From Microbacteriaceae bacterium (GTDB lineage Bacteria > Actinomycetota > Actinomycetes > Actinomycetales > Microbacteriaceae): 64,000 nucleotides of DNA. Below are positions 1 through 64,000 of this stretch, piece by piece (positions within the stretch are counted from its first letter, which is position 1; every line of letters starts with the position of its first letter). The DNA is taken from NCBI GenBank assembly GCA_004297935.1, contig SCRE01000023.1, forward strand, positions 1-64,000. Direction: 5' to 3'. The notes below the pieces were generated by a model. It saw only the letters and a list, made by a program, of their open reading frames with translations. It did no database searches and was not told where the DNA came from. The position numbers were made by a program, and so were the translations under genes.

Positions 1-1
1 C

Positions 2-106
2 CTGGCCAAGCAATGGCGAGGCCTGGCAACCCGATACGACAAACTCGCCATCACCTACCGCGCCGCCGTGACAATCAGCGCAATCCTCACCTGGCTCCGC
101 ATATAG
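2..106 (+). pseudogene. IS5-family transposase, C-terminal fragment (truncated by window edge)
   Basis: Frame 2 reads LAKQWRGLATRYDKLAITYRAAVTISAILTWLRI*, a typical IS5-type transposase C-terminus. Confidence 0.7.
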
Positions 107-148
107 GAGACACGCCCTAGCGGGCGCCCATGCGATCGATGGCAGTGA

Positions 149-1201
<1,053 letters not shown>

Positions 1202-1274
1202 TCGGTGGCGCCCGGTGGGGTGATGCGACGCCGTTCCACAGTGCGCCACTTCGCGTAGCTTGCACCAGGCGTTG

Positions 1275-2029
1275 TCAAGTGGTTGTTGCAACGTGGAGGT
1301 ACTGGGCGAGTCGTTGTGCTGGGGTTTGGTAGTCGAGGGTCGGTCGTGGCCGGCGGTTGAGGGTGTCCTGCACCCGACGCAGGTCCCTGGCCGAATGGAC
1401 GGACAGGTCGGTGCTCTTGGCGAACCAGAATCGGAGCAGCCGGTTGAGATTCTCGTTACTGCCGCGCTGCCAGGGCGAGTGCGGGTCGCAGAAGAACAGC
1501 TTGGTATCCAACGCGAGCTGAATACGTTGATACTCGGCCAGCTCAACCCCACGGTCCCAGGTGATCGACCGGCGTAGATGATCGGGCAGGTTCCGCATTT
1601 GAGAAATCATCGCCGTGGCGACTTCATCGGCGGTATGCCGGCCTGGCAGGTGCAACAGAATCACGAATCGGCTGGAGCGTTCCACCAGGGTCCCGATCGC
1701 TGACTTGTTCGCCGTTCCCGTGATCAGGTCGCCGGGCACGGCACGATCGGCTGCGTCGGCGGGCCGGTCACTGATCGTGAATGCGTCGTGATAGATCGCC
1801 CGCCCTCGCCGATCGACGCTCGTGCGCGGCTTCCGTGCGGTGCGTTTCGTCGATAATCTCCGGGCCAGGTCTTGCCGTAAACCGCCGCGAGCCCGCACAT
1901 ACAACGCCTGCAGATCGTCTCGTGACTCACCCGACCAGTCTGGTCTGCCGGGTGCTCTCGGGCGAGCATGTCCGCAATCAGCTTCGGACTCCACCCCTCA
2001 TCCATCCAGGTCGTAACGTGTTCACACAA
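1275..2029 (-). pseudogene. IS30-family transposase, frameshifted
   Basis: N-terminal part in ORF 1724..2029 (SPKLIADMLAREHPADQTGRVSHETI) and catalytic part in ORF 1275..1994 (ITWDRGVELAEYQ, FCDPHSPWQRGSNENLNRLLRFW) lie in different frames. Confidence 0.85.
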
Positions 2030-2168
2030 ACCCGGGTTCTGTCTCAGCCTTGATCCACCGTCTGGGTGGGGGTTGGTGTGGGTGCCGTTACATGGAAATG
2101 CACTTCTGACGTGGAAAATAGTGGGTTTCTAAAGCCTCTATCACCGCGATCGGAAGAGCATCTCTCAG

Positions 2169-3235
2169 GTGAAAGCATCTCATGGAATCCTGCCCGTCTT
2201 CGATGACCCGAACCTCGTGTCGAACGCGGGCCTGTCACCGGTGCTGGCGCTGGCCGAGAAGGCCGGGCTCAGCGACCTCGTCACCGAGCATCTGGCACCG
2301 TTCGCGCCGTACCGGGAGGTGAAGACCCGCACGATCATCGGCGGGATGCTTGCCGGGGCGGACTCAATCGATGACCTGGACCGGCTGCGGGCGGGATCGA
2401 CGTCCCGGGTGCTGGGTGAGGTGCGTGCCCCGTCGACGATGGGCACGTTCCTGCGGAAGTTCACCCACGGGCACGTCCTACAGCTTGCCGCGGTGAACCG
2501 TCGTCTGCTGGCCGGGCTCACCGAAAGCAGCCCCGGACTGGTCGGCTCCGACGGGCTGGTGCTGGTCGACATGGACGACACGATCCGGGAAGTCCACGGC
2601 TACGAGAAACAGGCCGCCGCGTTCGGGTACTCGAAAGTGTAGGGCCTGAACGCGCTGATCATCACGATTAGCACCCCGACATCGCTGCCGGTGATCGGGG
2701 AGTTCTCCCTGCGCCGCGGGAACGTGCGTTCCGGCGACAACGACAACGCTGGCTGGTGGCCGACCCGGGCACTGACCACCACCGGCACGCTCACGACGGG
2801 ACGGCAAGCGCTGGCCCGTGGCGACGGCGCGTTCTGCACCCACGCCAACGTCGCCGCGGCACGGAAGGCGGGGACGTGGCTCTCGTTCACGATCCCGGCC
2901 TGGCCGACCGTGACCCGCGCGATCGGTCAGATCCCCGACGACGCGTGGGAGCCGATCCGCTACCCGAACGCGATCAAAGACCCCGATACGGGTGCGTTGA
3001 TATCCGACGCCGAGGTCGCCGAGATCGAGTTCACCGCGTTCACCTCTCACCCCAAGGACGAGCAGGTCACCTGCCGGCTCGTGGTGCGCCGGGTCAAACG
3101 CCTGAACGAAAGCACCAGGACCGGGCAGGACACCCTGTTCGACACCTACCGGTACCACGTGTTCATCACCAACAGCACCCTGGACACGGTCGAAGCCGAC
3201 CGCGTCCACCGGCAGCACGCGATCATCGAGAGACG
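2169..3235 (+). pseudogene. IS1380-family transposase with in-frame TAG at 2640-2642 and truncated 3' end
   Basis: MKASHGILPVFDDPNLVSNAGLSPVLALAEKAGL... GYSKV*GLNALIITISTPTSLPVIGEFSLRRGN... ADRVHRQHAIIER; both halves in the same frame. Confidence 0.8.
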
Positions 3236-3560
3236 GTATGGCCAGGACGTGCTGTATCGATGCCGCGTGCTGCCGGTGGCGCAGCGGCGTAACGGAACAG
3301 GGAATGGATCGCCGCCAGACGCGCGTTACGGGTGCGTGCCGTGTTGCCGCGTTCCCGCTCCAGGTGCGTCAGGAACGATCCGATGATGGGCCCATCCAGA
3401 TCGGTGAAGTCGAGCTGGCCGGGTTGTTCCCGGTTCGGGAACAGACGAACCCGATCAGCAACCGGATACTGTCTCGGTAGGCTGCCACGGTCCGTCACTC
3501 CCAATCGGAACAGTGGCTCACCCGACAACCGAACACTGGCTCCCACCCAGCGCAATATGT
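3223..3560 (-). pseudogene. tyrosine recombinase/integrase N-terminal fragment
   Basis: LDFTDLDGPIIGSFLTHLERERGNTARTRNARLAAIHSLFRYAA resembles a SAM-like N-terminal domain; catalytic domain absent. Confidence 0.55.
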
Positions 3561-3586
3561 AGTCAAGCTGCCTGGTGGTGTGCGTG

Positions 3587-4705
<1,119 letters not shown>

Positions 4706-4779
4706 TCACTGCCGGCGTATTTGCGTCAGTAGGCGTCATCGATCCGGTCGTTCAGCTCCTCGTCTGCTGGCGCGAAGCC

Positions 4780-5190
4780 GACCTCATGCGTTGCGCCGGC
4801 CGCGGCGATCCGTCCAGCTTTCTGCTCCATCGCGGACTGGTACCAGCGGGAGCTTGTGCCGTTGTAGGCGCGAACAAACAGGCGCCCGTCGACGACGGAT
4901 CAGATCCAAGTGGGTGTGCGTACGTGCTACCATCGGCGCGGAACGGCGCAATGTGCAGATCGTCGCTGCCGGCGATCGCGGCGATAGTGATCCTGTCCCA
5001 CGGGCTCATTCGGTGATTCTCCTCCCCCATACCATTTCTCATTCACCCGGTCGGCATCGAAGTGCCGGCCGATCAGGTCCGGCGCCCGCCACCGCCGCTT
5101 GCCTTGTCGGGTCGTGCAACGACGCCGATGCCCCGCACGAGCGACCAAAAGCTGTTCCCGCATCAGTGCCGCAACCGTGTTCACGCTCAC
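4780..5190 (-). pseudogene. IS3-family transposase OrfB remnant
   Basis: SVNTVAALMREQLLVARAGHRRRCTTRQGKRRWRAPDLIGRHFDADRVNEKWYGGG is IS3 OrfB-like; remainder broken into other frames. Confidence 0.6.
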
Positions 5191-5339
5191 CTTCCAGCCG
5201 GCCGCGGCCAGATCCGGCGTGGCTCAATATGTCCTCGCTGGACCGGCTCAGAGACCGTTGAGTACCTCTTGGTCACTGAAACCTCCGTGGTGCACAAACA
5301 ACGGGACATCACCAGGGACCCGGCCTCGTCCCACCACTC

Positions 5340-5840
5340 CTACTCGTCTTCTGAAAACGTTCGCCGAAGCCGCCCCTCGGCAATACTCTTTAGGTTGCCT
5401 GAAGCAACCCTTAGCTCCACTATTTCGCTGTTGCGGCTTCGTTCCCTGATCTCGCGTAAAATATCGCTAATCGTACGACCTCGCACAGCTGTTATGAAGA
5501 TGAAGCCGAATTGTTGCTCATACATCCCCGCAGCTGATACAAGTTCTTCCAGCTCATACGGATCACTCTCATAAATCGTCGCCTGCTCTCCCTTGGATTC
5601 TGCAGACAGTGCTTCTCTATTAGCATCAGCCAGTCTGTCGTGAGCCGCAATGAGTTGGAGCCAATCGTCTGATTCGAACCGCTTCCATTGGTCACGAACC
5701 GATGCAAGCAGTTCGGGTAACCCGCGATAGGGCCTCAAAGCGACGACTCCACTTGCCCAATTGAGGGAAGGGCTGCACTTATACAGCACCTCAAGCGCCT
5801 CTTGTTCCCGCATCTGGTTCCAGTCGCTAAGCGAAATCAT
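5340..5840 (-). CDS. OHCU decarboxylase-like protein (2-oxo-4-hydroxy-4-carboxy-5-ureidoimidazoline decarboxylase)
   Basis: MISLSDWNQMREQEALEVLYKCSPSLNWASGVVALRPYRGLPELL...AAGMYEQQFGFIFITAVRGRTISDILREIRERSRNSEIVELRVASGNLKSIAEGRLRR; UraD-type pattern. Confidence 0.7.
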   Translation of the reverse strand: MISLSDWNQMREQEALEVLYKCSPSLNWASGVVALRPYRGLPELLASVRDQWKRFESDDWLQLIAAHDRLADANREALSAESKGEQATIYESDPYELEELVSAAGMYEQQFGFIFITAVRGRTISDILREIRERSRNSEIVELRVASGNLKSIAEGRLRRTFSEDE

Positions 5841-6356
5841 TTGATCGTCACTCCTTAATCGAGGGTCTGAAAACGTCCGAGCCAGCCTGCAGCAGCAGCA
5901 AACGAGGCAGCCCCTATCCTGACCGGGAACTATTCGCGCAACACGGCCACCGCTGAATAGGACAACACGGTGAAAGTCATATAAAGGGTTGACGTAACCC
6001 ACGGTGATCTGCCCGACATCCGCGCAGCTATATATACCCTGCAATAGTTCTCTCTGGGCTCTCCACTTAAGCGGAGTAGGCACGACTTCTTGTGGTTGTC
6101 CGTCTGCCTCGTCAGCCACATACTGTGGTGGGATGAGTCTGGTTCCGGCTATATGGACAGCCCAAAGTTCTCTAATGATTGGCCCACACCACACTAGGAG
6201 TCCGATACGCCAACACGGTCTGAGCCGCCATAGGCCAGGACCATCGCGGTACCGGCATGCCACTATTGGATTACCTATTACGCCCTGCACTGCCCGGCAC
6301 ATGCTCTACCAGTCCGGACAGCGCACGACCCTGCACCCTAGACGCCGCCGACCCGA

Positions 6357-6794
6357 TCAGTGATAGTCAGGGAGCGTGTCCGGGACTTCTTCCGTGTAAA
6401 TGCGAATTTCCAACCCATCAGGATCCTTAATGTGGGGAATAGTCCATCCCAGATGGCCTTGATAACTGCCCTCGTTCTCAATGCCGAGCGCATTCAGGCG
6501 ATCTACCCATTCAGCCAATTGTGCTCGATCAGCGACACCGAGCGCGACAGGTCCCAGTCCTGGACTCGGCTCTCTCATCGCAGCGGCCGCCTTTGGATCA
6601 ATCATGAGAATTAGTCGCGCTCCTGATGAATGGATCAGGACCATTCCAGTACGTGTGCCATGATCGGTGAATTCCATAAGTTCATCGAAACCGAACACTC
6701 GTGTGTACCATTCGATACTGCGATCGAGATCGTTGACGGGGATACGAATATTGTGTAGTCCGGTCAGAGGTGGTGTAGGTACTGTGTTTACCAT
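6357..6794 (-). CDS. VOC (glyoxalase/bleomycin-resistance fold) family protein
   Basis: LHNIRIPVNDLDRSIEWYTRVFGFDEL...DPDGLEIRIYTE. Confidence 0.85.
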   Translation of the reverse strand: MVNTVPTPPLTGLHNIRIPVNDLDRSIEWYTRVFGFDELMEFTDHGTRTGMVLIHSSGARLILMIDPKAAAAMREPSPGLGPVALGVADRAQLAEWVDRLNALGIENEGSYQGHLGWTIPHIKDPDGLEIRIYTEEVPDTLPDYH

Positions 6795-7215
6795 TGGTAT
6801 TCCTTATCTGCGATAGATCCGAACAACAACGAACCGCATCATTCTGCTTGTCTTTCGCGCTGCTCAGTGTTACTTGTATTCCTGACTAGTTAGGGTTCAA
6901 TATCGCCGGCGGAGGACGTGCGCCCTCGTAAGGGGAAGGCCGCCCGATGGCACCGAGGCGAAGCAGGTACCAGCTATTCCGTCCCACCACGAGATTGAGG
7001 GCCGGCGAGGCCATATTGACGAGCGCGACTCGCGCGCCCGATAGATGACTCTTCGACTCCTCGCCGGTGGTCAGCATGTCCGTACCAACGCGTAGCAAGC
7101 GCGTAGCGATCTCGGTCTCCGACTCGAGCCATCATCATCTTCGATGTCTGTAATTTGTCACTCCCTTCTACATATTGGACAGAACTATTTCTCGACACGA
7201 CCAAGAACCAGCCGC

Positions 7216-7989
7216 CTATCCGCCCGGTAACGCTTCGAGCAGTTCTTGCGTATATTCATCTTTCGGCGCGGAGAAGATCTGATCGGTCGATCCCGTCTCT
7301 ACGACACGGCCGTTGTGAAGCACATAGACGCGCTTGCACAGATACCGGACAACGGCGAGATCATGACTCACAAAGAGAATTGAAAGTCCGAGGCGATCCT
7401 GCAATGTCTTGAGGAGATTGAGGATCTGTGCCTGAACGGATACGTCGAGCGCGGAGGTCGGCTCATCGCAGACCAGAATGTCCGACTTGACCGCCAAGGC
7501 TCGCGCGATCGCCACCCTCTGTTGCTGGCCCCCCGAGAACGAGCCTATGTGGCGCTTCAAGTCACGGGAGTCGAGTCCGACGAGTTCCATGAGCTCAACG
7601 ACACGCCACCTCCGCTCCGACGCTGTCTTGACCAGATGATGGATGGCCAGCCCTTCCCCGATGAGGTCTTCGACCGTCTGGCGCGGGTTCAAGCTTCCCC
7701 TAGGGTCCTGGAAAATCATCTGTACGCGTTGTCGATAGACGGCAAGATCTTTTCGCCTCATGTCACGGATGTCTCTTCCGTCAAGCCGAACACATCCAGA
7801 GTCGGGCTTGTCGAGGCGCATCACGCACCGCAACAAGGTCGTCTTTCCCGAGCCGGATTCTCCGACAAGCCCGACCGCCTCACCGTCGTTCACTTCAAGG
7901 CTGACCTCGTCGAGCGCCTTGTGGGTCGCCCCACCGAGCTTTCGAAATTGACGCGAGACCCCGTCAACTGTCAGCATGGCGCTCTCCAC
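7216..7989 (-). CDS. ABC transporter ATP-binding protein, DppF/OppF-like
   Basis: Walker A GESGSGKTT, signature SFSGGQQQRVAIARAL, Walker B DILVCDEPTSALD. Confidence 0.92.
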   Translation of the reverse strand: MESAMLTVDGVSRQFRKLGGATHKALDEVSLEVNDGEAVGLVGESGSGKTTLLRCVMRLDKPDSGCVRLDGRDIRDMRRKDLAVYRQRVQMIFQDPRGSLNPRQTVEDLIGEGLAIHHLVKTASERRWRVVELMELVGLDSRDLKRHIGSFSGGQQQRVAIARALAVKSDILVCDEPTSALDVSVQAQILNLLKTLQDRLGLSILFVSHDLAVVRYLCKRVYVLHNGRVVETGSTDQIFSAPKDEYTQELLEALPGG

Positions 7990-8959
7990 TCGTTATCCGA
8001 TCGTGTACGACGTGGCAAGCCACGGTGTGACCTGGTCCAACAGGCAGCAATTCCGGAGGCAGTACCTTGCATTTCTCTACCGCGAGAGGACATCTCGGGA
8101 AGAATGGACAGCCAGTAGGGCGTTCGCTCGGATGCGGAGGCGTGCCCGGAAGCGCAACCAACGGCTCAATCGGGCCGTTCATCCGAGGGCTCGCCCCGAT
8201 AAGGCCCACCGTGTATGGGTGGCACGGTGAACCGAGCATCTCCTGCGTAGACGCCGACTCCACGACGGTCCCCGAGTACATGACCAGGGCCCGATCGGCG
8301 AACGATGACACTACCCCGAGATCATGAGTGATGAAGAGTGTCGCAAGGCCACGCTCCCTGGTGACCTCTTCGAGGATCCGGAGGACCTGCGCTTGGACCC
8401 GAACGTCCAGTGCTGTCGTCGGCTCGTCGGCGATCAGAAGAGACGGATTATTGATCAGCGCCATGGCCAGCACAACTCGCTGCCGCATTCCCCCGGAGAA
8501 CTCATGCGGGTACGCCCGCATTCGGCTCCGCGCATTCGGGATCTGCAATTCTTCGAGGATCTCCAGCACGCGAGCCCTCGCCTCCCGACGCCCTACGCCG
8601 CGAATTCGGAGCGGCTCCGCCACCTGGTAACCGATCGTTTTCAGCGGATCAAGCGCCGTCAGAGGATCTTGAAACACCATGCTGATCTGATCGCCACGCA
8701 GCCCGGCCATCTTCTCTTCCGGTAGCGACAGAATGTCCCTACCGTCAAAATAGATGCTGCCCTGCAGCCGAATCGTGTTATCCAGCCTCATGATGGCGCG
8801 ACCGGTAACGGACTTGCCAGAGCCCGATTCGCCCACCAGGGCGACCCGTTCGCCGCGATTCAGACTAAAGCTCACGTCGGTGAGGATCTCGATCCTGCGC
8901 CCTTCCGAGCCCATAACCTCCGCACGCAGCCGGTCAACAACGAGAAGCGGAGAATTCAC
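7964..8959 (-). CDS. ABC transporter ATP-binding protein, DppD/OppD-like
   Basis: GTG start at 8959 (VNSPLLVVDRLRAEVMG...), GESGSGKSVT, EFSGGMRQRVVLAMAL, LLIADEPTTALD, C-terminal GCPFFPRCPLAVEKC. Confidence 0.92.
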   Translation of the reverse strand: MNSPLLVVDRLRAEVMGSEGRRIEILTDVSFSLNRGERVALVGESGSGKSVTGRAIMRLDNTIRLQGSIYFDGRDILSLPEEKMAGLRGDQISMVFQDPLTALDPLKTIGYQVAEPLRIRGVGRREARARVLEILEELQIPNARSRMRAYPHEFSGGMRQRVVLAMALINNPSLLIADEPTTALDVRVQAQVLRILEEVTRERGLATLFITHDLGVVSSFADRALVMYSGTVVESASTQEMLGSPCHPYTVGLIGASPRMNGPIEPLVALPGTPPHPSERPTGCPFFPRCPLAVEKCKVLPPELLPVGPGHTVACHVVHDRITSGERHADS

Positions 8960-9864
8960 TTTGTCCTCCAGATATGATCGGCGAACTCGGGGTTGATCCT
9001 GAGGTGCAGGAAATCTCCAAAGAATGCGAATGCTGCCGACGTCAGCGCAATGGCGAGCCCGGGGAAGAACACCACCCACCACGCCGTCGCGAAAAGGCCA
9101 GCTCCACTGCTCACCATCGCGCCCCACTCGGCCGAGGGCGGCTGAGCCCCTGCACCGATGAACGAGAGCCCGCCGATTGCCACGATCGTCGTCCCCAGAT
9201 CGCCTGCCCATTTCACCCAGAGAACAGGCAGGGCATTGGGAAGGACGTGCCCAAATATGACACGGAGCCTCGATGCGCCGAGGACTGTCGCACCATCCAC
9301 GAATCCCAGAGTCTTCGTCTCGGCGATGATCCCGGAGAGGATCCGTGCAGTCATCGGCCAACCCGTCACGATCAGCGCGATGACCGCCGTCTCGATGCTG
9401 GCGCCAAGCGACGCCGCGATTCCGAGCGCGATGACGAGTCCTGGGACTGATAAGCCGACATCGATGAATCGTAGAAACGGTTCCCTGATCCATCGCGGTC
9501 CCGTGGTCGACATTATTCCGAACGCAACGCCTATGGCGGCATAGCCGGCCACGACGACGAGTGCGGCAGGAATGGTCGTGCGGGAACCTGCTATGAGGCG
9601 CCATAAGACATCACGCCCTTGTTCGTCGGTTCCGAACCAATGCGTGGGGCTGGGTGCCTCGAGCGAGTCCTGTATATGACTGATGTAGACATTGGGCGCG
9701 AACATCGGACCTACAACGACCATCAGAAGAATTGCCGCGATCGCCATGATCGTCACGACATCCAACAGCGGCGACTCAGACGAGGGCCTGAACCACTTAG
9801 TAGCCTTTCGGAGTCCGATCGAGATCGAAGGAACGACTCCGGGCGATAATCTAGTCACAGTCAA
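8956..9864 (-). CDS. ABC transporter permease, DppC/OppC-like
   Basis: HWFGTDEQGRDVLWRLIAGSRTTIP typical of DppC; TTG start at 9864 overlapping upstream stop. Confidence 0.88.
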   Translation of the reverse strand: MTVTRLSPGVVPSISIGLRKATKWFRPSSESPLLDVVTIMAIAAILLMVVVGPMFAPNVYISHIQDSLEAPSPTHWFGTDEQGRDVLWRLIAGSRTTIPAALVVVAGYAAIGVAFGIMSTTGPRWIREPFLRFIDVGLSVPGLVIALGIAASLGASIETAVIALIVTGWPMTARILSGIIAETKTLGFVDGATVLGASRLRVIFGHVLPNALPVLWVKWAGDLGTTIVAIGGLSFIGAGAQPPSAEWGAMVSSGAGLFATAWWVVFFPGLAIALTSAAFAFFGDFLHLRINPEFADHIWRTK

Positions 9865-10910
9865 CTGCCAAACTCCACAGATCGTAGGCGAGGATCCCTG
9901 ACCACCTGCGCAATGTCCACGACATAGTTGGCCAGCACGACGATCAGACCGATCACGAGAACCCCTCCGAGCAGCGAGGGAATGTCCTTGTTCGCAACGG
10001 CGGTCAATAAGTATGAACCTATTCCCGGCCGATTGAAGATCGACTCGACCAACACTGCACCAGCGAACAAGGCACCAAACTCCACTCCGATTATGCTTAT
10101 GGCTGGCGTGAGAACTTGCGGCAGGACGTGATGCGTCACGAGCCGCCCCTTTTGCACACCGACAGCCCGCGCGACGGTGATATGGAGACGAGTGTCGACG
10201 CTGAGCATCTCCGCGCGGAGCACCCGGAACAGCTGGCCGCTGTAAGGAAGCGCGAGCGCAAACGCGGGAAGAATCAAGTGCCACACGCTATTTCCCACCG
10301 CGATGACATTGCCCGACAGCAAGGCGTCGAGAGTGCTGGCCCCCGTGATCTCGGGGACGCTCACCCCGAGTGAGACGTTGCCGGAGATCGGGAATATACC
10401 CAACTCCGAGGCCAGCACTTGTTGAAGCACCAACGCGAGCCAGAAAGAGGGTATCCCGGCCGCGACGATGACGAGCACTCGTCGTATGGTCTCTCCTGAA
10501 CGTGAGTGCCTGAGTGTCGACCATGCGGCGAGCGGGAAGGCTATCAAGATGACGATCAATGTGGCGGTGATCACCAGTTCTGCCGTCGACGGGATCACGG
10601 CCATGACCGAACTCAGCACGGGAGCGTGATTCATCTCTGAGGCACCCAAGTCACCGTGAGCAAGGCGACCGATGTAGTTCAGATATTGTTGAAAGACCGA
10701 GCCGGTCAGTCCCAGCCTGCGACGCACCTCCTCCACCTGCGTGAGAGAGGCCGTGGGCCCGGCGACGACGCGTGCCTCGTCGCCGGGAACCAACTTCGAG
10801 AGTATGAAGACCACGGTCACGATCACGAATATCGTGAGCACCGCGCTGGCAAGCTTTTCTAACCCATAGGTCAGCACTCTCCTCAACTGGAACATCTGAT
10901 CAACTCGCAC
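9861..10910 (-). CDS. ABC transporter permease, DppB/OppB-like
   Basis: LTIFVIVTVVFILSKLVPGDEAR...RRRLGLTGSVFQQYLNYIGRLAHGDLG; multispanning hydrophobic protein. Confidence 0.9.
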   Translation of the reverse strand: MRVDQMFQLRRVLTYGLEKLASAVLTIFVIVTVVFILSKLVPGDEARVVAGPTASLTQVEEVRRRLGLTGSVFQQYLNYIGRLAHGDLGASEMNHAPVLSSVMAVIPSTAELVITATLIVILIAFPLAAWSTLRHSRSGETIRRVLVIVAAGIPSFWLALVLQQVLASELGIFPISGNVSLGVSVPEITGASTLDALLSGNVIAVGNSVWHLILPAFALALPYSGQLFRVLRAEMLSVDTRLHITVARAVGVQKGRLVTHHVLPQVLTPAISIIGVEFGALFAGAVLVESIFNRPGIGSYLLTAVANKDIPSLLGGVLVIGLIVVLANYVVDIAQVVRDPRLRSVEFGS

Positions 10911-12496
10911 TACTTTTTCGCGAACTCGACTGCTTTGACGTCGAGCGTGCCATGTACGGGATTCACTTGAACTGAATTGCCCAGATTTGAGTCATATGCC
11001 CATATGTCAGCCGATTCGTAGAGATCTGCAGCGGGCATCTCCTTGGCCAGAATGAGCTGTGCCTGCTCGTACAGCTGGCATTGGGTCTTCTCATCCGAGG
11101 TCTTCAGAGCACGATTGACCAGGGAGTCGAATGTCGGGTCTGAGAAACCGGTTCTGTTGCTGCCCACCGCGGTCGAGAGGTAAAGCGTGCTCAACATGGT
11201 GCCCGCACCGGGGTAGGGCGGGGCGTCCGCAGCGAGGAACATCTCGGGAATGGTTGAGAAGCTCGAGAGAGATTGCAGATATGCCGGGAACTGCATCGGC
11301 GTCAGCTTCAGGTCGACTCCGATTCCTTTGAGGTCGGACTGCAGAAGGGTCGCTTCTTGAGCATTCTTCGCAGAATTCGGCTGGTACCCCAAGGTCAGAG
11401 TGAGATTGGAGATCCCCGCATCCTTGAGAACCTTCTTGGCCTCCGCAAGGTTCTGCTTCGACGGCGGCTCCGGCGGCCTACATGACACCGATGATGGCAG
11501 CGGACCCGTCGCGATGATGCCCAAGCCCTGTCGAATTTTCTCGAGCCCAGCATTGTAGTCGTACGCGAGGCGGACGGCCTTGCGGACGGCGATGTTCGAC
11601 GTTGGTCCCTGCGACGTGTTGAAGTAGATGTAGACCTGAGCGCCGTCGCGCAGTTTCTTCAATGTGATCCCGCGCTGCCCTTTGAGCGTGGCGGCGGACG
11701 TGGTGTCGATCTTGCCGATGCTCACATTTCCGGCTTTGATGCTAGCCGCAGTGGTGCTCGCTTGATCGCTTTCCAGGAACATGAATTTTGCCGGACGATG
11801 AGAATTGAACGCCCAATACTTCGGATACCGCTTCGTGATCACCTGAGTCGTCGACACGCTCGACAGGGTGTATGGGCCGGATCCGGCGTCGTTCTTATTG
11901 AGCCATGCCTGGCCGTCATCTGTTCCCTGGTGGGCAGACACCAACCGCGACTCGACGATGTAGATGTTGCTGAGCGCGCCCAGGAATAAGGTACTCGGCC
12001 GCTTCAGATGTATGACGAGATGCGTCGGATCGACAACATGTGTAGATGCGTAGTCCGAAAGCGTGCTGGCAACCCCGACAGCTAGCTTGACATCTCGATT
12101 GAGGGTATAGGCGACATCTTTCGCTGTGACCCTTGATCCATCATGGAAAATGACACCGCTGCGAAGAGTGACGCTTATGCTCAACACGTCTGCCGCAACT
12201 TTGTATGATCTCGCGAGCTCGGGGACGATCTCGTTCTTTTGATCGTAGGAGATCAGAGTGTCATACAGAGCCTGATCGACACTCGCAGTTTCGGAGAAGT
12301 CCGCGTGGACGGGGTCGAGCGAGGCGAGAGCCCCTGAGTGGGAATAAACAACGGATTGATTGCTGGCTTGGGAGCTATTGCTGTGGCTGTTGGTCTCTCC
12401 TGTACCGGTACAGGCCGTGAGAGCAAGGACCGCAATCAGCCCCAGACCCATCAATGGTCTGCGGCCGGACAACCGCACGGATCGTAATCTAGTCAT
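10910..12496 (-). CDS. ABC transporter substrate-binding lipoprotein, DppA/OppA family
   Basis: Lipobox LALTACTG, SBP_bac_5-like YDTLISYDQKNEIVPELARSYKV. Confidence 0.9.
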   Translation of the reverse strand: MTRLRSVRLSGRRPLMGLGLIAVLALTACTGTGETNSHSNSSQASNQSVVYSHSGALASLDPVHADFSETASVDQALYDTLISYDQKNEIVPELARSYKVAADVLSISVTLRSGVIFHDGSRVTAKDVAYTLNRDVKLAVGVASTLSDYASTHVVDPTHLVIHLKRPSTLFLGALSNIYIVESRLVSAHQGTDDGQAWLNKNDAGSGPYTLSSVSTTQVITKRYPKYWAFNSHRPAKFMFLESDQASTTAASIKAGNVSIGKIDTTSAATLKGQRGITLKKLRDGAQVYIYFNTSQGPTSNIAVRKAVRLAYDYNAGLEKIRQGLGIIATGPLPSSVSCRPPEPPSKQNLAEAKKVLKDAGISNLTLTLGYQPNSAKNAQEATLLQSDLKGIGVDLKLTPMQFPAYLQSLSSFSTIPEMFLAADAPPYPGAGTMLSTLYLSTAVGSNRTGFSDPTFDSLVNRALKTSDEKTQCQLYEQAQLILAKEMPAADLYESADIWAYDSNLGNSVQVNPVHGTLDVKAVEFAKK

Positions 12497-12963
12497 GTTT
12501 TGTTCCTCCTAGTTGCTCAGAAAGTTGAAATGCGCGGGCTTCGTCGATACACAACGGGATCTTTGCGATGATCGCGACGGGCACCATACTCCGGTAGCGG
12601 TGTGCGGTCGCCGCAGTTCGACCGCTGTCAATTCGCCGGTGCAGCGGGCGTTGGTCGGGCACTTGTGGATAATCGCGGTGTCTTCGTGCCCGTGATGGGT
12701 GTCGCGTCTTTCTCGACGCTGTCGCTGACCGAGTCCAGTTGGGACCCGGCTCCACGAGGACGCCACCACCGAGCCGTGTGCCGTTCTTGCGCCGAGAATG
12801 ATCCTGATGTTCCCATGTCTGCGGCTTACATATCGCGCAGATACGCACTGAGTTGGATCTTCGGGTCTGCGGTGAGGCAGATGTTCGGAATGGGCTCGCG
12901 GGGGATGACCGGTCATTTTGGCACCTTTGCCTTTCTGGTTCTCGGGGTGACGCTGGTCTCCGC

Positions 12964-13710
12964 CTAGTCGGCGGTCAGCTTTTGGCCGTAGCCGTTCTGG
13001 TATCGGTCGAACAGTGAATCGATGTCCGCGGGATCGATCGAGGCAGGCTGACCGAGTTGGCGTGAGATGTGGATCGTGCGAGCGACCTCTTCGCACATGA
13101 CGGCAGCTTTGACCGCGTCCCGCGCGGTGCGGCCGACAGTGAACGGGCCGTGGTTGCGCATGAGCACGGCCGGTGAGCGGCTGCCGCGGAGGGTAGCGAC
13201 GATGCCACGGCCTATGGAATCGTCCCCGATCAGTGCGAAGGGGCCAACGGGAATCTCGCCGCCGAATTCGTCGGCCATCATGGTCAGCACGCAGGGAATG
13301 GGTTCTCCTCTGGCCGCCCACGCGGTGGCGAAGGTGGAGTGGGTGTGCACGACTCCCCCGATGTCGTCCCGGTGGCGGTACACATAGGCATGCGCATCGG
13401 TGTCGGAGGAGGGCGAGAGAGTCCGCGTGGTGGCATCGTCGACCTGGGCGCTGCCGAGGGTGCACACGATCATGTTGTCGGCCCGCAACTCACCGTATGG
13501 CACGCCGGAGGGCTTGATCACGAAGAGGTCAGTTCCCGGGACTCTTTCGGACACGTTGCCCGCGGTCCATACGACCAGCTGCCATCTGGTGAGTTCGGAG
13601 TGGAGTGCGGCGACGCGCTCCCTCGTCTCCTGGACCGCAGTCTGCACGCCGGCCGGGTAGTCGCCGAGGGCCTGCCTCGTGGTGTTCGTCATGGTATCCC
13701 GGGCCTTCAT
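12964..13710 (-). CDS. L-ribulose-5-phosphate 4-epimerase (AraD/UlaF/SgbE family)
   Basis: LTRWQLVVWTAGNVSERVPGTDLFVIKPSGVPYGEL...GGVVHTHSTFATAWAARGEPIPC; class II aldolase fold. Confidence 0.9.
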   Translation of the reverse strand: MKARDTMTNTTRQALGDYPAGVQTAVQETRERVAALHSELTRWQLVVWTAGNVSERVPGTDLFVIKPSGVPYGELRADNMIVCTLGSAQVDDATTRTLSPSSDTDAHAYVYRHRDDIGGVVHTHSTFATAWAARGEPIPCVLTMMADEFGGEIPVGPFALIGDDSIGRGIVATLRGSRSPAVLMRNHGPFTVGRTARDAVKAAVMCEEVARTIHISRQLGQPASIDPADIDSLFDRYQNGYGQKLTAD

Positions 13711-14660
13711 CGTTGGATGTCTCCGCCACAGAACGCTTCTAGCTCGGCCTCGGTGGTGCGCAGTTGCTCGCCGCGGCGGGCGAGCGTGAGGGCAGCGGCC
13801 GCGACGCCGAGCCGCAGCCCGCGCTCGAGGTCGCCATCGAGGTAGCCGTGAAGGAACCCTCCGAGGAGGGCATCGCCGGCTCCGACTCGGTCAATGACAG
13901 CGGTCGGGTGCGGAGCTTGCGTGTAGGTGGCGCCATCGTGGTAGCAGTGGACCGGCCCGGCCCCGTCGGAGACCAGCACGGTGGGCGCACCGAAGCGGTC
14001 GGCCAGCCGGGCGGGGACGTCGCGTGCGTCACCGCCTACGCCGTAGAGCGCTTCGGCGTCGCGGCGAGCACAACTGAGGACTGCGATCTTGGAGGTGATG
14101 TTCGCCTCCAGCCAGTCTCGGGCCGCTGCCGGGGACCACAGGTTGTGACGGAAGTTGATGTCAAAGCTGACCTTCTGGCCTTCGGTAGCCGCCCGCAATA
14201 GCGCCGTGGATAGCAGGCCGCGGGTGGTGTCGGTGAGAGCGGCAGTGATGCCGGTCAGGTGCAGCAGCCGGGAGGAGGCGAGATAGTCGAAGTCGATCTG
14301 ATCGGGGAGGACTTGAGAGAAGACCGAGCCGGCGCGGTCGTAGAGGACCCGACTGGGGAGGGGCGGCGGGTTCTCTTCCACGAAGTACAGTGCTACCCGC
14401 CCGGAGGACTGCAGCACGACGTGGTCCACACGGATCCCCGCGGCACGGAACTCCTCGACGATGCGGCGGCCGAGGGGGTTGTCCGGGAGGGCTGTCACCA
14501 GACCAACCTTGCGCCCCAGCCGGGACAGAAGTCCTGCGACGTTGGCCTCGGTGCCAGCAACGTACACCTCAAGAGTTGCCGCCTGGCTCAGGGGCTGGCC
14601 GATCCCGCTTGTCAGGCGTAGTTGGCCCTCGCCGATCGTTGTGACGTCAAGCATGTCCAC
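13707..14660 (-). CDS. PfkB-family carbohydrate kinase (KDG-kinase-like)
   Basis: GTEANVAGLLSRLGRKVGLVTALPDNPLGRRIVEEFRAAGI...DRVGAGDALLGGFLHG. Confidence 0.9.
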   Translation of the reverse strand: MDMLDVTTIGEGQLRLTSGIGQPLSQAATLEVYVAGTEANVAGLLSRLGRKVGLVTALPDNPLGRRIVEEFRAAGIRVDHVVLQSSGRVALYFVEENPPPLPSRVLYDRAGSVFSQVLPDQIDFDYLASSRLLHLTGITAALTDTTRGLLSTALLRAATEGQKVSFDINFRHNLWSPAAARDWLEANITSKIAVLSCARRDAEALYGVGGDARDVPARLADRFGAPTVLVSDGAGPVHCYHDGATYTQAPHPTAVIDRVGAGDALLGGFLHGYLDGDLERGLRLGVAAAALTLARRGEQLRTTEAELEAFCGGDIQR

Positions 14661-14705
14661 GGTGTTCCTTCCTCCCCTCTGTGGCTTCGGTGTTCGGGTG
14701 CAGTG

Positions 14706-15542
14706 TCAGGCTGCGGCCATCGCCCGTTTGATCCAGCCGAGTGCGGCGGCGGCGGCCTGGTTGGCACTGGAGGGGTCATCATTCCACATTTCGATCATGA
14801 ACGGACCCGAGTAGCTGAGACTTTGCAGTTCAGTGAACACAGCGTGGAACGGAACCACACCCTGCCCGAACGCGACTCGCCGCGGCTCGCCCAGCCGAGT
14901 ATCCTTCAGGTGGATTCCCACGGCGGCCCCGTCAATGTTCTGCAGATCCGCAAGTACGTCGAGCCCGTTCACGGCGGTGTTACCCACGTCGGGGTAGATC
15001 GTGACCCAGGGAGAGTCGATCTCGTCGGTCAGTTGGCGCGCCGCCTGGATTGAGCCGACATCGTCGGTGTCGATGTTCTCCACCGCGAGCATCACACCGT
15101 ATCGCGCCGCACAGCGGGCACCCCGCGCCAGCCCCTCGACGAACCTGGTTCTGGCCAGGGGGTCGGGCTGTTCGTAGTAGGCGAAGTAGCCGGCGATCTG
15201 GATGACCCGGATCCCCACGTCGTCGGCGAGCCGGATGGCCTTATCGAGCATCTCGGCGGCAGTGTGCCGCACCGCGGAATCCGCGCTGCCCATGCCGTAG
15301 CGGCGGTGCCCACTCAGACACAGGGTCGGCACCCGGATGCCTGTGTCACGTATGGCGGAACGGAGGCCGGAGCGCTGTTCGGTGTCCCAGTCCAGTCGCG
15401 CCAGGCGGGCCGGCGTCTCGTCTACCGAGAGCTCCATGAAGTCGAACCCCGCGGTGCGGGCCGCATCGAGCATGTCCCGCCAGGGTGCGGGTCGCAATGC
15501 TTTCTCGTAGATGCCGATCACGGCGGTGTCGCACACGATCAT
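14706..15542 (-). CDS. L-ribulose/L-xylulose-5-phosphate 3-epimerase (UlaE/SgbU family)
   Basis: IGIYEKALRPAPWRDMLDAARTAGFDFMELSVDETPARLARLDW... is characteristic of UlaE/SgbU. Confidence 0.88.
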   Translation of the reverse strand: MIVCDTAVIGIYEKALRPAPWRDMLDAARTAGFDFMELSVDETPARLARLDWDTEQRSGLRSAIRDTGIRVPTLCLSGHRRYGMGSADSAVRHTAAEMLDKAIRLADDVGIRVIQIAGYFAYYEQPDPLARTRFVEGLARGARCAARYGVMLAVENIDTDDVGSIQAARQLTDEIDSPWVTIYPDVGNTAVNGLDVLADLQNIDGAAVGIHLKDTRLGEPRRVAFGQGVVPFHAVFTELQSLSYSGPFMIEMWNDDPSSANQAAAAALGWIKRAMAAA

Positions 15543-16225
15543 TCCCGTTCCGGCAGGTCGGGGAGCGAGTCCACGGCAGCCCGGTAGCGCTGTACCGCGT
15601 CGATTGGGTGTTCAGAGCCGTAGATGCCGCGACCGGCGATGAAGATCTCAGCGGGGCTGGCGGTGAAAGCCTCAATGTCTGCCGGCTTGAGCCCGCCGGT
15701 AACGGACACGCGGCCACCGCGACGATAGAGTTCCGCGATCGCCTCGAGGTCGCCGTCCGACCATCCGAGGCTCCCGGTAGCCTCGGCATCCCGGCCACGG
15801 TGGATGATGAACTGCGACACCCCGCAGGAGACAGCGTGGTCGACGTAGCCCCAGTCCCAGCCCTCGGACAACTCAACCTGAACGTCCTTGCCGCGTTCCT
15901 TCGCCACATGGACGACAGCTTCCACCGTTGAGTAGGCCGCCCCGCTGACGACCGAGACCCAATCGGCGCCGGCGTCGTAAGCAAGGTTCGCGATCAGTGA
16001 TCCGGCCTCCGCGATGCGCACGTCGGCGAGCACGGTGTGCTCAGGGTAAGCGGCGCGCAGGCAACGGACCGCCTCCATGCCGGCAGACAGGCACAGGATG
16101 GTGCCGACCTCGACGACGTCCACGTGCGAGGCTGTCGCGTTGAGTGCGGCCAGTGCCTCCGGGATCGTGATCACGTCAAGCGCGATCTGCAGCTTCCGGC
16201 CCGCGGGCGCGATCACCGTAGTCAT
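15539..16225 (-). CDS. 3-keto-L-gulonate-6-phosphate decarboxylase (UlaD/SgbH family)
   Basis: LQIALDVITIPEALAALNATASHVDVVEVGTILCLSAGMEAVRCLRAAYPEHTVLADVRIAEAG; OMP-decarboxylase superfamily KGPDC pattern. Confidence 0.88.
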   Translation of the reverse strand: MTTVIAPAGRKLQIALDVITIPEALAALNATASHVDVVEVGTILCLSAGMEAVRCLRAAYPEHTVLADVRIAEAGSLIANLAYDAGADWVSVVSGAAYSTVEAVVHVAKERGKDVQVELSEGWDWGYVDHAVSCGVSQFIIHRGRDAEATGSLGWSDGDLEAIAELYRRGGRVSVTGGLKPADIEAFTASPAEIFIAGRGIYGSEHPIDAVQRYRAAVDSLPDLPERE

Positions 16226-17211
16226 CGCACAGACTCGTCGAAGGCGAAAAATCGCTGGGCGTTGTTCGCCAGCAGGTCGTCCACGTATGTCCGCTGGAAG
16301 CCTTCGTCGATCAGGCGGGGCGCGAACACGGCGGGGTCGAAGTCGATGCCCGTGACCGACCCGTATGCCTTCTGATAGGAGCGCTTGCCAGAGTCAGTGC
16401 CCAGGAGGATCTGCTTGCCGTACCCGAGTCGCTCGAGTTCGCGGACGAGCATGACGCGGTCGCTGTCGGCGCGGTACTTGATCCGGTTGGTTCCGTCGAA
16501 CTCGAGGTAGCATCCCAGCCTCGTGATCTGAGACAGATACCACACGTCGGCGTTGCGCTGTGTGTGCCCGATCGACACCTTCTCGGGGTTCACGCCCAGC
16601 GCCACAAACCGCTGCGCCTGCTCCAGTGCTGCGGTCCCCGCGGACGTATGGGTGTTGATCGGGCATCCTGTTTCTTTGGCGGCGATCGCGACCGCCGCCA
16701 TCGTCTTCTCCTCCCACGGCGTGATCTTCCCGTAACTCGAGGCGAACTTGATCACGCCAGCGCGGTGCTCCGTGCGATCCACCACTGGACCCGAATAGTC
16801 GAAGCGGTCCACGCCTTCCTCAATATCGGCGATCAGCAGCTCGGCCACCTTGGAAACCGGCTGCTGCCACACCCAGTGGCAGCGCGTCTCCAGGTACACC
16901 TTCTCCTGATGGAAGCCCGTCGCAACAACGATCTGAAGTCCCTCGACGCGGGAGTTCACCTCGGCGAGCTTGGTGACATCACGGCCGCAGTCTGCCGGAC
17001 ACATGTCGATGATCGTGCCACCCGCCGCCCAGTTCTTGGCCGCCGAAACGAAGTAGCCGGCCTCCTCGACGGCCTTGTCCACGTCGTCCAACAGGTGGTC
17101 GGGATCGATATAGACCTCTCCCCCACCCATTCTGATCAGATGGTCGTGCGAGTCAACGACCCCCAGGCTCTCCGGATCCACATCACCGAGGATCGTGCGA
17201 ACAAACGACAT
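16222..17211 (-). CDS. phosphotriesterase-family metal-dependent hydrolase (putative sugar-lactone phosphate lactonase)
   Basis: VDSHDHLIRMGG (HxH), GVIKFASSYG (metal-bridging Lys), INTHTSAGTAALEQ, IGHTQRNADVWY, LLGTDSGKRS. Confidence 0.8.
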   Translation of the reverse strand: MSFVRTILGDVDPESLGVVDSHDHLIRMGGGEVYIDPDHLLDDVDKAVEEAGYFVSAAKNWAAGGTIIDMCPADCGRDVTKLAEVNSRVEGLQIVVATGFHQEKVYLETRCHWVWQQPVSKVAELLIADIEEGVDRFDYSGPVVDRTEHRAGVIKFASSYGKITPWEEKTMAAVAIAAKETGCPINTHTSAGTAALEQAQRFVALGVNPEKVSIGHTQRNADVWYLSQITRLGCYLEFDGTNRIKYRADSDRVMLVRELERLGYGKQILLGTDSGKRSYQKAYGSVTGIDFDPAVFAPRLIDEGFQRTYVDDLLANNAQRFFAFDESVR

Positions 17212-17294
17212 TGATTCTCCCGAAGATTAGCCAGCCTCCTGGCTGGACCGCTACGAATGCAAGCGTAAGCAGTAGCACAAGGGAAAACAATGTT

Positions 17295-17308
17295 GTATGT
17301 GAACATAC
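17295..17308. promoter_or_regulatory. candidate operator: inverted repeat GTATGT-GA-ACATAC between divergent operon and SorC regulator
   Basis: Perfect 6+6 bp inverted repeat in the intergenic region 17212-17379. Confidence 0.4.
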
Positions 17309-17379
17309 GTGCATGTGGATTACCCAATTACGGCTCATTCGTACCGCAATACCTGATCCTGTTAGGCTAAGATGCACAC

Positions 17380-18348
17380 ATGTTCATTGATGCACGTGAC
17401 ACCGACGATCGGAACCGTACATTGCTGCTCCTGAAAGTCGCGCGCCGCTACTACCTCGGCGGGGCAAGCCAACAGGATATCGCCGACGAGATCGGCTACT
17501 CCCGCCCCACCGTCTCCAGGATGCTCGACGAAGCACGGCAGTGGGGGATCGTTCACATCGAGGTCAGCCACCCGCTGGAGCGAATGCTCCGCTTAGAACA
17601 GGATCTCGCGCACAAGTTCGGCCTTGCCGACGCTCGAGTGGTCACCCCATCTCCAGAGGGAGCCAACAACCCCACGTCAAAACTCGCAGAATGCGCAGCG
17701 AGATATGTCAGTGAGATCACCTCCGACACCAGCGTCATCGCCGTGTCCAACGGCAGCACAATCTCGACGGTGGTCGACGCATTCCAACAACTCCATCGGC
17801 CCGACAGCTGGATCGTGCAGATGATCGGTACCCTCGGTCGCGAGAACCCGCTCACCGACAGCCCGGACATCTGCCGCCGAATGGCGCAAGCCTTTGGCGG
17901 CAGATACATGGTCCTGCCTGCCCCGCTCGTTGTCGGGACCAAGAGGCTCGCTTCCGCTCTCTACCGAGAAGACACCATTTCCACCACACTCGCCATGGGT
18001 AGCCGGGCCGACGTCGCACTCTTGGGGATCGGCGCCACCGGCCCGAATGGGTCCGGCCCGATATTCGACGGGTGGATGACCCCGGCCATAACCGCCAGCC
18101 TTAGAGACAAGCACGCGGTGGGACATCTATGCGGGCACCACTACGACCCCGACGGGAATCACATCGTCAACGACCTCTGCCAACGCGTCATGTCCGTCCC
18201 CATCGAACGCCTGCGCGACATACCGCGCGTCGTTGCGGTCGCCTACGGCACTGAGAAATCCGCAGCCATCAGAGGTGCCCTCAACGGAAAATACGTTGAT
18301 GTTCTCATCACGGATGCAACCACAGCACAGGAAATCCTTGCTGATTAA
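17380..18348 (+). CDS. SorC/DeoR-family sugar-binding transcriptional regulator
   Basis: LKVARRYYLGGASQQDIADEIGYSRPTVSRMLDEARQWGIVHIEVSHPLERMLRLEQDL...; SorC-type sugar-binding domain. Confidence 0.9.
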   Translation: MFIDARDTDDRNRTLLLLKVARRYYLGGASQQDIADEIGYSRPTVSRMLDEARQWGIVHIEVSHPLERMLRLEQDLAHKFGLADARVVTPSPEGANNPTSKLAECAARYVSEITSDTSVIAVSNGSTISTVVDAFQQLHRPDSWIVQMIGTLGRENPLTDSPDICRRMAQAFGGRYMVLPAPLVVGTKRLASALYREDTISTTLAMGSRADVALLGIGATGPNGSGPIFDGWMTPAITASLRDKHAVGHLCGHHYDPDGNHIVNDLCQRVMSVPIERLRDIPRVVAVAYGTEKSAAIRGALNGKYVDVLITDATTAQEILAD

Positions 18349-18529
18349 CCCTGGTTGGCAACGATTGTGACGTCTACGGGGTCACGACCTTAAGGGTGTC
18401 GGCTTTCCGTGCCGCGCGGGCGTGCTGTCTCGCTTTGGGGTGTATCCCAACCAGACGTAAAGTCAGGGTGTCAACTGCCCGCGGATGGTAGTACGGATTG
18501 CTACGGGGCGCGTAGAGAACGCGATCGAC

Positions 18530-18690
18530 CTCATCCCGGCTAAACCCAATTCCCGTTCTGGCTGGTCAGACTGAGGTTCAGGAGCCGTTTGAGGTTGATT
18601 CAGGCCGCCCGGTTCAGCTACCACGCGTTGTTCTTGACCACACCCCGGTATGGGACCCCCCGGGCGTCGCGGATCATCCACGCGATCGAG
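18530..18690 (-). pseudogene. transposase C-terminal remnant (IS5/IS1182-like)
   Basis: Minus strand reads approximately ..RDARGVPYRGVVKNNAW*LNRAA*INLKRLLN.., like an IS transposase C-terminus with stops. Confidence 0.4.
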
Positions 18691-18774
18691 CGTTTGATGA
18701 GTTCAGTTGCCCCATTTCTGAGAACCGCCCATCTACCGCTGCCGTCATCCGGCAGATTCGCGATGAGGCCGGCT

Positions 18775-18815
18775 ATTCAGCCTTGATCCACCGTCTGAAT
18801 GGATCAAGGCTGAAT
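18775..18815. repeat. perfect 16-bp inverted repeat (ATTCAGCCTTGATCCA ... TGGATCAAGGCTGAAT) with 9-nt loop
   Basis: Read directly; 20 nt of it (CAGCCTTGATCCACCGTCTG) recur at 2045-2064. Confidence 0.9.
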
Positions 18816-18902
18816 CCGCCCCACTACGCCTGGCGCAGCGCGCGCGAAGTGGCGCACAGGGCGGACGGTGCACCACGGGCTCGGCGCGGATGGTGCGGAG
18901 GC

Positions 18903-19763
18903 TTAGAAGAGGCCCTTGAAGCCGAGCGCGACGAGGTTGTCGTACGAGGTCTGCAGGCATTCGAGCGGGGTGCGGCCGTACTGGTCGTCCTGCTCGACGA
19001 GCAGGTACTTCGCCCCGATCTCCTGACTCACCGGGATGATCGACGCGAAGTCAAGATTGCCTTCGCCCACCTCGGCGAACTGCACGACACCGGTGAACTC
19101 GTTCATGAATCCCCTGAAGTCGCCCGTCCCCAGCAGATCGAAAGCCCCGGACGGAATCCGACCGATGCGGTAGTCCTTGAGGTGCACCATGGCAACGCGC
19201 TCGCGGTACTTGCACAGGGTGGTGACCGGGTCGAGCCCACCACGCTGCACCCAGTGCACGTCCACCTCGAGGCCCATCAGCGGTGCGCGGTCGGCGATGA
19301 TGTCGAGCAGGTACTTTCCGTCGTACTTCGCGAACTCGATGTGGTGATTGTGGTAATAGAGGCCGATGCCCTGCTCGGCGAGCCTGGCGGCCATCTCATT
19401 GCTGCGGTCACAGAAGTCGAGCACCTTGTCGAGGCCTGCCATCGCGTCGAACGGCAGCATACCCATGCGGATCATCGAGGAGTCGAGCGTCTTGGCGTCG
19501 GCGACGATCTTGTCGAAGTCCGCCGTGAGCGACTCGCCCGGCATGCCTGCCGCAGTCGTGAGCGATGCCGAGAGCGAGGCGATGTCCATCCCCAGCTCGG
19601 TGCGTGCGCGACCGAGTTCTGCGACGTTTTCGGCCGTCATCGGAATCTGCGAGATCTCCACGGCGTGATAGCCGATCTCACTCACCTGCCGCAGTGTTTC
19701 GAACGGACCCACCTCTGCAAAATTGTCCTTGAGCATCATCGCCTGAACGCCGATTGTGGCCAT
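18903..19763 (-). CDS. sugar phosphate isomerase/epimerase (xylose-isomerase-like TIM barrel)
   Basis: MATIGVQAMMLKDNFAEVGPFETLRQVSEIGYHAVEISQIPM...VDVHWVQRGGLDPV...LVEQDDQYGRTPLECLQ. Confidence 0.85.
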   Translation of the reverse strand: MATIGVQAMMLKDNFAEVGPFETLRQVSEIGYHAVEISQIPMTAENVAELGRARTELGMDIASLSASLTTAAGMPGESLTADFDKIVADAKTLDSSMIRMGMLPFDAMAGLDKVLDFCDRSNEMAARLAEQGIGLYYHNHHIEFAKYDGKYLLDIIADRAPLMGLEVDVHWVQRGGLDPVTTLCKYRERVAMVHLKDYRIGRIPSGAFDLLGTGDFRGFMNEFTGVVQFAEVGEGNLDFASIIPVSQEIGAKYLLVEQDDQYGRTPLECLQTSYDNLVALGFKGLF

Positions 19764-20001
19764 CTGGTTCCTCCTGTGGATACCGAGTAGGTGTGTAGGC
19801 TTGTTGGCAAGCGGTTGCCACGCCTTGTTTCGATGATACGCCATGCTGGCATCCCGCGCAGCGATCCCGCCACCGCACAACGGCCCAGCGGATGCCGCGC
19901 CGCTGGGCGATCCTCGGCGAACGCTACGCTGGACTCAATTCTTTCTCCCCCGCCTCGGCGAACGATCGTTTCGTGCCGCCAACCCTCCGAAGGAGCGTTC
20001 C

Positions 20002-21483
20002 GTGCCAGAAAAAACAGTGTCAGAAAAAATAGCGTCAGAACAAGCAACAGCGAATATCGGTGTGGTCGGTCTTGCGGTGATGGGTTCGAATCTGGCCCGC
20101 AACCTGGCCAGCCGGGAGGGGAACACGGTTGCTGTGTACAACCGCACGTACGCGCGCACGCAGGAGTTGCTTGCCGAGTATCCGGATGCCGGTTTCGTCG
20201 CATCCGAGAGCATCGATGATTTCGTGGCGTCGCTGGCGAGGCCGCGCACGGCGATCATCATGGTGCAGGCCGGTCGCGGTACCGACGCCGTGATCGATCA
20301 GCTGGCCGAGCGGTTCGAGGCCGGTGACATCATCGTGGACGGCGGCAACGCGCTGTTCACCGACACGATCCGTCGCGAGAAGGCGATCAGCGCCGGCGGC
20401 ATCCACTTCGTCGGTGCCGGCATCTCCGGCGGTGAGGAGGGTGCGCTGAAGGGTCCGTCGATCATGCCGGGCGGCTCGGTCGAGTCATACAAGACCCTCG
20501 GGCCGATCCTCGCCTCGATCGCCGCGGTCGCCGAGGGCGAGCCGTGTGTGACGCACGTCGGCACGGACGGCGCCGGCCATTTCGTCAAGATGATCCACAA
20601 CGGCATCGAGTATGCCGACATGCAGTTGATCGCGGAAGGCTACGACCTGCTGCGCAATGTCGCCGGGCTGACACCCGCCCAGATCGCGGATGTCTTCACC
20701 CGGTGGAATGCCGGCCCGCTGGAGTCGTATCTGATCGAGATCACCGCCGAGGTGCTGCGTCAGGTCGACGCCGCCACCGGCAAACCGTTCGTCGACATCG
20801 TGCTCGACCAGGCCGGATCGAAGGGCACCGGGGTGTGGACCGTGCAGAACGCCCTCGCGCTCGGCGTTCCGGTCGGCGGCATCGCCGAGGCCGTGTTCGC
20901 CCGGGCCGTCTCCAGCCACCCGGAGCAGCGCGAGGCGGTGCAAGCCACGATCACGCATCGCCCGACGCCGGTCGCGGTCGGCGACGGCTTCGCCGACGAC
21001 GTGCGCGCGGCGCTCTACGCGTCCAAGGTCGTCGCATACGCGCAAGGGTTCGACGCGATCATCGCCGGAGCCAAGGAATACGGCTGGGACATCAACAAGG
21101 GCAATATCGCGAAGATCTGGCGCGGCGGCTGCATCATCCGGGCGCAGTTCCTCAACCGCATCGTGGATGCCTACGCTGCGAACCCGAACATCGCCTCGCT
21201 GCTCGAGGACCCCTACTTCGCCCAGGCCGTCGCAGACGGTCAGGACGCCTGGCGCCGGATCGTCTCCACCGCGGCGCTATCCGGCATCCCGGTTCCCGGC
21301 TTCGCCTCCGCACTGAGCTACTACGACTCACTCGCCGCCAAACGCCTGCCTGCGGCTCTTGTACAGGGCCAACGCGACTTCTTCGGCGCACACACCTACA
21401 AACGCGTCGACAAACCCGGCGTGTTCCACACCCTCTGGGCCGGCAACCGCACCGAGATCGCCACGGAGCCGTCGACGCACTAG
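20002..21483 (+). CDS. gnd: 6-phosphogluconate dehydrogenase, decarboxylating
   Basis: IGVVGLAVMGSNLARNLASREGNTVAVYNRT, GAGISGGEEGALKGPSIMPGG, FVKMIHNGIEYADMQLIAE. Confidence 0.95.
   Translation: MPEKTVSEKIASEQATANIGVVGLAVMGSNLARNLASREGNTVAVYNRTYARTQELLAEYPDAGFVASESIDDFVASLARPRTAIIMVQAGRGTDAVIDQLAERFEAGDIIVDGGNALFTDTIRREKAISAGGIHFVGAGISGGEEGALKGPSIMPGGSVESYKTLGPILASIAAVAEGEPCVTHVGTDGAGHFVKMIHNGIEYADMQLIAEGYDLLRNVAGLTPAQIADVFTRWNAGPLESYLIEITAEVLRQVDAATGKPFVDIVLDQAGSKGTGVWTVQNALALGVPVGGIAEAVFARAVSSHPEQREAVQATITHRPTPVAVGDGFADDVRAALYASKVVAYAQGFDAIIAGAKEYGWDINKGNIAKIWRGGCIIRAQFLNRIVDAYAANPNIASLLEDPYFAQAVADGQDAWRRIVSTAALSGIPVPGFASALSYYDSLAAKRLPAALVQGQRDFFGAHTYKRVDKPGVFHTLWAGNRTEIATEPSTH
21426..21483 (+). 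repeat. direct repeat copy 1: 3' end of gnd
   Basis: 58 bp ccacaccctctgggccggcaaccgcaccgagatcgccacggagccgtcgacgcactag. Confidence 0.95.
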
Positions 21484-21565
21484 TGCGCTACTCTTCGACG
21501 GGGATCGGGCTCTGACGTCTCCTACTGTGAGAGAGTCATACGGTAAGCGAGTAGGAGAGTCAGCC

Positions 21566-21829
21566 ATGTATATTCCGACACTTCGGGCGAAAAACCAGGT
21601 AACCCTGCCTTAGGACGCTGTCGCACGCGCAGGTTTCCATATCGGCGAAGCGCTGGAGTTCGATGTCCAGAAAGGCTCGATTGTGATCAAGGCGTATTCG
21701 CCACGTCGTGACGATGACAACTGGCTTACAGAAGAAGTCATCGCTGAGATCGAGGCGGCGGCCGCTGAGGAGCCTGGCGAAGGCTTCGACAGCACCGACG
21801 AGATGATCGCATCCCTACGCCGTGGCTGA
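21566..21829 (+). pseudogene. AbrB/MazE-like antitoxin interrupted by TAG codon 16
   Basis: MYIPTLRAKNQVTLP*DAVARAGFHIGEALEFDVQKGSIVIKAYSPRRDDDNWLTEEVIAEIEAAAAEEPGEGFDSTDEMIASLRRG*; TAG at 21611-21613. Confidence 0.75.
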
Positions 21830-22139
21830 CCGGTTTCGCCCGGATTATGCCTCCGCGTTCAAACGCCAGTACAGCAAACTCAGTGAGTCGAATAAGAAGC
21901 TTGCAGACGATGAGATGCGTGCCGTGGTGGAACTGGTTAACCTGGATGACCCGAACTCCGAGGCCGCAAAGAAGACCGCCCGCGAGTTGCGCATCAAGGT
22001 GATTCAGCGGTTCAAGAGACAGCGGCCTCGGCGTATGGAAGCCACATTCTCCTCTGACGGCCGGATCGTCTGGGCACTGGACAAACCGCTCATTCGCTTT
22101 ATCTACATCGGCAATCACTCCGTTCTCGACAAGAACTGA
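21822..22139 (+). CDS. RelE/ParE-superfamily toxin-like protein
   Basis: GTG start overlapping antitoxin stop; C-terminus GRIVWALDKPLIRFIYIGNHSVLDKN is RelE-like. Confidence 0.65.
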   Translation: MADRFRPDYASAFKRQYSKLSESNKKLADDEMRAVVELVNLDDPNSEAAKKTARELRIKVIQRFKRQRPRRMEATFSSDGRIVWALDKPLIRFIYIGNHSVLDKN

Positions 22140-22145
22140 CTCTCT

Positions 22146-22203
22146 CCACATCCTCTGGGCCGGCAACTGCACCGAGATCGCCACGGAGTCGTCGACGCAC
22201 TAG
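22146..22203 (+). repeat. direct repeat copy 2: duplicated gnd 3' end, 55/58 identical
   Basis: ccacatcctctgggccggcaactgcaccgagatcgccacggagtcgtcgacgcactag; three differences from copy 1, all C-to-T. Confidence 0.95.
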
Positions 22204-22274
22204 CCGCCTCCCCAAAGCAAGCACGGTCGCTGAGCGCAGCCGAAGCACGGGTAGGGCGGGCACTTCAGCTCCAC

Positions 22275-23756
22275 TCAGGGACCGACAGCGCTATCCTCAG
22301 CCACGTCATCGGCCGGCTTGCGGATGAAGAAGGCGGCGACAATCACGAGCAGCGACAGGATCGCACCGACGAAGAACGCTGTCTTCATGCCGCCCGCCGC
22401 GGCCTCCCGAGCCGTCGACGTGCCGGCCAGTGTGGCGGCCTGTACCGACATCACTGTGACGAAAAGCGCGGTTCCGGCCGCGCCGGCCACCTGTTGCACG
22501 GTGCCGACGATCGCGCTGCCGTGTGAGTAGAGCGATGGTTTCACCGCGCCGAGGCCGGCGGTGAAAAGCGGCGTGAAGAGCAGTGCCAGGCCGATGCTCA
22601 ACGTGATATGCGCCCCTAGCACGAAGTACGGCGAGGTCGTGGCGCTGACCGTGGTGAGGGCCCACATGCCGGCGCTGACGATCATGGCACCGGGAACGGT
22701 CAAGCGCATCGGTCCGAACCGGTCATAGAGTCGGCCGACGAACGGCGCGAGCAGCCCCATGATCAGCCCGCCGGGCAACAACAGCAGTCCGGTCTGAAGC
22801 GGCGCGACACCCAGCACCTGCTGCAGGTAAATAGGCACCAGGATGATCACACCGAACAGCGTGGCCGTCGCCAGCGCCATCATGGTGAGCGCGACCGAGA
22901 AGATCGGCGCGTGGAACGTGCGCAGGTCCAACAACGCGCGATCGCGGCGCTGCAGCATCAGCTGGCGCGCGACGAACGCGATCAGCGAGACCGCGCCCAC
23001 GACCAGCGCGATCGCCATCAAGAGGTTCGAATTCGCGGCTGCAGCCGCCGCATCCGCTTCATTGCCGGCTCCGATCAGGCTCAGGCCATAGATCAGCCCG
23101 CCGAATCCGAACGCGGACAGGATGACCGACAGCACGTCGAGCGGCACGCGCTTCGGTTCGGAGACGTTCTTCATCTGCCAGATGCCGAAGAGCAGCATCG
23201 CCACGGCGATCGGCAGGACAAACCAGAACATCCATCGCCAGGACAGGGTGCTGAGAATCATGCCGGAGAGCGTCGGTCCGATCGCCGGGGCCACCGAGAT
23301 GACGATCGACACGTTGCCCATCGTCTTACCGCGATGCGCGGCAGGCACCAGGGTCATCAGCGTGGTCATCAACAGCGGCAGCATGATGGCCGTGCCACAC
23401 GCCTGAACGACGCGCGCCGCGAGCAGAACCTCGAAGTTCGGCGCGAGCGCTGCAATGAGCGTGCCCAGCGAGAACGAGGTCATCGCCGCGATGTAGATCG
23501 GTCGGGTCTTGAACCGTTGCAGCAGGAATCCGGTGATCGGGATGACGACGGCGGTGGTCAGCATGAACGCCGTCGTCAACCATTGACCGGTGCGTGCGTC
23601 CACGTGCAGGTCGAGCATGATGTCACGCAGGGCGACGTTCATGATCGTCTCGTTGAGGATGACCACGAACGTGGCTATCAACAGTAGCCAGATCACACGC
23701 GAGTTGCGCGTCGTGGTGTCGAGATCAATCGGCGGCGTGGTTGTCGATGCGGTCAC
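22275..23756 (-). CDS. MFS transporter, DHA2 (EmrB/QacA-like) drug efflux family
   Basis: VIWLLLIATFVVILNETIMNVALRDIMLDLHVDARTGQWLTTAFMLTTAVVIPITGFL; multiple TM segments. Confidence 0.9.
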   Translation of the reverse strand: MTASTTTPPIDLDTTTRNSRVIWLLLIATFVVILNETIMNVALRDIMLDLHVDARTGQWLTTAFMLTTAVVIPITGFLLQRFKTRPIYIAAMTSFSLGTLIAALAPNFEVLLAARVVQACGTAIMLPLLMTTLMTLVPAAHRGKTMGNVSIVISVAPAIGPTLSGMILSTLSWRWMFWFVLPIAVAMLLFGIWQMKNVSEPKRVPLDVLSVILSAFGFGGLIYGLSLIGAGNEADAAAAAANSNLLMAIALVVGAVSLIAFVARQLMLQRRDRALLDLRTFHAPIFSVALTMMALATATLFGVIILVPIYLQQVLGVAPLQTGLLLLPGGLIMGLLAPFVGRLYDRFGPMRLTVPGAMIVSAGMWALTTVSATTSPYFVLGAHITLSIGLALLFTPLFTAGLGAVKPSLYSHGSAIVGTVQQVAGAAGTALFVTVMSVQAATLAGTSTAREAAAGGMKTAFFVGAILSLLVIVAAFFIRKPADDVAEDSAVGP

Positions 23757-23881
23757 TGAAGTAGCGTATCCGGCACCGCAGACATCCGTCGAACGTGCGG
23801 CGCAGCATCGCGGGTTGCCCACGCCGCAATAGGCTACGAGGGTGCCGACGTCTGGATCGGCTGCGGGCGAGACGAGGGCAG

Positions 23882-24241
23882 ATGCGCGAACCGAAGTGGC
23901 GGGCGGAAGGGCAGGATCCCGACTACCGGTTCTCACTGGCGAACGAGCGCACCTTTCTCGCCTGGATCCGCACGGCCCTCGCACTGCTTGCCGGCGGGGT
24001 TCTGCTCGAGCAGTTCTCCACGAAGATCGGGCCGCACGTCGTCATCGTGATACTCGCCGTCGTGCTCGGGGTGCTCTCCGCGGTGCTGTCGGCCATCGCG
24101 TATCTCCGCTGGCGGGCGAACGAGATCGCCATGCGCCACAGCAGACGCCTGCCGCTCACGATCGCGGTGCCGCTGATCGCCGCGGTGGTGCTGCTGGTGG
24201 CGGCGGTGATCGCGGTGCTGCTCGTCGTGCAGTGGAAGTGA
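23882..24241 (+). CDS. DUF202 family membrane protein (YidH-like)
   Basis: DYRFSLANERTFLAWIRTALALLAGG. Confidence 0.85.
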   Translation: MREPKWRAEGQDPDYRFSLANERTFLAWIRTALALLAGGVLLEQFSTKIGPHVVIVILAVVLGVLSAVLSAIAYLRWRANEIAMRHSRRLPLTIAVPLIAAVVLLVAAVIAVLLVVQWK

Positions 24242-24265
24242 CGAACTGGAAGTGACGAACCGGAA

Positions 24266-24604
24266 ATGACGGATGCCGCGCCCGCGCCGTCGCGGGACCC
24301 CGGACTGCAGGGTGAACGCACCACCCTGTCCTGGTCACGCACGGCGCTGTCGCTCGCAGTCAACGCACTTCTGGCCTTGCACAGCGGCTGGACGAGCGGG
24401 CAGCCGATCCTGACCGTCGTCGGTGCCATCCTTCTGCTCAGCGCGGGTACGGCCGTCGTCTATGGCAACGTGCGTGGGCGGGCGCTATCCGGGCATACCG
24501 CGCACACCCCGACGGCCGCCCCGGCGGGAGCGGTCGTGCTGGCGACCGTGGCGGCGTTGCTCGCCTGCGCCGCCGGTGTGGCATCCGTTCTGGTCGCGCA
24601 CTGA
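24266..24604 (+). CDS. DUF202 family membrane protein
   Basis: DPGLQGERTTLSWSRTALSLAVNALLAL. Confidence 0.8.
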   Translation: MTDAAPAPSRDPGLQGERTTLSWSRTALSLAVNALLALHSGWTSGQPILTVVGAILLLSAGTAVVYGNVRGRALSGHTAHTPTAAPAGAVVLATVAALLACAAGVASVLVAH

Positions 24605-24668
24605 CGGGGTTTCGAGACGCGGGGTTTCGAGACGGAGCACTCTTCGGCACGCTCATCGACCGGAACGA

Positions 24669-25646
24669 CTAGGCGGCGCCATCGAACATCGACGTGACGG
24701 AGCCGTCGGTGAAGACCTGTTCGATCGCGCGTGCGAGCAGCGGAGCAATCGAGAGGACCGTGAGCGTGGGGAAGCGCTTGCCTTCCGGCACCGGCAACGT
24801 GTCCGTGACGACCACCGAGTCGATCACGTCCGACTGCAGGATGTCGATGGCCGGGCCGCTGAAGACGGCATGCGTGGCCGCAACGACGCACGCCGTCGCA
24901 CCGGCATCCTTGAGCGCGCGAGCCGCGTGCACGATGGTGCGGCCGGTGTCGATCAGGTCGTCGACGAGCAGGCAGACACGCCCCTCGACGTTTCCGACGA
25001 TCTCGTGCACAGACACCTGATTCGGCACCAGCGGGTCGCGGCGCTTATGGATGATCGCCAACGGCGCGCCCAGCTTGTCGCTCCAGTTGTCGGCAACGCG
25101 CACCCGACCCATGTCGGGCGAGACCACCGTCAGGTTCGCCGAGTCGAGCTTCGCACGGAAGTGTTCGAGCAGCACCGGCATCGCGAAAAGATGGTCGACG
25201 GGGCCGTCGAAGAACCCCTGGATCTGTGCGGCGTGCAGGTCGACGGACATGATGCGGTCGGCACCCGCCACCTTGAACAGGTCCGCGACCAGGCGGGCCG
25301 AGATTGGCTCGCGGCCACGGCCCTTCTTGTCTTGCCGCGCATACGGGTAGAACGGGGCTACGACCGTGATGCGTTTTGCAGACGCGCGCTTGAGCGCATC
25401 CACCATGATCAGGTGCTCCATCAGCCACTCGTTGATTGGGGAGGTGTGCGACTGAATGACGAACGCGTCGCTGCCGCGCACGCTTTCATCGAAGCGCGCG
25501 TAGATCTCACCGTTCGCGAAAGTGCGGGAATCCGTCGGCACGAGCTCGCTGCCGAGCTCATCGGCGATCGCCTGTGCGAGCTCGGGGTAGGCGCGCCCCG
25601 AAATGAGGACGAGGCGCTTCTGGCCCATGGCTTTGATTCCGGACAC
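24669..25646 (-). CDS. prs: ribose-phosphate pyrophosphokinase
   Basis: KRLVLISGRAYPELAQAIADELG...TRTFANGEIYARFDESVRGSDAFVIQSHT; PRPP loop VCLLVDDLIDTGRTI. Confidence 0.95.
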   Translation of the reverse strand: MSGIKAMGQKRLVLISGRAYPELAQAIADELGSELVPTDSRTFANGEIYARFDESVRGSDAFVIQSHTSPINEWLMEHLIMVDALKRASAKRITVVAPFYPYARQDKKGRGREPISARLVADLFKVAGADRIMSVDLHAAQIQGFFDGPVDHLFAMPVLLEHFRAKLDSANLTVVSPDMGRVRVADNWSDKLGAPLAIIHKRRDPLVPNQVSVHEIVGNVEGRVCLLVDDLIDTGRTIVHAARALKDAGATACVVAATHAVFSGPAIDILQSDVIDSVVVTDTLPVPEGKRFPTLTVLSIAPLLARAIEQVFTDGSVTSMFDGAA

Positions 25647-25688
25647 TGAGATTCCCCGTTTCTCTCCGGATGCTCGCGCTGCCGGAGC

Positions 25689-27119
25689 CTACGCCTCGTT
25701 TTCTGCCGTCGCTGCCGCGTCCGCCGCAGCCGTACCGGGCCGGTGGGCCGCGACCCATCCGGTCATGTTGCGCTGCGAAGCAACAGTGATCGCGAGTGCG
25801 CCGGCCGGCACATCCTTGCGGACGATCGTGCCTGCCCCCGTCTTCGCTCCGTCACCAATCCTAACGGGGGCGACGAACACGTTGTGCGACCCGGTGTGCA
25901 CATGCGAGCCGATCTCGGTGCGATGTTTCGTGAGATCGTCGTAGTTCGCGGTGATCGCGCCCGCCCCGAGATTGGTGCGCTCGCCGATGACGGTGTCGCC
26001 GACGTAGCTGAGGTGCGGCACCTTGGCGCCGACGCCGATCGTCGAGTTCTTCGTCTCGACGAATGTGCCGATCTTGCCGTCTGCGCCGAGAACGGTGCCC
26101 GGCCGAAGGTAGGAGAACGGACCGACGGATGCGCCGGCGCCGATCACCGCAAGCGTTCCGTCGGTACGCTTCACCGTCGCGTTCTCGCCGACCTCGCAGT
26201 CCACCAGCGTGGTGTCGGGGCCGATGGTCGCGCCGCGCTCGATCACGGTTGCACCGAGCAGTTGCGTTCCCGGTTTCACCGTGACGTCTGGAGCGAGCGT
26301 CGCCTTGAGGTCGATCCAGGTGGTCGCCGGATCCTGCACGGTCACGCCGGCCAGTTGCCAACCGCGCACGATCAACGCGTTGAGCTTCGCGGCGGCATCG
26401 CTGAGCTGTGCGCGGTCATTGATGCCCTCGACCTTCCACGAGTCGGCGACCGGCATCGCGGCGACCGACGCACCAGCATCGCGCAACAGGCGGATGACAT
26501 CGGTCAGGTATTTCTCGCCCTGTGTATTGTCGGTGCGCAGCGATGCCAACTGGTCGCGCAGCGCTGAAAGGCCGAAGATGTAGATGCCCGCGTTGATCTC
26601 GCCGATCTCGCGCTGCACATCCGTCGCATCCTCGTGCTCAACGACTCCGTCCAGTGCGCCGGTGGCGGAGCGCAGAACCCGTCCGTAGCCGGTGGGATCA
26701 GCGGGAAATGCCGACAGGATGGTGGCGGATGCCGCGCTCGCACGGTGTGCCGCGATGAGTTCGGTCAGCGTCGCGGCATCCAGCAGCGGAACGTCGCCGT
26801 TGACGACGAGCACGTCGCCGTCGAAATCAGCGGGAAGCGCTGCGAGCGCCTGCTCGACCGCCCGGCCTGTTCCCGGCGTCGCGTCTTGGTCGACGATGAT
26901 GCTCTCGGGCAGGTCGGAGGCCACGACCTCCGCGAGGCGGTCACGCTCGAACCGCACGACGGTCACGACGTGCGCCGCATCCAGCTGGCGGGCACTGGCG
27001 AGCACATGACTGACGATCGGAATCCCGGCGAGCGGATGCAGCAGTTTCGGTGTCGTCGACTTCATCCGGGTGCCCTGGCCTGCCGCCAGGATGATGATGG
27101 CGAGCGAGCTGTCTGTCAT
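25689..27119 (-). CDS. glmU: bifunctional UDP-GlcNAc pyrophosphorylase / glucosamine-1-phosphate N-acetyltransferase
   Basis: LAIIILAAGQGTRMKSTTPKLLHPLAGIPI; C-terminal left-handed beta-helix hexapeptides. Confidence 0.95.
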   Translation of the reverse strand: MTDSSLAIIILAAGQGTRMKSTTPKLLHPLAGIPIVSHVLASARQLDAAHVVTVVRFERDRLAEVVASDLPESIIVDQDATPGTGRAVEQALAALPADFDGDVLVVNGDVPLLDAATLTELIAAHRASAASATILSAFPADPTGYGRVLRSATGALDGVVEHEDATDVQREIGEINAGIYIFGLSALRDQLASLRTDNTQGEKYLTDVIRLLRDAGASVAAMPVADSWKVEGINDRAQLSDAAAKLNALIVRGWQLAGVTVQDPATTWIDLKATLAPDVTVKPGTQLLGATVIERGATIGPDTTLVDCEVGENATVKRTDGTLAVIGAGASVGPFSYLRPGTVLGADGKIGTFVETKNSTIGVGAKVPHLSYVGDTVIGERTNLGAGAITANYDDLTKHRTEIGSHVHTGSHNVFVAPVRIGDGAKTGAGTIVRKDVPAGALAITVASQRNMTGWVAAHRPGTAAADAAATAENEA

Positions 27120-27146
27120 GGGGTACCTTCTCCGAATCGATTGCGG

Positions 27147-27221
27147 TGGCTCCGCCTCCAGGACTCGAACCTAGACCTAACAGCTCCAAAGGCTGTCGTG
27201 CTGCCATTACACCAAGGCGGA
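27147..27221 (-). tRNA. tRNA-Gln (anticodon TTG), CCA encoded
   Basis: Minus strand TCCGCCTTGGTGTAATGGCAGCACGACAGCCTTTGGAGCTGTTAGGTCTAGGTTCGAGTCCTGGAGGCGGAGCCA folds as a cloverleaf. Confidence 0.95.
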
Positions 27222-27342
27222 TCGCGCCGACTGTCAATCCACGCGTCATCAAGTTTGCCAGATCTGCGGCGCCGCGTCGCACACACGATGATGCCGTGGC
27301 GCACGCACGATAATGCCGCGCAGCACGCACGATAATGGGGGG

Positions 27343-27837
27343 ATGGCAAGCGGAAGCGACGAAGTGGACCGGATCGTCGACGCCTGGCTGCGTGAGCGGC
27401 CCGATCTGGATTTCTCCCCCTTGCAGGTGCTCTCACGCGTCGGCCGCCTTGCCAAACACCTCGATCGAGCCCGCCGCGGCGCTTTCGACCGCTCCGAGCT
27501 GGAATCGTGGGAGTTCGATGTGCTGTCGGCGCTTCGGCGCGCGGGTGCCCCCTACCAGCTGAGCCCCAAAGCGCTTCTTCCGCAAACCCTGGTCTCCAGC
27601 GGCACCATGACGAACCGCATCGACCGCCTTGTCGAGCGTGGGCTCGTCGAACGACAAACCGACCCGCATGACGGCCGCGGCATCCTCGTGCAGATGACCC
27701 AGGAAGGGCTCACTCGCGTGGATGCAGCGATAACCCGTCTGCTCGATGCGGAAACGGAGCTGCTCTCAACACTCTCCCCGACCGATCAGCACCGACTCGC
27801 CTCGCTGCTGCGCACGCTCAGCCTCGACTTCGACTGA
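27343..27837 (+). CDS. MarR-family transcriptional regulator
   Basis: ESWEFDVLSALRRAGAPYQLSPKALLPQTLVSSGTMTNRIDRLVERGLVERQTDPHDGRGILVQMTQEG. Confidence 0.9.
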   Translation: MASGSDEVDRIVDAWLRERPDLDFSPLQVLSRVGRLAKHLDRARRGAFDRSELESWEFDVLSALRRAGAPYQLSPKALLPQTLVSSGTMTNRIDRLVERGLVERQTDPHDGRGILVQMTQEGLTRVDAAITRLLDAETELLSTLSPTDQHRLASLLRTLSLDFD

Positions 27838-27879
27838 CGCGGCTTCGACTGACGCACCCCTCGACTCGCGCACACTCGC

Positions 27880-28593
27880 CTGACGCCGCGCGGATGCTCG
27901 CGCCCGCGATGGCTTCCCCTACGGCGATCTGATCGGCCAGCTCGAGTGCGACCTGCGCCTGCCTCAGGTGATCCTTGTCGCTGTTGGCGTGGCTGGCGTC
28001 AACGACGACACGGTCGGGCTGACCGGCGAGACGCAGCGCGGCGACCGCAGCAGCAACATCTGCAGAGCCGTGGTTGGGCGCGGCCCGCCCGCCGCGCAGG
28101 ATGATGTGTGTCGCCTCATTGCCCGTCGTCGACACGACTGCTGCCGCGCCGTCGTCGTCGACCCCGAAGAAGACCTGACTCTGCCCGGCCACCGTGCACC
28201 CATCGAGCGCGGCTTCTCGAAGTACACGCGCATGACGATCAGCAGTTCGTCGCGATGCGCATCGGCGAGCGCCGCAAGTCGGTGGGTATACTCGAGCGCT
28301 GCGATGGGGTCGTGCACAGAGCACGGGCCGACGATCACGAGCAACCGGTCGTCGTCACCGCGCAGGATGGCATCAATCTCACCGCGGCTACGCTCGACCA
28401 GTGCAGCGCGGCGGTCGGTGAGCGGCAGTTCCGCCGCCAGCTCGCGTGGCAACGGCAGCGTTTCGATGCGCGTGACCCGCAGATTCTGGGTAGACGACTG
28501 CTGCGTAGATGACTTCTGTGTGGACAACTTCTGGGTGGATGACAAGAGTTCCGACTTTCCGGCGGAGCTTTTCAAAGTCGGCGCTTCGCACAC
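27880..28593 (-). pseudogene. DAHP synthase (AroF/G/H class I), internally deleted and frameshifted
   Basis: N-terminal part LPLTDRRAALVERSRGEIDAILRGDDDRLLVIVGPCSVHDPIAALEYTHRLAAL...VMRVYFEKPR, then in another frame FFGVDDDGAAAVVSTTGNEATHIILRGGRAAPNH...VVVDASHANSDK; middle of the barrel is missing. Confidence 0.85.
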
Positions 28594-28617
28594 ATTCGTT
28601 GGATGGTCCTATGGAGG

Positions 28618-29685
28618 TCAAGTCTGGCTGAGGTCGGTTTTGAGGTCGTTGAATACTTGGCGGGCGAGGAAGCGTTTCAGGGCGCGTTTGATGTCGTTTT
28701 TGGAGAGGCCTTCGGCGAGTCTGCGCTGGAGGTAGGTGAGGGTTTCCGGGTGGTTTTTCATGCGGCCGACGATGATCATGTGGAGGGCTTTGTTGGCTTG
28801 TCGGTCGCCGCCGCGGTGCAGGCGCGTGCGGTGGGTTTTACCGGAGGACACCGGGACGGGGGCTGCGCCGCAGAGCCTGGCGAACGCGGCATCGCTGGTG
28901 AACCGGTCAATGTTCGCAGCGGCTGAGATCAGGAATTGTGCGGCAGTGTGGATGCCGATCTGGGGGCGGCTGATCAGGGTCGGCGCGGTCGCGGTAACGA
29001 GCACGCTCAACTCTTTCTCGGCCGCGTTGATCTCGGCGGTGAGCGCGAGGACACGGTCCCCGAGTCGTTTCAGGACGAGCTTGGCGGCCTGTTCGGGCTC
29101 GGCCAGGCGGGTCGGGTCGGGGCGGAATCGGGTGGCTTCTTTCGCGAGGGCTTTCAGGCTGCGCCCGGCGAGTGCCTCACGCAGTGTCACGGGGGCGGTG
29201 ACACGGAGGTCCTTGATCTGGTTGAGCGCCTGGGTGCGGTTACGCACGGCTAAATCCCTGACCATCGACAGCATCCGGATCGACTCGATGATCCCGGTGG
29301 TGTCTTTCGGGATCGCCGTCGCCATCCCGGCAAGGACCTTCTGGCCGGCCGCGATCGCGTCGATGCGGTCGTCCTTGCCGCGCCTGGCCCGGGTGGCTTT
29401 GTCAGTGGTGTTGACCTCGAGGACCTGAACGCCGGCCGCGTTCAGGTGCCGGGTTAATCCGGCGCCGTAGGAGCCGGTCAGCTCGACGCCGATCCGGTCG
29501 ATGACCCCGTACGAGCCGGTCCAGTCCAGGAGCGCCTGATAGCCGGCCGGTGTGGTCAGGAACTGGGCATCGCCCAGCACACTACCGGTCAGGTCCAGAA
29601 CGGCCGCGTGGTGGGTGCTTTTGTGGGTATCGACGCCGGCGACGACGATCCGCGCCTGCGGGGGTGCTGTCTGTGTCGTTACCAT
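28618..29685 (-). mobile_element. IS110-family transposase (DEDD recombinase)
   Basis: IVVAGVDTHKSTHHAAVLDLTG...VELTGSYGAGLTRHLNAAGVQVLEVN...; C-terminal QIGIHTAAQFLISAAANIDRFTSDAAFARLCGAAPVPVSSGKTHRTRLHRGGDRQANKALH. Confidence 0.9.
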
Positions 29686-29921
29686 GATGGTGTCTCCTAT
29701 CGGATGAAACGATTGGATGACTGCACCGGGCCGGGCGGACAAGACATTGACGAGTCTGTGGACAGGGTCCTATTAGGTCACATCCCACGCCCGGTCCGGC
29801 CTTCCGAACAAGGGTGAATCGGTGCTTCCGAACGAGCCGACAAATCCAACACAGGACATCAGAATCGAGTCTGTCGAGTAGCAGGTCAGACCCACTCGGA
29901 ACCACCACCCCTATTCTCAAT

Positions 29922-30042
29922 GTCGAGTAGCGAGGTACGAGCGTATCGAGACCCGTAGCGAGGTCTCTGGCCTCGATACGCTCGCTGGCGCTCACTACTC
30001 GACCACCGGCGTTCGCTGGCGCTCACTACTCGACCACCGGCG
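29922..30042. repeat. palindromic REP-like intergenic element plus 31-bp tandem duplication
   Basis: GTCGAGTAGCGAGGTACGAGCGTATCGAGACCCGTA... pairs with CCTCGATACGCTCGCTGGCGCTCACTACTCGACC; segments 29981-30011 and 30012-30042 near-identical. Confidence 0.85.
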
Positions 30043-30050
30043 CGGGTTCG

Positions 30051-31910
30051 TCAGTCCTCGAGGGCCTCGGAGAGTTCAAGCCAGCGGGTCTCCAGGTCGG
30101 CGACCGCGCGCTCGAGGTCCCGCAGGGCATCCGTGAGCGCGCCGAGGCCCTCGTAGTCGCTCTGATTGTGCTCGGCCAACCGTTCGTGCGCTGTCGTGAT
30201 CTGCGTTGCGAGCTTCGACAGTTTGCGGTCGATCGACGCCAGTTCCTTCTCAGCGCTGCGCCGTTGGGCACCGACCAGCGACGCGCCGCCCAGCGACGTG
30301 CTGCGCGAACCGGCGGATGCCGCTGCCGCAGTCGTCGACGAGGCCGCACCGGCCGCCGCCTCAGCAGCCACTCCCGCGGCAACGGCCACCCCTCGCAGCT
30401 TCAGGTACTGATCGACACCGCCGGGCAGGTGGCGGAAAGCGCCGTCCATGACCGCGTACTGATTGTCGGTGACCCGTTCGATCAGGTAGCGGTCGTGCGA
30501 GACGACCAGCAGCGTGCCGGGCCATGAGTCGAGCAGGTCTTCGATGGCCGCGAGCATGTCGGTGTCCATGTCGTTGGTCGGTTCGTCGAGGATCAGCACG
30601 TTCGGCTCGTCGAGCAGGATCAGCAAGAGCTGCAGTCGACGCTTCTGCCCTCCGGACAGGTCCTTCACCGGTGTCGACAGCTGCGCGGTCGAGAAGCCGA
30701 GCCGCTCCAGAAGCTGGCCGGGCGTGAGTTCCTTTCCACCGGCAACGTACGACCGCTTCTGCATGCCGACGACGGTGCTCAGCCGCTCGTCGAGAATGTC
30801 TTCGAGCTCGCCCAGCTCCTGGCTCAACGCGGCGACCTTCACGGTCTTGCCGCGCTTGACCCGTCCGCTCGTCGGCTGCACGGTGCCGGCGACCAAGCCG
30901 AGCAGTGTGGACTTGCCCGCGCCGTTCACCCCGAGGATGCCGGTGCGCTCCCCCGGCGCGATCCGCCATTCGACGTCGCGCAGCACCGTCTTCGGCTGCT
31001 GGCCGTCGACGGCGAACTCCACTCCGGCGCCGATCAGGTCGACGACGTCCTTGCCGAGCCGCGAGACCGCCAGTTGCGACAGCGCCACGGAGTCGCGCGG
31101 CGGTGGCTCGTTCTCGATGAGTTCGTATGCGGCATCCATGCGGAACTTGGGCTTCGTGCTGCGCGCCGGAGCACCGCGACGCAACCAGGCGAGTTCCTTG
31201 CGCATCAGATTCTGTCGCTTCGATTCGGATGCCGCAGCCATCCGGTCACGCTCGACGCGCTGCAGAACATACGCGGCGTAGCCGCCTTCGAACGGCTCGA
31301 TGATCCGGTCGTGCACCTCCCATGTCGCCGTGGACACCTCATCGAGGAACCACCGATCGTGGGTGACGACCACCAATCCGCCCGAGTTCGCCGACCAGCG
31401 CGCCTTCAGATGCCCGGCCAACCAGGCCACGCCCTCCATGTCGAGGTGGTTCGTCGGCTCGTCGAGAAAGAGCACGTCGTGATCGCCGACGAGCAAAGCC
31501 GCCAGCGCGACCCGTCGTCGCTGTCCGCCCGACAGATCGCCCAGGCGCGCGTCCCACGGGATTCCTCCGACCAGCCCGGCGAGCACATCGCGAACCCGGG
31601 CATCGCCCGCCCAGACGTACTCCAGACGGTCTCCGACAATCGCAGGGCCGACAGAGAGGTCCGGATCCAATTCGTCGGCCTGGTCCAGCATGCCGAGTGT
31701 GACGCCACCACGTCGCGTGACCCGCCCCGAATCCGGTTGGATCCGACCGGCGAGCAGCGACAGCAGTGTCGATTTGCCGTCGCCGTTGCGACCGACGACG
31801 CCGACCCGATCACCCTCGTTCAACCCGACGGTGACGCTGTCGAAGATGACGCGTGTCGGATATTCGAGGCGGAGCGATTCCGCTCCGAGAAGGTGGGCCA
31901 CAACGCTCAA
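30051..31910 (-). CDS. ABC-F family ATPase (Uup/ribosome-associated type)
   Basis: Two ABC domains (GRNGDGKSTLLSLLAG, GVNGAGKSTLLGLVAG; DLSGGQRRRVALA, DLSGGQKRRLQLL), no TM segments, coiled-coil C-terminus. Confidence 0.93.
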   Translation of the reverse strand: MSVVAHLLGAESLRLEYPTRVIFDSVTVGLNEGDRVGVVGRNGDGKSTLLSLLAGRIQPDSGRVTRRGGVTLGMLDQADELDPDLSVGPAIVGDRLEYVWAGDARVRDVLAGLVGGIPWDARLGDLSGGQRRRVALAALLVGDHDVLFLDEPTNHLDMEGVAWLAGHLKARWSANSGGLVVVTHDRWFLDEVSTATWEVHDRIIEPFEGGYAAYVLQRVERDRMAAASESKRQNLMRKELAWLRRGAPARSTKPKFRMDAAYELIENEPPPRDSVALSQLAVSRLGKDVVDLIGAGVEFAVDGQQPKTVLRDVEWRIAPGERTGILGVNGAGKSTLLGLVAGTVQPTSGRVKRGKTVKVAALSQELGELEDILDERLSTVVGMQKRSYVAGGKELTPGQLLERLGFSTAQLSTPVKDLSGGQKRRLQLLLILLDEPNVLILDEPTNDMDTDMLAAIEDLLDSWPGTLLVVSHDRYLIERVTDNQYAVMDGAFRHLPGGVDQYLKLRGVAVAAGVAAEAAAGAASSTTAAAASAGSRSTSLGGASLVGAQRRSAEKELASIDRKLSKLATQITTAHERLAEHNQSDYEGLGALTDALRDLERAVADLETRWLELSEALED

Positions 31911-32032
31911 GCCTACGACCGCCGCCGAGGAGGAGGATCACGGGCCGGAATCCGGCTGCGAATCGGACGTTCGGTGGACACGCCAGTCGATCCCGGATCG
32001 CCATCCTGGACCCTCGGTGTGGAAGTCTAGAT

Positions 32033-34993
32033 ATGAGGTCGTTCGAATCTCCGCACCCCGACAGTGCGTTCGCGACCTTTGGGGGAAGGGAAGGCGCGAT
32101 GCCTGATGCCGATCGACCTGCCGATGCGCACGTCGTCGCACGAGAACGCGAGCTCGACGCCATCCTTCGGATTGCCGAGAACGCTCGCACGGAGGGCGGA
32201 ACCGTGTTCGTCGCCGGCGCTCCCGGATTGGGGAAGACCACCCTGATCGGACTGGTGTGCAGCCGTCTGCACGGTTGGACCATAGTGCGCACGCACGCGG
32301 ACTCGTTCGAGTCCGACCTGAGCTACTCGACGGTTGATGCGCTGATGTCCGGTTTGAGCGGAGTTCCGGGTATGCGGCCGAAGCCGAGGGATCCCGGCGC
32401 AAATGCGATTGCCGTCGGCCGCCGGTTGCTCGACACGCTCGACGGCCCCGCAACCCCGCTCTGCATCGTCATCGACGATGTGCAGTGGGTCGACACCGCC
32501 TCCGCCCGGGCGCTGCGCTTCGTCATCCGCCGATTGCATCGCCAACCGGTGCTCCTGATCGCGGCCGGACGCCCCGGCGTCGGCGATCTCGCGGATGCCT
32601 TGACCGCCCTGGCCACGTCCGCTCCGACTCGAAGCCTACGCTGCGAGCTTGCTCCGTTCACGATCGAGCAGGCGCAGTCGCTGGCCCTGGCCCGCCTCGG
32701 CCGCAACGTCTCACGGCGCACCGCTGAGCGCCTGGTGACGATGACAGACGGGTCCCCGCTGCTGCTGACGATGGTGCTGCGGCACGCGGGTTCCAGTATC
32801 AGACAGGCACTTCATCCGGCAGATGTCGAGGTGACGCTCCCGGTCGCCTACCCGCTGGCATCGAGTGCTGCAGCCGCGTTGGCCGGGGCGGATGCTTCGG
32901 CCAGGTCCGCTGCGGAAATCATCGCCGTGCTACGCGATCCCACGCCGATCGCGGTCTTCGCCACGATCGCGGAAACCCTCGGCGAGACGACCGACGTCGA
33001 CACCGCGCGCGCCCTCGGCCTGATCGACACCGCACAGCGCGGCGGCCTCACGATGGTCGAGCCGGCACACGCCATGATGGCGGATGCGATCGGCGCGCAG
33101 CTCACGCTTCGACGGCGCCGGGCGATTCATCGCACCGCGGCCGCCGTGCTGACCGGACATCGCGCTCTACGCCATCGTATCGAGGCATCCGAACGTGCAG
33201 ACCCGGACCTGATCGACGAGCTGATGGCTGCCAGCCACGATGCCGCGGAGCTCGGGCACGCCGACCAAGCCATGAGCTACGCGCGTTCCGCCGTGCAACT
33301 CACCGTCGCCGGGCCCGATCGGGAACGCTGCTTGCTCTCGGTCGGGATCCTCGCAATGCGCACGCGACAGCAGGAGCGCATTTTCGACCTGATGCCGGAG
33401 CTCCAACGGCTCCCACAGAGTGCCGTCCGCGACGTGGTCCTTGCCGAACTGCTCACCCTCACCGGGAATATCGCGGAAGGCCTTGAACGTGCCCGCGCCG
33501 CGGTCGACAGCCCCGGCGCCGACCCTGACGCGCGCGCGGTGAGAGCGCACGCCGCAGGCGACATCCCGATGATCTTGCTCGCCGCGCGCGACTTCCAGCC
33601 GGTCGTCGACCAGGTGCGCGCGGCCCGCCGACTGCTGGATGCGGCCCCCCGCAGCGGCACGGAAGTCAGCAATCCGTCGCTGCGCTGGATGGTCAACCCG
33701 GAACAGAATCTGTTGCGACTGCTCGGCTGGCAACTCAGCGCCGCACGGTACAGCGGAGATCCGCAGCTGTTGCGTGAAACCATGGCAGAGCTTGACTCTC
33801 TTTTGCGCTCCGCAGCCGATTCCCCTGCCGTCATCGACGCGCTGGTGAGCCAGGCCGCTGCCTTGGTGGCGGCCGGCGATTTCGACACTGCGCGGAACGG
33901 ATTGGCACGAGCGAACCAGCTGATCCGGCGCTTCCCGAACAGCTGGACCGCCGGCCTGGCCCGCGCGATCTACGGCCACGTGCTCTTCCTGCTCGGTGAA
34001 TGGGATGAGTCTGTCATGGTCGCCGACACCGCGGTCGCGTTCGCGCTCGACGAGACCGACCTGGCAAGTTGGCCTGTTGCGGTACGGGTTGCGAGCTTGG
34101 TCCGTGCCGCACGCGGTGAACGGGATGCTGTGACCGAGTACCTACGGTCCGCCGCCGAGGCCCCGCACCGTGGGCCGGCAAGCCCGTACGACCCCGACCT
34201 CGAGACCATCGTGAATGCGGAGCTCGCGCGTGCGCTCGGCTCCGCAACCGACCAGCTTGCGGCGGCGGAAGCGCGCACGCCGGCATCCGGGTGGACGCGC
34301 GGGCCGCTGACCTATCGGATCGACGCGCTCGCACGACTCGGACGAGCAGCAGAGGCGCGCGAGCTCCTTGCCGAGTGCACCGAACCGGGTTCGCTTTGGT
34401 TGCCGTCCTACGGATCGCTCGCCTGGCTGCAGGGCCGGGTCGCCGAAGCGGAGGGCGACCCGGCACAGGCCGCCCTCTGGTACGGGCGCGCGTGCGCTGA
34501 GCCGGCCGCCGCGCAGCATCCGTTCCCGCTTGCGATAGCCCAATTCGATCACGCCAGACTTCTGGCGGCGAGCGGTCGCGGTGCAGAAGCCGTCGCCGCA
34601 CTGACCGCCGCTGCGGCGACCTTCCGCCGGCTGGGCGCCGCCCCCTATCTCGCACGCTGCGACGCCGAGTTGCAACGGCTCCGTGTCAAGAACTCCGCCC
34701 ATCCCGGCGCGGAGGCCGAGAGCGAGCGGCAGGGTGTCGACCCGTTCGCCGAACTGACCACCCGTGAACGGCAGGTCGCGCACGCCATTGCGACGGGTTT
34801 GACCAATCGGGAGGTGGCCGACCTGTTGTATGTGTCCGTGACGACGGTCAACTTTCACGTGCGCAACATCCTCGGCAAGCTCGGCATCCCCTCACGCCGC
34901 GAGTTGCGACGGATCAGCGCGGCCGCCGGAGCCGGCCTGTCCTCGGCGACGGCGCACTACCGATCCCGTCCAACCGGAGCCGTCAAGAACTAA
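32033..34993 (+). CDS. LuxR-family regulator of LAL/AAA type (start may be 32099)
   Basis: Walker A GAPGLGKTTLI, LCIVIDDVQWVDTASARALRF, C-terminal LuxR HTH LTTRERQVAHAIATGLTNREVADLLYVSVTTVNFHVRNILGKLGI. Confidence 0.92.
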   Translation: MRSFESPHPDSAFATFGGREGAMPDADRPADAHVVARERELDAILRIAENARTEGGTVFVAGAPGLGKTTLIGLVCSRLHGWTIVRTHADSFESDLSYSTVDALMSGLSGVPGMRPKPRDPGANAIAVGRRLLDTLDGPATPLCIVIDDVQWVDTASARALRFVIRRLHRQPVLLIAAGRPGVGDLADALTALATSAPTRSLRCELAPFTIEQAQSLALARLGRNVSRRTAERLVTMTDGSPLLLTMVLRHAGSSIRQALHPADVEVTLPVAYPLASSAAAALAGADASARSAAEIIAVLRDPTPIAVFATIAETLGETTDVDTARALGLIDTAQRGGLTMVEPAHAMMADAIGAQLTLRRRRAIHRTAAAVLTGHRALRHRIEASERADPDLIDELMAASHDAAELGHADQAMSYARSAVQLTVAGPDRERCLLSVGILAMRTRQQERIFDLMPELQRLPQSAVRDVVLAELLTLTGNIAEGLERARAAVDSPGADPDARAVRAHAAGDIPMILLAARDFQPVVDQVRAARRLLDAAPRSGTEVSNPSLRWMVNPEQNLLRLLGWQLSAARYSGDPQLLRETMAELDSLLRSAADSPAVIDALVSQAAALVAAGDFDTARNGLARANQLIRRFPNSWTAGLARAIYGHVLFLLGEWDESVMVADTAVAFALDETDLASWPVAVRVASLVRAARGERDAVTEYLRSAAEAPHRGPASPYDPDLETIVNAELARALGSATDQLAAAEARTPASGWTRGPLTYRIDALARLGRAAEARELLAECTEPGSLWLPSYGSLAWLQGRVAEAEGDPAQAALWYGRACAEPAAAQHPFPLAIAQFDHARLLAASGRGAEAVAALTAAAATFRRLGAAPYLARCDAELQRLRVKNSAHPGAEAESERQGVDPFAELTTRERQVAHAIATGLTNREVADLLYVSVTTVNFHVRNILGKLGIPSRRELRRISAAAGAGLSSATAHYRSRPTGAVKN

Positions 34994-35183
34994 CGGTTCT
35001 ACTCCACATGGCTGGCGCAGCGCCTGCCGGGCGACTAGCGTCAAGGTAGTCCCCGGACGCCTGGGCGTACGTGCCGTGAGAGCCCGATAAACGGCACTCA
35101 ACCCCAACCTTGACTCGTGCGCCCTTGGCCTCCGGGGCCTCTTCGTTCACGTCTCTTCGTTCACGTCACAGCGCTGCCGCCCG

Positions 35184-37490
35184 CTAGGCGACCAGTGCGG
35201 CTGTTGGCTCGATCCGAATGACCACAGACTTCGATGCCGGGGTGTTGCTGATCTCTGCCGTGCTGTCCAACGGCACCAGCGGGTTCGCCTCCGGGAAGTA
35301 TGCGGCCGCACAGCCGCGAGCCGATGGGTAGGCGATCACCCGGAAGTTGCGGCAGACACGCTCCACGTCGTCGTGGAACTCGCTGTAGACATCGACCATC
35401 TGCCCGTCGACCAGGCCGAGTTCCGCGAGATCCTTGGGGTTGATGAAGATGACCTCGCGTCCCTTCTTCACGCCGCGATAGCGATCGTTGAGACTGTAGA
35501 TCGTCGTGTTGAACTGATCGTGCGCGCGCATCGTCTGCAACAGCAGCCGCCCTGGAGGGCATTCGATCGCTTCGAGCTCGTTGACCGTCAGCATGGCCTT
35601 GCCGGTCGCGGTCGGGAAGGTGCGCGAGTCACGCGGCCCGTGCGGGAGGACGAAGCCGCCATCCTGGCGGATCTTCTCGTTGTAGTCCGAGCAGCCGGAT
35701 GCGACGTGGCCGATGTGCTCCCTGATCCTGTCGTAGTTGCGCTCGAACCCGGCCCAGTCAACGGGAACTTTGTCGCCGAGGACCGCGCGGGCGAGCCGCG
35801 AGACGATCGCGACCTCGCTCAGCAGATGCGGCGACACCGGCTCGACCTTGCCCCACGACGGATGCACCGCACACACGGTGTCTTCCACGGAGACGAACTG
35901 CTCCCCCGATGCCTGCCGGTCGATCTCCGTGCGACCCATCGTCGGCAGAATAAGAGCCTCCGTGCCGATCACAGCATGCGACCGGTTGAGCTTGGTCGAG
36001 ACCTGCACGGTCAGCTCGGTGCCCTGCATCGCGGCCTCCGCCGCCTTCGTGTCTGAGATGGCCGCGACGAGGTTGCCGCCGAGCGCGATCCACACCTTGA
36101 TCTTTCCCTCGGCCATCGCGCGGATGCCGTCGACGCTGTCAACACCGTTCTCGCGCGGCACGGCGAAGCCGAACTCCTTTTCCATCGCGTCAAGGAATGC
36201 CGGCGGCATCTTCTCCCAGATGCCCATCGTGCGGTCTCCCTGCACATTGCTGTGACCGCGGATCGGCGATGCCCCTGCGCCCGGTTTGCCAATGTTGCCG
36301 CGCAACAACAACAGGTTCATGATCTCTTTGATCGTCGGCACGGCCTTCTTGTGCTGTGTCAGCCCCATCGCCCAGGTGATGATGACCTTGTCCGCCTTCA
36401 TGTAGCGGCCCGCCAGGTCGTCGATCTCACGCCGGGTGAGCCCGGTCGCGTCGAGCACGGCCTGCTCGTCGAGGTGCAACAGGTGCTCCTTCAACTCGTC
36501 GAAGCCCTGGCAATACCGGTCGATGAAGTCCTGGTCCAGCACGGTGCCGGGGTGCGCGGCCTCCGCGTCCAGCACCCGTTTGCTCACCGCCTGCATCAGT
36601 GCCATGTCCCCGCCCAGGCGGATCTGCAGGAATTGATCGGCCAGGCCCGTGCCTTTGCCGATCCATCCGCTGACCCGCTGCGGGTTCTTGTAGCGCATCA
36701 GCCCGGCCTCCGGCAACGGGTTCACGGCGACGATGCTGGCGCCGGCGCGCTTCGCCTCCTCCAGTGCCGTCAACATCCGGGGATGGTTCGTGCCGGGGTT
36801 CTGGCCCATGATGATGATCAGATCGGCTTTCGCGAAGTCGTCGTAGCTGACCGTGCACTTGCCGACACCGATCACCTCGCCGAGCGCGGCACCGGTCGAT
36901 TCGTGACACATGTTCGAGCAGTCCGGCAGGTTGTTCGTGCCGAACGCCCGCACGAAAGTCTGGTACTCGAATGCCGCTTCGTTCGACGTGCGCCCGCTCG
37001 TGTAGAAGGCTGCCTCGTCCGGCGAGGCGAGTCCGTTGAGTTTGTCCGCGATGACGCGGAACGCGTCCTCCCAGCTGATCGGTTCGTAGCGGTCGCTGTC
37101 CGCGCGCTTGTAGACCGGCTCCATCAGCCGCCCCTGCATGCCGAGCCAGTAGTCCGACCTCGTCAGCAGGTCTTCGATGGGATGCTCCGCCCAGAAGCTC
37201 GTCGGCACCGTCACGGGTGTCGCCTCCCAGGTGACCGCTTTCGCGCCGTTCTCACAGAACTCGGCGATCTTGCGGTGCGATGGATCCGGCCACGCGCAAC
37301 TCATGCAATCGAAGCCGTCCTTGTGGTTCATCGAGGTGAGCAGCTTTGCGCTGCGTGCGACGCCCATGTCTTTCACCGCGGGACCGACCGAATGCATGAT
37401 CCCGGGGATGCCCGCGGCCCACGTCTTCGGTTTGGTCACCTCGAGCTGCTCGGCTTCGATGACGTCCAGCTTGCGCTCGTCGATGGTCAT
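35184..37490 (-). CDS. molybdopterin-dependent oxidoreductase, FdhF/YdeP-like formate dehydrogenase alpha subunit homolog
   Basis: FDCMSCAWPDPSHRKIAEFCENGAKAVTWE...FYTSGRTSNEAAFEYQTFVRAFGTNNLPDCSNMCHESTG...RGNIGKPGAGASPIRGHSNVQGDRTMG. Confidence 0.92.
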   Translation of the reverse strand: MTIDERKLDVIEAEQLEVTKPKTWAAGIPGIMHSVGPAVKDMGVARSAKLLTSMNHKDGFDCMSCAWPDPSHRKIAEFCENGAKAVTWEATPVTVPTSFWAEHPIEDLLTRSDYWLGMQGRLMEPVYKRADSDRYEPISWEDAFRVIADKLNGLASPDEAAFYTSGRTSNEAAFEYQTFVRAFGTNNLPDCSNMCHESTGAALGEVIGVGKCTVSYDDFAKADLIIIMGQNPGTNHPRMLTALEEAKRAGASIVAVNPLPEAGLMRYKNPQRVSGWIGKGTGLADQFLQIRLGGDMALMQAVSKRVLDAEAAHPGTVLDQDFIDRYCQGFDELKEHLLHLDEQAVLDATGLTRREIDDLAGRYMKADKVIITWAMGLTQHKKAVPTIKEIMNLLLLRGNIGKPGAGASPIRGHSNVQGDRTMGIWEKMPPAFLDAMEKEFGFAVPRENGVDSVDGIRAMAEGKIKVWIALGGNLVAAISDTKAAEAAMQGTELTVQVSTKLNRSHAVIGTEALILPTMGRTEIDRQASGEQFVSVEDTVCAVHPSWGKVEPVSPHLLSEVAIVSRLARAVLGDKVPVDWAGFERNYDRIREHIGHVASGCSDYNEKIRQDGGFVLPHGPRDSRTFPTATGKAMLTVNELEAIECPPGRLLLQTMRAHDQFNTTIYSLNDRYRGVKKGREVIFINPKDLAELGLVDGQMVDVYSEFHDDVERVCRNFRVIAYPSARGCAAAYFPEANPLVPLDSTAEISNTPASKSVVIRIEPTAALVA

Positions 37491-38407
37491 GCGGCACTTC
37501 CTTCTGTGATGCGCGCGTCGTCTTCGATGCGCGTGCCTTCTGTGATGGTCGCGTCCAGGCGCGACCGGTGCTGTTCTTCGGGTACGACCCGTTCGGCCCC
37601 CGCGTAGATCACCATTGAGTCGCCGCGGAGGAAGCCGACCAGGGTCATCCCTGATTCTGTTGCCAACTCCGCCGCCAGCGACGATGGCGCTGAAACGGCA
37701 GCCAGCATCGGGATGCCCGCCATGACCGCCTTCTGCACCAGTTCGAAACTTGCCCGGCCGGACACCATCAGCACGGTGGAGCGCAACGGAAGCAGGCCGG
37801 CCTTCGCCGCCCAGCCGACCACCTTGTCGACGGCGTTGTGCCGCCCGACATCCTCACGAAGCACGAGCATCTCGCCGGTCCGCCCGTCGAACAGCCCGGC
37901 CGCGTGCAGCCCGCCCGTCTTGTCGAAGACATCCTGCGCCGCGCGCAATGTGTCCGGGAATGTGGTGAGCAGTTTCGCGCCGACCACCAGAGGGTCCTCA
38001 CGCACCTGATAGGTCGACTTCGTGCGCACAGCATCGATGCTCGCCTTACCGCACAGCCCGCACGAACTCGTCGTGTAGAAGGCGCGCGCCAGCGTCGGAT
38101 CCGGCGGGGCCACGCCGGGCGCCAGTGTGACGTCCAGCACGTTGTAGGTGTTCTCGGCCGAACCATATTCGCCCGCACAGAATCGGGCGGATGCGAACTG
38201 GTCGCCACGTTGTATGACGCCTTCTGAGACGAGGAATCCGGCCGCCAAGTCGAGGTCGTTGCCCGGCGTTCGCATGGTGATCGCCAGAGATCGTCCACCG
38301 ACCCTGATTTCCAGCGGCTCTTCCGCCGCCAAGATGTCTTCTCGCTTTACCGATGGTGCGCCCACTGTCATTCGGGTGACCCGGCGTCGCGCCGTAACCC
38401 TGCCCAT
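37487..38407 (-). CDS. fdhD: formate dehydrogenase accessory sulfurtransferase FdhD
   Basis: FYTTSSCGLCGKASIDAVRTKS, LVLREDVGRHNAVDKVVGWA, VLMVSGRASFELVQKAVMAGIPMLAAVSAPSSLA. Confidence 0.95.
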   Translation of the reverse strand: MGRVTARRRVTRMTVGAPSVKREDILAAEEPLEIRVGGRSLAITMRTPGNDLDLAAGFLVSEGVIQRGDQFASARFCAGEYGSAENTYNVLDVTLAPGVAPPDPTLARAFYTTSSCGLCGKASIDAVRTKSTYQVREDPLVVGAKLLTTFPDTLRAAQDVFDKTGGLHAAGLFDGRTGEMLVLREDVGRHNAVDKVVGWAAKAGLLPLRSTVLMVSGRASFELVQKAVMAGIPMLAAVSAPSSLAAELATESGMTLVGFLRGDSMVIYAGAERVVPEEQHRSRLDATITEGTRIEDDARITEGSAA

Positions 38408-38532
38408 ACTTCAGGAGTATCAGCAATGACCTCCAAAGACAAGGAACCGGTATCGTCTGCCACGTAGACTCGCAGGGGAACCACCCGAATACGCACCCAG
38501 AGTTCTGTGCCCGAACCCCGAGGGAGACACCA

Positions 38533-39792
38533 GTGAGCGCCGCTACGTCGACCGAGAGTTCGCCACAGCCGAGCCCTGTCGCACCGGGAGGCGTGCCGCC
38601 GCTGGTCGAGCCGGGCCCAGCGCTGACGGCAGCCCGGATGGCGCGTTTCAGCAGGCAACTGCTTCTTCCGGGCTTCGGAGAGGTCGCGCAACGCAGACTG
38701 CAGGCCGCCCGCGTGCTCGTCGTCGGCGCCGGCGGACTCGGCAGCGCCGCCGTGCCGTACCTGGCCGGCGCAGGAGTCGGCACCATCGGCATCGCCGATC
38801 CGGATGTCGTGGAACTGTCCAATCTGCACCGTCAGACCGCACACGCGATGTCCGACATCGGCCGGCGCAAGGTCGACTCGCTGGCGGATACGATCGCCGC
38901 GATCGATCCGGAGATCGCGGTCACGCGGCATCCGATTCGGTTGAACTCCGCTAACATCCTGGGCATCCTCGCCGACTACGACCTGATCGTGGACGGCAGC
39001 GACAACTTCCCGACGCGCTACCTCACGAACGACGCGGCGACGCTTGCCGGCAAGCCACTCGTGTGGGGCGCAATCCTGCGCTACAGCGGCCAGGCGAGCG
39101 TCGCATGGGCCGACCACGGACCCACCTACCGCGATCTGTTCCCGACACCGCCCGCGGCCGATGAAGTTCTCTCCTGCGAGTTCGGCGGAGTGTTGCCCGG
39201 CGTCTGCGCGGCGATCGGCGCGATCCTCGCCACCGAGGTCGTCAAGGTGATCACCGGCACCGGCGAGCCGCTGATCGGGCGAGTCACCACCTTCGACGCG
39301 CTGACCGGCCGCTACCGCGAGATTGCGTATCAGGCGATTCCGGATGCCGCGCCCGTCACGACACTGATCGACTACGAGCAATTCTGCGGTGTGAGCCCAA
39401 CGCCGAACCCCGCACCGGCAGCGACTGCGCCGGCCGACACCGCGCCGGGCGGTACCGCGCCGGGCGTCAAGCTTCCGACAGCGATCGGCCCGCAGCAGCT
39501 TGCGGAACTGCTGCACGCGGGCACGCCGCTCCAGTTGATCGACGTGCGCGAGCCGATCGAAGCGCAGATCTCCCGCATCCCGAGTGACGAGTTGATTCCA
39601 CTGGGTGACCTCCTCGCGCGCTCCGGAGCGGTGCGTTCGGACGTCCCGGTCGTCTTCTACTGCCACCTCGGGCCGCGCTCCGTGCAAGCCGTGCGCATGC
39701 TGCGCAGCCTCGGCCACGACAACGTCTCCTATCTGGCCGGCGGTGTCAACGCGTATGCAGTGCTCGACCCGAGTGTGGGCTCACGGTACTGA
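38533..39792 (+). CDS. MoeB/ThiF-type adenylyltransferase with C-terminal rhodanese domain (MoeZ-like)
   Basis: RFSRQLLLPGFGEVAQRRLQAARVLVVGAGGLGSAAVPYLAGAGVGTIGIADPDVVELSNLHRQ; rhodanese LIDVREPIEAQISRIPSDELIPL. Confidence 0.93.
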   Translation: MSAATSTESSPQPSPVAPGGVPPLVEPGPALTAARMARFSRQLLLPGFGEVAQRRLQAARVLVVGAGGLGSAAVPYLAGAGVGTIGIADPDVVELSNLHRQTAHAMSDIGRRKVDSLADTIAAIDPEIAVTRHPIRLNSANILGILADYDLIVDGSDNFPTRYLTNDAATLAGKPLVWGAILRYSGQASVAWADHGPTYRDLFPTPPAADEVLSCEFGGVLPGVCAAIGAILATEVVKVITGTGEPLIGRVTTFDALTGRYREIAYQAIPDAAPVTTLIDYEQFCGVSPTPNPAPAATAPADTAPGGTAPGVKLPTAIGPQQLAELLHAGTPLQLIDVREPIEAQISRIPSDELIPLGDLLARSGAVRSDVPVVFYCHLGPRSVQAVRMLRSLGHDNVSYLAGGVNAYAVLDPSVGSRY

Positions 39793-39836
39793 ACTGTGGC
39801 GTCCGCACGTCGCCGGTCGCACGCACCGGTCACGGT

Positions 39837-40082
39837 TCACCGGCCAAAGGTCGTGAGTCTGACCCACAGCCAGAGCCGCTCCTGCGAGTCGGCGAGGTCC
39901 AGACCGAACTGCTCGGTCAGACGATTGATCCAATACCGGGCGGTGTTGTTGTGGACGTGCAGCTTCTGCGCCACTGCCGCTACGTTCCCGCTCGTCAAGA
40001 ACGCCGGGGCGGCGTCGCACGCAAGGGGATCGTGATGGTTGCCAGCCGGCTGTCGTGGCAGCGGCAGAATGAACCGCGTCAC
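39837..40082 (-). pseudogene. PucR-type C-terminal HTH fragment
   Basis: LTSGNVAAVAQKLHVHNNTARYWINRLTEQFGLDLADSQERLWLWVRLTTFG resembles the PucR HTH C-terminus; no N-terminal domains. Confidence 0.65.
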
Positions 40083-40101
40083 CTAAACCTTTAGCAATCC
40101 C

Positions 40102-41526
40102 CTAACCAGGTGCGTATCGTTCCGAATCGTTGTTTGCAAACCATACCGGCATGTTCTGGCCATTGCCTGATATCGGGCGATTAGCAGCGTCATATATTGG
40201 ATCTGAATGCGCCGTGAACCAGTCCTGAAGGCGGTGGCGGAGTTCCTCCCGAGTGCCTGAATATCGCTGGAGACTATGCACGGAGTTGTGTTCTTCGGGA
40301 TCATTCGCCAAGTCATAAAGTTCTTCTGGGCCTCCGTTTGCCCGCCAAACATACTTGTAATCCACCGTCCGAATCATGCGGGTTCCGCCGTATTCGTCGA
40401 AGATGACTATGTCGTCACTGGCCGCTGGGCACAGATTTGTCTCCGTCGTGTGCGTCAAGCGATGCGCGAATGACGTGCCAGCGGCGAGTCGGTCGATCGG
40501 AAAGTCAACTCCTGCCAATTCCAGAATTGTTGGGTGGAGGGAGGTGGCGGCGGTTAGAGTCGAGTCGAGTTGCGGGGTGATGGTCCCGGGTCTGTTGATG
40601 ACGAATGGCACAAGGATTGACTCATCCCACAGATTCAGTGGATTCGTGCCGTTCCCCTTGCCCCATATTCCGTGGTGTCCGCAACTGAAGCCATTGTCGG
40701 ACATAAAGATCACGTATGTGTCTTCACGAGCGCGCGCATTCTCAAGGGTTTCTAATAGTTGCGCAACACCGTTGTCGACGGCTGTCAACGCAGCACAGTA
40801 ACCGATCAAATTCTCTTCCGGGTTTCGCATCGCGTCCGCTAGTTCAACATGATTCCAGTCGAACCATGGGTGCGGCGCAGGGCGAGGCACGCTTGGAAAA
40901 GTGCACCCTTTATATAGTTCGCGGTAGCTACTCGGGTGATTCTCGGCGGACCATGGAGAGTGCGGTGCCGTGTAGTTGACCTCCAGGAAGAACGGATCGT
41001 CTCGCGCTAGCATCTCGTGAAGCATTCCGTCGGCATGTTCGGTGATCGCGTGGGTGATGTACTGATCTTCCACGAATTCAGCGCCACCTGAGATCACTGG
41101 AGCTTGAAAATATGGCCCACTGCCATCCCTATGGCTGTACCAATCGCTGAATCCGGGCGCTGGTGTGCGGGGATCTCCTAGGTGCCATTTGCCGGAGTGT
41201 CCGCAGTTGTATCCCGCTCGATTCAATACCTCGGGTGTGGTATCAAATCTCTCGAGATAGTGCACACCTGGAGAAGGATTCCCGTCGGAGTCTCCGCGGA
41301 TCCAGTCGTGCACGCCATGAGCGGAGGGGGTTCTGCCGGTAAGCAGCGATGCCCGTGCAGGGGAACACACGGGTGATGCACAAAAGAACCGCGTGATTTC
41401 GTGGCCTGTCGCACCAAGCGAGTCCAGGGTCGGCGTGATGAGCTCTGGCATAGTTCGTCCGCTAGCCCACGCACCTTGATCATCAGTCATTATGACGACA
41501 AAATTTGGACGTACTTGGTTGCTCAT
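40102..41526 (-). CDS. sulfatase (S1-type arylsulfatase family)
   Basis: PNFVVIMTDDQGAWASG...FCASPVCSPARASLLTGRTPSAHGVHDW; CSPAR formylglycine motif; SGKWHLGDP. Confidence 0.92.
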   Translation of the reverse strand: MSNQVRPNFVVIMTDDQGAWASGRTMPELITPTLDSLGATGHEITRFFCASPVCSPARASLLTGRTPSAHGVHDWIRGDSDGNPSPGVHYLERFDTTPEVLNRAGYNCGHSGKWHLGDPRTPAPGFSDWYSHRDGSGPYFQAPVISGGAEFVEDQYITHAITEHADGMLHEMLARDDPFFLEVNYTAPHSPWSAENHPSSYRELYKGCTFPSVPRPAPHPWFDWNHVELADAMRNPEENLIGYCAALTAVDNGVAQLLETLENARAREDTYVIFMSDNGFSCGHHGIWGKGNGTNPLNLWDESILVPFVINRPGTITPQLDSTLTAATSLHPTILELAGVDFPIDRLAAGTSFAHRLTHTTETNLCPAASDDIVIFDEYGGTRMIRTVDYKYVWRANGGPEELYDLANDPEEHNSVHSLQRYSGTREELRHRLQDWFTAHSDPIYDAANRPISGNGQNMPVWFANNDSERYAPG

Positions 41527-41568
41527 CTGATGGAATCCTGACTCTAAATATGAATTCACCGGTCTTGG

Positions 41569-42777
41569 CTAGACCGGGCTCTGACTCGGTCTCCAACCAG
41601 GCTTCGGTCCCCACATGGCGTTGTGAATGGGATCGAGCGCAGCCACGATTGCGCCCTTGATGACAGCATCACCCTCAACTCCGGACATCTGAATCTCAGT
41701 GTGCCATGGCGACATTTGCGCAAGTTTTGCCTCGACAATATCTGAAAGCCGTTGCCCCCCAGCACGGGCTACCGACCCCGTCAGAACTACAAGGCCAGGA
41801 TCGAACACTGCGCTCACCGAGGCAATGCCGATAGCAATTCGTCGCCCGATCTCGCAAATCAAGGGGTGTTGTTCGTCAGGACTTTTAGCGGCCTGCCTGA
41901 CGGCATCGGAGATCGTAATTCCAGCGAAGCCTGCTTGGTCTACCAGAGTTTGTAAAGCCTCCGTGTTGATCAGGTCTCCGAAACCACCTGTCACGTGATT
42001 CTGGCCGACGTCAATTCGTGGCACGTCAGCCTCGGGCACGGGGAGGTACGCAATTTCACCCGCGCCACCGGAGGCACCTCGCCAAAGGTCGCGGCCGATT
42101 ATGATCGACATGCCAACGCCTGGCCCCACAGAAAGTAGCACAAGAGAGTCTCGCTCAAACCCTCTTCCGTAGGTGAGTTCTGCTAGCCCGGCAAGCTTGA
42201 GCTGATTCTCGATGTGAACTGACTGACCAAGTTTCTCCTCAAGGGGGCGTTTCACACTGCCACGCCACTCTGGGTGTTCTGAAACATAGCTCACATCGCC
42301 GGTCGATGGATTGACGGAACCTGGAGTACCCAAGACGATCCCGTCTAACTGGGCCCCAGTAAGGCCGGCATCGCGCATAACGATATCCAGTGCCGTTTGG
42401 ACTTCCGATACTGGCCGTGACGCGTCCTGTATCGGGCATCGATATTCCGCGACTACTCGACCGGTGACGTCGGCGATTGCCGCTGCTATCTCTAATGCAT
42501 TGAGGCGAGCGACGGCGACATGGGCGCTGCCGGCCTTTATTTGATATTTTTGCGCGTTCGGCCCGCGACGGGCTTCTTTACTTTCGCCGCCCGGCTCGAC
42601 GAGCCCGCGGTTGCAGAGACGGTCGATCAGCACCGCGGTTGTCGGCTGTGCCATGCCGGTGAGCGAGCGCAGTTGCTTGCGGGTCAATGGTCCATGACGC
42701 AGTAGCAGGTCCATGGCGAGACGATCGTTTATCCGGCCGACGCTTTCGGGGCCAGCAGTTTTTTGCATCGCAATCAT
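41569..42777 (-). CDS. ROK-family transcriptional regulator/sugar kinase
   Basis: N-terminal HTH LLRHGPLTRKQLRSLTGMAQPTTAVLIDRL; ROK domain LDGIVLGTPGSVNPSTGDV, VGPGVGMSIIIGRDLWRGASGGAGEIAYLPV. Confidence 0.9.
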   Translation of the reverse strand: MIAMQKTAGPESVGRINDRLAMDLLLRHGPLTRKQLRSLTGMAQPTTAVLIDRLCNRGLVEPGGESKEARRGPNAQKYQIKAGSAHVAVARLNALEIAAAIADVTGRVVAEYRCPIQDASRPVSEVQTALDIVMRDAGLTGAQLDGIVLGTPGSVNPSTGDVSYVSEHPEWRGSVKRPLEEKLGQSVHIENQLKLAGLAELTYGRGFERDSLVLLSVGPGVGMSIIIGRDLWRGASGGAGEIAYLPVPEADVPRIDVGQNHVTGGFGDLINTEALQTLVDQAGFAGITISDAVRQAAKSPDEQHPLICEIGRRIAIGIASVSAVFDPGLVVLTGSVARAGGQRLSDIVEAKLAQMSPWHTEIQMSGVEGDAVIKGAIVAALDPIHNAMWGPKPGWRPSQSPV

Positions 42778-42915
42778 TTCAGTCCTCCGAAAAGTATTTC
42801 AATTATGTACCTATCCTGTTAGTATCATCAACTGCGCGATGATGTGGCGATTCGAAGTAGGACGCCAACTAGCAGATTAGGCAAAGTCGCCCGCGTAGGA
42901 GGAGAAGGCGCTCAT

Positions 42916-43863
42916 ATGACACTTCAAGTGCTGAAAAGGCCTCAGCGCGGCACCGTGCGAGTTGGATCCGCCGCGAACCCGTTGGATCTGTCCCGGCGCC
43001 GGGTCTTTCTATGGTTTGTGCTTCCGGCTGCATTCGTCTACGGAGCGTTTCTGGTTGCCCCGAGCCTGTACACCGTTTGGATTGGCTTCAACAAATGGTC
43101 GGGCGCCGGCCCCATGACGTTCATCGGGCTCTCGAACTATGTGCACATCTTTCGCGAGCCGGTCTTTATCGGGTCATTCGTGAACACGCTTCTGATCCTG
43201 TTTGTGGTGGGCGGTGCAACTTTTGCCATCAGTTTTGTGCTGATGCTGGTGCTTCGCGAGATTGCTGGACGTCGGATTATCAGGGCGGTGATCTTCTTCC
43301 CGAATATCGTTCCCGGTGTCGTGTTGTCGATCGTCTGGGGCTTTCTCTTCCAGCAGCAGGGAATGGTCAATGCGGTGCTGAAGAGCATTGGTGTCCAGCA
43401 GCCGCCGGCTTGGCTTTCACAAAATTCACTCTTCATCGTCATCATGATGGGCCTTGTATGGATCAACACGGGGTTCTACGCCACCATCCTCATGGCTGCG
43501 GTCGACCGGATCCCACCCTATTTCTTTGAGGACTGCGCTCTAGCAGGTGCTTCCGCGTGGCAGCGCATGCGCTACGTCATATTGCCTCTGACGTGGGACG
43601 TGATCGGAATAGCGGCAATCCTGTGGACCATCAGTTCGATCAAGATCTTCGAGTTCATCTACGCATTCGCTGGCGGTGCGGGTTATCTACCGCCTGCCAA
43701 CGTGTGGAACACGGCCGTCTATTCATATGCCGCAGCATTCGCCTCAGTCGGAGTGCCCAGATACGGCACCGCGGCGGCCAGCGCCATCGTCATGGTTCTT
43801 TTAGTCGGCATCGTCGTCGTTCTTATCCAACGAGTCTTCCGCCGCGAAACGATCGAGTTTTGA
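42916..43863 (+). CDS. carbohydrate ABC transporter permease (MalF-like)
   Basis: LPAAFVYGAFLVAPSLYTVWIGFNKWSGAGPMTFIGLSNYVHIF; EDCALAGASAWQRMRYVILPL. Confidence 0.9.
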   Translation: MTLQVLKRPQRGTVRVGSAANPLDLSRRRVFLWFVLPAAFVYGAFLVAPSLYTVWIGFNKWSGAGPMTFIGLSNYVHIFREPVFIGSFVNTLLILFVVGGATFAISFVLMLVLREIAGRRIIRAVIFFPNIVPGVVLSIVWGFLFQQQGMVNAVLKSIGVQQPPAWLSQNSLFIVIMMGLVWINTGFYATILMAAVDRIPPYFFEDCALAGASAWQRMRYVILPLTWDVIGIAAILWTISSIKIFEFIYAFAGGAGYLPPANVWNTAVYSYAAAFASVGVPRYGTAAASAIVMVLLVGIVVVLIQRVFRRETIEF

Positions 43864-43873
43864 GGAGTTGCGC

Positions 43874-44782
43874 ATGAACATGGAAAGCCTTGCAACAAAA
43901 AGCCCTGTGCGTGTCGGCTCGAGCAGGCCACACGGTGAGTCCCCAAAGCGAATCGCGAGGAAGACTCTTTGGCGCGCTGTAATTGTTCTGATCTGGGCAG
44001 GCGCGGCTTTTAATATCCTGCTCCTCGTGTGGATTGGGCTCTCCGGTCTTAAGACAACGAATGAGATCTTCAATCAACCGCTCGCTCTCCCGCGTATCTG
44101 GCGCTGGGACAATTTCGTCGTGGCATGGGGCGTGAGCAACTTTGGTCGCGCCATGCTCAATACGATCGTGCTGGTTGGCGCTACGGCGCTCACCACGGTG
44201 CTGCTTGCTGCACCGGCAGCTTATGCGCTCAGCAGGTTCCGAATCCGGGGCAGTTCGACGCTCCTCTTGGTCTTCGCTCTGGGCGTCGGAATCCCGGCAC
44301 AGGTCATCGTTCTTCCCCTGTACGTTGTGATGAATCAGATTGGCCTTGTGGACAGCCTTGCCGGGGTCTGGCTGCTGTATGTGGCGACGTCGCTTCCGTT
44401 CGCGGTCTTTTTCCTCGCGGGTTTCTTTACGTCGCTGCCTCGGGAAATCGAGGAGGCAGCATCGCTGGATGGGGCTTCGCCTGGTCGCACGTTCTGGCGG
44501 ATAATGCTCCCGCTCGCCCGATCGGGAGTGGTGACTTTACTGATCTTGAACATGATTCAGCACTGGGGTGAAACCATCATCGCGATCGTGTTCCTTCAGT
44601 CCACCGAGCACGAGACACTCTCGCTTGCGCTGCTCAAATTCCTGCAGCGTTTGCAGTACACAGGCGCCGATTGGGGCCAGCTATTCGCGGGCGTTGGCAT
44701 CGTGATTTTGCCGGTATTGATCCTGTATGTCTGGCTTGGCCGTCGAATTATTGAGGGTCTCACGCTTGGCGCCGGCAAGTAG
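43874..44782 (+). CDS. carbohydrate ABC transporter permease (MalG-like)
   Basis: GLKTTNEIFNQPLALPRIWRWDNFVVAW; EEAASLDGASPGRTFWRIMLPLARSGV. Confidence 0.9.
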   Translation: MNMESLATKSPVRVGSSRPHGESPKRIARKTLWRAVIVLIWAGAAFNILLLVWIGLSGLKTTNEIFNQPLALPRIWRWDNFVVAWGVSNFGRAMLNTIVLVGATALTTVLLAAPAAYALSRFRIRGSSTLLLVFALGVGIPAQVIVLPLYVVMNQIGLVDSLAGVWLLYVATSLPFAVFFLAGFFTSLPREIEEAASLDGASPGRTFWRIMLPLARSGVVTLLILNMIQHWGETIIAIVFLQSTEHETLSLALLKFLQRLQYTGADWGQLFAGVGIVILPVLILYVWLGRRIIEGLTLGAGK

Positions 44783-44827
44783 TCGTTCGTCGTTGAAACA
44801 CACCTGCATCGAGAAGGAGAAAAGGAA

Positions 44828-46141
44828 ATGAAACATCGTATATGGGGCGCGACTGTTGCTGCCGGAGCGATTCTGCTCTTGAGTTCGTGCTCGCTGGTTG
44901 GGTCGAGCAGTGGAGGGGCGGAGAAGTCCAACTCTTTCACTTATTGGTCAATGTGGAGCAAAGGAGAACCCCAACAGGTCGCCCTCCAGAAGGCGATTGA
45001 CGAGTTCACGAAGAGTACCGGTATAAAGGTCGACGTACAGTGGGATGGTCGAAGCAACGTCACCAAAGTGGCGCCAACCTTGAACAGCGCGAAGAGCCCG
45101 GTAGACCTCATTGATGCGGCGCAGCGCAACATCGATTCGACTCTCGTGCAAACCGACCAGTACACGCCGCTCGGCGATGTCCTGAACTCGAAAATCCCAG
45201 GCGAAGCGAACAAGACCGTGGGCGAGGTGATCCCGAAGAACGACATCGACCTCGTGAGCAAAGGCGGCCAGCCATGGATGATTCCCTATGAAGTGATCAC
45301 GTCGGGATTCTGGTTCAACGGGGCGGCCCACCCGGAACTCGTGAGCAATCCTCCAAGAACGTGGGATCAACTCATCGACGTCCTACAGAAATACAAGGAC
45401 GCTACCGGGCGAGGGCCACTGGCACTTGATGGCGACATCGCGAACTACAACCTCTACTACTACGCGGAGTTAGCGGTACGCAACACCGGGCCCGGCCAGC
45501 TCAATAAAGCAGCGGGAGACAAGAGCGGCAACGCTTTCAAGGCACCCTCTTTCAAGAAGGCCGCCGAAGAAGTCCAGCAACTTGTCAAAGGAGGATACTT
45601 CGCCACGGGTTACTCAAGCAGCAAATGGCCGGCTCTTCAGCAGCAGTGGGCACAAGGAAAATCAGAATTGGACTACAACGGGACGTGGATTCCCCACGAG
45701 AGTGCCGCATATGCAGCAAAGGGATTCGAGTACCACATGTTCCCGATGCCGGCCGTGAAGGCGGGAGGCGATGTCTCACCCGACGTGTCCTTCATCGGCT
45801 TCGGAATTCCCAAGAAAGCAACTCATGCCGATGCGGCCAAGAAGTTCATCGCTTATTTCATGAACAAAGAGCGACTCGGTCGTATCTCCTCGATTGCGAC
45901 CAATCTGACCCCTCGTACGGACATCCCAGTGCCGACGCAGCTGTCCGACGCCAAGCAGCTCATCGACTCGGCCACCAAGATCCACGGCCAATTCGACGGA
46001 ATTGAAAGTGATTACGGCGACTGGACGACCAAGGTGCTCATTCCGCTGGTAAACAGCCTCATATTCGGCACCATCGATGCTGACACGTTCTCGGCGGAGC
46101 TCCCCAAGCAGAGTGCCCAGTACTGGAGCAACAATGGCTGA
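44828..46141 (+). CDS. extracellular sugar-binding lipoprotein of ABC transporter
   Basis: Lipobox LLLSSCSL; SBP_bac_1-like FTYWSMWSKGEPQQVALQKAIDEFTKSTGIKVDVQWDG. Confidence 0.9.
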   Translation: MKHRIWGATVAAGAILLLSSCSLVGSSSGGAEKSNSFTYWSMWSKGEPQQVALQKAIDEFTKSTGIKVDVQWDGRSNVTKVAPTLNSAKSPVDLIDAAQRNIDSTLVQTDQYTPLGDVLNSKIPGEANKTVGEVIPKNDIDLVSKGGQPWMIPYEVITSGFWFNGAAHPELVSNPPRTWDQLIDVLQKYKDATGRGPLALDGDIANYNLYYYAELAVRNTGPGQLNKAAGDKSGNAFKAPSFKKAAEEVQQLVKGGYFATGYSSSKWPALQQQWAQGKSELDYNGTWIPHESAAYAAKGFEYHMFPMPAVKAGGDVSPDVSFIGFGIPKKATHADAAKKFIAYFMNKERLGRISSIATNLTPRTDIPVPTQLSDAKQLIDSATKIHGQFDGIESDYGDWTTKVLIPLVNSLIFGTIDADTFSAELPKQSAQYWSNNG

Positions 46142-47207
46142 TCTGCCGGCGATACGCTTCAGCAACCCCGCGGGGGCGACAATGCGCGTTGGCTTCATCG
46201 GGGGTGGGCAAAGGGGCCGACTGTTCGCTGGCCTGATGAGTCGGCACTCGGATGTCGAAGTCGTCGGAGTCTATGACCCTTCAGAGGCGTCTGCGAAGGC
46301 GTTCGCAGACGCGACATCCTCCGCCTCATTCGGTACCGCAGAGAGTCTCATGACCGAAGGGCTTGAAGCCGTGGTCGTCGCGACACCGGACCACCTTCAT
46401 CTGGACGCCGCCCTCGCGGCGGTCCAAGCGTGCAGTGCGGTCCTGGTAGAAAAGCCTCTAGCGACCTCGGCGTCCGATGCGCGGCAAATTCGCGACGCCG
46501 CGGTAGCGAACGGATGCAGCGTGTCGCTTGCCTACCTCAACAGATGGCACCCTGCGTTCGCTCGCGTCCTGCAAGATGCCAACACCGGCGCATTTGGCCG
46601 CGTCCTGTTCCAGAACGCACGTCTGAGTAACAGTGTCCGTGTCCCCACCAAGATGCTGGGCTGGGCGGCCGCCTCGTCGCCGGGATGGTTCCTGATGCCA
46701 CACAGCCTTGATCTCGTGACCGCAATTGCCCCCCGAGGGCGGACAACGGTTCGTGCCGTAGGACATCGAGGTCTGCTCGCATCGAGGGGGGTCGACACGT
46801 GGGATGGGCTGCAGGCCGTCATCGGATTCATGGATGGCTCTTCAGCGCTGGTCGAGTCGCTTTGGGTATTGCCGGAGAACCTGCCCAGCGCCGTCCGGTT
46901 CGGGCTTGAGGTCATCGGCGAGTCAGGGATGGCGGTAGTAGACGACTCGGTGCAGGGTATCGAGGAATATGGCGACTCGACCGAGTTTCCACGTGTGCTA
47001 GTCGGTGACGTGGCGGGGGTCCCGTCTGGCCCGAACGTGCTGATGCTCGACGCATTCGTGCAATCTCTCCGCGACGGAGTTGCGCGCCTTCCTGACGCAG
47101 ACGACGGACTCTGGGTGACTCAGATCATCGAGGCAATCCATACCTCGGCTGACGAGCGCGTCGACATCGGCGTGGAACCTGACGATGCTCGCGTTGCCTG
47201 TTATTGA
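46134..47207 (+). CDS. Gfo/Idh/MocA-family oxidoreductase
   Basis: MRVGFIGGGQRGRLFAGLMSRHSDVEVVGVYDPSEASAKAFAD...VVVATPDHLHLDAALAAVQACSAVLVEKPLATSASDARQI. Confidence 0.9.
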   Translation: MADLPAIRFSNPAGATMRVGFIGGGQRGRLFAGLMSRHSDVEVVGVYDPSEASAKAFADATSSASFGTAESLMTEGLEAVVVATPDHLHLDAALAAVQACSAVLVEKPLATSASDARQIRDAAVANGCSVSLAYLNRWHPAFARVLQDANTGAFGRVLFQNARLSNSVRVPTKMLGWAAASSPGWFLMPHSLDLVTAIAPRGRTTVRAVGHRGLLASRGVDTWDGLQAVIGFMDGSSALVESLWVLPENLPSAVRFGLEVIGESGMAVVDDSVQGIEEYGDSTEFPRVLVGDVAGVPSGPNVLMLDAFVQSLRDGVARLPDADDGLWVTQIIEAIHTSADERVDIGVEPDDARVACY

Positions 47208-47327
47208 CCAGTAGCGGGGCAACCCGATCTGCCGAAGCAAGAAGGAAGTGTGTGATTGCAAACGTTGACAAACCTGCGCCAGGGGCGCACTGATGGACCG
47301 TGCTCCGGGCTGATCCGGAGGCCATGA

Positions 47328-48902
47328 ATGAGCGACTCTCCCGGCCCGCCGAACATCCTGCTGGTGATGTGCGACCAGCTATCCGCGTTGGCTACGTCTC
47401 CATACGGCAATGCAGACGTTATCACCCCGAATGTGGAGGCACTCGCCAAACGTGGCACCACGTTCGAGAACGCGTACTGCAATGCTCCCTTGTGCGCCCC
47501 ATCACGTGCATCGATGATGACGGGTCGACTTCCGGACAGCATCCCCGTTCATGACAACTTCGAAGAACTCCCGGCGAGCGTTCCAACCTTCGCGCATCAC
47601 TTACGTCGCGCGGGTTATCGGACCATTCTGAGCGGGAAAATGCACTTCGTCGGTCCGGATCAGCTCCATGGCTTTGAAGAGCGACTCACGACTGATATTT
47701 ACCCTGCCGACCTCCAAGGCGCACAGGATTGGCAGACCTTAGGCGATCCGCCCCGGCCGCCAAAGGCGAAAACGTCCGGCTACTATATGGCGCACATGAT
47801 TGCTGAATCCGGACCGGTTCCATGGTCCGCGCAACTCGATTATGACGAGGAGGTCCATTTTCGCGCCCTCGAGCGTATACGTCAGCTCTCACGGCGCGGC
47901 GACGCGTGTGATCCATGGTTGATGTGCGTTTCTTACACGCAGCCCCACGACCCCTATGCGCCCGCGCAGGAGTACTGGGATATGTATGACGGCCGAGAAC
48001 TGGCGCTGCCGGATCCTGCCCCTGCCGGCTATCGGGAAACAGCCTGGGACACCTGGGTCAATGCCTTTCAGGGCGTCGATATCGCATCACCGACCCCGCA
48101 CGACGTCTCCAGAGCGAGGCGCGCGTACTACGCTATGACAACCTACATCGATCAGAAGCTGGGCGAACTCCAGGCAGAATTAAGACGGTTCGGCGCGCTT
48201 GAGAATACCGTCGTCATTTTTTTGAGTGATCATGGCGACATGATGGGTGAGCACGGGATGTTCTTCAAAAGGACGTTCCGAGAGTGGTCGGCTCGCATCC
48301 CGCTCATATTTGCTGGCCCGGGAATAGCCCCCAACATTCGAGTCACCCACACCGTGTCACTCGTTGATCTTTTGCCTACACTCCTGGGGTTGGCAGGCTT
48401 AGAGAAAGAGCCAAGTGCGGCTTGCGACCCGTGCCCAGGCGCCGACATCCTGTCGGCGCCTGGGCAGCAGAACGAACAGGGAGATCAAGGAACCGCGATC
48501 ATCGAATACAGCGGTAACGGCACGATCGCTCCGACTCGCACCGTTGTCAGGGGTAGACACAAGTACGTGTACGTGCACGGCGAGGAAGAGCTTCTGTTCG
48601 ACCTCAGCGTCGATCCGCAGGAATGGAACAACCTAGCGCAGAACCCCGACCGGCAAGAACTGTTAGGAGAACTGCGCGAGGCCTGCATGACGGGCTGGTC
48701 TCCGGACGAAACGTTGGAACGCGTTCTCATGAGTCAGAGGGTCCGAATATTCCTTAACGAGTCTTTATCCGCTGGTCTTTACCAGCCATGGGACTATGAG
48801 CCTGTCTTCGACGCATCACGGATGCACGTCCGTCGCCCCGCTGGTCCAATCTGGGATCGGAGCTACAGTGATCAATCCAACCCAGTGGAAGGTGCTCGAT
48901 AG
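47328..48902 (+). CDS. sulfatase, choline-sulfatase-like
   Basis: NILLVMCDQLSALATSPYGNADVITPNVEALAKRGTTFENAYCNAPLCAPSRASMMTGR; SGKMHFVGPDQLHGFEERLTTDIYPAD. Confidence 0.9.
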   Translation: MSDSPGPPNILLVMCDQLSALATSPYGNADVITPNVEALAKRGTTFENAYCNAPLCAPSRASMMTGRLPDSIPVHDNFEELPASVPTFAHHLRRAGYRTILSGKMHFVGPDQLHGFEERLTTDIYPADLQGAQDWQTLGDPPRPPKAKTSGYYMAHMIAESGPVPWSAQLDYDEEVHFRALERIRQLSRRGDACDPWLMCVSYTQPHDPYAPAQEYWDMYDGRELALPDPAPAGYRETAWDTWVNAFQGVDIASPTPHDVSRARRAYYAMTTYIDQKLGELQAELRRFGALENTVVIFLSDHGDMMGEHGMFFKRTFREWSARIPLIFAGPGIAPNIRVTHTVSLVDLLPTLLGLAGLEKEPSAACDPCPGADILSAPGQQNEQGDQGTAIIEYSGNGTIAPTRTVVRGRHKYVYVHGEEELLFDLSVDPQEWNNLAQNPDRQELLGELREACMTGWSPDETLERVLMSQRVRIFLNESLSAGLYQPWDYEPVFDASRMHVRRPAGPIWDRSYSDQSNPVEGAR

Positions 48903-49005
48903 AAAGTGCTTAACCTGGATCCACCGGCCGGGTTGGTTGGCAGGCAGCCTACAATTCGGGGGGACTGGATCTGTTGCGGGTACGGCGCGCTAGAGTCGAA
49001 GCGCC

Positions 49006-49425
49006 ATGACTGATCCCGTACCGCTCGCTCTCATCACAGGCGACCCCATCGACGAAGCCGCGATCCGGGCCGCGGTGGAGGCTCCCGATTGCGGCGCGGT
49101 CGTGCTGTTCTGCGGGGTCGTGCGCAACCACGACGTCGGCCGGTCGGTGCTCGCGCTGGATTACCAGGCGCATCCGGATGCCCAGCGCTTCCTCGCGGAA
49201 TGCTGCACAAGCATCACCGAGCAGACCGGGCGCACCGTGGCCGCCGCGCACCGGGTCGGCAGTCTGACGATCGGGGATGTCGCGCTCTACGCGGCGGCAT
49301 CCGCTCCGCACCGCGCCGAGGCGTTCGATGCGTGTCAGCGACTGGTCGAACTGATCAAGCACACGGTGCCGATCTGGAAGCGCCAGCGCTTCACCGACGG
49401 AACCTCGGAGTGGGTCGGGCTGTAG
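49006..49425 (+). CDS. moaE: molybdopterin synthase catalytic subunit
   Basis: GAVVLFCGVVRNHDVGRSVLALDYQAHPDAQRFLAE...AAAHRVGSLTIGDVALYAAASAPHRAEAFDACQRLVELIKHTVPIWKRQ. Confidence 0.95.
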   Translation: MTDPVPLALITGDPIDEAAIRAAVEAPDCGAVVLFCGVVRNHDVGRSVLALDYQAHPDAQRFLAECCTSITEQTGRTVAAAHRVGSLTIGDVALYAAASAPHRAEAFDACQRLVELIKHTVPIWKRQRFTDGTSEWVGL

Positions 49426-49466
49426 TCCCGCCCCGGTCGGGCCGCCGTTGCGGCCCGACACACACG

Positions 49467-50543
49467 TCAGCCGCCGATGTAGGACATCTCGATCTTCTTG
49501 CGCCGCGCCCGCAAGCCAGGCGTGAGCGAACTGCGCAGCTCGGAATACCGGTCGGTGCGGGCCGCCCAGAGCCCCGCGATCGCATCCGAGAGCTCCCGGT
49601 CGCTGCAACCGCCGCGCATGAGTCCGCGCAGATCGTGCCCGCTGGAGGCGAACAGGCAGGTGAACACCTTGCCCTCGGTCGAGATCCTGGCCCGATTGCA
49701 GGTGGAGCAGAACGGATGCGAGACACTCGAGATCACGCCGATCTCGCCGCTGCCGTCGCGATAGCGCCAGCGCGCGGCGGTCTCGCCCTGGTAGGTCGGA
49801 TCGATCGGCTCGAGCGGCATTTCGGCGTCGATGAGACTCACGATCTCGTCGGAGCGCACCACCTCGCGCAGCTGCCAGCCGTTGGTCGTGCCAACGTCCA
49901 TGTACTCGATGAACCGCAGCACATAGGGTGTGCCCTTGAAGTACCGGGCCATCTCCAGGATGTCCTGGTCGTTCTGGCCTTTCTTGACCACCATGTTGAT
50001 CTTGATCGGTCCGAGGCCGACGTCGTGCGCGACCTGAAGTCCGTGCAGAATCTTCTCCAGCGGAAAGTTCACGTCGTTCATGCGCCGGAAGGTCGCATCG
50101 TCCAGCGAGTCGACGGAGACCGTGATGCGCTGCAGGCCGGCATCTTTGAGCGACTGCGCTTTGACCGCCAGCGCGGATCCGTTCGTCGTCAACGCGATGT
50201 CGAGCGGATGCCCGTCCAGCGTGCGCAATTCGCTCAGCATCGCCACCAGCTCTTCGAGGTTCTTGCGCAGCAGCGGTTCGCCGCCGGTCAGTCGTACCTT
50301 GTGCACGCCGTGGCCGATGGCGACTCGGACGATGCGGGCGATCTCCTCGAACGTCAGCAGCTCTTCGCGGGGCATGAAGGCATAGTCTCGTCCGAAGATC
50401 TCCTTCGGCATGCAGTACACGCAACGGAAGTTGCACCGATCCGTCACCGAGATCCGCAGATCACGCAACGGCCTGCCCAGGCGGTCCGCAAGCGTCCCAG
50501 CGGAGCCTGCGGCCGCAGTCAGCGGGTCGAGCGTGCCGATCAT
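49467..50543 (-). CDS. moaA: GTP 3',8-cyclase (radical SAM)
   Basis: [62 protein letters not shown]. Confidence 0.96.
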
Positions 50544-50770
50544 GACGGGTGCCTCGTCTTCTCTCGCGTGCGGGTGGGAGCCTTGGATCGGCCGGCGCCA
50601 CCCGAAGAATTCGTGATCCTGGCTATATCCACCGTAACCCCACGCCAACCTCCGAGCGACGTTCCGGGATAACCGATTCCGAAGCGGTGCCCATGGTCCG
50701 AGCATAGCCAGCGCAACATCATTTCTGCTAGTTTTAGAGCACACCGTTCCTCTAAAAGAAAGCGAGTGTC

Positions 50771-51214
50771 ATGAGCATCGCAGCACGTACGGCCGAAACC
50801 GTCTGGACCGGGTCTCTCACAGCCGGAAGCGGGGTAGTGACCGGCGCGACCGGCGGTCTTGGCGAGCTGCCGGTGACCTGGGTCGCGCGCACCGAGCAGC
50901 CGGATGGCAAGACCTCCCCCGAGGAGCTCGCGGCCGCGGCGCACTCGTCCTGCTACTCGATGGCGCTGTCGCTCACCCTCGGCGAGCACAAGCTGACGCC
51001 GACGAAGCTGACCGTATCGTCGACCGTCACCTTGGATGCCGTCGACGGTGTCCCGACCATCGTGTCCGCCGATATCACGGTCGCCGCGGTCGTACCCGGC
51101 GTCGATGACGCGACCTTCCAGTCGATCGTCGCGGAGGCATCCGCGCTCTGCCCGATCTCGCGTCTGTTCGCCGGCACGGCGATCAGCGTGACGGCGGAAC
51201 TCGCAGCCGCGTAA
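50771..51214 (+). CDS. OsmC family peroxiredoxin-like protein
   Basis: GKTSPEELAAAAHSSCYSMALSLTLGEHKLTPTKLTVSSTVTLD; ALCPISRLFAG. Confidence 0.9.
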   Translation: MSIAARTAETVWTGSLTAGSGVVTGATGGLGELPVTWVARTEQPDGKTSPEELAAAAHSSCYSMALSLTLGEHKLTPTKLTVSSTVTLDAVDGVPTIVSADITVAAVVPGVDDATFQSIVAEASALCPISRLFAGTAISVTAELAAA

Positions 51215-51298
51215 TACGCAGCAGTCTTGCCCACGCCGCCAGATGACTCTCCTCGCCCCCTGGATCGGTCATCTGGCGGCCCATTGGGAACCGCGATT

Positions 51299-52432
51299 TC
51301 ACACGTCGTTGCGCTCGAGCACACGGATGCTCACGGCTGCCGGTTCGATCCACGCGCTCAACTGAACACCGGGTTGCAGTTGGAGGTCGATGGCGGCAGC
51401 CGGCGGCAGCTCGACGATCAGGTCCGGCTCCTCGACCAGGCGAACCCGGATGCCGCCCGCGGCCGGCTCGAGCGCGCCGACCGTGACGATGAATTGATTC
51501 GGGCGGGAGCCGGCTTCGCTCAGCGCTCGTACCCGGATGGCCGACGGTGCGAACACGGCGGACACGGCGTGGCCGGCCGGCACGCGCTCGCCTGCGACGA
51601 ATTGCCCGCGTACGACGTTGCCGTTGAGGCGTCGCACGCCGCCGGCTCCGTCCGACACGCCGGTGAGCAGGTTGACACCGACAAGTGCGGCGATGAACTG
51701 GTTCTTCGGGTGTGCGAGCACACGAGACATCGGCCCATCGTCGATGATGTGCCCCTCCTGCAGGATCGCACAGCGGTCGGCCAGCGCGATCGCATCCAGA
51801 ACATCGTGCGTGACGATGATCGTCGTCGTGCCGGCTTCCCGCAGGCGCTCCGCAAGCAGCCGCCGCACGTGGGCGGCGGTTTGCACGTCGAGTGCGGCCA
51901 GCGGCTCGTCCAGGAGCAGCACGTCGGGCCGTGCTGCCAGCGCACGGGCAATCGCGACGCGCTGCTGCTGGCCGCCGGACAAGGCTGCCGGCTTGCGCGC
52001 CCCGAACTCTGCGAGGTCGACAGCGCTCAACCACTCCGCGGCATCGCGCAGCGCCTCCTGCCGGGGCATGCCTTGCGCGCGTCGCCCGAAGGCCACATTC
52101 TCCAGGGCGTTCAGATGCGGAAACAACAGCGGCTCCTGGCTGAGGAGCCCGATCCGGCGTCTTTCTGGTGGCACGGCGACGATGCGAGCCGATGTCGTTC
52201 GCCGGGTGACCGTTCGCCCCGCCACGGTGACTGTGCCCGATGCCGGCACGATCAGCCCGCTCAGGGCGGCCAGCAGCGTCGACTTGCCCGCGCCGTTCGG
52301 ACCGAGCAGAGCGACGGTCTCGCCGTCGCCGACCATGAGTTCTACATCGAGCGTGAACGCGCCGCGCGTGACGACGAGTTCCGCCTGCAGCGCGGGCGCA
52401 GGTTGCAGCCCAGCCGCCACCGCGCCGCTCAT
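51299..52432 (-). CDS. modC: molybdate ABC transporter ATP-binding protein, ModC-like
   Basis: LLGPNGAGKSTLLAALSGLI, ALSGGQQQRVAIARALAARPDVLLLDEPLAALD, C-terminal TOBE-like region; adjacent modB/modA. Confidence 0.88.
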   Translation of the reverse strand: MSGAVAAGLQPAPALQAELVVTRGAFTLDVELMVGDGETVALLGPNGAGKSTLLAALSGLIVPASGTVTVAGRTVTRRTTSARIVAVPPERRRIGLLSQEPLLFPHLNALENVAFGRRAQGMPRQEALRDAAEWLSAVDLAEFGARKPAALSGGQQQRVAIARALAARPDVLLLDEPLAALDVQTAAHVRRLLAERLREAGTTTIIVTHDVLDAIALADRCAILQEGHIIDDGPMSRVLAHPKNQFIAALVGVNLLTGVSDGAGGVRRLNGNVVRGQFVAGERVPAGHAVSAVFAPSAIRVRALSEAGSRPNQFIVTVGALEPAAGGIRVRLVEEPDLIVELPPAAAIDLQLQPGVQLSAWIEPAAVSIRVLERNDV

Positions 52433-53220
52433 CGCGGCACATCCGCCCGCCAGCTGCGCATCACGAGCAGGATGACGATCGCGACGGCGACGAGCAACAG
52501 GGAAAGCGCGATTGCGGAGTCCTGGCTCACGCCGGCGCCGTTGAACGCCGTGTAGATGGCGAGCGGCATCGTGCGGGTGACGCCCTCCGCATTGCCGGCG
52601 AACAGCGCCGTCGCGCCGAACTCGCCGAGCGCGCGCGCGAAGCAGAGCACCGTTCCGGCGACCAGGCCGGGGGTCGCCAGCGGCAGGGTGACCCGCCAGA
52701 ACGTGATCCAGCGCCCGGCGCCGAGCGTGGCGGCGACCGCCTCGTAGCGCGTTCCGGCGGTACGCAGCGCACCCTCGACCGAGATCACCAAGAACGGCAG
52801 CGCCACGAACGACTGCGCGATCACCACGGCAGCCGTCGTGAACGGGACGCGGATGCCGAACCCCTCCAGCGACGCCCCGATCAGCCCGGTGCGGCCGAGG
52901 AGGTACAGCAGTGCGATGCCTCCGACCAGTGGCGGCAGCACCAACGGCAGCGTCGTCAGCGCACGCAGCACACCGGCCAGGCGCGTGCGGCTGCGAGCGA
53001 TGACCAGTGCCAGCGGAACCCCGATCACAAAACAGATGGTCGTTGCCACGGTCGCCGTGCGCAGCGACAACGACAATGCATCACGCGCCGCCTGCGATGT
53101 GATCGCCTGGGGCACCGTTGCCCAATCGAGGCGGAAGAGCAACCCGACGATCGGCAGGATCAGCAGGGCGAGTCCGAGCACCGCCGGGACATAGAGGAAC
53201 CGTGGAACTCTGCCCGTCAC
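52429..53220 (-). CDS. modB: molybdate ABC transporter permease, ModB
   Basis: LVLPPLVGGIALLYLLGRTGLIG, CFARALGEFGATALFAGN; GTG start at 53220. Confidence 0.9.
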   Translation of the reverse strand: MTGRVPRFLYVPAVLGLALLILPIVGLLFRLDWATVPQAITSQAARDALSLSLRTATVATTICFVIGVPLALVIARSRTRLAGVLRALTTLPLVLPPLVGGIALLYLLGRTGLIGASLEGFGIRVPFTTAAVVIAQSFVALPFLVISVEGALRTAGTRYEAVAATLGAGRWITFWRVTLPLATPGLVAGTVLCFARALGEFGATALFAGNAEGVTRTMPLAIYTAFNGAGVSQDSAIALSLLLVAVAIVILLVMRSWRADVPR

Positions 53221-54032
53221 GGCGCTGCGAAGCCGTAGCCGGCGAGCACCTTCTGCCCGGCGGGTGACAGTACGAACTGCACGAACGCGGCGGCGGCAGT
53301 CGGGTTCGGGGCGGCCTTCAGTGCGGCAATCGGGTACTTGTTCACGGCCTTGTCCGCGTCTGGAATCTTCACGCCGGCAACCGCTGAGCTGGCAGCCTTG
53401 ACGTCCGTGACATAGACGAGCCCGGCATCCGCGTTGCCGGATTTCACCTTGGTGATCACCGCGGTGACGTTCTGTTCCTCGCTGACCGGCCTGACCGCAA
53501 TGCCATCGGCGTCGAGCAGCGTGTGCGAGGCGGTGCCGCACGGCACCTGCGGGGCGCACAAGACGACCTGCAGTTTGGGGTTCGCCAGGTCGGAAAGCCC
53601 GGTGATCTTCCTGGGGTTGCCGGGCTGCACCGCGATCTCGAGGGCATTGCGGGCGAACACGGTCGACGATCCGTCGAGAAGGCCGGCCGAGGAGACTTCG
53701 TCCATGGTCGCCTGATCGGCGGAGGCGAACACGTCGACGGGTGCGCCCTGGATCAACTGGGTCGCCAGCGTGGACGAGCCGTCATAGTCGATCGGCTTCA
53801 CCGTCACACCGGGGTTCGCCTTTTCGAATGCGGCAGCCAGTTCGTTGAACGAGGCCGTGAGCGAGGCCGCGGCGTAGATCGTCAGGTCGCCACTGAGCGC
53901 ATCGGCCGCGTGCGAGGACGTCGCCGCATGGCCCGCCCCGGCCGGGCTCGACCCGCTCTGCCCGGAGGCACAGCCGGCCAGCAGCAGCACACCGGCAACG
54001 GCAGCCAGTACTCGAACACCCCGACCGATCAT
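53217..54032 (-). CDS. modA: molybdate-binding lipoprotein, ModA
   Basis: Lipobox LLLAGCASG; LTIYAAASLTASFNELAAAFEKANPGVTVKPIDYDGSSTLATQLIQGAPVDVFASAD. Confidence 0.92.
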   Translation of the reverse strand: MIGRGVRVLAAVAGVLLLAGCASGQSGSSPAGAGHAATSSHAADALSGDLTIYAAASLTASFNELAAAFEKANPGVTVKPIDYDGSSTLATQLIQGAPVDVFASADQATMDEVSSAGLLDGSSTVFARNALEIAVQPGNPRKITGLSDLANPKLQVVLCAPQVPCGTASHTLLDADGIAVRPVSEEQNVTAVITKVKSGNADAGLVYVTDVKAASSAVAGVKIPDADKAVNKYPIAALKAAPNPTAAAAFVQFVLSPAGQKVLAGYGFAAP

Positions 54033-54445
54033 TCCGTGCCGTCCTTCTCTGTCTCGATGACCACCATGGTCGCCTTGATGACGGCTATCGCCCGCGAGCC
54101 GACTTCGAGGCCGAGGTCGCGCACCGCTTCGCTCGACATGAGCGAGACGACCCGATGCGGGCCGCACTGCAGTTCGACCTGCGCCATGACCGTGTCCATG
54201 ACGATGCCGGTGACCAGCCCGACGAGGTGATTGCGTGCGCTGCGGCGCACCCCGCTGGTGTCATCGGCGACCACGGCGATCCGCTGCGCATGCGCCGCCA
54301 ACGCTACGCCGTCGACGATCTGGCGACCCGAGCCGTCCTTCGTCGCCGCCAGGATGCCCTCGCTCACCCACCGCCGCACCGTGTCGTCGCTCACCCCGAG
54401 GAGCTCGGCGGCCTCGCTAATCCGATAATGCGTCACAACGCTCAT
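54029..54445 (-). CDS. HTH plus TOBE (molybdopterin-binding) regulator
   Basis: YRISEAAELLGVSDDTVRRWVSEGIL; ARNHLVGLVTGIVMDTVMAQVELQCGPHRVVSLMSSEAVRDLGLEVGSRAIAVIKATMVVIE. Confidence 0.88.
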   Translation of the reverse strand: MSVVTHYRISEAAELLGVSDDTVRRWVSEGILAATKDGSGRQIVDGVALAAHAQRIAVVADDTSGVRRSARNHLVGLVTGIVMDTVMAQVELQCGPHRVVSLMSSEAVRDLGLEVGSRAIAVIKATMVVIETEKDGTE

Positions 54446-54778
54446 CTTAGTTCCGTATCTGCGGAATGCATCGACCGATTGTGCGAGCTCTTCGCAGCGG
54501 GTGGGGGCGTTCGACCGCGCGGTCGGCTCCTTATCGTTGGTGGGGATGTCGGCGTACCGGTGAGCAAGTCAGTCGCGAAATCGCCTGTAGCGTATAGCGT
54601 CGACCAGTAGAAACCGCCTCCCTTCGCCGGGTGTTTTTGCGGGTGGGTGTTACGGGAATGTCCGACCCAGTGACCGTCTCGATTTCGAAAATGTCCGAAG
54701 ACATTTGAACCTGTCCCAGTCAGCGTCCGCATCTGCGATCGACTCCGGCGATGCTGACAACGACGGTATACTTGCAGT

Positions 54779-55015
54779 ATGACTACCACAATCAAGGTCA
54801 GTGACGAGCTGCGAGATCGCTTGAAGGTGCAGGCTGCGCGAGATGGCCTGACTTTGGGTGCCCATCTGGCTCGCCTCGCCGAGGCAGACGACCGCGCACA
54901 TAGGTTGAGCGACCTCAAGACTGCGATCGCCGACACGTCGGGCACGGGTGCGGCGCTCTACGCAGCGGAAGCCGCCGAGTGGGAGCGTACCGAACTCGCC
55001 GACATGACCGCATGA
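54779..55015 (+). CDS. antitoxin (MazE/RHH-like) of type II TA pair
   Basis: MTTTIKVSDELRDRLKVQAARDGLTLGAHLARLAE; overlaps toxin start. Confidence 0.75.
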   Translation: MTTTIKVSDELRDRLKVQAARDGLTLGAHLARLAEADDRAHRLSDLKTAIADTSGTGAALYAAEAAEWERTELADMTA

Positions 55016-55356
55016 GCGATCTTGACCTTGCGCCGGGCGTTGTCGCCTGGGCGACGCTCGAGCCTGTGCGAGGCCGCGAGCAGGGCGGTCATCGACCCGT
55101 CCTCGTGATCGCCTCGACAGGCTACCTCGACGCCGTCACAACGCTCGTGATCGTTCTTCCAATCTCGACAGTAGACCGGGGGTGGCCGAACCATATCGCG
55201 ATCGACGGGCCGAGTGGCCTCGATCGGCCATCGTGGATCATGAGCGAACAGCCTCGCACCCTCTCACGTGATCGGATTACCGGGATCGCCGGACACGTCT
55301 CCCAAGAATGCCTCAACACAGTGCGGCTCTGGCTGAGCGACTTTCTCGACCTCTAA
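55012..55356 (+). CDS. MazF/PemK-family toxin
   Basis: PGVVAWATLEPVRGREQGGHRPVLVIAST...VLPISTVDRGWPNHIAI...SWIMSEQPRTLSRDRI; 4-bp ATGA overlap with antitoxin. Confidence 0.85.
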   Translation: MSDLDLAPGVVAWATLEPVRGREQGGHRPVLVIASTGYLDAVTTLVIVLPISTVDRGWPNHIAIDGPSGLDRPSWIMSEQPRTLSRDRITGIAGHVSQECLNTVRLWLSDFLDL

Positions 55357-55772
55357 ACCCTGAACGAACACTCGCCGGTATCGCGTAGGACGCCGCTGGT
55401 GGTCCACCGTGACTCTGAACGCTCCGCTTGCGGGCAACTCGAGCAGAATGCCGGAGCAAGTTGGTTGACGCTTTAACGCGTCCGATGGTCGTCCGGCTTA
55501 CGGGACGCGGTCCCAGTGGCCGGTTTCTTAGCGCTCTTTGGCAGGAAACCAGCCGCCAACTTGGTCGGAATTCCCTCCTCAACCGGCCTACAAACAGTTG
55601 ATCATACACAGCTGGCACCGTTGGGCCACACTACGGACCCCTCGATTCCATTGGGTGGACAGCGAATGACAAGCTGGAGAACCCTTGGTTCTGCCTATCG
55701 AATCTGTCGTGTTGGTCGTCTGGCTTGCGGGCGGGAGATGTGGCTGGTTTGTCGGTCTGGTTGAATGGCGCG

Positions 55773-56825
55773 ATGACCTCACGCGCATTCGCTCGCTTGC
55801 CGAAAGCCAAACCGGGCGATCGCGTCGCGATCCTGTCGCCGGCGTTTGCCGCACCCGCGGTGTCCGGGGCCATCCACGAGCAGGCGATGTGCCGTCTGAG
55901 CGAGGCAACGGGCCTGGTGCCGGTGGAATACCCGACGACGCGGCAGCTTGGTGCGAGCGCCGGCGCGCGGGCTGCCGATATCGTGGCGGCATTCGCCGAC
56001 CCGAGCATCCGGGCCGTGCTCGCGACGATCGGCGGCGACGACCAGGTCACGGTGATCCCGCACATCGACCGCGCCGTCATTACCGCGAACCCGAAACCGT
56101 TCCTCGGCTACAGCGACAACACGAACCTGCACAACCTTCTCTGGAGCCTTGGGGTGCCGAGCTACTACGGCGGTTCGACACAGGTGCACCTCGGCCCCGG
56201 GCCGCACCTGGATGACATACATCTCGCGTCGTTGCGCGCCGCGCTGCTGGAAGGCGGGACCCTCGAGTTGACCGACCCGGGTGAATCGGAGGACTTCGGC
56301 ATTCCATGGACCGACCCGCGCGCCCTTACAGAGTTCGGCGTGCGCGAGGCGACCGAGCCGTGGGTCTGGGCCGGGCCGAGCGCGGTCGTCGAGGGTCCGA
56401 GTTGGGGCGGCTGCATCGAGGTCATCGACCAGATCGCTGTTGCCGACCGGATGCCCGAAACCTCAGACCTTGTCGGGTCGATTCTCCTACTTGAGACGAG
56501 CGAAGAACTTCCGGCCGCGGACCAGGTGAAACGGTGGGTGCGAGCGCTCGGTGAGCGGGGCATCCTCAAAGCCGTCGCCGGGGTACTCGTCGCCCGCCCA
56601 CCGGTCAGCGAACTGCACTCCGTCATTCCGTCCCCGCACGAGCGTGCGCGGCTGCGCGCCGCCCAGCGTGAAACCGTCATCGAACAGATCACCCAATACA
56701 ACCCCGACGCCGTCATCTGTCTCGGGGTGCCGTTCGGCCACACCAGACCGCAATGGATCATCCCGCACGGCGGCACAATCCGACTCGACGGTGCCGCGCG
56801 CACGGTCGGCGCCGACTACGGCTGA
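55773..56825 (+). CDS. S66-family peptidase (LD-carboxypeptidase / MccF-like)
   Basis: KPGDRVAILSPAFAAPAV...IRAVLATIGGDDQVTVIPHID...NPKPFLGYSDNTNLHNLLWSLGVPSYYGG. Confidence 0.88.
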   Translation: MTSRAFARLPKAKPGDRVAILSPAFAAPAVSGAIHEQAMCRLSEATGLVPVEYPTTRQLGASAGARAADIVAAFADPSIRAVLATIGGDDQVTVIPHIDRAVITANPKPFLGYSDNTNLHNLLWSLGVPSYYGGSTQVHLGPGPHLDDIHLASLRAALLEGGTLELTDPGESEDFGIPWTDPRALTEFGVREATEPWVWAGPSAVVEGPSWGGCIEVIDQIAVADRMPETSDLVGSILLLETSEELPAADQVKRWVRALGERGILKAVAGVLVARPPVSELHSVIPSPHERARLRAAQRETVIEQITQYNPDAVICLGVPFGHTRPQWIIPHGGTIRLDGAARTVGADYG

Positions 56826-56879
56826 GTCCACCGGGAGCCCACGCTCGGCGCCACGAACCCCACTGCTTGCTACCGGCGG

Positions 56880-57000
56880 AGGCGACGTTGGAGGACCTGA
56901 TAGACGTTCTCGCGGGTGCTGATCGTGATGACAAGGATCAGCAGCTGACGGTCGTGCACCTGATAACAGACGCGGTAGTCACCAATTCGGGATGCAGCTC
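56880..57000 (-). pseudogene. RelE/ParE toxin C-terminal remnant
   Basis: Minus strand reads RIGDYRVCYQVHDRQLLILVITISTRENVYQVLQRRL without start or N-terminus. Confidence 0.45.
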
Positions 57001-57370
57001 AACGATGGGCGCAACGTGGGCAAGCGCCTGGCCGCAGAAGAATGTTGACGCGATTGTCCAACTGCAAGCGGACGACGGCGATCATTGGGCTTCGATGTTC
57101 AGGCCGTTCCACGGGCGCGATGGATTGCGCAGCTAGGTCGAGGAATGCTTCGCGGAAGAGACTCGGCCTGCCGAACGTGGTTTGCCGAACCAATTGTTGA
57201 CGGTGATACGGCGGCAGTTGAGTATTGGGTGGTCATCTACGTCGAAGATCGGCCGACCACGATCTCCAGATGCACGGTGCTGCACTTTGACGATTCGGGC
57301 CTCGTGAGTCAGGCACGAGACTACTCACACGCAAAGGACGGCTACCATACGAGGCCGCACCCGTCACATT
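57000..57370 (+). pseudogene. SnoaL/NTF2-like protein broken by TAG and frameshift
   Basis: WASAWPQKNVDAIVQLQADDGDHWASMFRPFHGRDGLRS*VEECFAEETRPAE, then in another frame WFAEPIVDGDTAAVEYWVVIYVEDRPTTISRCTVLHFDDSGLVSQARDYSHAKDG. Confidence 0.6.
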
Positions 57371-57401
57371 CTGACCTGCGATGGAGGCTGCCGCAACCGC
57401 G

Positions 57402-58499
57402 CTACAACCCGGTCGTGCCGAATAGCAGCCCGAGCAGATAGGTCGCTGCTGCGGCACCGAAGCCGATGGCCAGTTGACGCAAGGCACGCTTCAGCGGCGG
57501 GGCGCCGGAGAGCAGGCCGACGATCGCTCCCGTCGCGAGCAGCGCGATGCCGACGATCGCTGCCGCGGTCAGCACCGCAATCGTCCCGTGCAGTCCGAAC
57601 AGGTAGGGCAGAACGGGCAGCAACGCGCCCGATGCGAAGAACAGGAAGCTGGAGACCGCCGCCCGGAGGCCGGTGCCGATGGCCTCGTGATCGTCCGGTG
57701 CGTCGATGGCGGCCGAGGATCGCCCGTCGGCCACCGCCCGAAGAACCTCGGTTGCATGCGCTTGCGCATCGTCCGGTGCCATGCCTCGTGCGCGATACAT
57801 CAGGGCGAGCTCGTTGGCGTCAATGTCGAGGTGCGGCAGGGCGTGTCGCGTGTGCGGGTCGGGCGCGGATGCTTCCAGCAGCTCGCGCTGGGAACGGACC
57901 GAGACATACTCTCCCGCCGCCATCGACAGCGCGCCCGCCAGAAGCCCGGCGACACCGGCAAGCAGCACGACCTGATTGGCGGCGCCGGCCGCACTGATTC
58001 CGAGCACCAACGACAGGTTGCTGACCAGACCGTCGTTCATACCGAAGACGGCGGCGCGAAACGTGCCGGACAGCCGGTTGCGCCCTCGCGCGGCGAGCCC
58101 GCGCACGACCTCCTCGTGGATCTGCTCGTCGGCGGCCATCGTCGGGGTGGCATCGGCATCGTTTCGGTACGGGGAGCGTGATTCGGCCTGCTGCGCGAGG
58201 GCGAGCACGAACACCGATCCGAATCGTCTGGCTAGATAGCCGATCAGGCGCGTACGGGTGTCCCCGCGACGCGGCTTTCCCGCATCCGCACCCAGCAGGG
58301 TCAGCCAGTGCTGCTCGTGCCGGGTTTCGGCATCCGCCAGGGCAAGCAGGATCTCCCGTTCCTCGCCGTAGCGTCGCGAGGCGAGGTCGCGGTAGACGGC
58401 GGCTTCGGCTCGCTCATTGGCCAGGTATTGCCGCCAACGCCGGATATCGGCAGGCGTCCGGGTGGGGTGCGGGTTCGGTGGTGTTGTCTGTTGAGTCAT
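57402..58499 (-). CDS. VIT1/CCC1-family transporter with N-terminal ferritin-like domain
   Basis: YLANERAEAAVYRDLASRRYGEEREILLALADAETRHEQHW (ferritin-like) plus FRAAVFGMNDGLVSNLSLVLGISAA (VIT1). Confidence 0.9.
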   Translation of the reverse strand: MTQQTTPPNPHPTRTPADIRRWRQYLANERAEAAVYRDLASRRYGEEREILLALADAETRHEQHWLTLLGADAGKPRRGDTRTRLIGYLARRFGSVFVLALAQQAESRSPYRNDADATPTMAADEQIHEEVVRGLAARGRNRLSGTFRAAVFGMNDGLVSNLSLVLGISAAGAANQVVLLAGVAGLLAGALSMAAGEYVSVRSQRELLEASAPDPHTRHALPHLDIDANELALMYRARGMAPDDAQAHATEVLRAVADGRSSAAIDAPDDHEAIGTGLRAAVSSFLFFASGALLPVLPYLFGLHGTIAVLTAAAIVGIALLATGAIVGLLSGAPPLKRALRQLAIGFGAAAATYLLGLLFGTTGL

Positions 58500-58829
58500 C
58501 GCGGCTCCTCGGCAACGTCTGCCCAAGGCTCGAGAAAATGCGCAAGCCTCGATCAGAATCCGTCTGATCGAAAGTCTCGCTCGCCCGGTGTCCGGGTGGC
58601 GCACCGGGCCTCCCATCCGAGGAGGCCAGTATGTCGATGCGTCGTTACGCCCATGGTGCGGGCGGTGGGAGCTACTCCCTTTCGATCTGCCTAGTGTACG
58701 GTGCACGCCGGGAAACCTGCGCCACCCGGCGCGGTCGGCGATCTGCTTGCGGGTGTTCGCTGGTGTCTGCCGTCACGGGCTCATTCCGCGTCGGCACCCG
58801 CAGGTTCGGTGTCGGCGCGGTAGGCGTCG

Positions 58830-61283
58830 TCAGCGGATCTCCGTCGCAAATGTCGAAAACCCGGCCCGGCGCATCGCTGCTGCAACCGTCGCGGTGTCGT
58901 CCGGCTCCGCAATCGCGATCATGGCGCCGCCGCCGCCGCCGCCGGTCAGCTTGGCTCCGTGCGCGCCTGCCCGGCGCGCGATGTCCACCAGGGTCTCCAA
59001 CTCGGGGCTGGAGACCTGCAGAGCGTTCAGCAATCCGTGGTTGATGTTCATCAGGTCGCCGAGCCGTGCGATGTCTCCTCGGCCGAGGGCATCCGCCCCG
59101 GCAAGCGCAATCGCGTCGATCTGGGCGAAGATCGCGTCGAAGAACGACGGCTGTCGCTCGCGAACAGCGCGAAGCTTCTCCACCGTATGGGCGGTGAGCG
59201 ACCGAACGCCGCTCAGCCCGACGATCACCGGAATCGGATGCGGCGGCGTGATCGTGACGCTCTCGACCGGCCGCTCGAGGTCCGCTCGCCGGAACAGGAT
59301 CGGCTTGCCGAACGTCGCCACCGTGTTGTCGATGCCAGACGGCGTGCCGTGCACGATCCCCTCGCACTCGAATGCGATCGCGTTCACCGCCGCGTCGCCG
59401 ATCGGAATTCCGAAGCAATCGGCGACCGCACGGATCAGCGCGACCGCCTGCGCTGCGGATGCGCCCAGACCGCTCGCGCGCGGCAGGTCGGTGAAGACTT
59501 CGACCCGCATGCCCTCATCCGCAACACCCAACCGCTCGGTGACCAGGGCGAGCACCCGCGAGGACAGCTCCGAGACGGCAGGAGTCGGCGAACCGGGCTC
59601 TTCGTCGGGGAAAGCCAGCTCTACCGTGCCTGGCCTCCGGACCGCTCGCGCCTGAATCGCCAGAGCGACCGGCGCCGCGACGGCGTGCGCACCGTAGACG
59701 ACGGCATGCTCACCGAACAGAATGATCTTGCCGAAGCCGGAGTGCAGGGGCGCGGCGGGCAGCGCCGTGGGCATCGCGGTCGGGCCGAATGCTGTCGTGT
59801 AGCCGGAAACGAATGCAGCCGCGCCGGTGCCAGGCAGCGCCGGTTCGCCCTTGTCCCCCGCACCGAACTCTCCTGCACCGGCCACTCCCGCACCGGCCGC
59901 TCCTGCACCGAACTGCCCCGCACCGGCCTCGGCCGCTCTCGCCTCAGTGGCGCCGGCCTCTGTCACGGCACTCGTCTCCGCCGTAGCACTCGCCCGCTCC
60001 GCTTGCACTGCTTCGAGGATGCGCCGCGCCTTCCACACCTTGATCTCGCCGCCCGCGACCAGTCGGTCGACGACCGTGTGGAACAGCGCACCGGTCGCAC
60101 CCGCAGCGACCGCGACGCTACGCGCGTGCAGCCGCATATGGCCGGGCTGGATGCCTTCGGTCGACAACGCCTTCAATGCGGCCAGGTTCTGGGCAAGCCC
60201 GACCGCAGCCATCACCTGGGCCAGCTCGGCCGCATACTCGACCCCGAGAATCGAATTCGCGATCCGAACGGTGGGATTGGACTCCACCTGCCCGCCGACG
60301 ATGCCGACCTTCAACGGGATCGTGAGCTCCCCGACAAGGCTGCCGGCGGCATCCGTCTGCCACGACGTCAGCGGTGCGTAGACGCCACTGTGGGCCGCGT
60401 ACGCGTGCGCGGATGCCTCGATGGCGCGCCAGTCGTTGCCGGTTGCAATCGCGACGGCGTCGATGCCGTTCATGATGCCTTTGTTGTGCGTGGTGGCTCG
60501 GTAGCGGTCCATTGCGGCGAACTCATTCGCCCGAACGACCCCGTCACGCACCTGTTCACCGCTGAACCGGCCGGATTCCAGTCGGTGAGCCGGAATGACC
60601 GCACGCGCATGCACGAGCGCACGGTCCGCGAGATTCGAGAGAATCCGCAGGAACACCCTCCCCCCGCTGATCTCCTCGACCAGCGGGGCAACGGCCTCGC
60701 ACATCGTGTTGACCAGGTTGGCGCCCATGGCGTCGCGACTGTCCACGACCAGGTGCACGACGAGCAATTCGCCGTCGCGGGCGGTCGCGCCGTGCAGCAG
60801 CACTTCGATACCGGTGGCGCCGCCGCCGCGCGCCACCATGTTCGGATGCTGCCGATTCGCCAGTCCGAGGATCTCCGCCGTGCGCTCCAGCAGTCGCTCC
60901 CGCGCCGCAGCAGGGTCGGTCACCCCGAGCACCTGCACCTGTCCGAGGATCATCGGAGTCTCAGCGATGCTGGTAAAGCCACCTGCGCGCCGAACCAGCC
61001 GAGCGGCAGAGCTGACCGCCGCGATGATCGACGGCTCCTCCACCACCATCGGAACGAGATAGTCCTTCTCGTTGATCCGGAAGTTGAGGCCGAGGCCGAG
61101 CGGCATCGAGAAAACGCCGATGACGTTCTCGGTCAGCCGGTCGGCCTTCTCGGTGTGTAGCTGATAGCTGCCATCGGTCAGCGCCTCGAAGTCCGCGTCG
61201 TTCACCACCCCGCGCTCGTGCAGCACCCGAAGCCGCTCGGCGACGCTCAGTTGATAGAACTTGGGGATGCGGGAGTCCGTCAC
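58830..61283 (-). CDS. fusion protein: class II HMG-CoA reductase (N-terminal) and mevalonate kinase (C-terminal)
   Basis: N-terminus FYQLSVAERLRVLHERGVVND...NKGIMNGIDAVAIATGNDWRAIEASAHAYAAHSGVYAPLTSW; C-terminus GFGKIILFGEHAVVYGAHAVAAPVALAIQARA...PRASGLGASAAQAVALIRA...KLTGGGGGGAMIAI; single uninterrupted ORF. Confidence 0.92.
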   Translation of the reverse strand: MTDSRIPKFYQLSVAERLRVLHERGVVNDADFEALTDGSYQLHTEKADRLTENVIGVFSMPLGLGLNFRINEKDYLVPMVVEEPSIIAAVSSAARLVRRAGGFTSIAETPMILGQVQVLGVTDPAAARERLLERTAEILGLANRQHPNMVARGGGATGIEVLLHGATARDGELLVVHLVVDSRDAMGANLVNTMCEAVAPLVEEISGGRVFLRILSNLADRALVHARAVIPAHRLESGRFSGEQVRDGVVRANEFAAMDRYRATTHNKGIMNGIDAVAIATGNDWRAIEASAHAYAAHSGVYAPLTSWQTDAAGSLVGELTIPLKVGIVGGQVESNPTVRIANSILGVEYAAELAQVMAAVGLAQNLAALKALSTEGIQPGHMRLHARSVAVAAGATGALFHTVVDRLVAGGEIKVWKARRILEAVQAERASATAETSAVTEAGATEARAAEAGAGQFGAGAAGAGVAGAGEFGAGDKGEPALPGTGAAAFVSGYTTAFGPTAMPTALPAAPLHSGFGKIILFGEHAVVYGAHAVAAPVALAIQARAVRRPGTVELAFPDEEPGSPTPAVSELSSRVLALVTERLGVADEGMRVEVFTDLPRASGLGASAAQAVALIRAVADCFGIPIGDAAVNAIAFECEGIVHGTPSGIDNTVATFGKPILFRRADLERPVESVTITPPHPIPVIVGLSGVRSLTAHTVEKLRAVRERQPSFFDAIFAQIDAIALAGADALGRGDIARLGDLMNINHGLLNALQVSSPELETLVDIARRAGAHGAKLTGGGGGGAMIAIAEPDDTATVAAAMRRAGFSTFATEIR
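59857..59931. repeat. five tandem 15-bp repeats encoding (xxGAG)5 in the HMGR-MK linker
   Basis: cccgcaccgaactct/cctgcaccggccact/cccgcaccggccgct/cctgcaccgaactgc/cccgcaccggcctcg. Confidence 0.9.
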
Positions 61284-62410
61284 GATGCGCCCTCCGTGTC
61301 GATGCGATCACCGTCGTCGTCTGCGCCCCGGCCGCGCGAGTCCGCGAGCTGCGCGCCCGGCCCGCCGAAGCCGAGCGGGATCGTCTCGACGCCGGCCTCG
61401 TGCAGGGCGGACGCGACGCGCCTCGCGCCCGCGCCGGCGCGGGCGAAGACCAGCCCGACGTCGCCGCCACCGGCTCCCGAGGTCTTGAACACGCCGCCGT
61501 TGGCGGCCACGAGCGTGCGAAGCCAGTGGTGCCGGTCAGTGACGATGCCGGCGCCGGCATGATGGTCGAGGTCGATGAGCGCATCGAAGTAGTCCTCGGC
61601 CAACGCCAAGAAGGTGTCCGCCGACGCCAGCGCCGGTCCGGCCTGGCCGGCCAGCGCAGCGAGTCGGTCGAGATCCGCTGCGTGGCCTCGCGGATCGCGC
61701 CGACCGTACTCGGCTACCCGGCCGACCAGCTCGGTGCTGCTGCTGCCCGCGCCGGTGGCGACCACCCGCAGCTCGAGATCGTCCGGCCAGTGCTGCGGCA
61801 TCAACCGAGGACCGGCTGCAGCTCCCCATTCCCGAGTGAAGGTGATCAGCCCGCCGGAGCAGCTGGCGGCGACATCGCCGCCGCTGCCGGTTCCGCCCTG
61901 TGCCCGGCGGTGGGCATCCGTTGCGCGACGGACGAGCTCTTCCTGCGTCAGACTCAACCCGTGGGCCGCCGCAAGCGCGGCCGTCAATGCTGCCGCCACG
62001 GCCGCGCTCGAGCCGAGGCCGAGCTTGTGATCTCGATGCCAGAACGCTGCACTGTCGACGGTCACCGTCAATCCCGGCGGCGCCGATGCGACCGACTTCG
62101 CGACCACACGCCGCACGGCGTCGAACACGCGCAACCGGGCACGGGTGTCGTCATCGAGCGTAGGCGGCAGCGCGCCATCCGATTGCAGCGAGCACTCGGC
62201 GATGCCGATGGCCGGCGCGGTGAACCGCCAACCGGCGTCGTTAGCGGCATCCGCCGCATCGGGCACTACGACGGTCACTCGCGCGCGCCGGTCGACCGCG
62301 GTCAGCAGAGCGGGCGCACCGTGCAACACCGCGTATTCACCGAGCAGGAAGAGCTTGCCCGGAGCGGATGCCTCGATCACGCCGGTCACGCGTACGGCAG
62401 CGGATGTCAT
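61280..62410 (-). CDS. phosphomevalonate kinase (GHMP family)
   Basis: ATG at 62410 (MTSAAVRVTGVIEASAPGKLFLLGEYAVLHGAPALLTAVDRRA); KLGLGSSAAVAAALTAAL; FKTSGAGGGDVGLVFA. Confidence 0.88.
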   Translation of the reverse strand: MTSAAVRVTGVIEASAPGKLFLLGEYAVLHGAPALLTAVDRRARVTVVVPDAADAANDAGWRFTAPAIGIAECSLQSDGALPPTLDDDTRARLRVFDAVRRVVAKSVASAPPGLTVTVDSAAFWHRDHKLGLGSSAAVAAALTAALAAAHGLSLTQEELVRRATDAHRRAQGGTGSGGDVAASCSGGLITFTREWGAAAGPRLMPQHWPDDLELRVVATGAGSSSTELVGRVAEYGRRDPRGHAADLDRLAALAGQAGPALASADTFLALAEDYFDALIDLDHHAGAGIVTDRHHWLRTLVAANGGVFKTSGAGGGDVGLVFARAGAGARRVASALHEAGVETIPLGFGGPGAQLADSRGRGADDDGDRIDTEGAS

Positions 62411-63432
62411 CGCTCGGCCACCAGCGTGGCGCCACCGCCGAGCGCACTCACACGCACCTCCGCTACGCCGGGGACTGCGGCCATCGCGTGGGCGACGGTC
62501 ATAGCGTCGGCGGGGTCGCAGAGCGCCTTGACCTGCGGCCCTGCATCGATCGTGAAATAGGTCGGCACACCGTCCGCGCGCAACTGACGCACGGTGTGCA
62601 TCGCGGCCAGCGTCGCGGCGTTCCAATAGATGAGGGCGGGCCGGGTGGTCAGCATGAGTGCGTGCAGCTTGAGGCAACTGTATTCGGCAAGCTCGCCGAG
62701 CGCGCCGAAATCGCGGGCGGCAATCGCAGAGCGCATGCCGGAGAGGTCGTCCTCGGCCGTGTCGATCCACGATCCGAAGAACGGCGACGTGGCAGAGCTG
62801 GCCCCCATCCCGGCCGTCGACGACACGGTCTTTGCCCCATGATCGGTGATCGCCACGACCACGCACAGCGGCCAGTCCGCGGCATCCAGCAGAGGTTCTG
62901 CGAACGCATCCGAGCCGTCCGGAGCGCGTCCGGCGTGCATTTCGACGTAGCCGCCGAAGATCGACCGGGCCGCGGAACCGGAGCCCTGGCGCGCGAGGAC
63001 CGACAACTCGCGCAAGTCCAGGCGCAGGCCCGCAGCGTGGGCTGCAGCCACGGCGAGCGCCGCGAACCCGGATGCCGACGACGCCAGGCCCGCGCCGGTC
63101 GGAAAGTCGTTGAAGGAGCGGACGGACGCACGCGCGGTCAGGCCCGCCCACCCGCGCACGAGGTCCAGAACCCGCCCGACTCTGCTGCCGGGTCCGGCGT
63201 CGGCCGGACGGCCGTCCAGCACGCACTCGTCCTTCGCGCGCGCGGCGACCGCTGGGTAGGTGGGATCGAACGCGACCTGCGTGTCGGTGGTGAGGGCATC
63301 CAGGGTGATCGAGATCGACCCGACCGCGGGAAGGTTCAGGGCGTGCTCACGCTTGCCCCAGTACTTGATCAGCGCGATATTGCTGTGCGCACGCGCCCGT
63401 GCGGTGGTCTCACCGCCGATGGTTTTGACCAC
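62407..63432 (-). CDS. mvaD: diphosphomevalonate decarboxylase
   Basis: ARAHSNIALIKYWGKREHALNLPAVGSISITLDALTTDTQVAF; FNDFPTGAGLASSASGFAALAVA; TIDAGPQVKALC. Confidence 0.95.
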   Translation of the reverse strand: MVKTIGGETTARARAHSNIALIKYWGKREHALNLPAVGSISITLDALTTDTQVAFDPTYPAVAARAKDECVLDGRPADAGPGSRVGRVLDLVRGWAGLTARASVRSFNDFPTGAGLASSASGFAALAVAAAHAAGLRLDLRELSVLARQGSGSAARSIFGGYVEMHAGRAPDGSDAFAEPLLDAADWPLCVVVAITDHGAKTVSSTAGMGASSATSPFFGSWIDTAEDDLSGMRSAIAARDFGALGELAEYSCLKLHALMLTTRPALIYWNAATLAAMHTVRQLRADGVPTYFTIDAGPQVKALCDPADAMTVAHAMAAVPGVAEVRVSALGGGATLVAER

Positions 63433-63493
63433 AGAGGTGCTCCGATCGCCTACCGTGAATTCTAGCGACCGCCGTCCAGCACGGCGGAATCAG

Positions 63494-63694
63494 CCAGGGC
63501 TTTTTCACAGTCGGCGATGTTCGGTGACTTGGTGTCGAGTAGCGAGGTAAAGACGGTGGTCGAGTAGCGAGGTACGAGCGTATCGAGACCCGTATCGAGA
63601 CCTCATTGCGGGATCTCGATACGCCTGCTCGCTGCGCTCGCGGGCCACGCGACCAACGGGATCATGCAATTCGATGACTGTGAAAAGACCCTGG
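63494..63694. mobile_element. MITE-like 201-bp element carrying a REP-like palindrome
   Basis: TIRs ccagggctttttcacagtc / gactgtgaaaagaccctgg (17/19 pair), flanked by GAATCAG on both sides; contains GTCGAGTAGCGAGGTACGAGCGTATCGAGACCCGTA, identical over 36 bp to 29922-29957. Confidence 0.6.
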
Positions 63695-63735
63695 GAATCA
63701 GCACAGCGGAATCAGCACAGCGGAATCAGCGGCGG
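63694..63735. repeat. 14-bp tandem repeat ggaatcagcacagc (about 2.7 copies)
   Basis: Read directly from sequence. Confidence 0.8.
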
Positions 63736-63827
63736 TGTCCGAGCCCGACGATCGATTGCTAAAATTGGTCAAGCAATTGGGCTCCCGTTGTGAGGGCATC
63801 CCAGCACGAGACCGGGAACGATAACCA

Positions 63828-63861
63828 TTGACATCAGGAATAAGTTGACATCAGGAATAAG
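63828..63861. repeat. 17-bp perfect tandem duplication TTGACATCAGGAATAAG x2
   Basis: Read directly; second copy provides the start of the downstream ORF. Confidence 0.95.
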
Positions 63862-64000
63862 TGGACTGTCGCTGTACCTCCCTGCCTATCGGGTGCAGTT
63901 AGAAGACTGGTGTCGGTGGAATGACGAACCGTGGAACAAGGTGCGCAGCGTCGTCGGGCGCTCGTTCCGAATGCGCGGCCCGCACCAGAGCGTTTACACG
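63845..64000 (+). CDS. hydroxymethylglutaryl-CoA synthase-like protein, N-terminus (runs off window)
   Basis: TTG start then TSGISGLSLYLPAYRVQLEDWCRWNDEPWNKVRSVVGRSFRMRGPHQSVYT; open to window end; thiolase-fold-like N-terminus beside the mevalonate operon. Confidence 0.6.
   Translation, partial: MTSGISGLSLYLPAYRVQLEDWCRWNDEPWNKVRSVVGRSFRMRGPHQSVYT

Follow-up and report, generated by a model that had tools for sequence, protein, structure and literature searches.

The 64,000 nt of a Microbacteriaceae contig analysed here (hereafter the window) contain a single open reading frame that joins a class II HMG-CoA reductase (HMGR) to a mevalonate kinase (MK). The frame runs on the minus strand from 61283 to 58830, starts with GTG and encodes 817 aa with no internal stop. 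We take its product to be a bifunctional biosynthetic HMGR-MK, at a probability of roughly 0.85. Gene structure, family assignments, catalytic residues, operon, distribution and phylogeny all point to this reading, and both activities are predicted from them. The enzyme is widespread and, it appears, uncharacterised so far.

Gene structure and the two catalytic halves

The layout of the fusion and of the neighbouring mevalonate genes is given in Table 1. The source genome (3.95 Mb, 98.5% complete) was searched as a whole; it holds the fusion frame once, and the fused HMGR is its only HMGR. A congener carries the same fusion, also in a single frame, at 85% identity. This congener along with 61 distinct single-frame fusions excludes a sequencing error, and the HMGR-MK fusion is genuine. 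The merging of two ORFs by faulty sequencing or assembly, named beforehand as something that would overturn the finding, is thus ruled out by independent genomes and has next to no probability, as the single frame recurs in the congener, in Cryobacterium (19 of 57 genomes) and in four phyla besides Actinomycetota, and as the linker indels between window and congener keep the reading frame.

Table 1. Features of the HMGR-MK gene and the adjacent mevalonate genes in the window
Feature	Position	Strand	Basis
Class II HMG-CoA reductase domain, res 1-431	59991..61283	-	TIGR00532; P. mevalonii residue mapping; fold match
Interdomain linker, res 432-512, Ala/Gly-rich, predicted disordered	59748..59990	-	pLDDT; TRF
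Mevalonate kinase domain, res 513-817 + stop	58830..59747	-	TIGR00549; L. major MK 2hfs; fold match 2hfu
PMK, phosphomevalonate kinase, 376 aa from ATG	61280..62410	-	TIGR01220 116 bits, best family, below cut-off
mvaD, diphosphomevalonate decarboxylase, 341 aa	62407..63432	-	TIGR01240 271 bits (cut-off 171)
HMG-CoA synthase (HMGS) 5' part, 500 aa, runs to about 65347 of contig C39	63845..64000	+	Pfam HMG_CoA_synt_N/_C

Comparison with the congener gave dN/dS values (NG86) of 0.06 for the HMGR domain and 0.15 for the MK domain, and purifying selection acts on both. The linker is 39% identical over its alignable part, with an omega of about 0.53. We rejected the possibility that one domain is degenerate, since the catalytic residues are intact and both domains are under purifying selection.

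In the reductase half, the TIGR00532 model aligns to residues 3-387 at 402 bits, above its cut-off of 260 (profile positions 21-395 of 395), and Pfam HMG-CoA_red (PF00368) is covered over positions 2-368 of 368. Residues E83, K268, D284 and H382 align with E83, K267, D283 and H381 of the Pseudomonas mevalonii HMGR, which we take to be the four catalytic positions, and they are invariant in all 61 distinct fusions. A Foldseek search with the AlphaFold model matched this half to the P. mevalonii enzyme (9dcp/1qax) with a TMt of 0.90.

The cofactor motifs of class II HMGRs have been given as Dx(V/L)xxxL for NADH and (H/Y)xSxxxR for NADPH (PMC13370337). The window reads H146-P-N-M-V-A-R152 (HxNxxxR) in the cofactor helix, hence the NADH-type motif is absent; His and Arg match the NADPH type, while the third motif position has Asn for Ser. 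His146 is found in 61 of 61 fusions, most of the unfused HMGRs sampled having Asp there, and Arg152 is nearly invariant among the fusions, most of which have Asn, Lys or Arg at the third position. As the motif lies nearer the NADPH type than the catabolic NADH type, the HMGR half probably prefers NADPH.

The best NCBIfam match, TIGR00532, is named 'degradative', and the fused reductase resembles in sequence the class II HMGRs that Actinomycetota and Proteobacteria make as stand-alone proteins; both points would suit a catabolic NAD-linked HMGR that runs from mevalonate to HMG-CoA. We rejected this very improbable reading on motif, operon and tree: H146 and R152 replace Asp146 and Leu152, the neighbouring mvaD, PMK and HMGS genes are biosynthetic, and the fused clade is split from the stand-alone enzymes at 99* in the HMGR tree. 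Further, in many hosts the mevalonate pathway is the sole apparent way to IPP. The label 'degradative' thus seems to be a naming problem, with context and cofactor motif pointing to biosynthesis. The class II HMGRs of P. mevalonii and Delftia are about 50% identical to the window's reductase along the full domain and share its catalytic residues and fold, but they are unfused and NAD-linked, that of P. mevalonii with the NADH-type Asp146, whereas the fusions have His146 and Arg152 and stand in a biosynthetic operon.

The kinase half is matched by TIGR00549 over residues 518-790 with 235 bits (cut-off 163; profile positions 3-275 of 276), and Pfam detects both GHMP kinase halves. K519, H526 (GEH), S609 of the GHMP loop, E641 and D652 are invariant in 61 of 61 fusions, and K519, S609, E641 and D652 also in 18 unfused MKs. 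Both domains are therefore complete, as the earlier note had claimed: the family models score above cut-off and neither half has lost its catalytic residues. That note's in-frame fusion of two consecutive pathway steps is likewise borne out by the single open frame and by the HMGR and MK identities. Its coordinates (58830-61283) were exact, the minus strand being added here, and it rightly set the protein apart from thiolase-HMGR (MvaE), as the sequence begins with HMGR and has no thiolase match.

The best solved relative of the kinase domain is the Leishmania major MK (2hfs, 174 bits), and the fold of the AlphaFold model was matched by Foldseek to the L. major (2hfu) and Methanosarcina mazei MKs. 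These enzymes are 31-35% identical to the domain and share the full GHMP fold, but are unfused. For residues 513-817 (59747-58833) the trypanosomatid L. major MK is the nearest structure, ahead of archaeal and other bacterial MKs, a likeness of possible relevance to where the trypanosomatid enzyme came from.

Mevalonate cluster, distribution and origin

The operon order is mvaD-PMK-HMGR·MK, with the fusion gene last. The mvaD stop overlaps the PMK start as ATGA, and the PMK TGA overlaps the GTG start of HMGR-MK as GTGA. Most fused loci have mvaD and PMK immediately before the fusion gene, in the same orientation. The HMGS gene, the sole one in the source genome, is divergent from the mvaD operon at a distance of 412 bp, and a search for sigma-70 promoters between mvaD and HMGS gave no candidates. 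Its product exceeds the cut-offs of Pfam HMG_CoA_synt_N and _C but scores 144 bits against TIGR01835, far below the cut-off of 360; the Glu, Cys and His motifs are visible by eye. In Cryobacterium and Salinisphaera, too, the fusion occurs together with this seemingly divergent type of HMGS. Relatives with E below 1e-20 occur in 24 of 42 fusion-bearing genomes, and those of Salinisphaera and its two sister genomes are 64-65% identical.

The GC content has no step at the mevalonate cluster. A VIT1-family membrane protein is encoded at 57402-58706 (-), 124 bp downstream of the fusion, and had no match in the 19 kb surrounding the congener's fusion. The cluster is flanked on both sides by molybdenum-related genes: a ModABC-type ABC transporter with a TOBE/MerR regulator at 51299-54445 (-) on one side, and moaB, moaC and moeA-like genes at about 66272-71154 of contig C39 on the other. 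The window also holds a PemK/MazF-like toxin gene at 54979-55356 (+; PF02452, 71 bits).

To map the taxonomy of proteins with both domains, as had been proposed, we pooled a scan of a genome collection with frame checks, a Gammaproteobacteria search and a Cryobacterium search. The 61 distinct single-frame fusions fall in five phyla: Actinomycetota, Pseudomonadota (Gammaproteobacteria), Calditrichota, Acidobacteriota and Planctomycetota. Restriction of the fusion to the source strain is thereby rejected. The distribution is patchy: 19 of 57 genomes of the Cryobacterium genus group carry the fusion, and about nine full fusions were found among 369 gammaproteobacterial genomes. When the window's family was sampled at about one genome per genus, the fusion appeared in the window's own genus only. 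A search of 396 genomes of the class with the HMGR half gave 16 with a class II HMGR, of which the window's alone is fused. No plasmid copy covering both domains was found.

In the HMGR tree 54 fused rows form one side of one branch (99*), and the stand-alone HMGRs of the window's class are placed elsewhere. The HMGR tree makes a single origin of the fusion most likely. The MK tree also needs one change, but support for the monophyly of the fused MKs is 0. Among the nearest unfused HMGR relatives are those of two Myxococcaceae (L062 and L103), which have MK immediately downstream yet make two separate proteins. At L062:4780-4960 the HMGR and MK genes share one reading frame and are separated by a single TGA, and at L103:1650-1830 the two genes overlap as GTGA. 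This looks like the pre-fusion state, the alternative being a later split. Virgibacillus, Oceanobacillus and relatives (L085-L093) have adjacent unfused HMGR-MK-MvaD-PMK genes, and their MK is distant (28-33% identity).

The combined tree places the window, its congener and Cryobacterium in one clade (100/100) that is sister to Salinisphaera (100/100), and Nakamurella among other Gammaproteobacteria. We rejected a single acquisition by all Actinomycetota, since monophyly with Nakamurella gave a p-AU of 7.7e-5. We infer from these sequences that the fusion entered Actinomycetota at least twice, in one case together with the rest of the module that Salinisphaera also has. Transfer of the complete module is consistent with the fusion of the window's genus and Cryobacterium being nearest to that of Salinisphaera, and nesting among Gammaproteobacteria suggests the direction; the donor was probably a Salinisphaera-like gammaproteobacterium. 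On the whole, neighbouring HMGR and MK genes would have been joined once and would then have spread by transfer with the operon.

Apparent host dependence and the proposed role of the tether

The fused MK is the single MK above cut-off in all 42 fusion-bearing genomes, and 37 of these have one HMGR of any class. Concluding loss of the MEP pathway from dxr alone is unsafe because DXR-II exists (PMC3847144), hence ispG was searched besides dxr. Absence of ispG was found in 33 of 42 genomes, and most of the ispG-less genomes tested for dxr lack that gene too. The absence of ispG coincides with a single HMGR and a single recognisable MK, the fused one, in 29 of 42. It should be noted that several other fusion-bearing genomes are MAGs, where single absences may be assembly gaps; the hosts in which the searches gave no MEP genes include the isolate Dyella monticola as well as Salinisphaera, and the absence pattern is consistent. 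In the 29 hosts neither step has another apparent source, nor does IPP have another apparent route, so both halves should work there. These hosts are the strongest indirect evidence for the two activities, and both halves look active.

The window's genus and Cryobacterium keep dxr and ispG, and the mevalonate pathway is additional in them. The source genome has dxr, ispG and ispE (contig C28 at about 187789-194397, contig C39 at about 72134-73072), so that it does not obviously need the mevalonate route. One actinomycete thus holds two IPP routes, MEP genes and a full mevalonate cluster.

In the mechanism we propose, mevalonate would be made by the N-terminal class II HMGR, with NADPH as the probable cofactor, and phosphorylated to 5-phosphomevalonate by the C-terminal GHMP kinase; PMK, MvaD and HMGS from the cluster would complete the route to IPP. 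The covalent link would serve as a flexible tether that fixes a one-to-one stoichiometry and holds the irreversible, ATP-driven kinase beside the reversible reductase. Since ATP drives MK and the reaction of class II HMGR can run both ways, we tentatively suggest, at a little under even odds, that tethering pulls flux forward and limits the loss of mevalonate.

The linker bears on what else the fusion might do. AlphaFold models the window's protein as two mostly high-confidence domains, with a pLDDT below 50 at residues 455-509, a stretch predicted to be disordered, and TRF detects a 15-bp tandem repeat of 4.9 copies at 59857-59930. Across the 61 fusions the linker varies from 4 to 81 aa without sequence conservation; that of the window is the longest, and those outside Microbacteriaceae are mostly short (about 4-20 aa). 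Confident packing of the domains against each other was seen neither with the longest linker (pTM 0.56) nor with a 6-aa linker (pTM 0.58), in monomeric models in which oligomer interfaces cannot show. The range of lengths and the absence of confident packing in the models argue against a rigid channel.

The earlier note had suggested substrate channelling or a stoichiometric control point. Channelling finds no support in linkers so variable and in models with no confident arrangement, and a one-to-one ratio stands, as it follows from HMGR and MK being on a single polypeptide. We consider true channelling or allosteric coupling unlikely. It would have the MK, sitting directly behind the reductase's mobile C-terminal flap, coordinate flap motion with the hand-off of mevalonate; the kinase does come after the C-terminal domain that bears the catalytic H382, and most linkers outside Microbacteriaceae are short, but the window's is 81 aa and disordered and the member with 6 aa has no confident arrangement either. 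Equally doubtful is the fuller proposal of a widespread, single-origin HMGR-MK that opens the sole way into isoprenoid synthesis in many MEP-less Gammaproteobacteria and Calditrichota and whose kinase, placed behind the mobile flap, passes mevalonate through a channel or links the two active sites.

A plainer explanation, with a substantial chance though rather less than an even one, is that the fusion gives nothing beyond co-expression and the one-to-one ratio, the domains working as if separate and the tether bringing no benefit in kinetics or leakage. The unconserved, fast-diverging linker and the missing interdomain packing suit it, and unfused Bacilli and Myxococcaceae hold the same two genes adjacent, so that operon pairing suffices there. 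Against it, no re-separation was seen within the fused clade of the sampled tree, which counts against a neutral fusion, as splitting should then be easy. A bifunctional biosynthetic HMGR-MK, its halves most likely joined by a flexible tether, is the reading we retain.

Comparison with known systems

The HMGR-MK order had been called unfamiliar. No description of it came up in a search limited to open-access papers, with subscription journals and most preprints outside its reach, but it is not unique, given the 61 distinct fusions. The matches included no NCBIfam model for an HMGR/MK protein, and mevalonate kinase goes unmentioned in the main text of a 2026 study that surveyed about 7,000 bacterial HMGRs (PMC13370337). 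A clade found in five phyla has the enzyme of the committed mevalonate-pathway step and the kinase acting next on a single polypeptide. The purpose of tethering consecutive enzymes can be studied in this natural system, whose linkers of 4-81 aa already form a graded series, and pathway engineering gains a ready-made HMGR-MK module.

Two other fusions in isoprenoid pathways invite comparison. Enterococcal MvaE is described, in a passage citing Hedl 2002, as a dual-function acetoacetyl-CoA thiolase-HMGR (PMC10070635). Like HMGR-MK it is a mevalonate-pathway fusion containing a class II HMGR, but its partner is a thiolase on the N-terminal side that catalyses a non-adjacent step, whereas the partner in HMGR-MK is the C-terminal MK, catalysing the next step. 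IspDF is a gene fusion of the MEP pathway that is common in bacteria (PMC13001223); it belongs to a different pathway and joins non-consecutive steps, in contrast to the consecutive steps joined in HMGR-MK.
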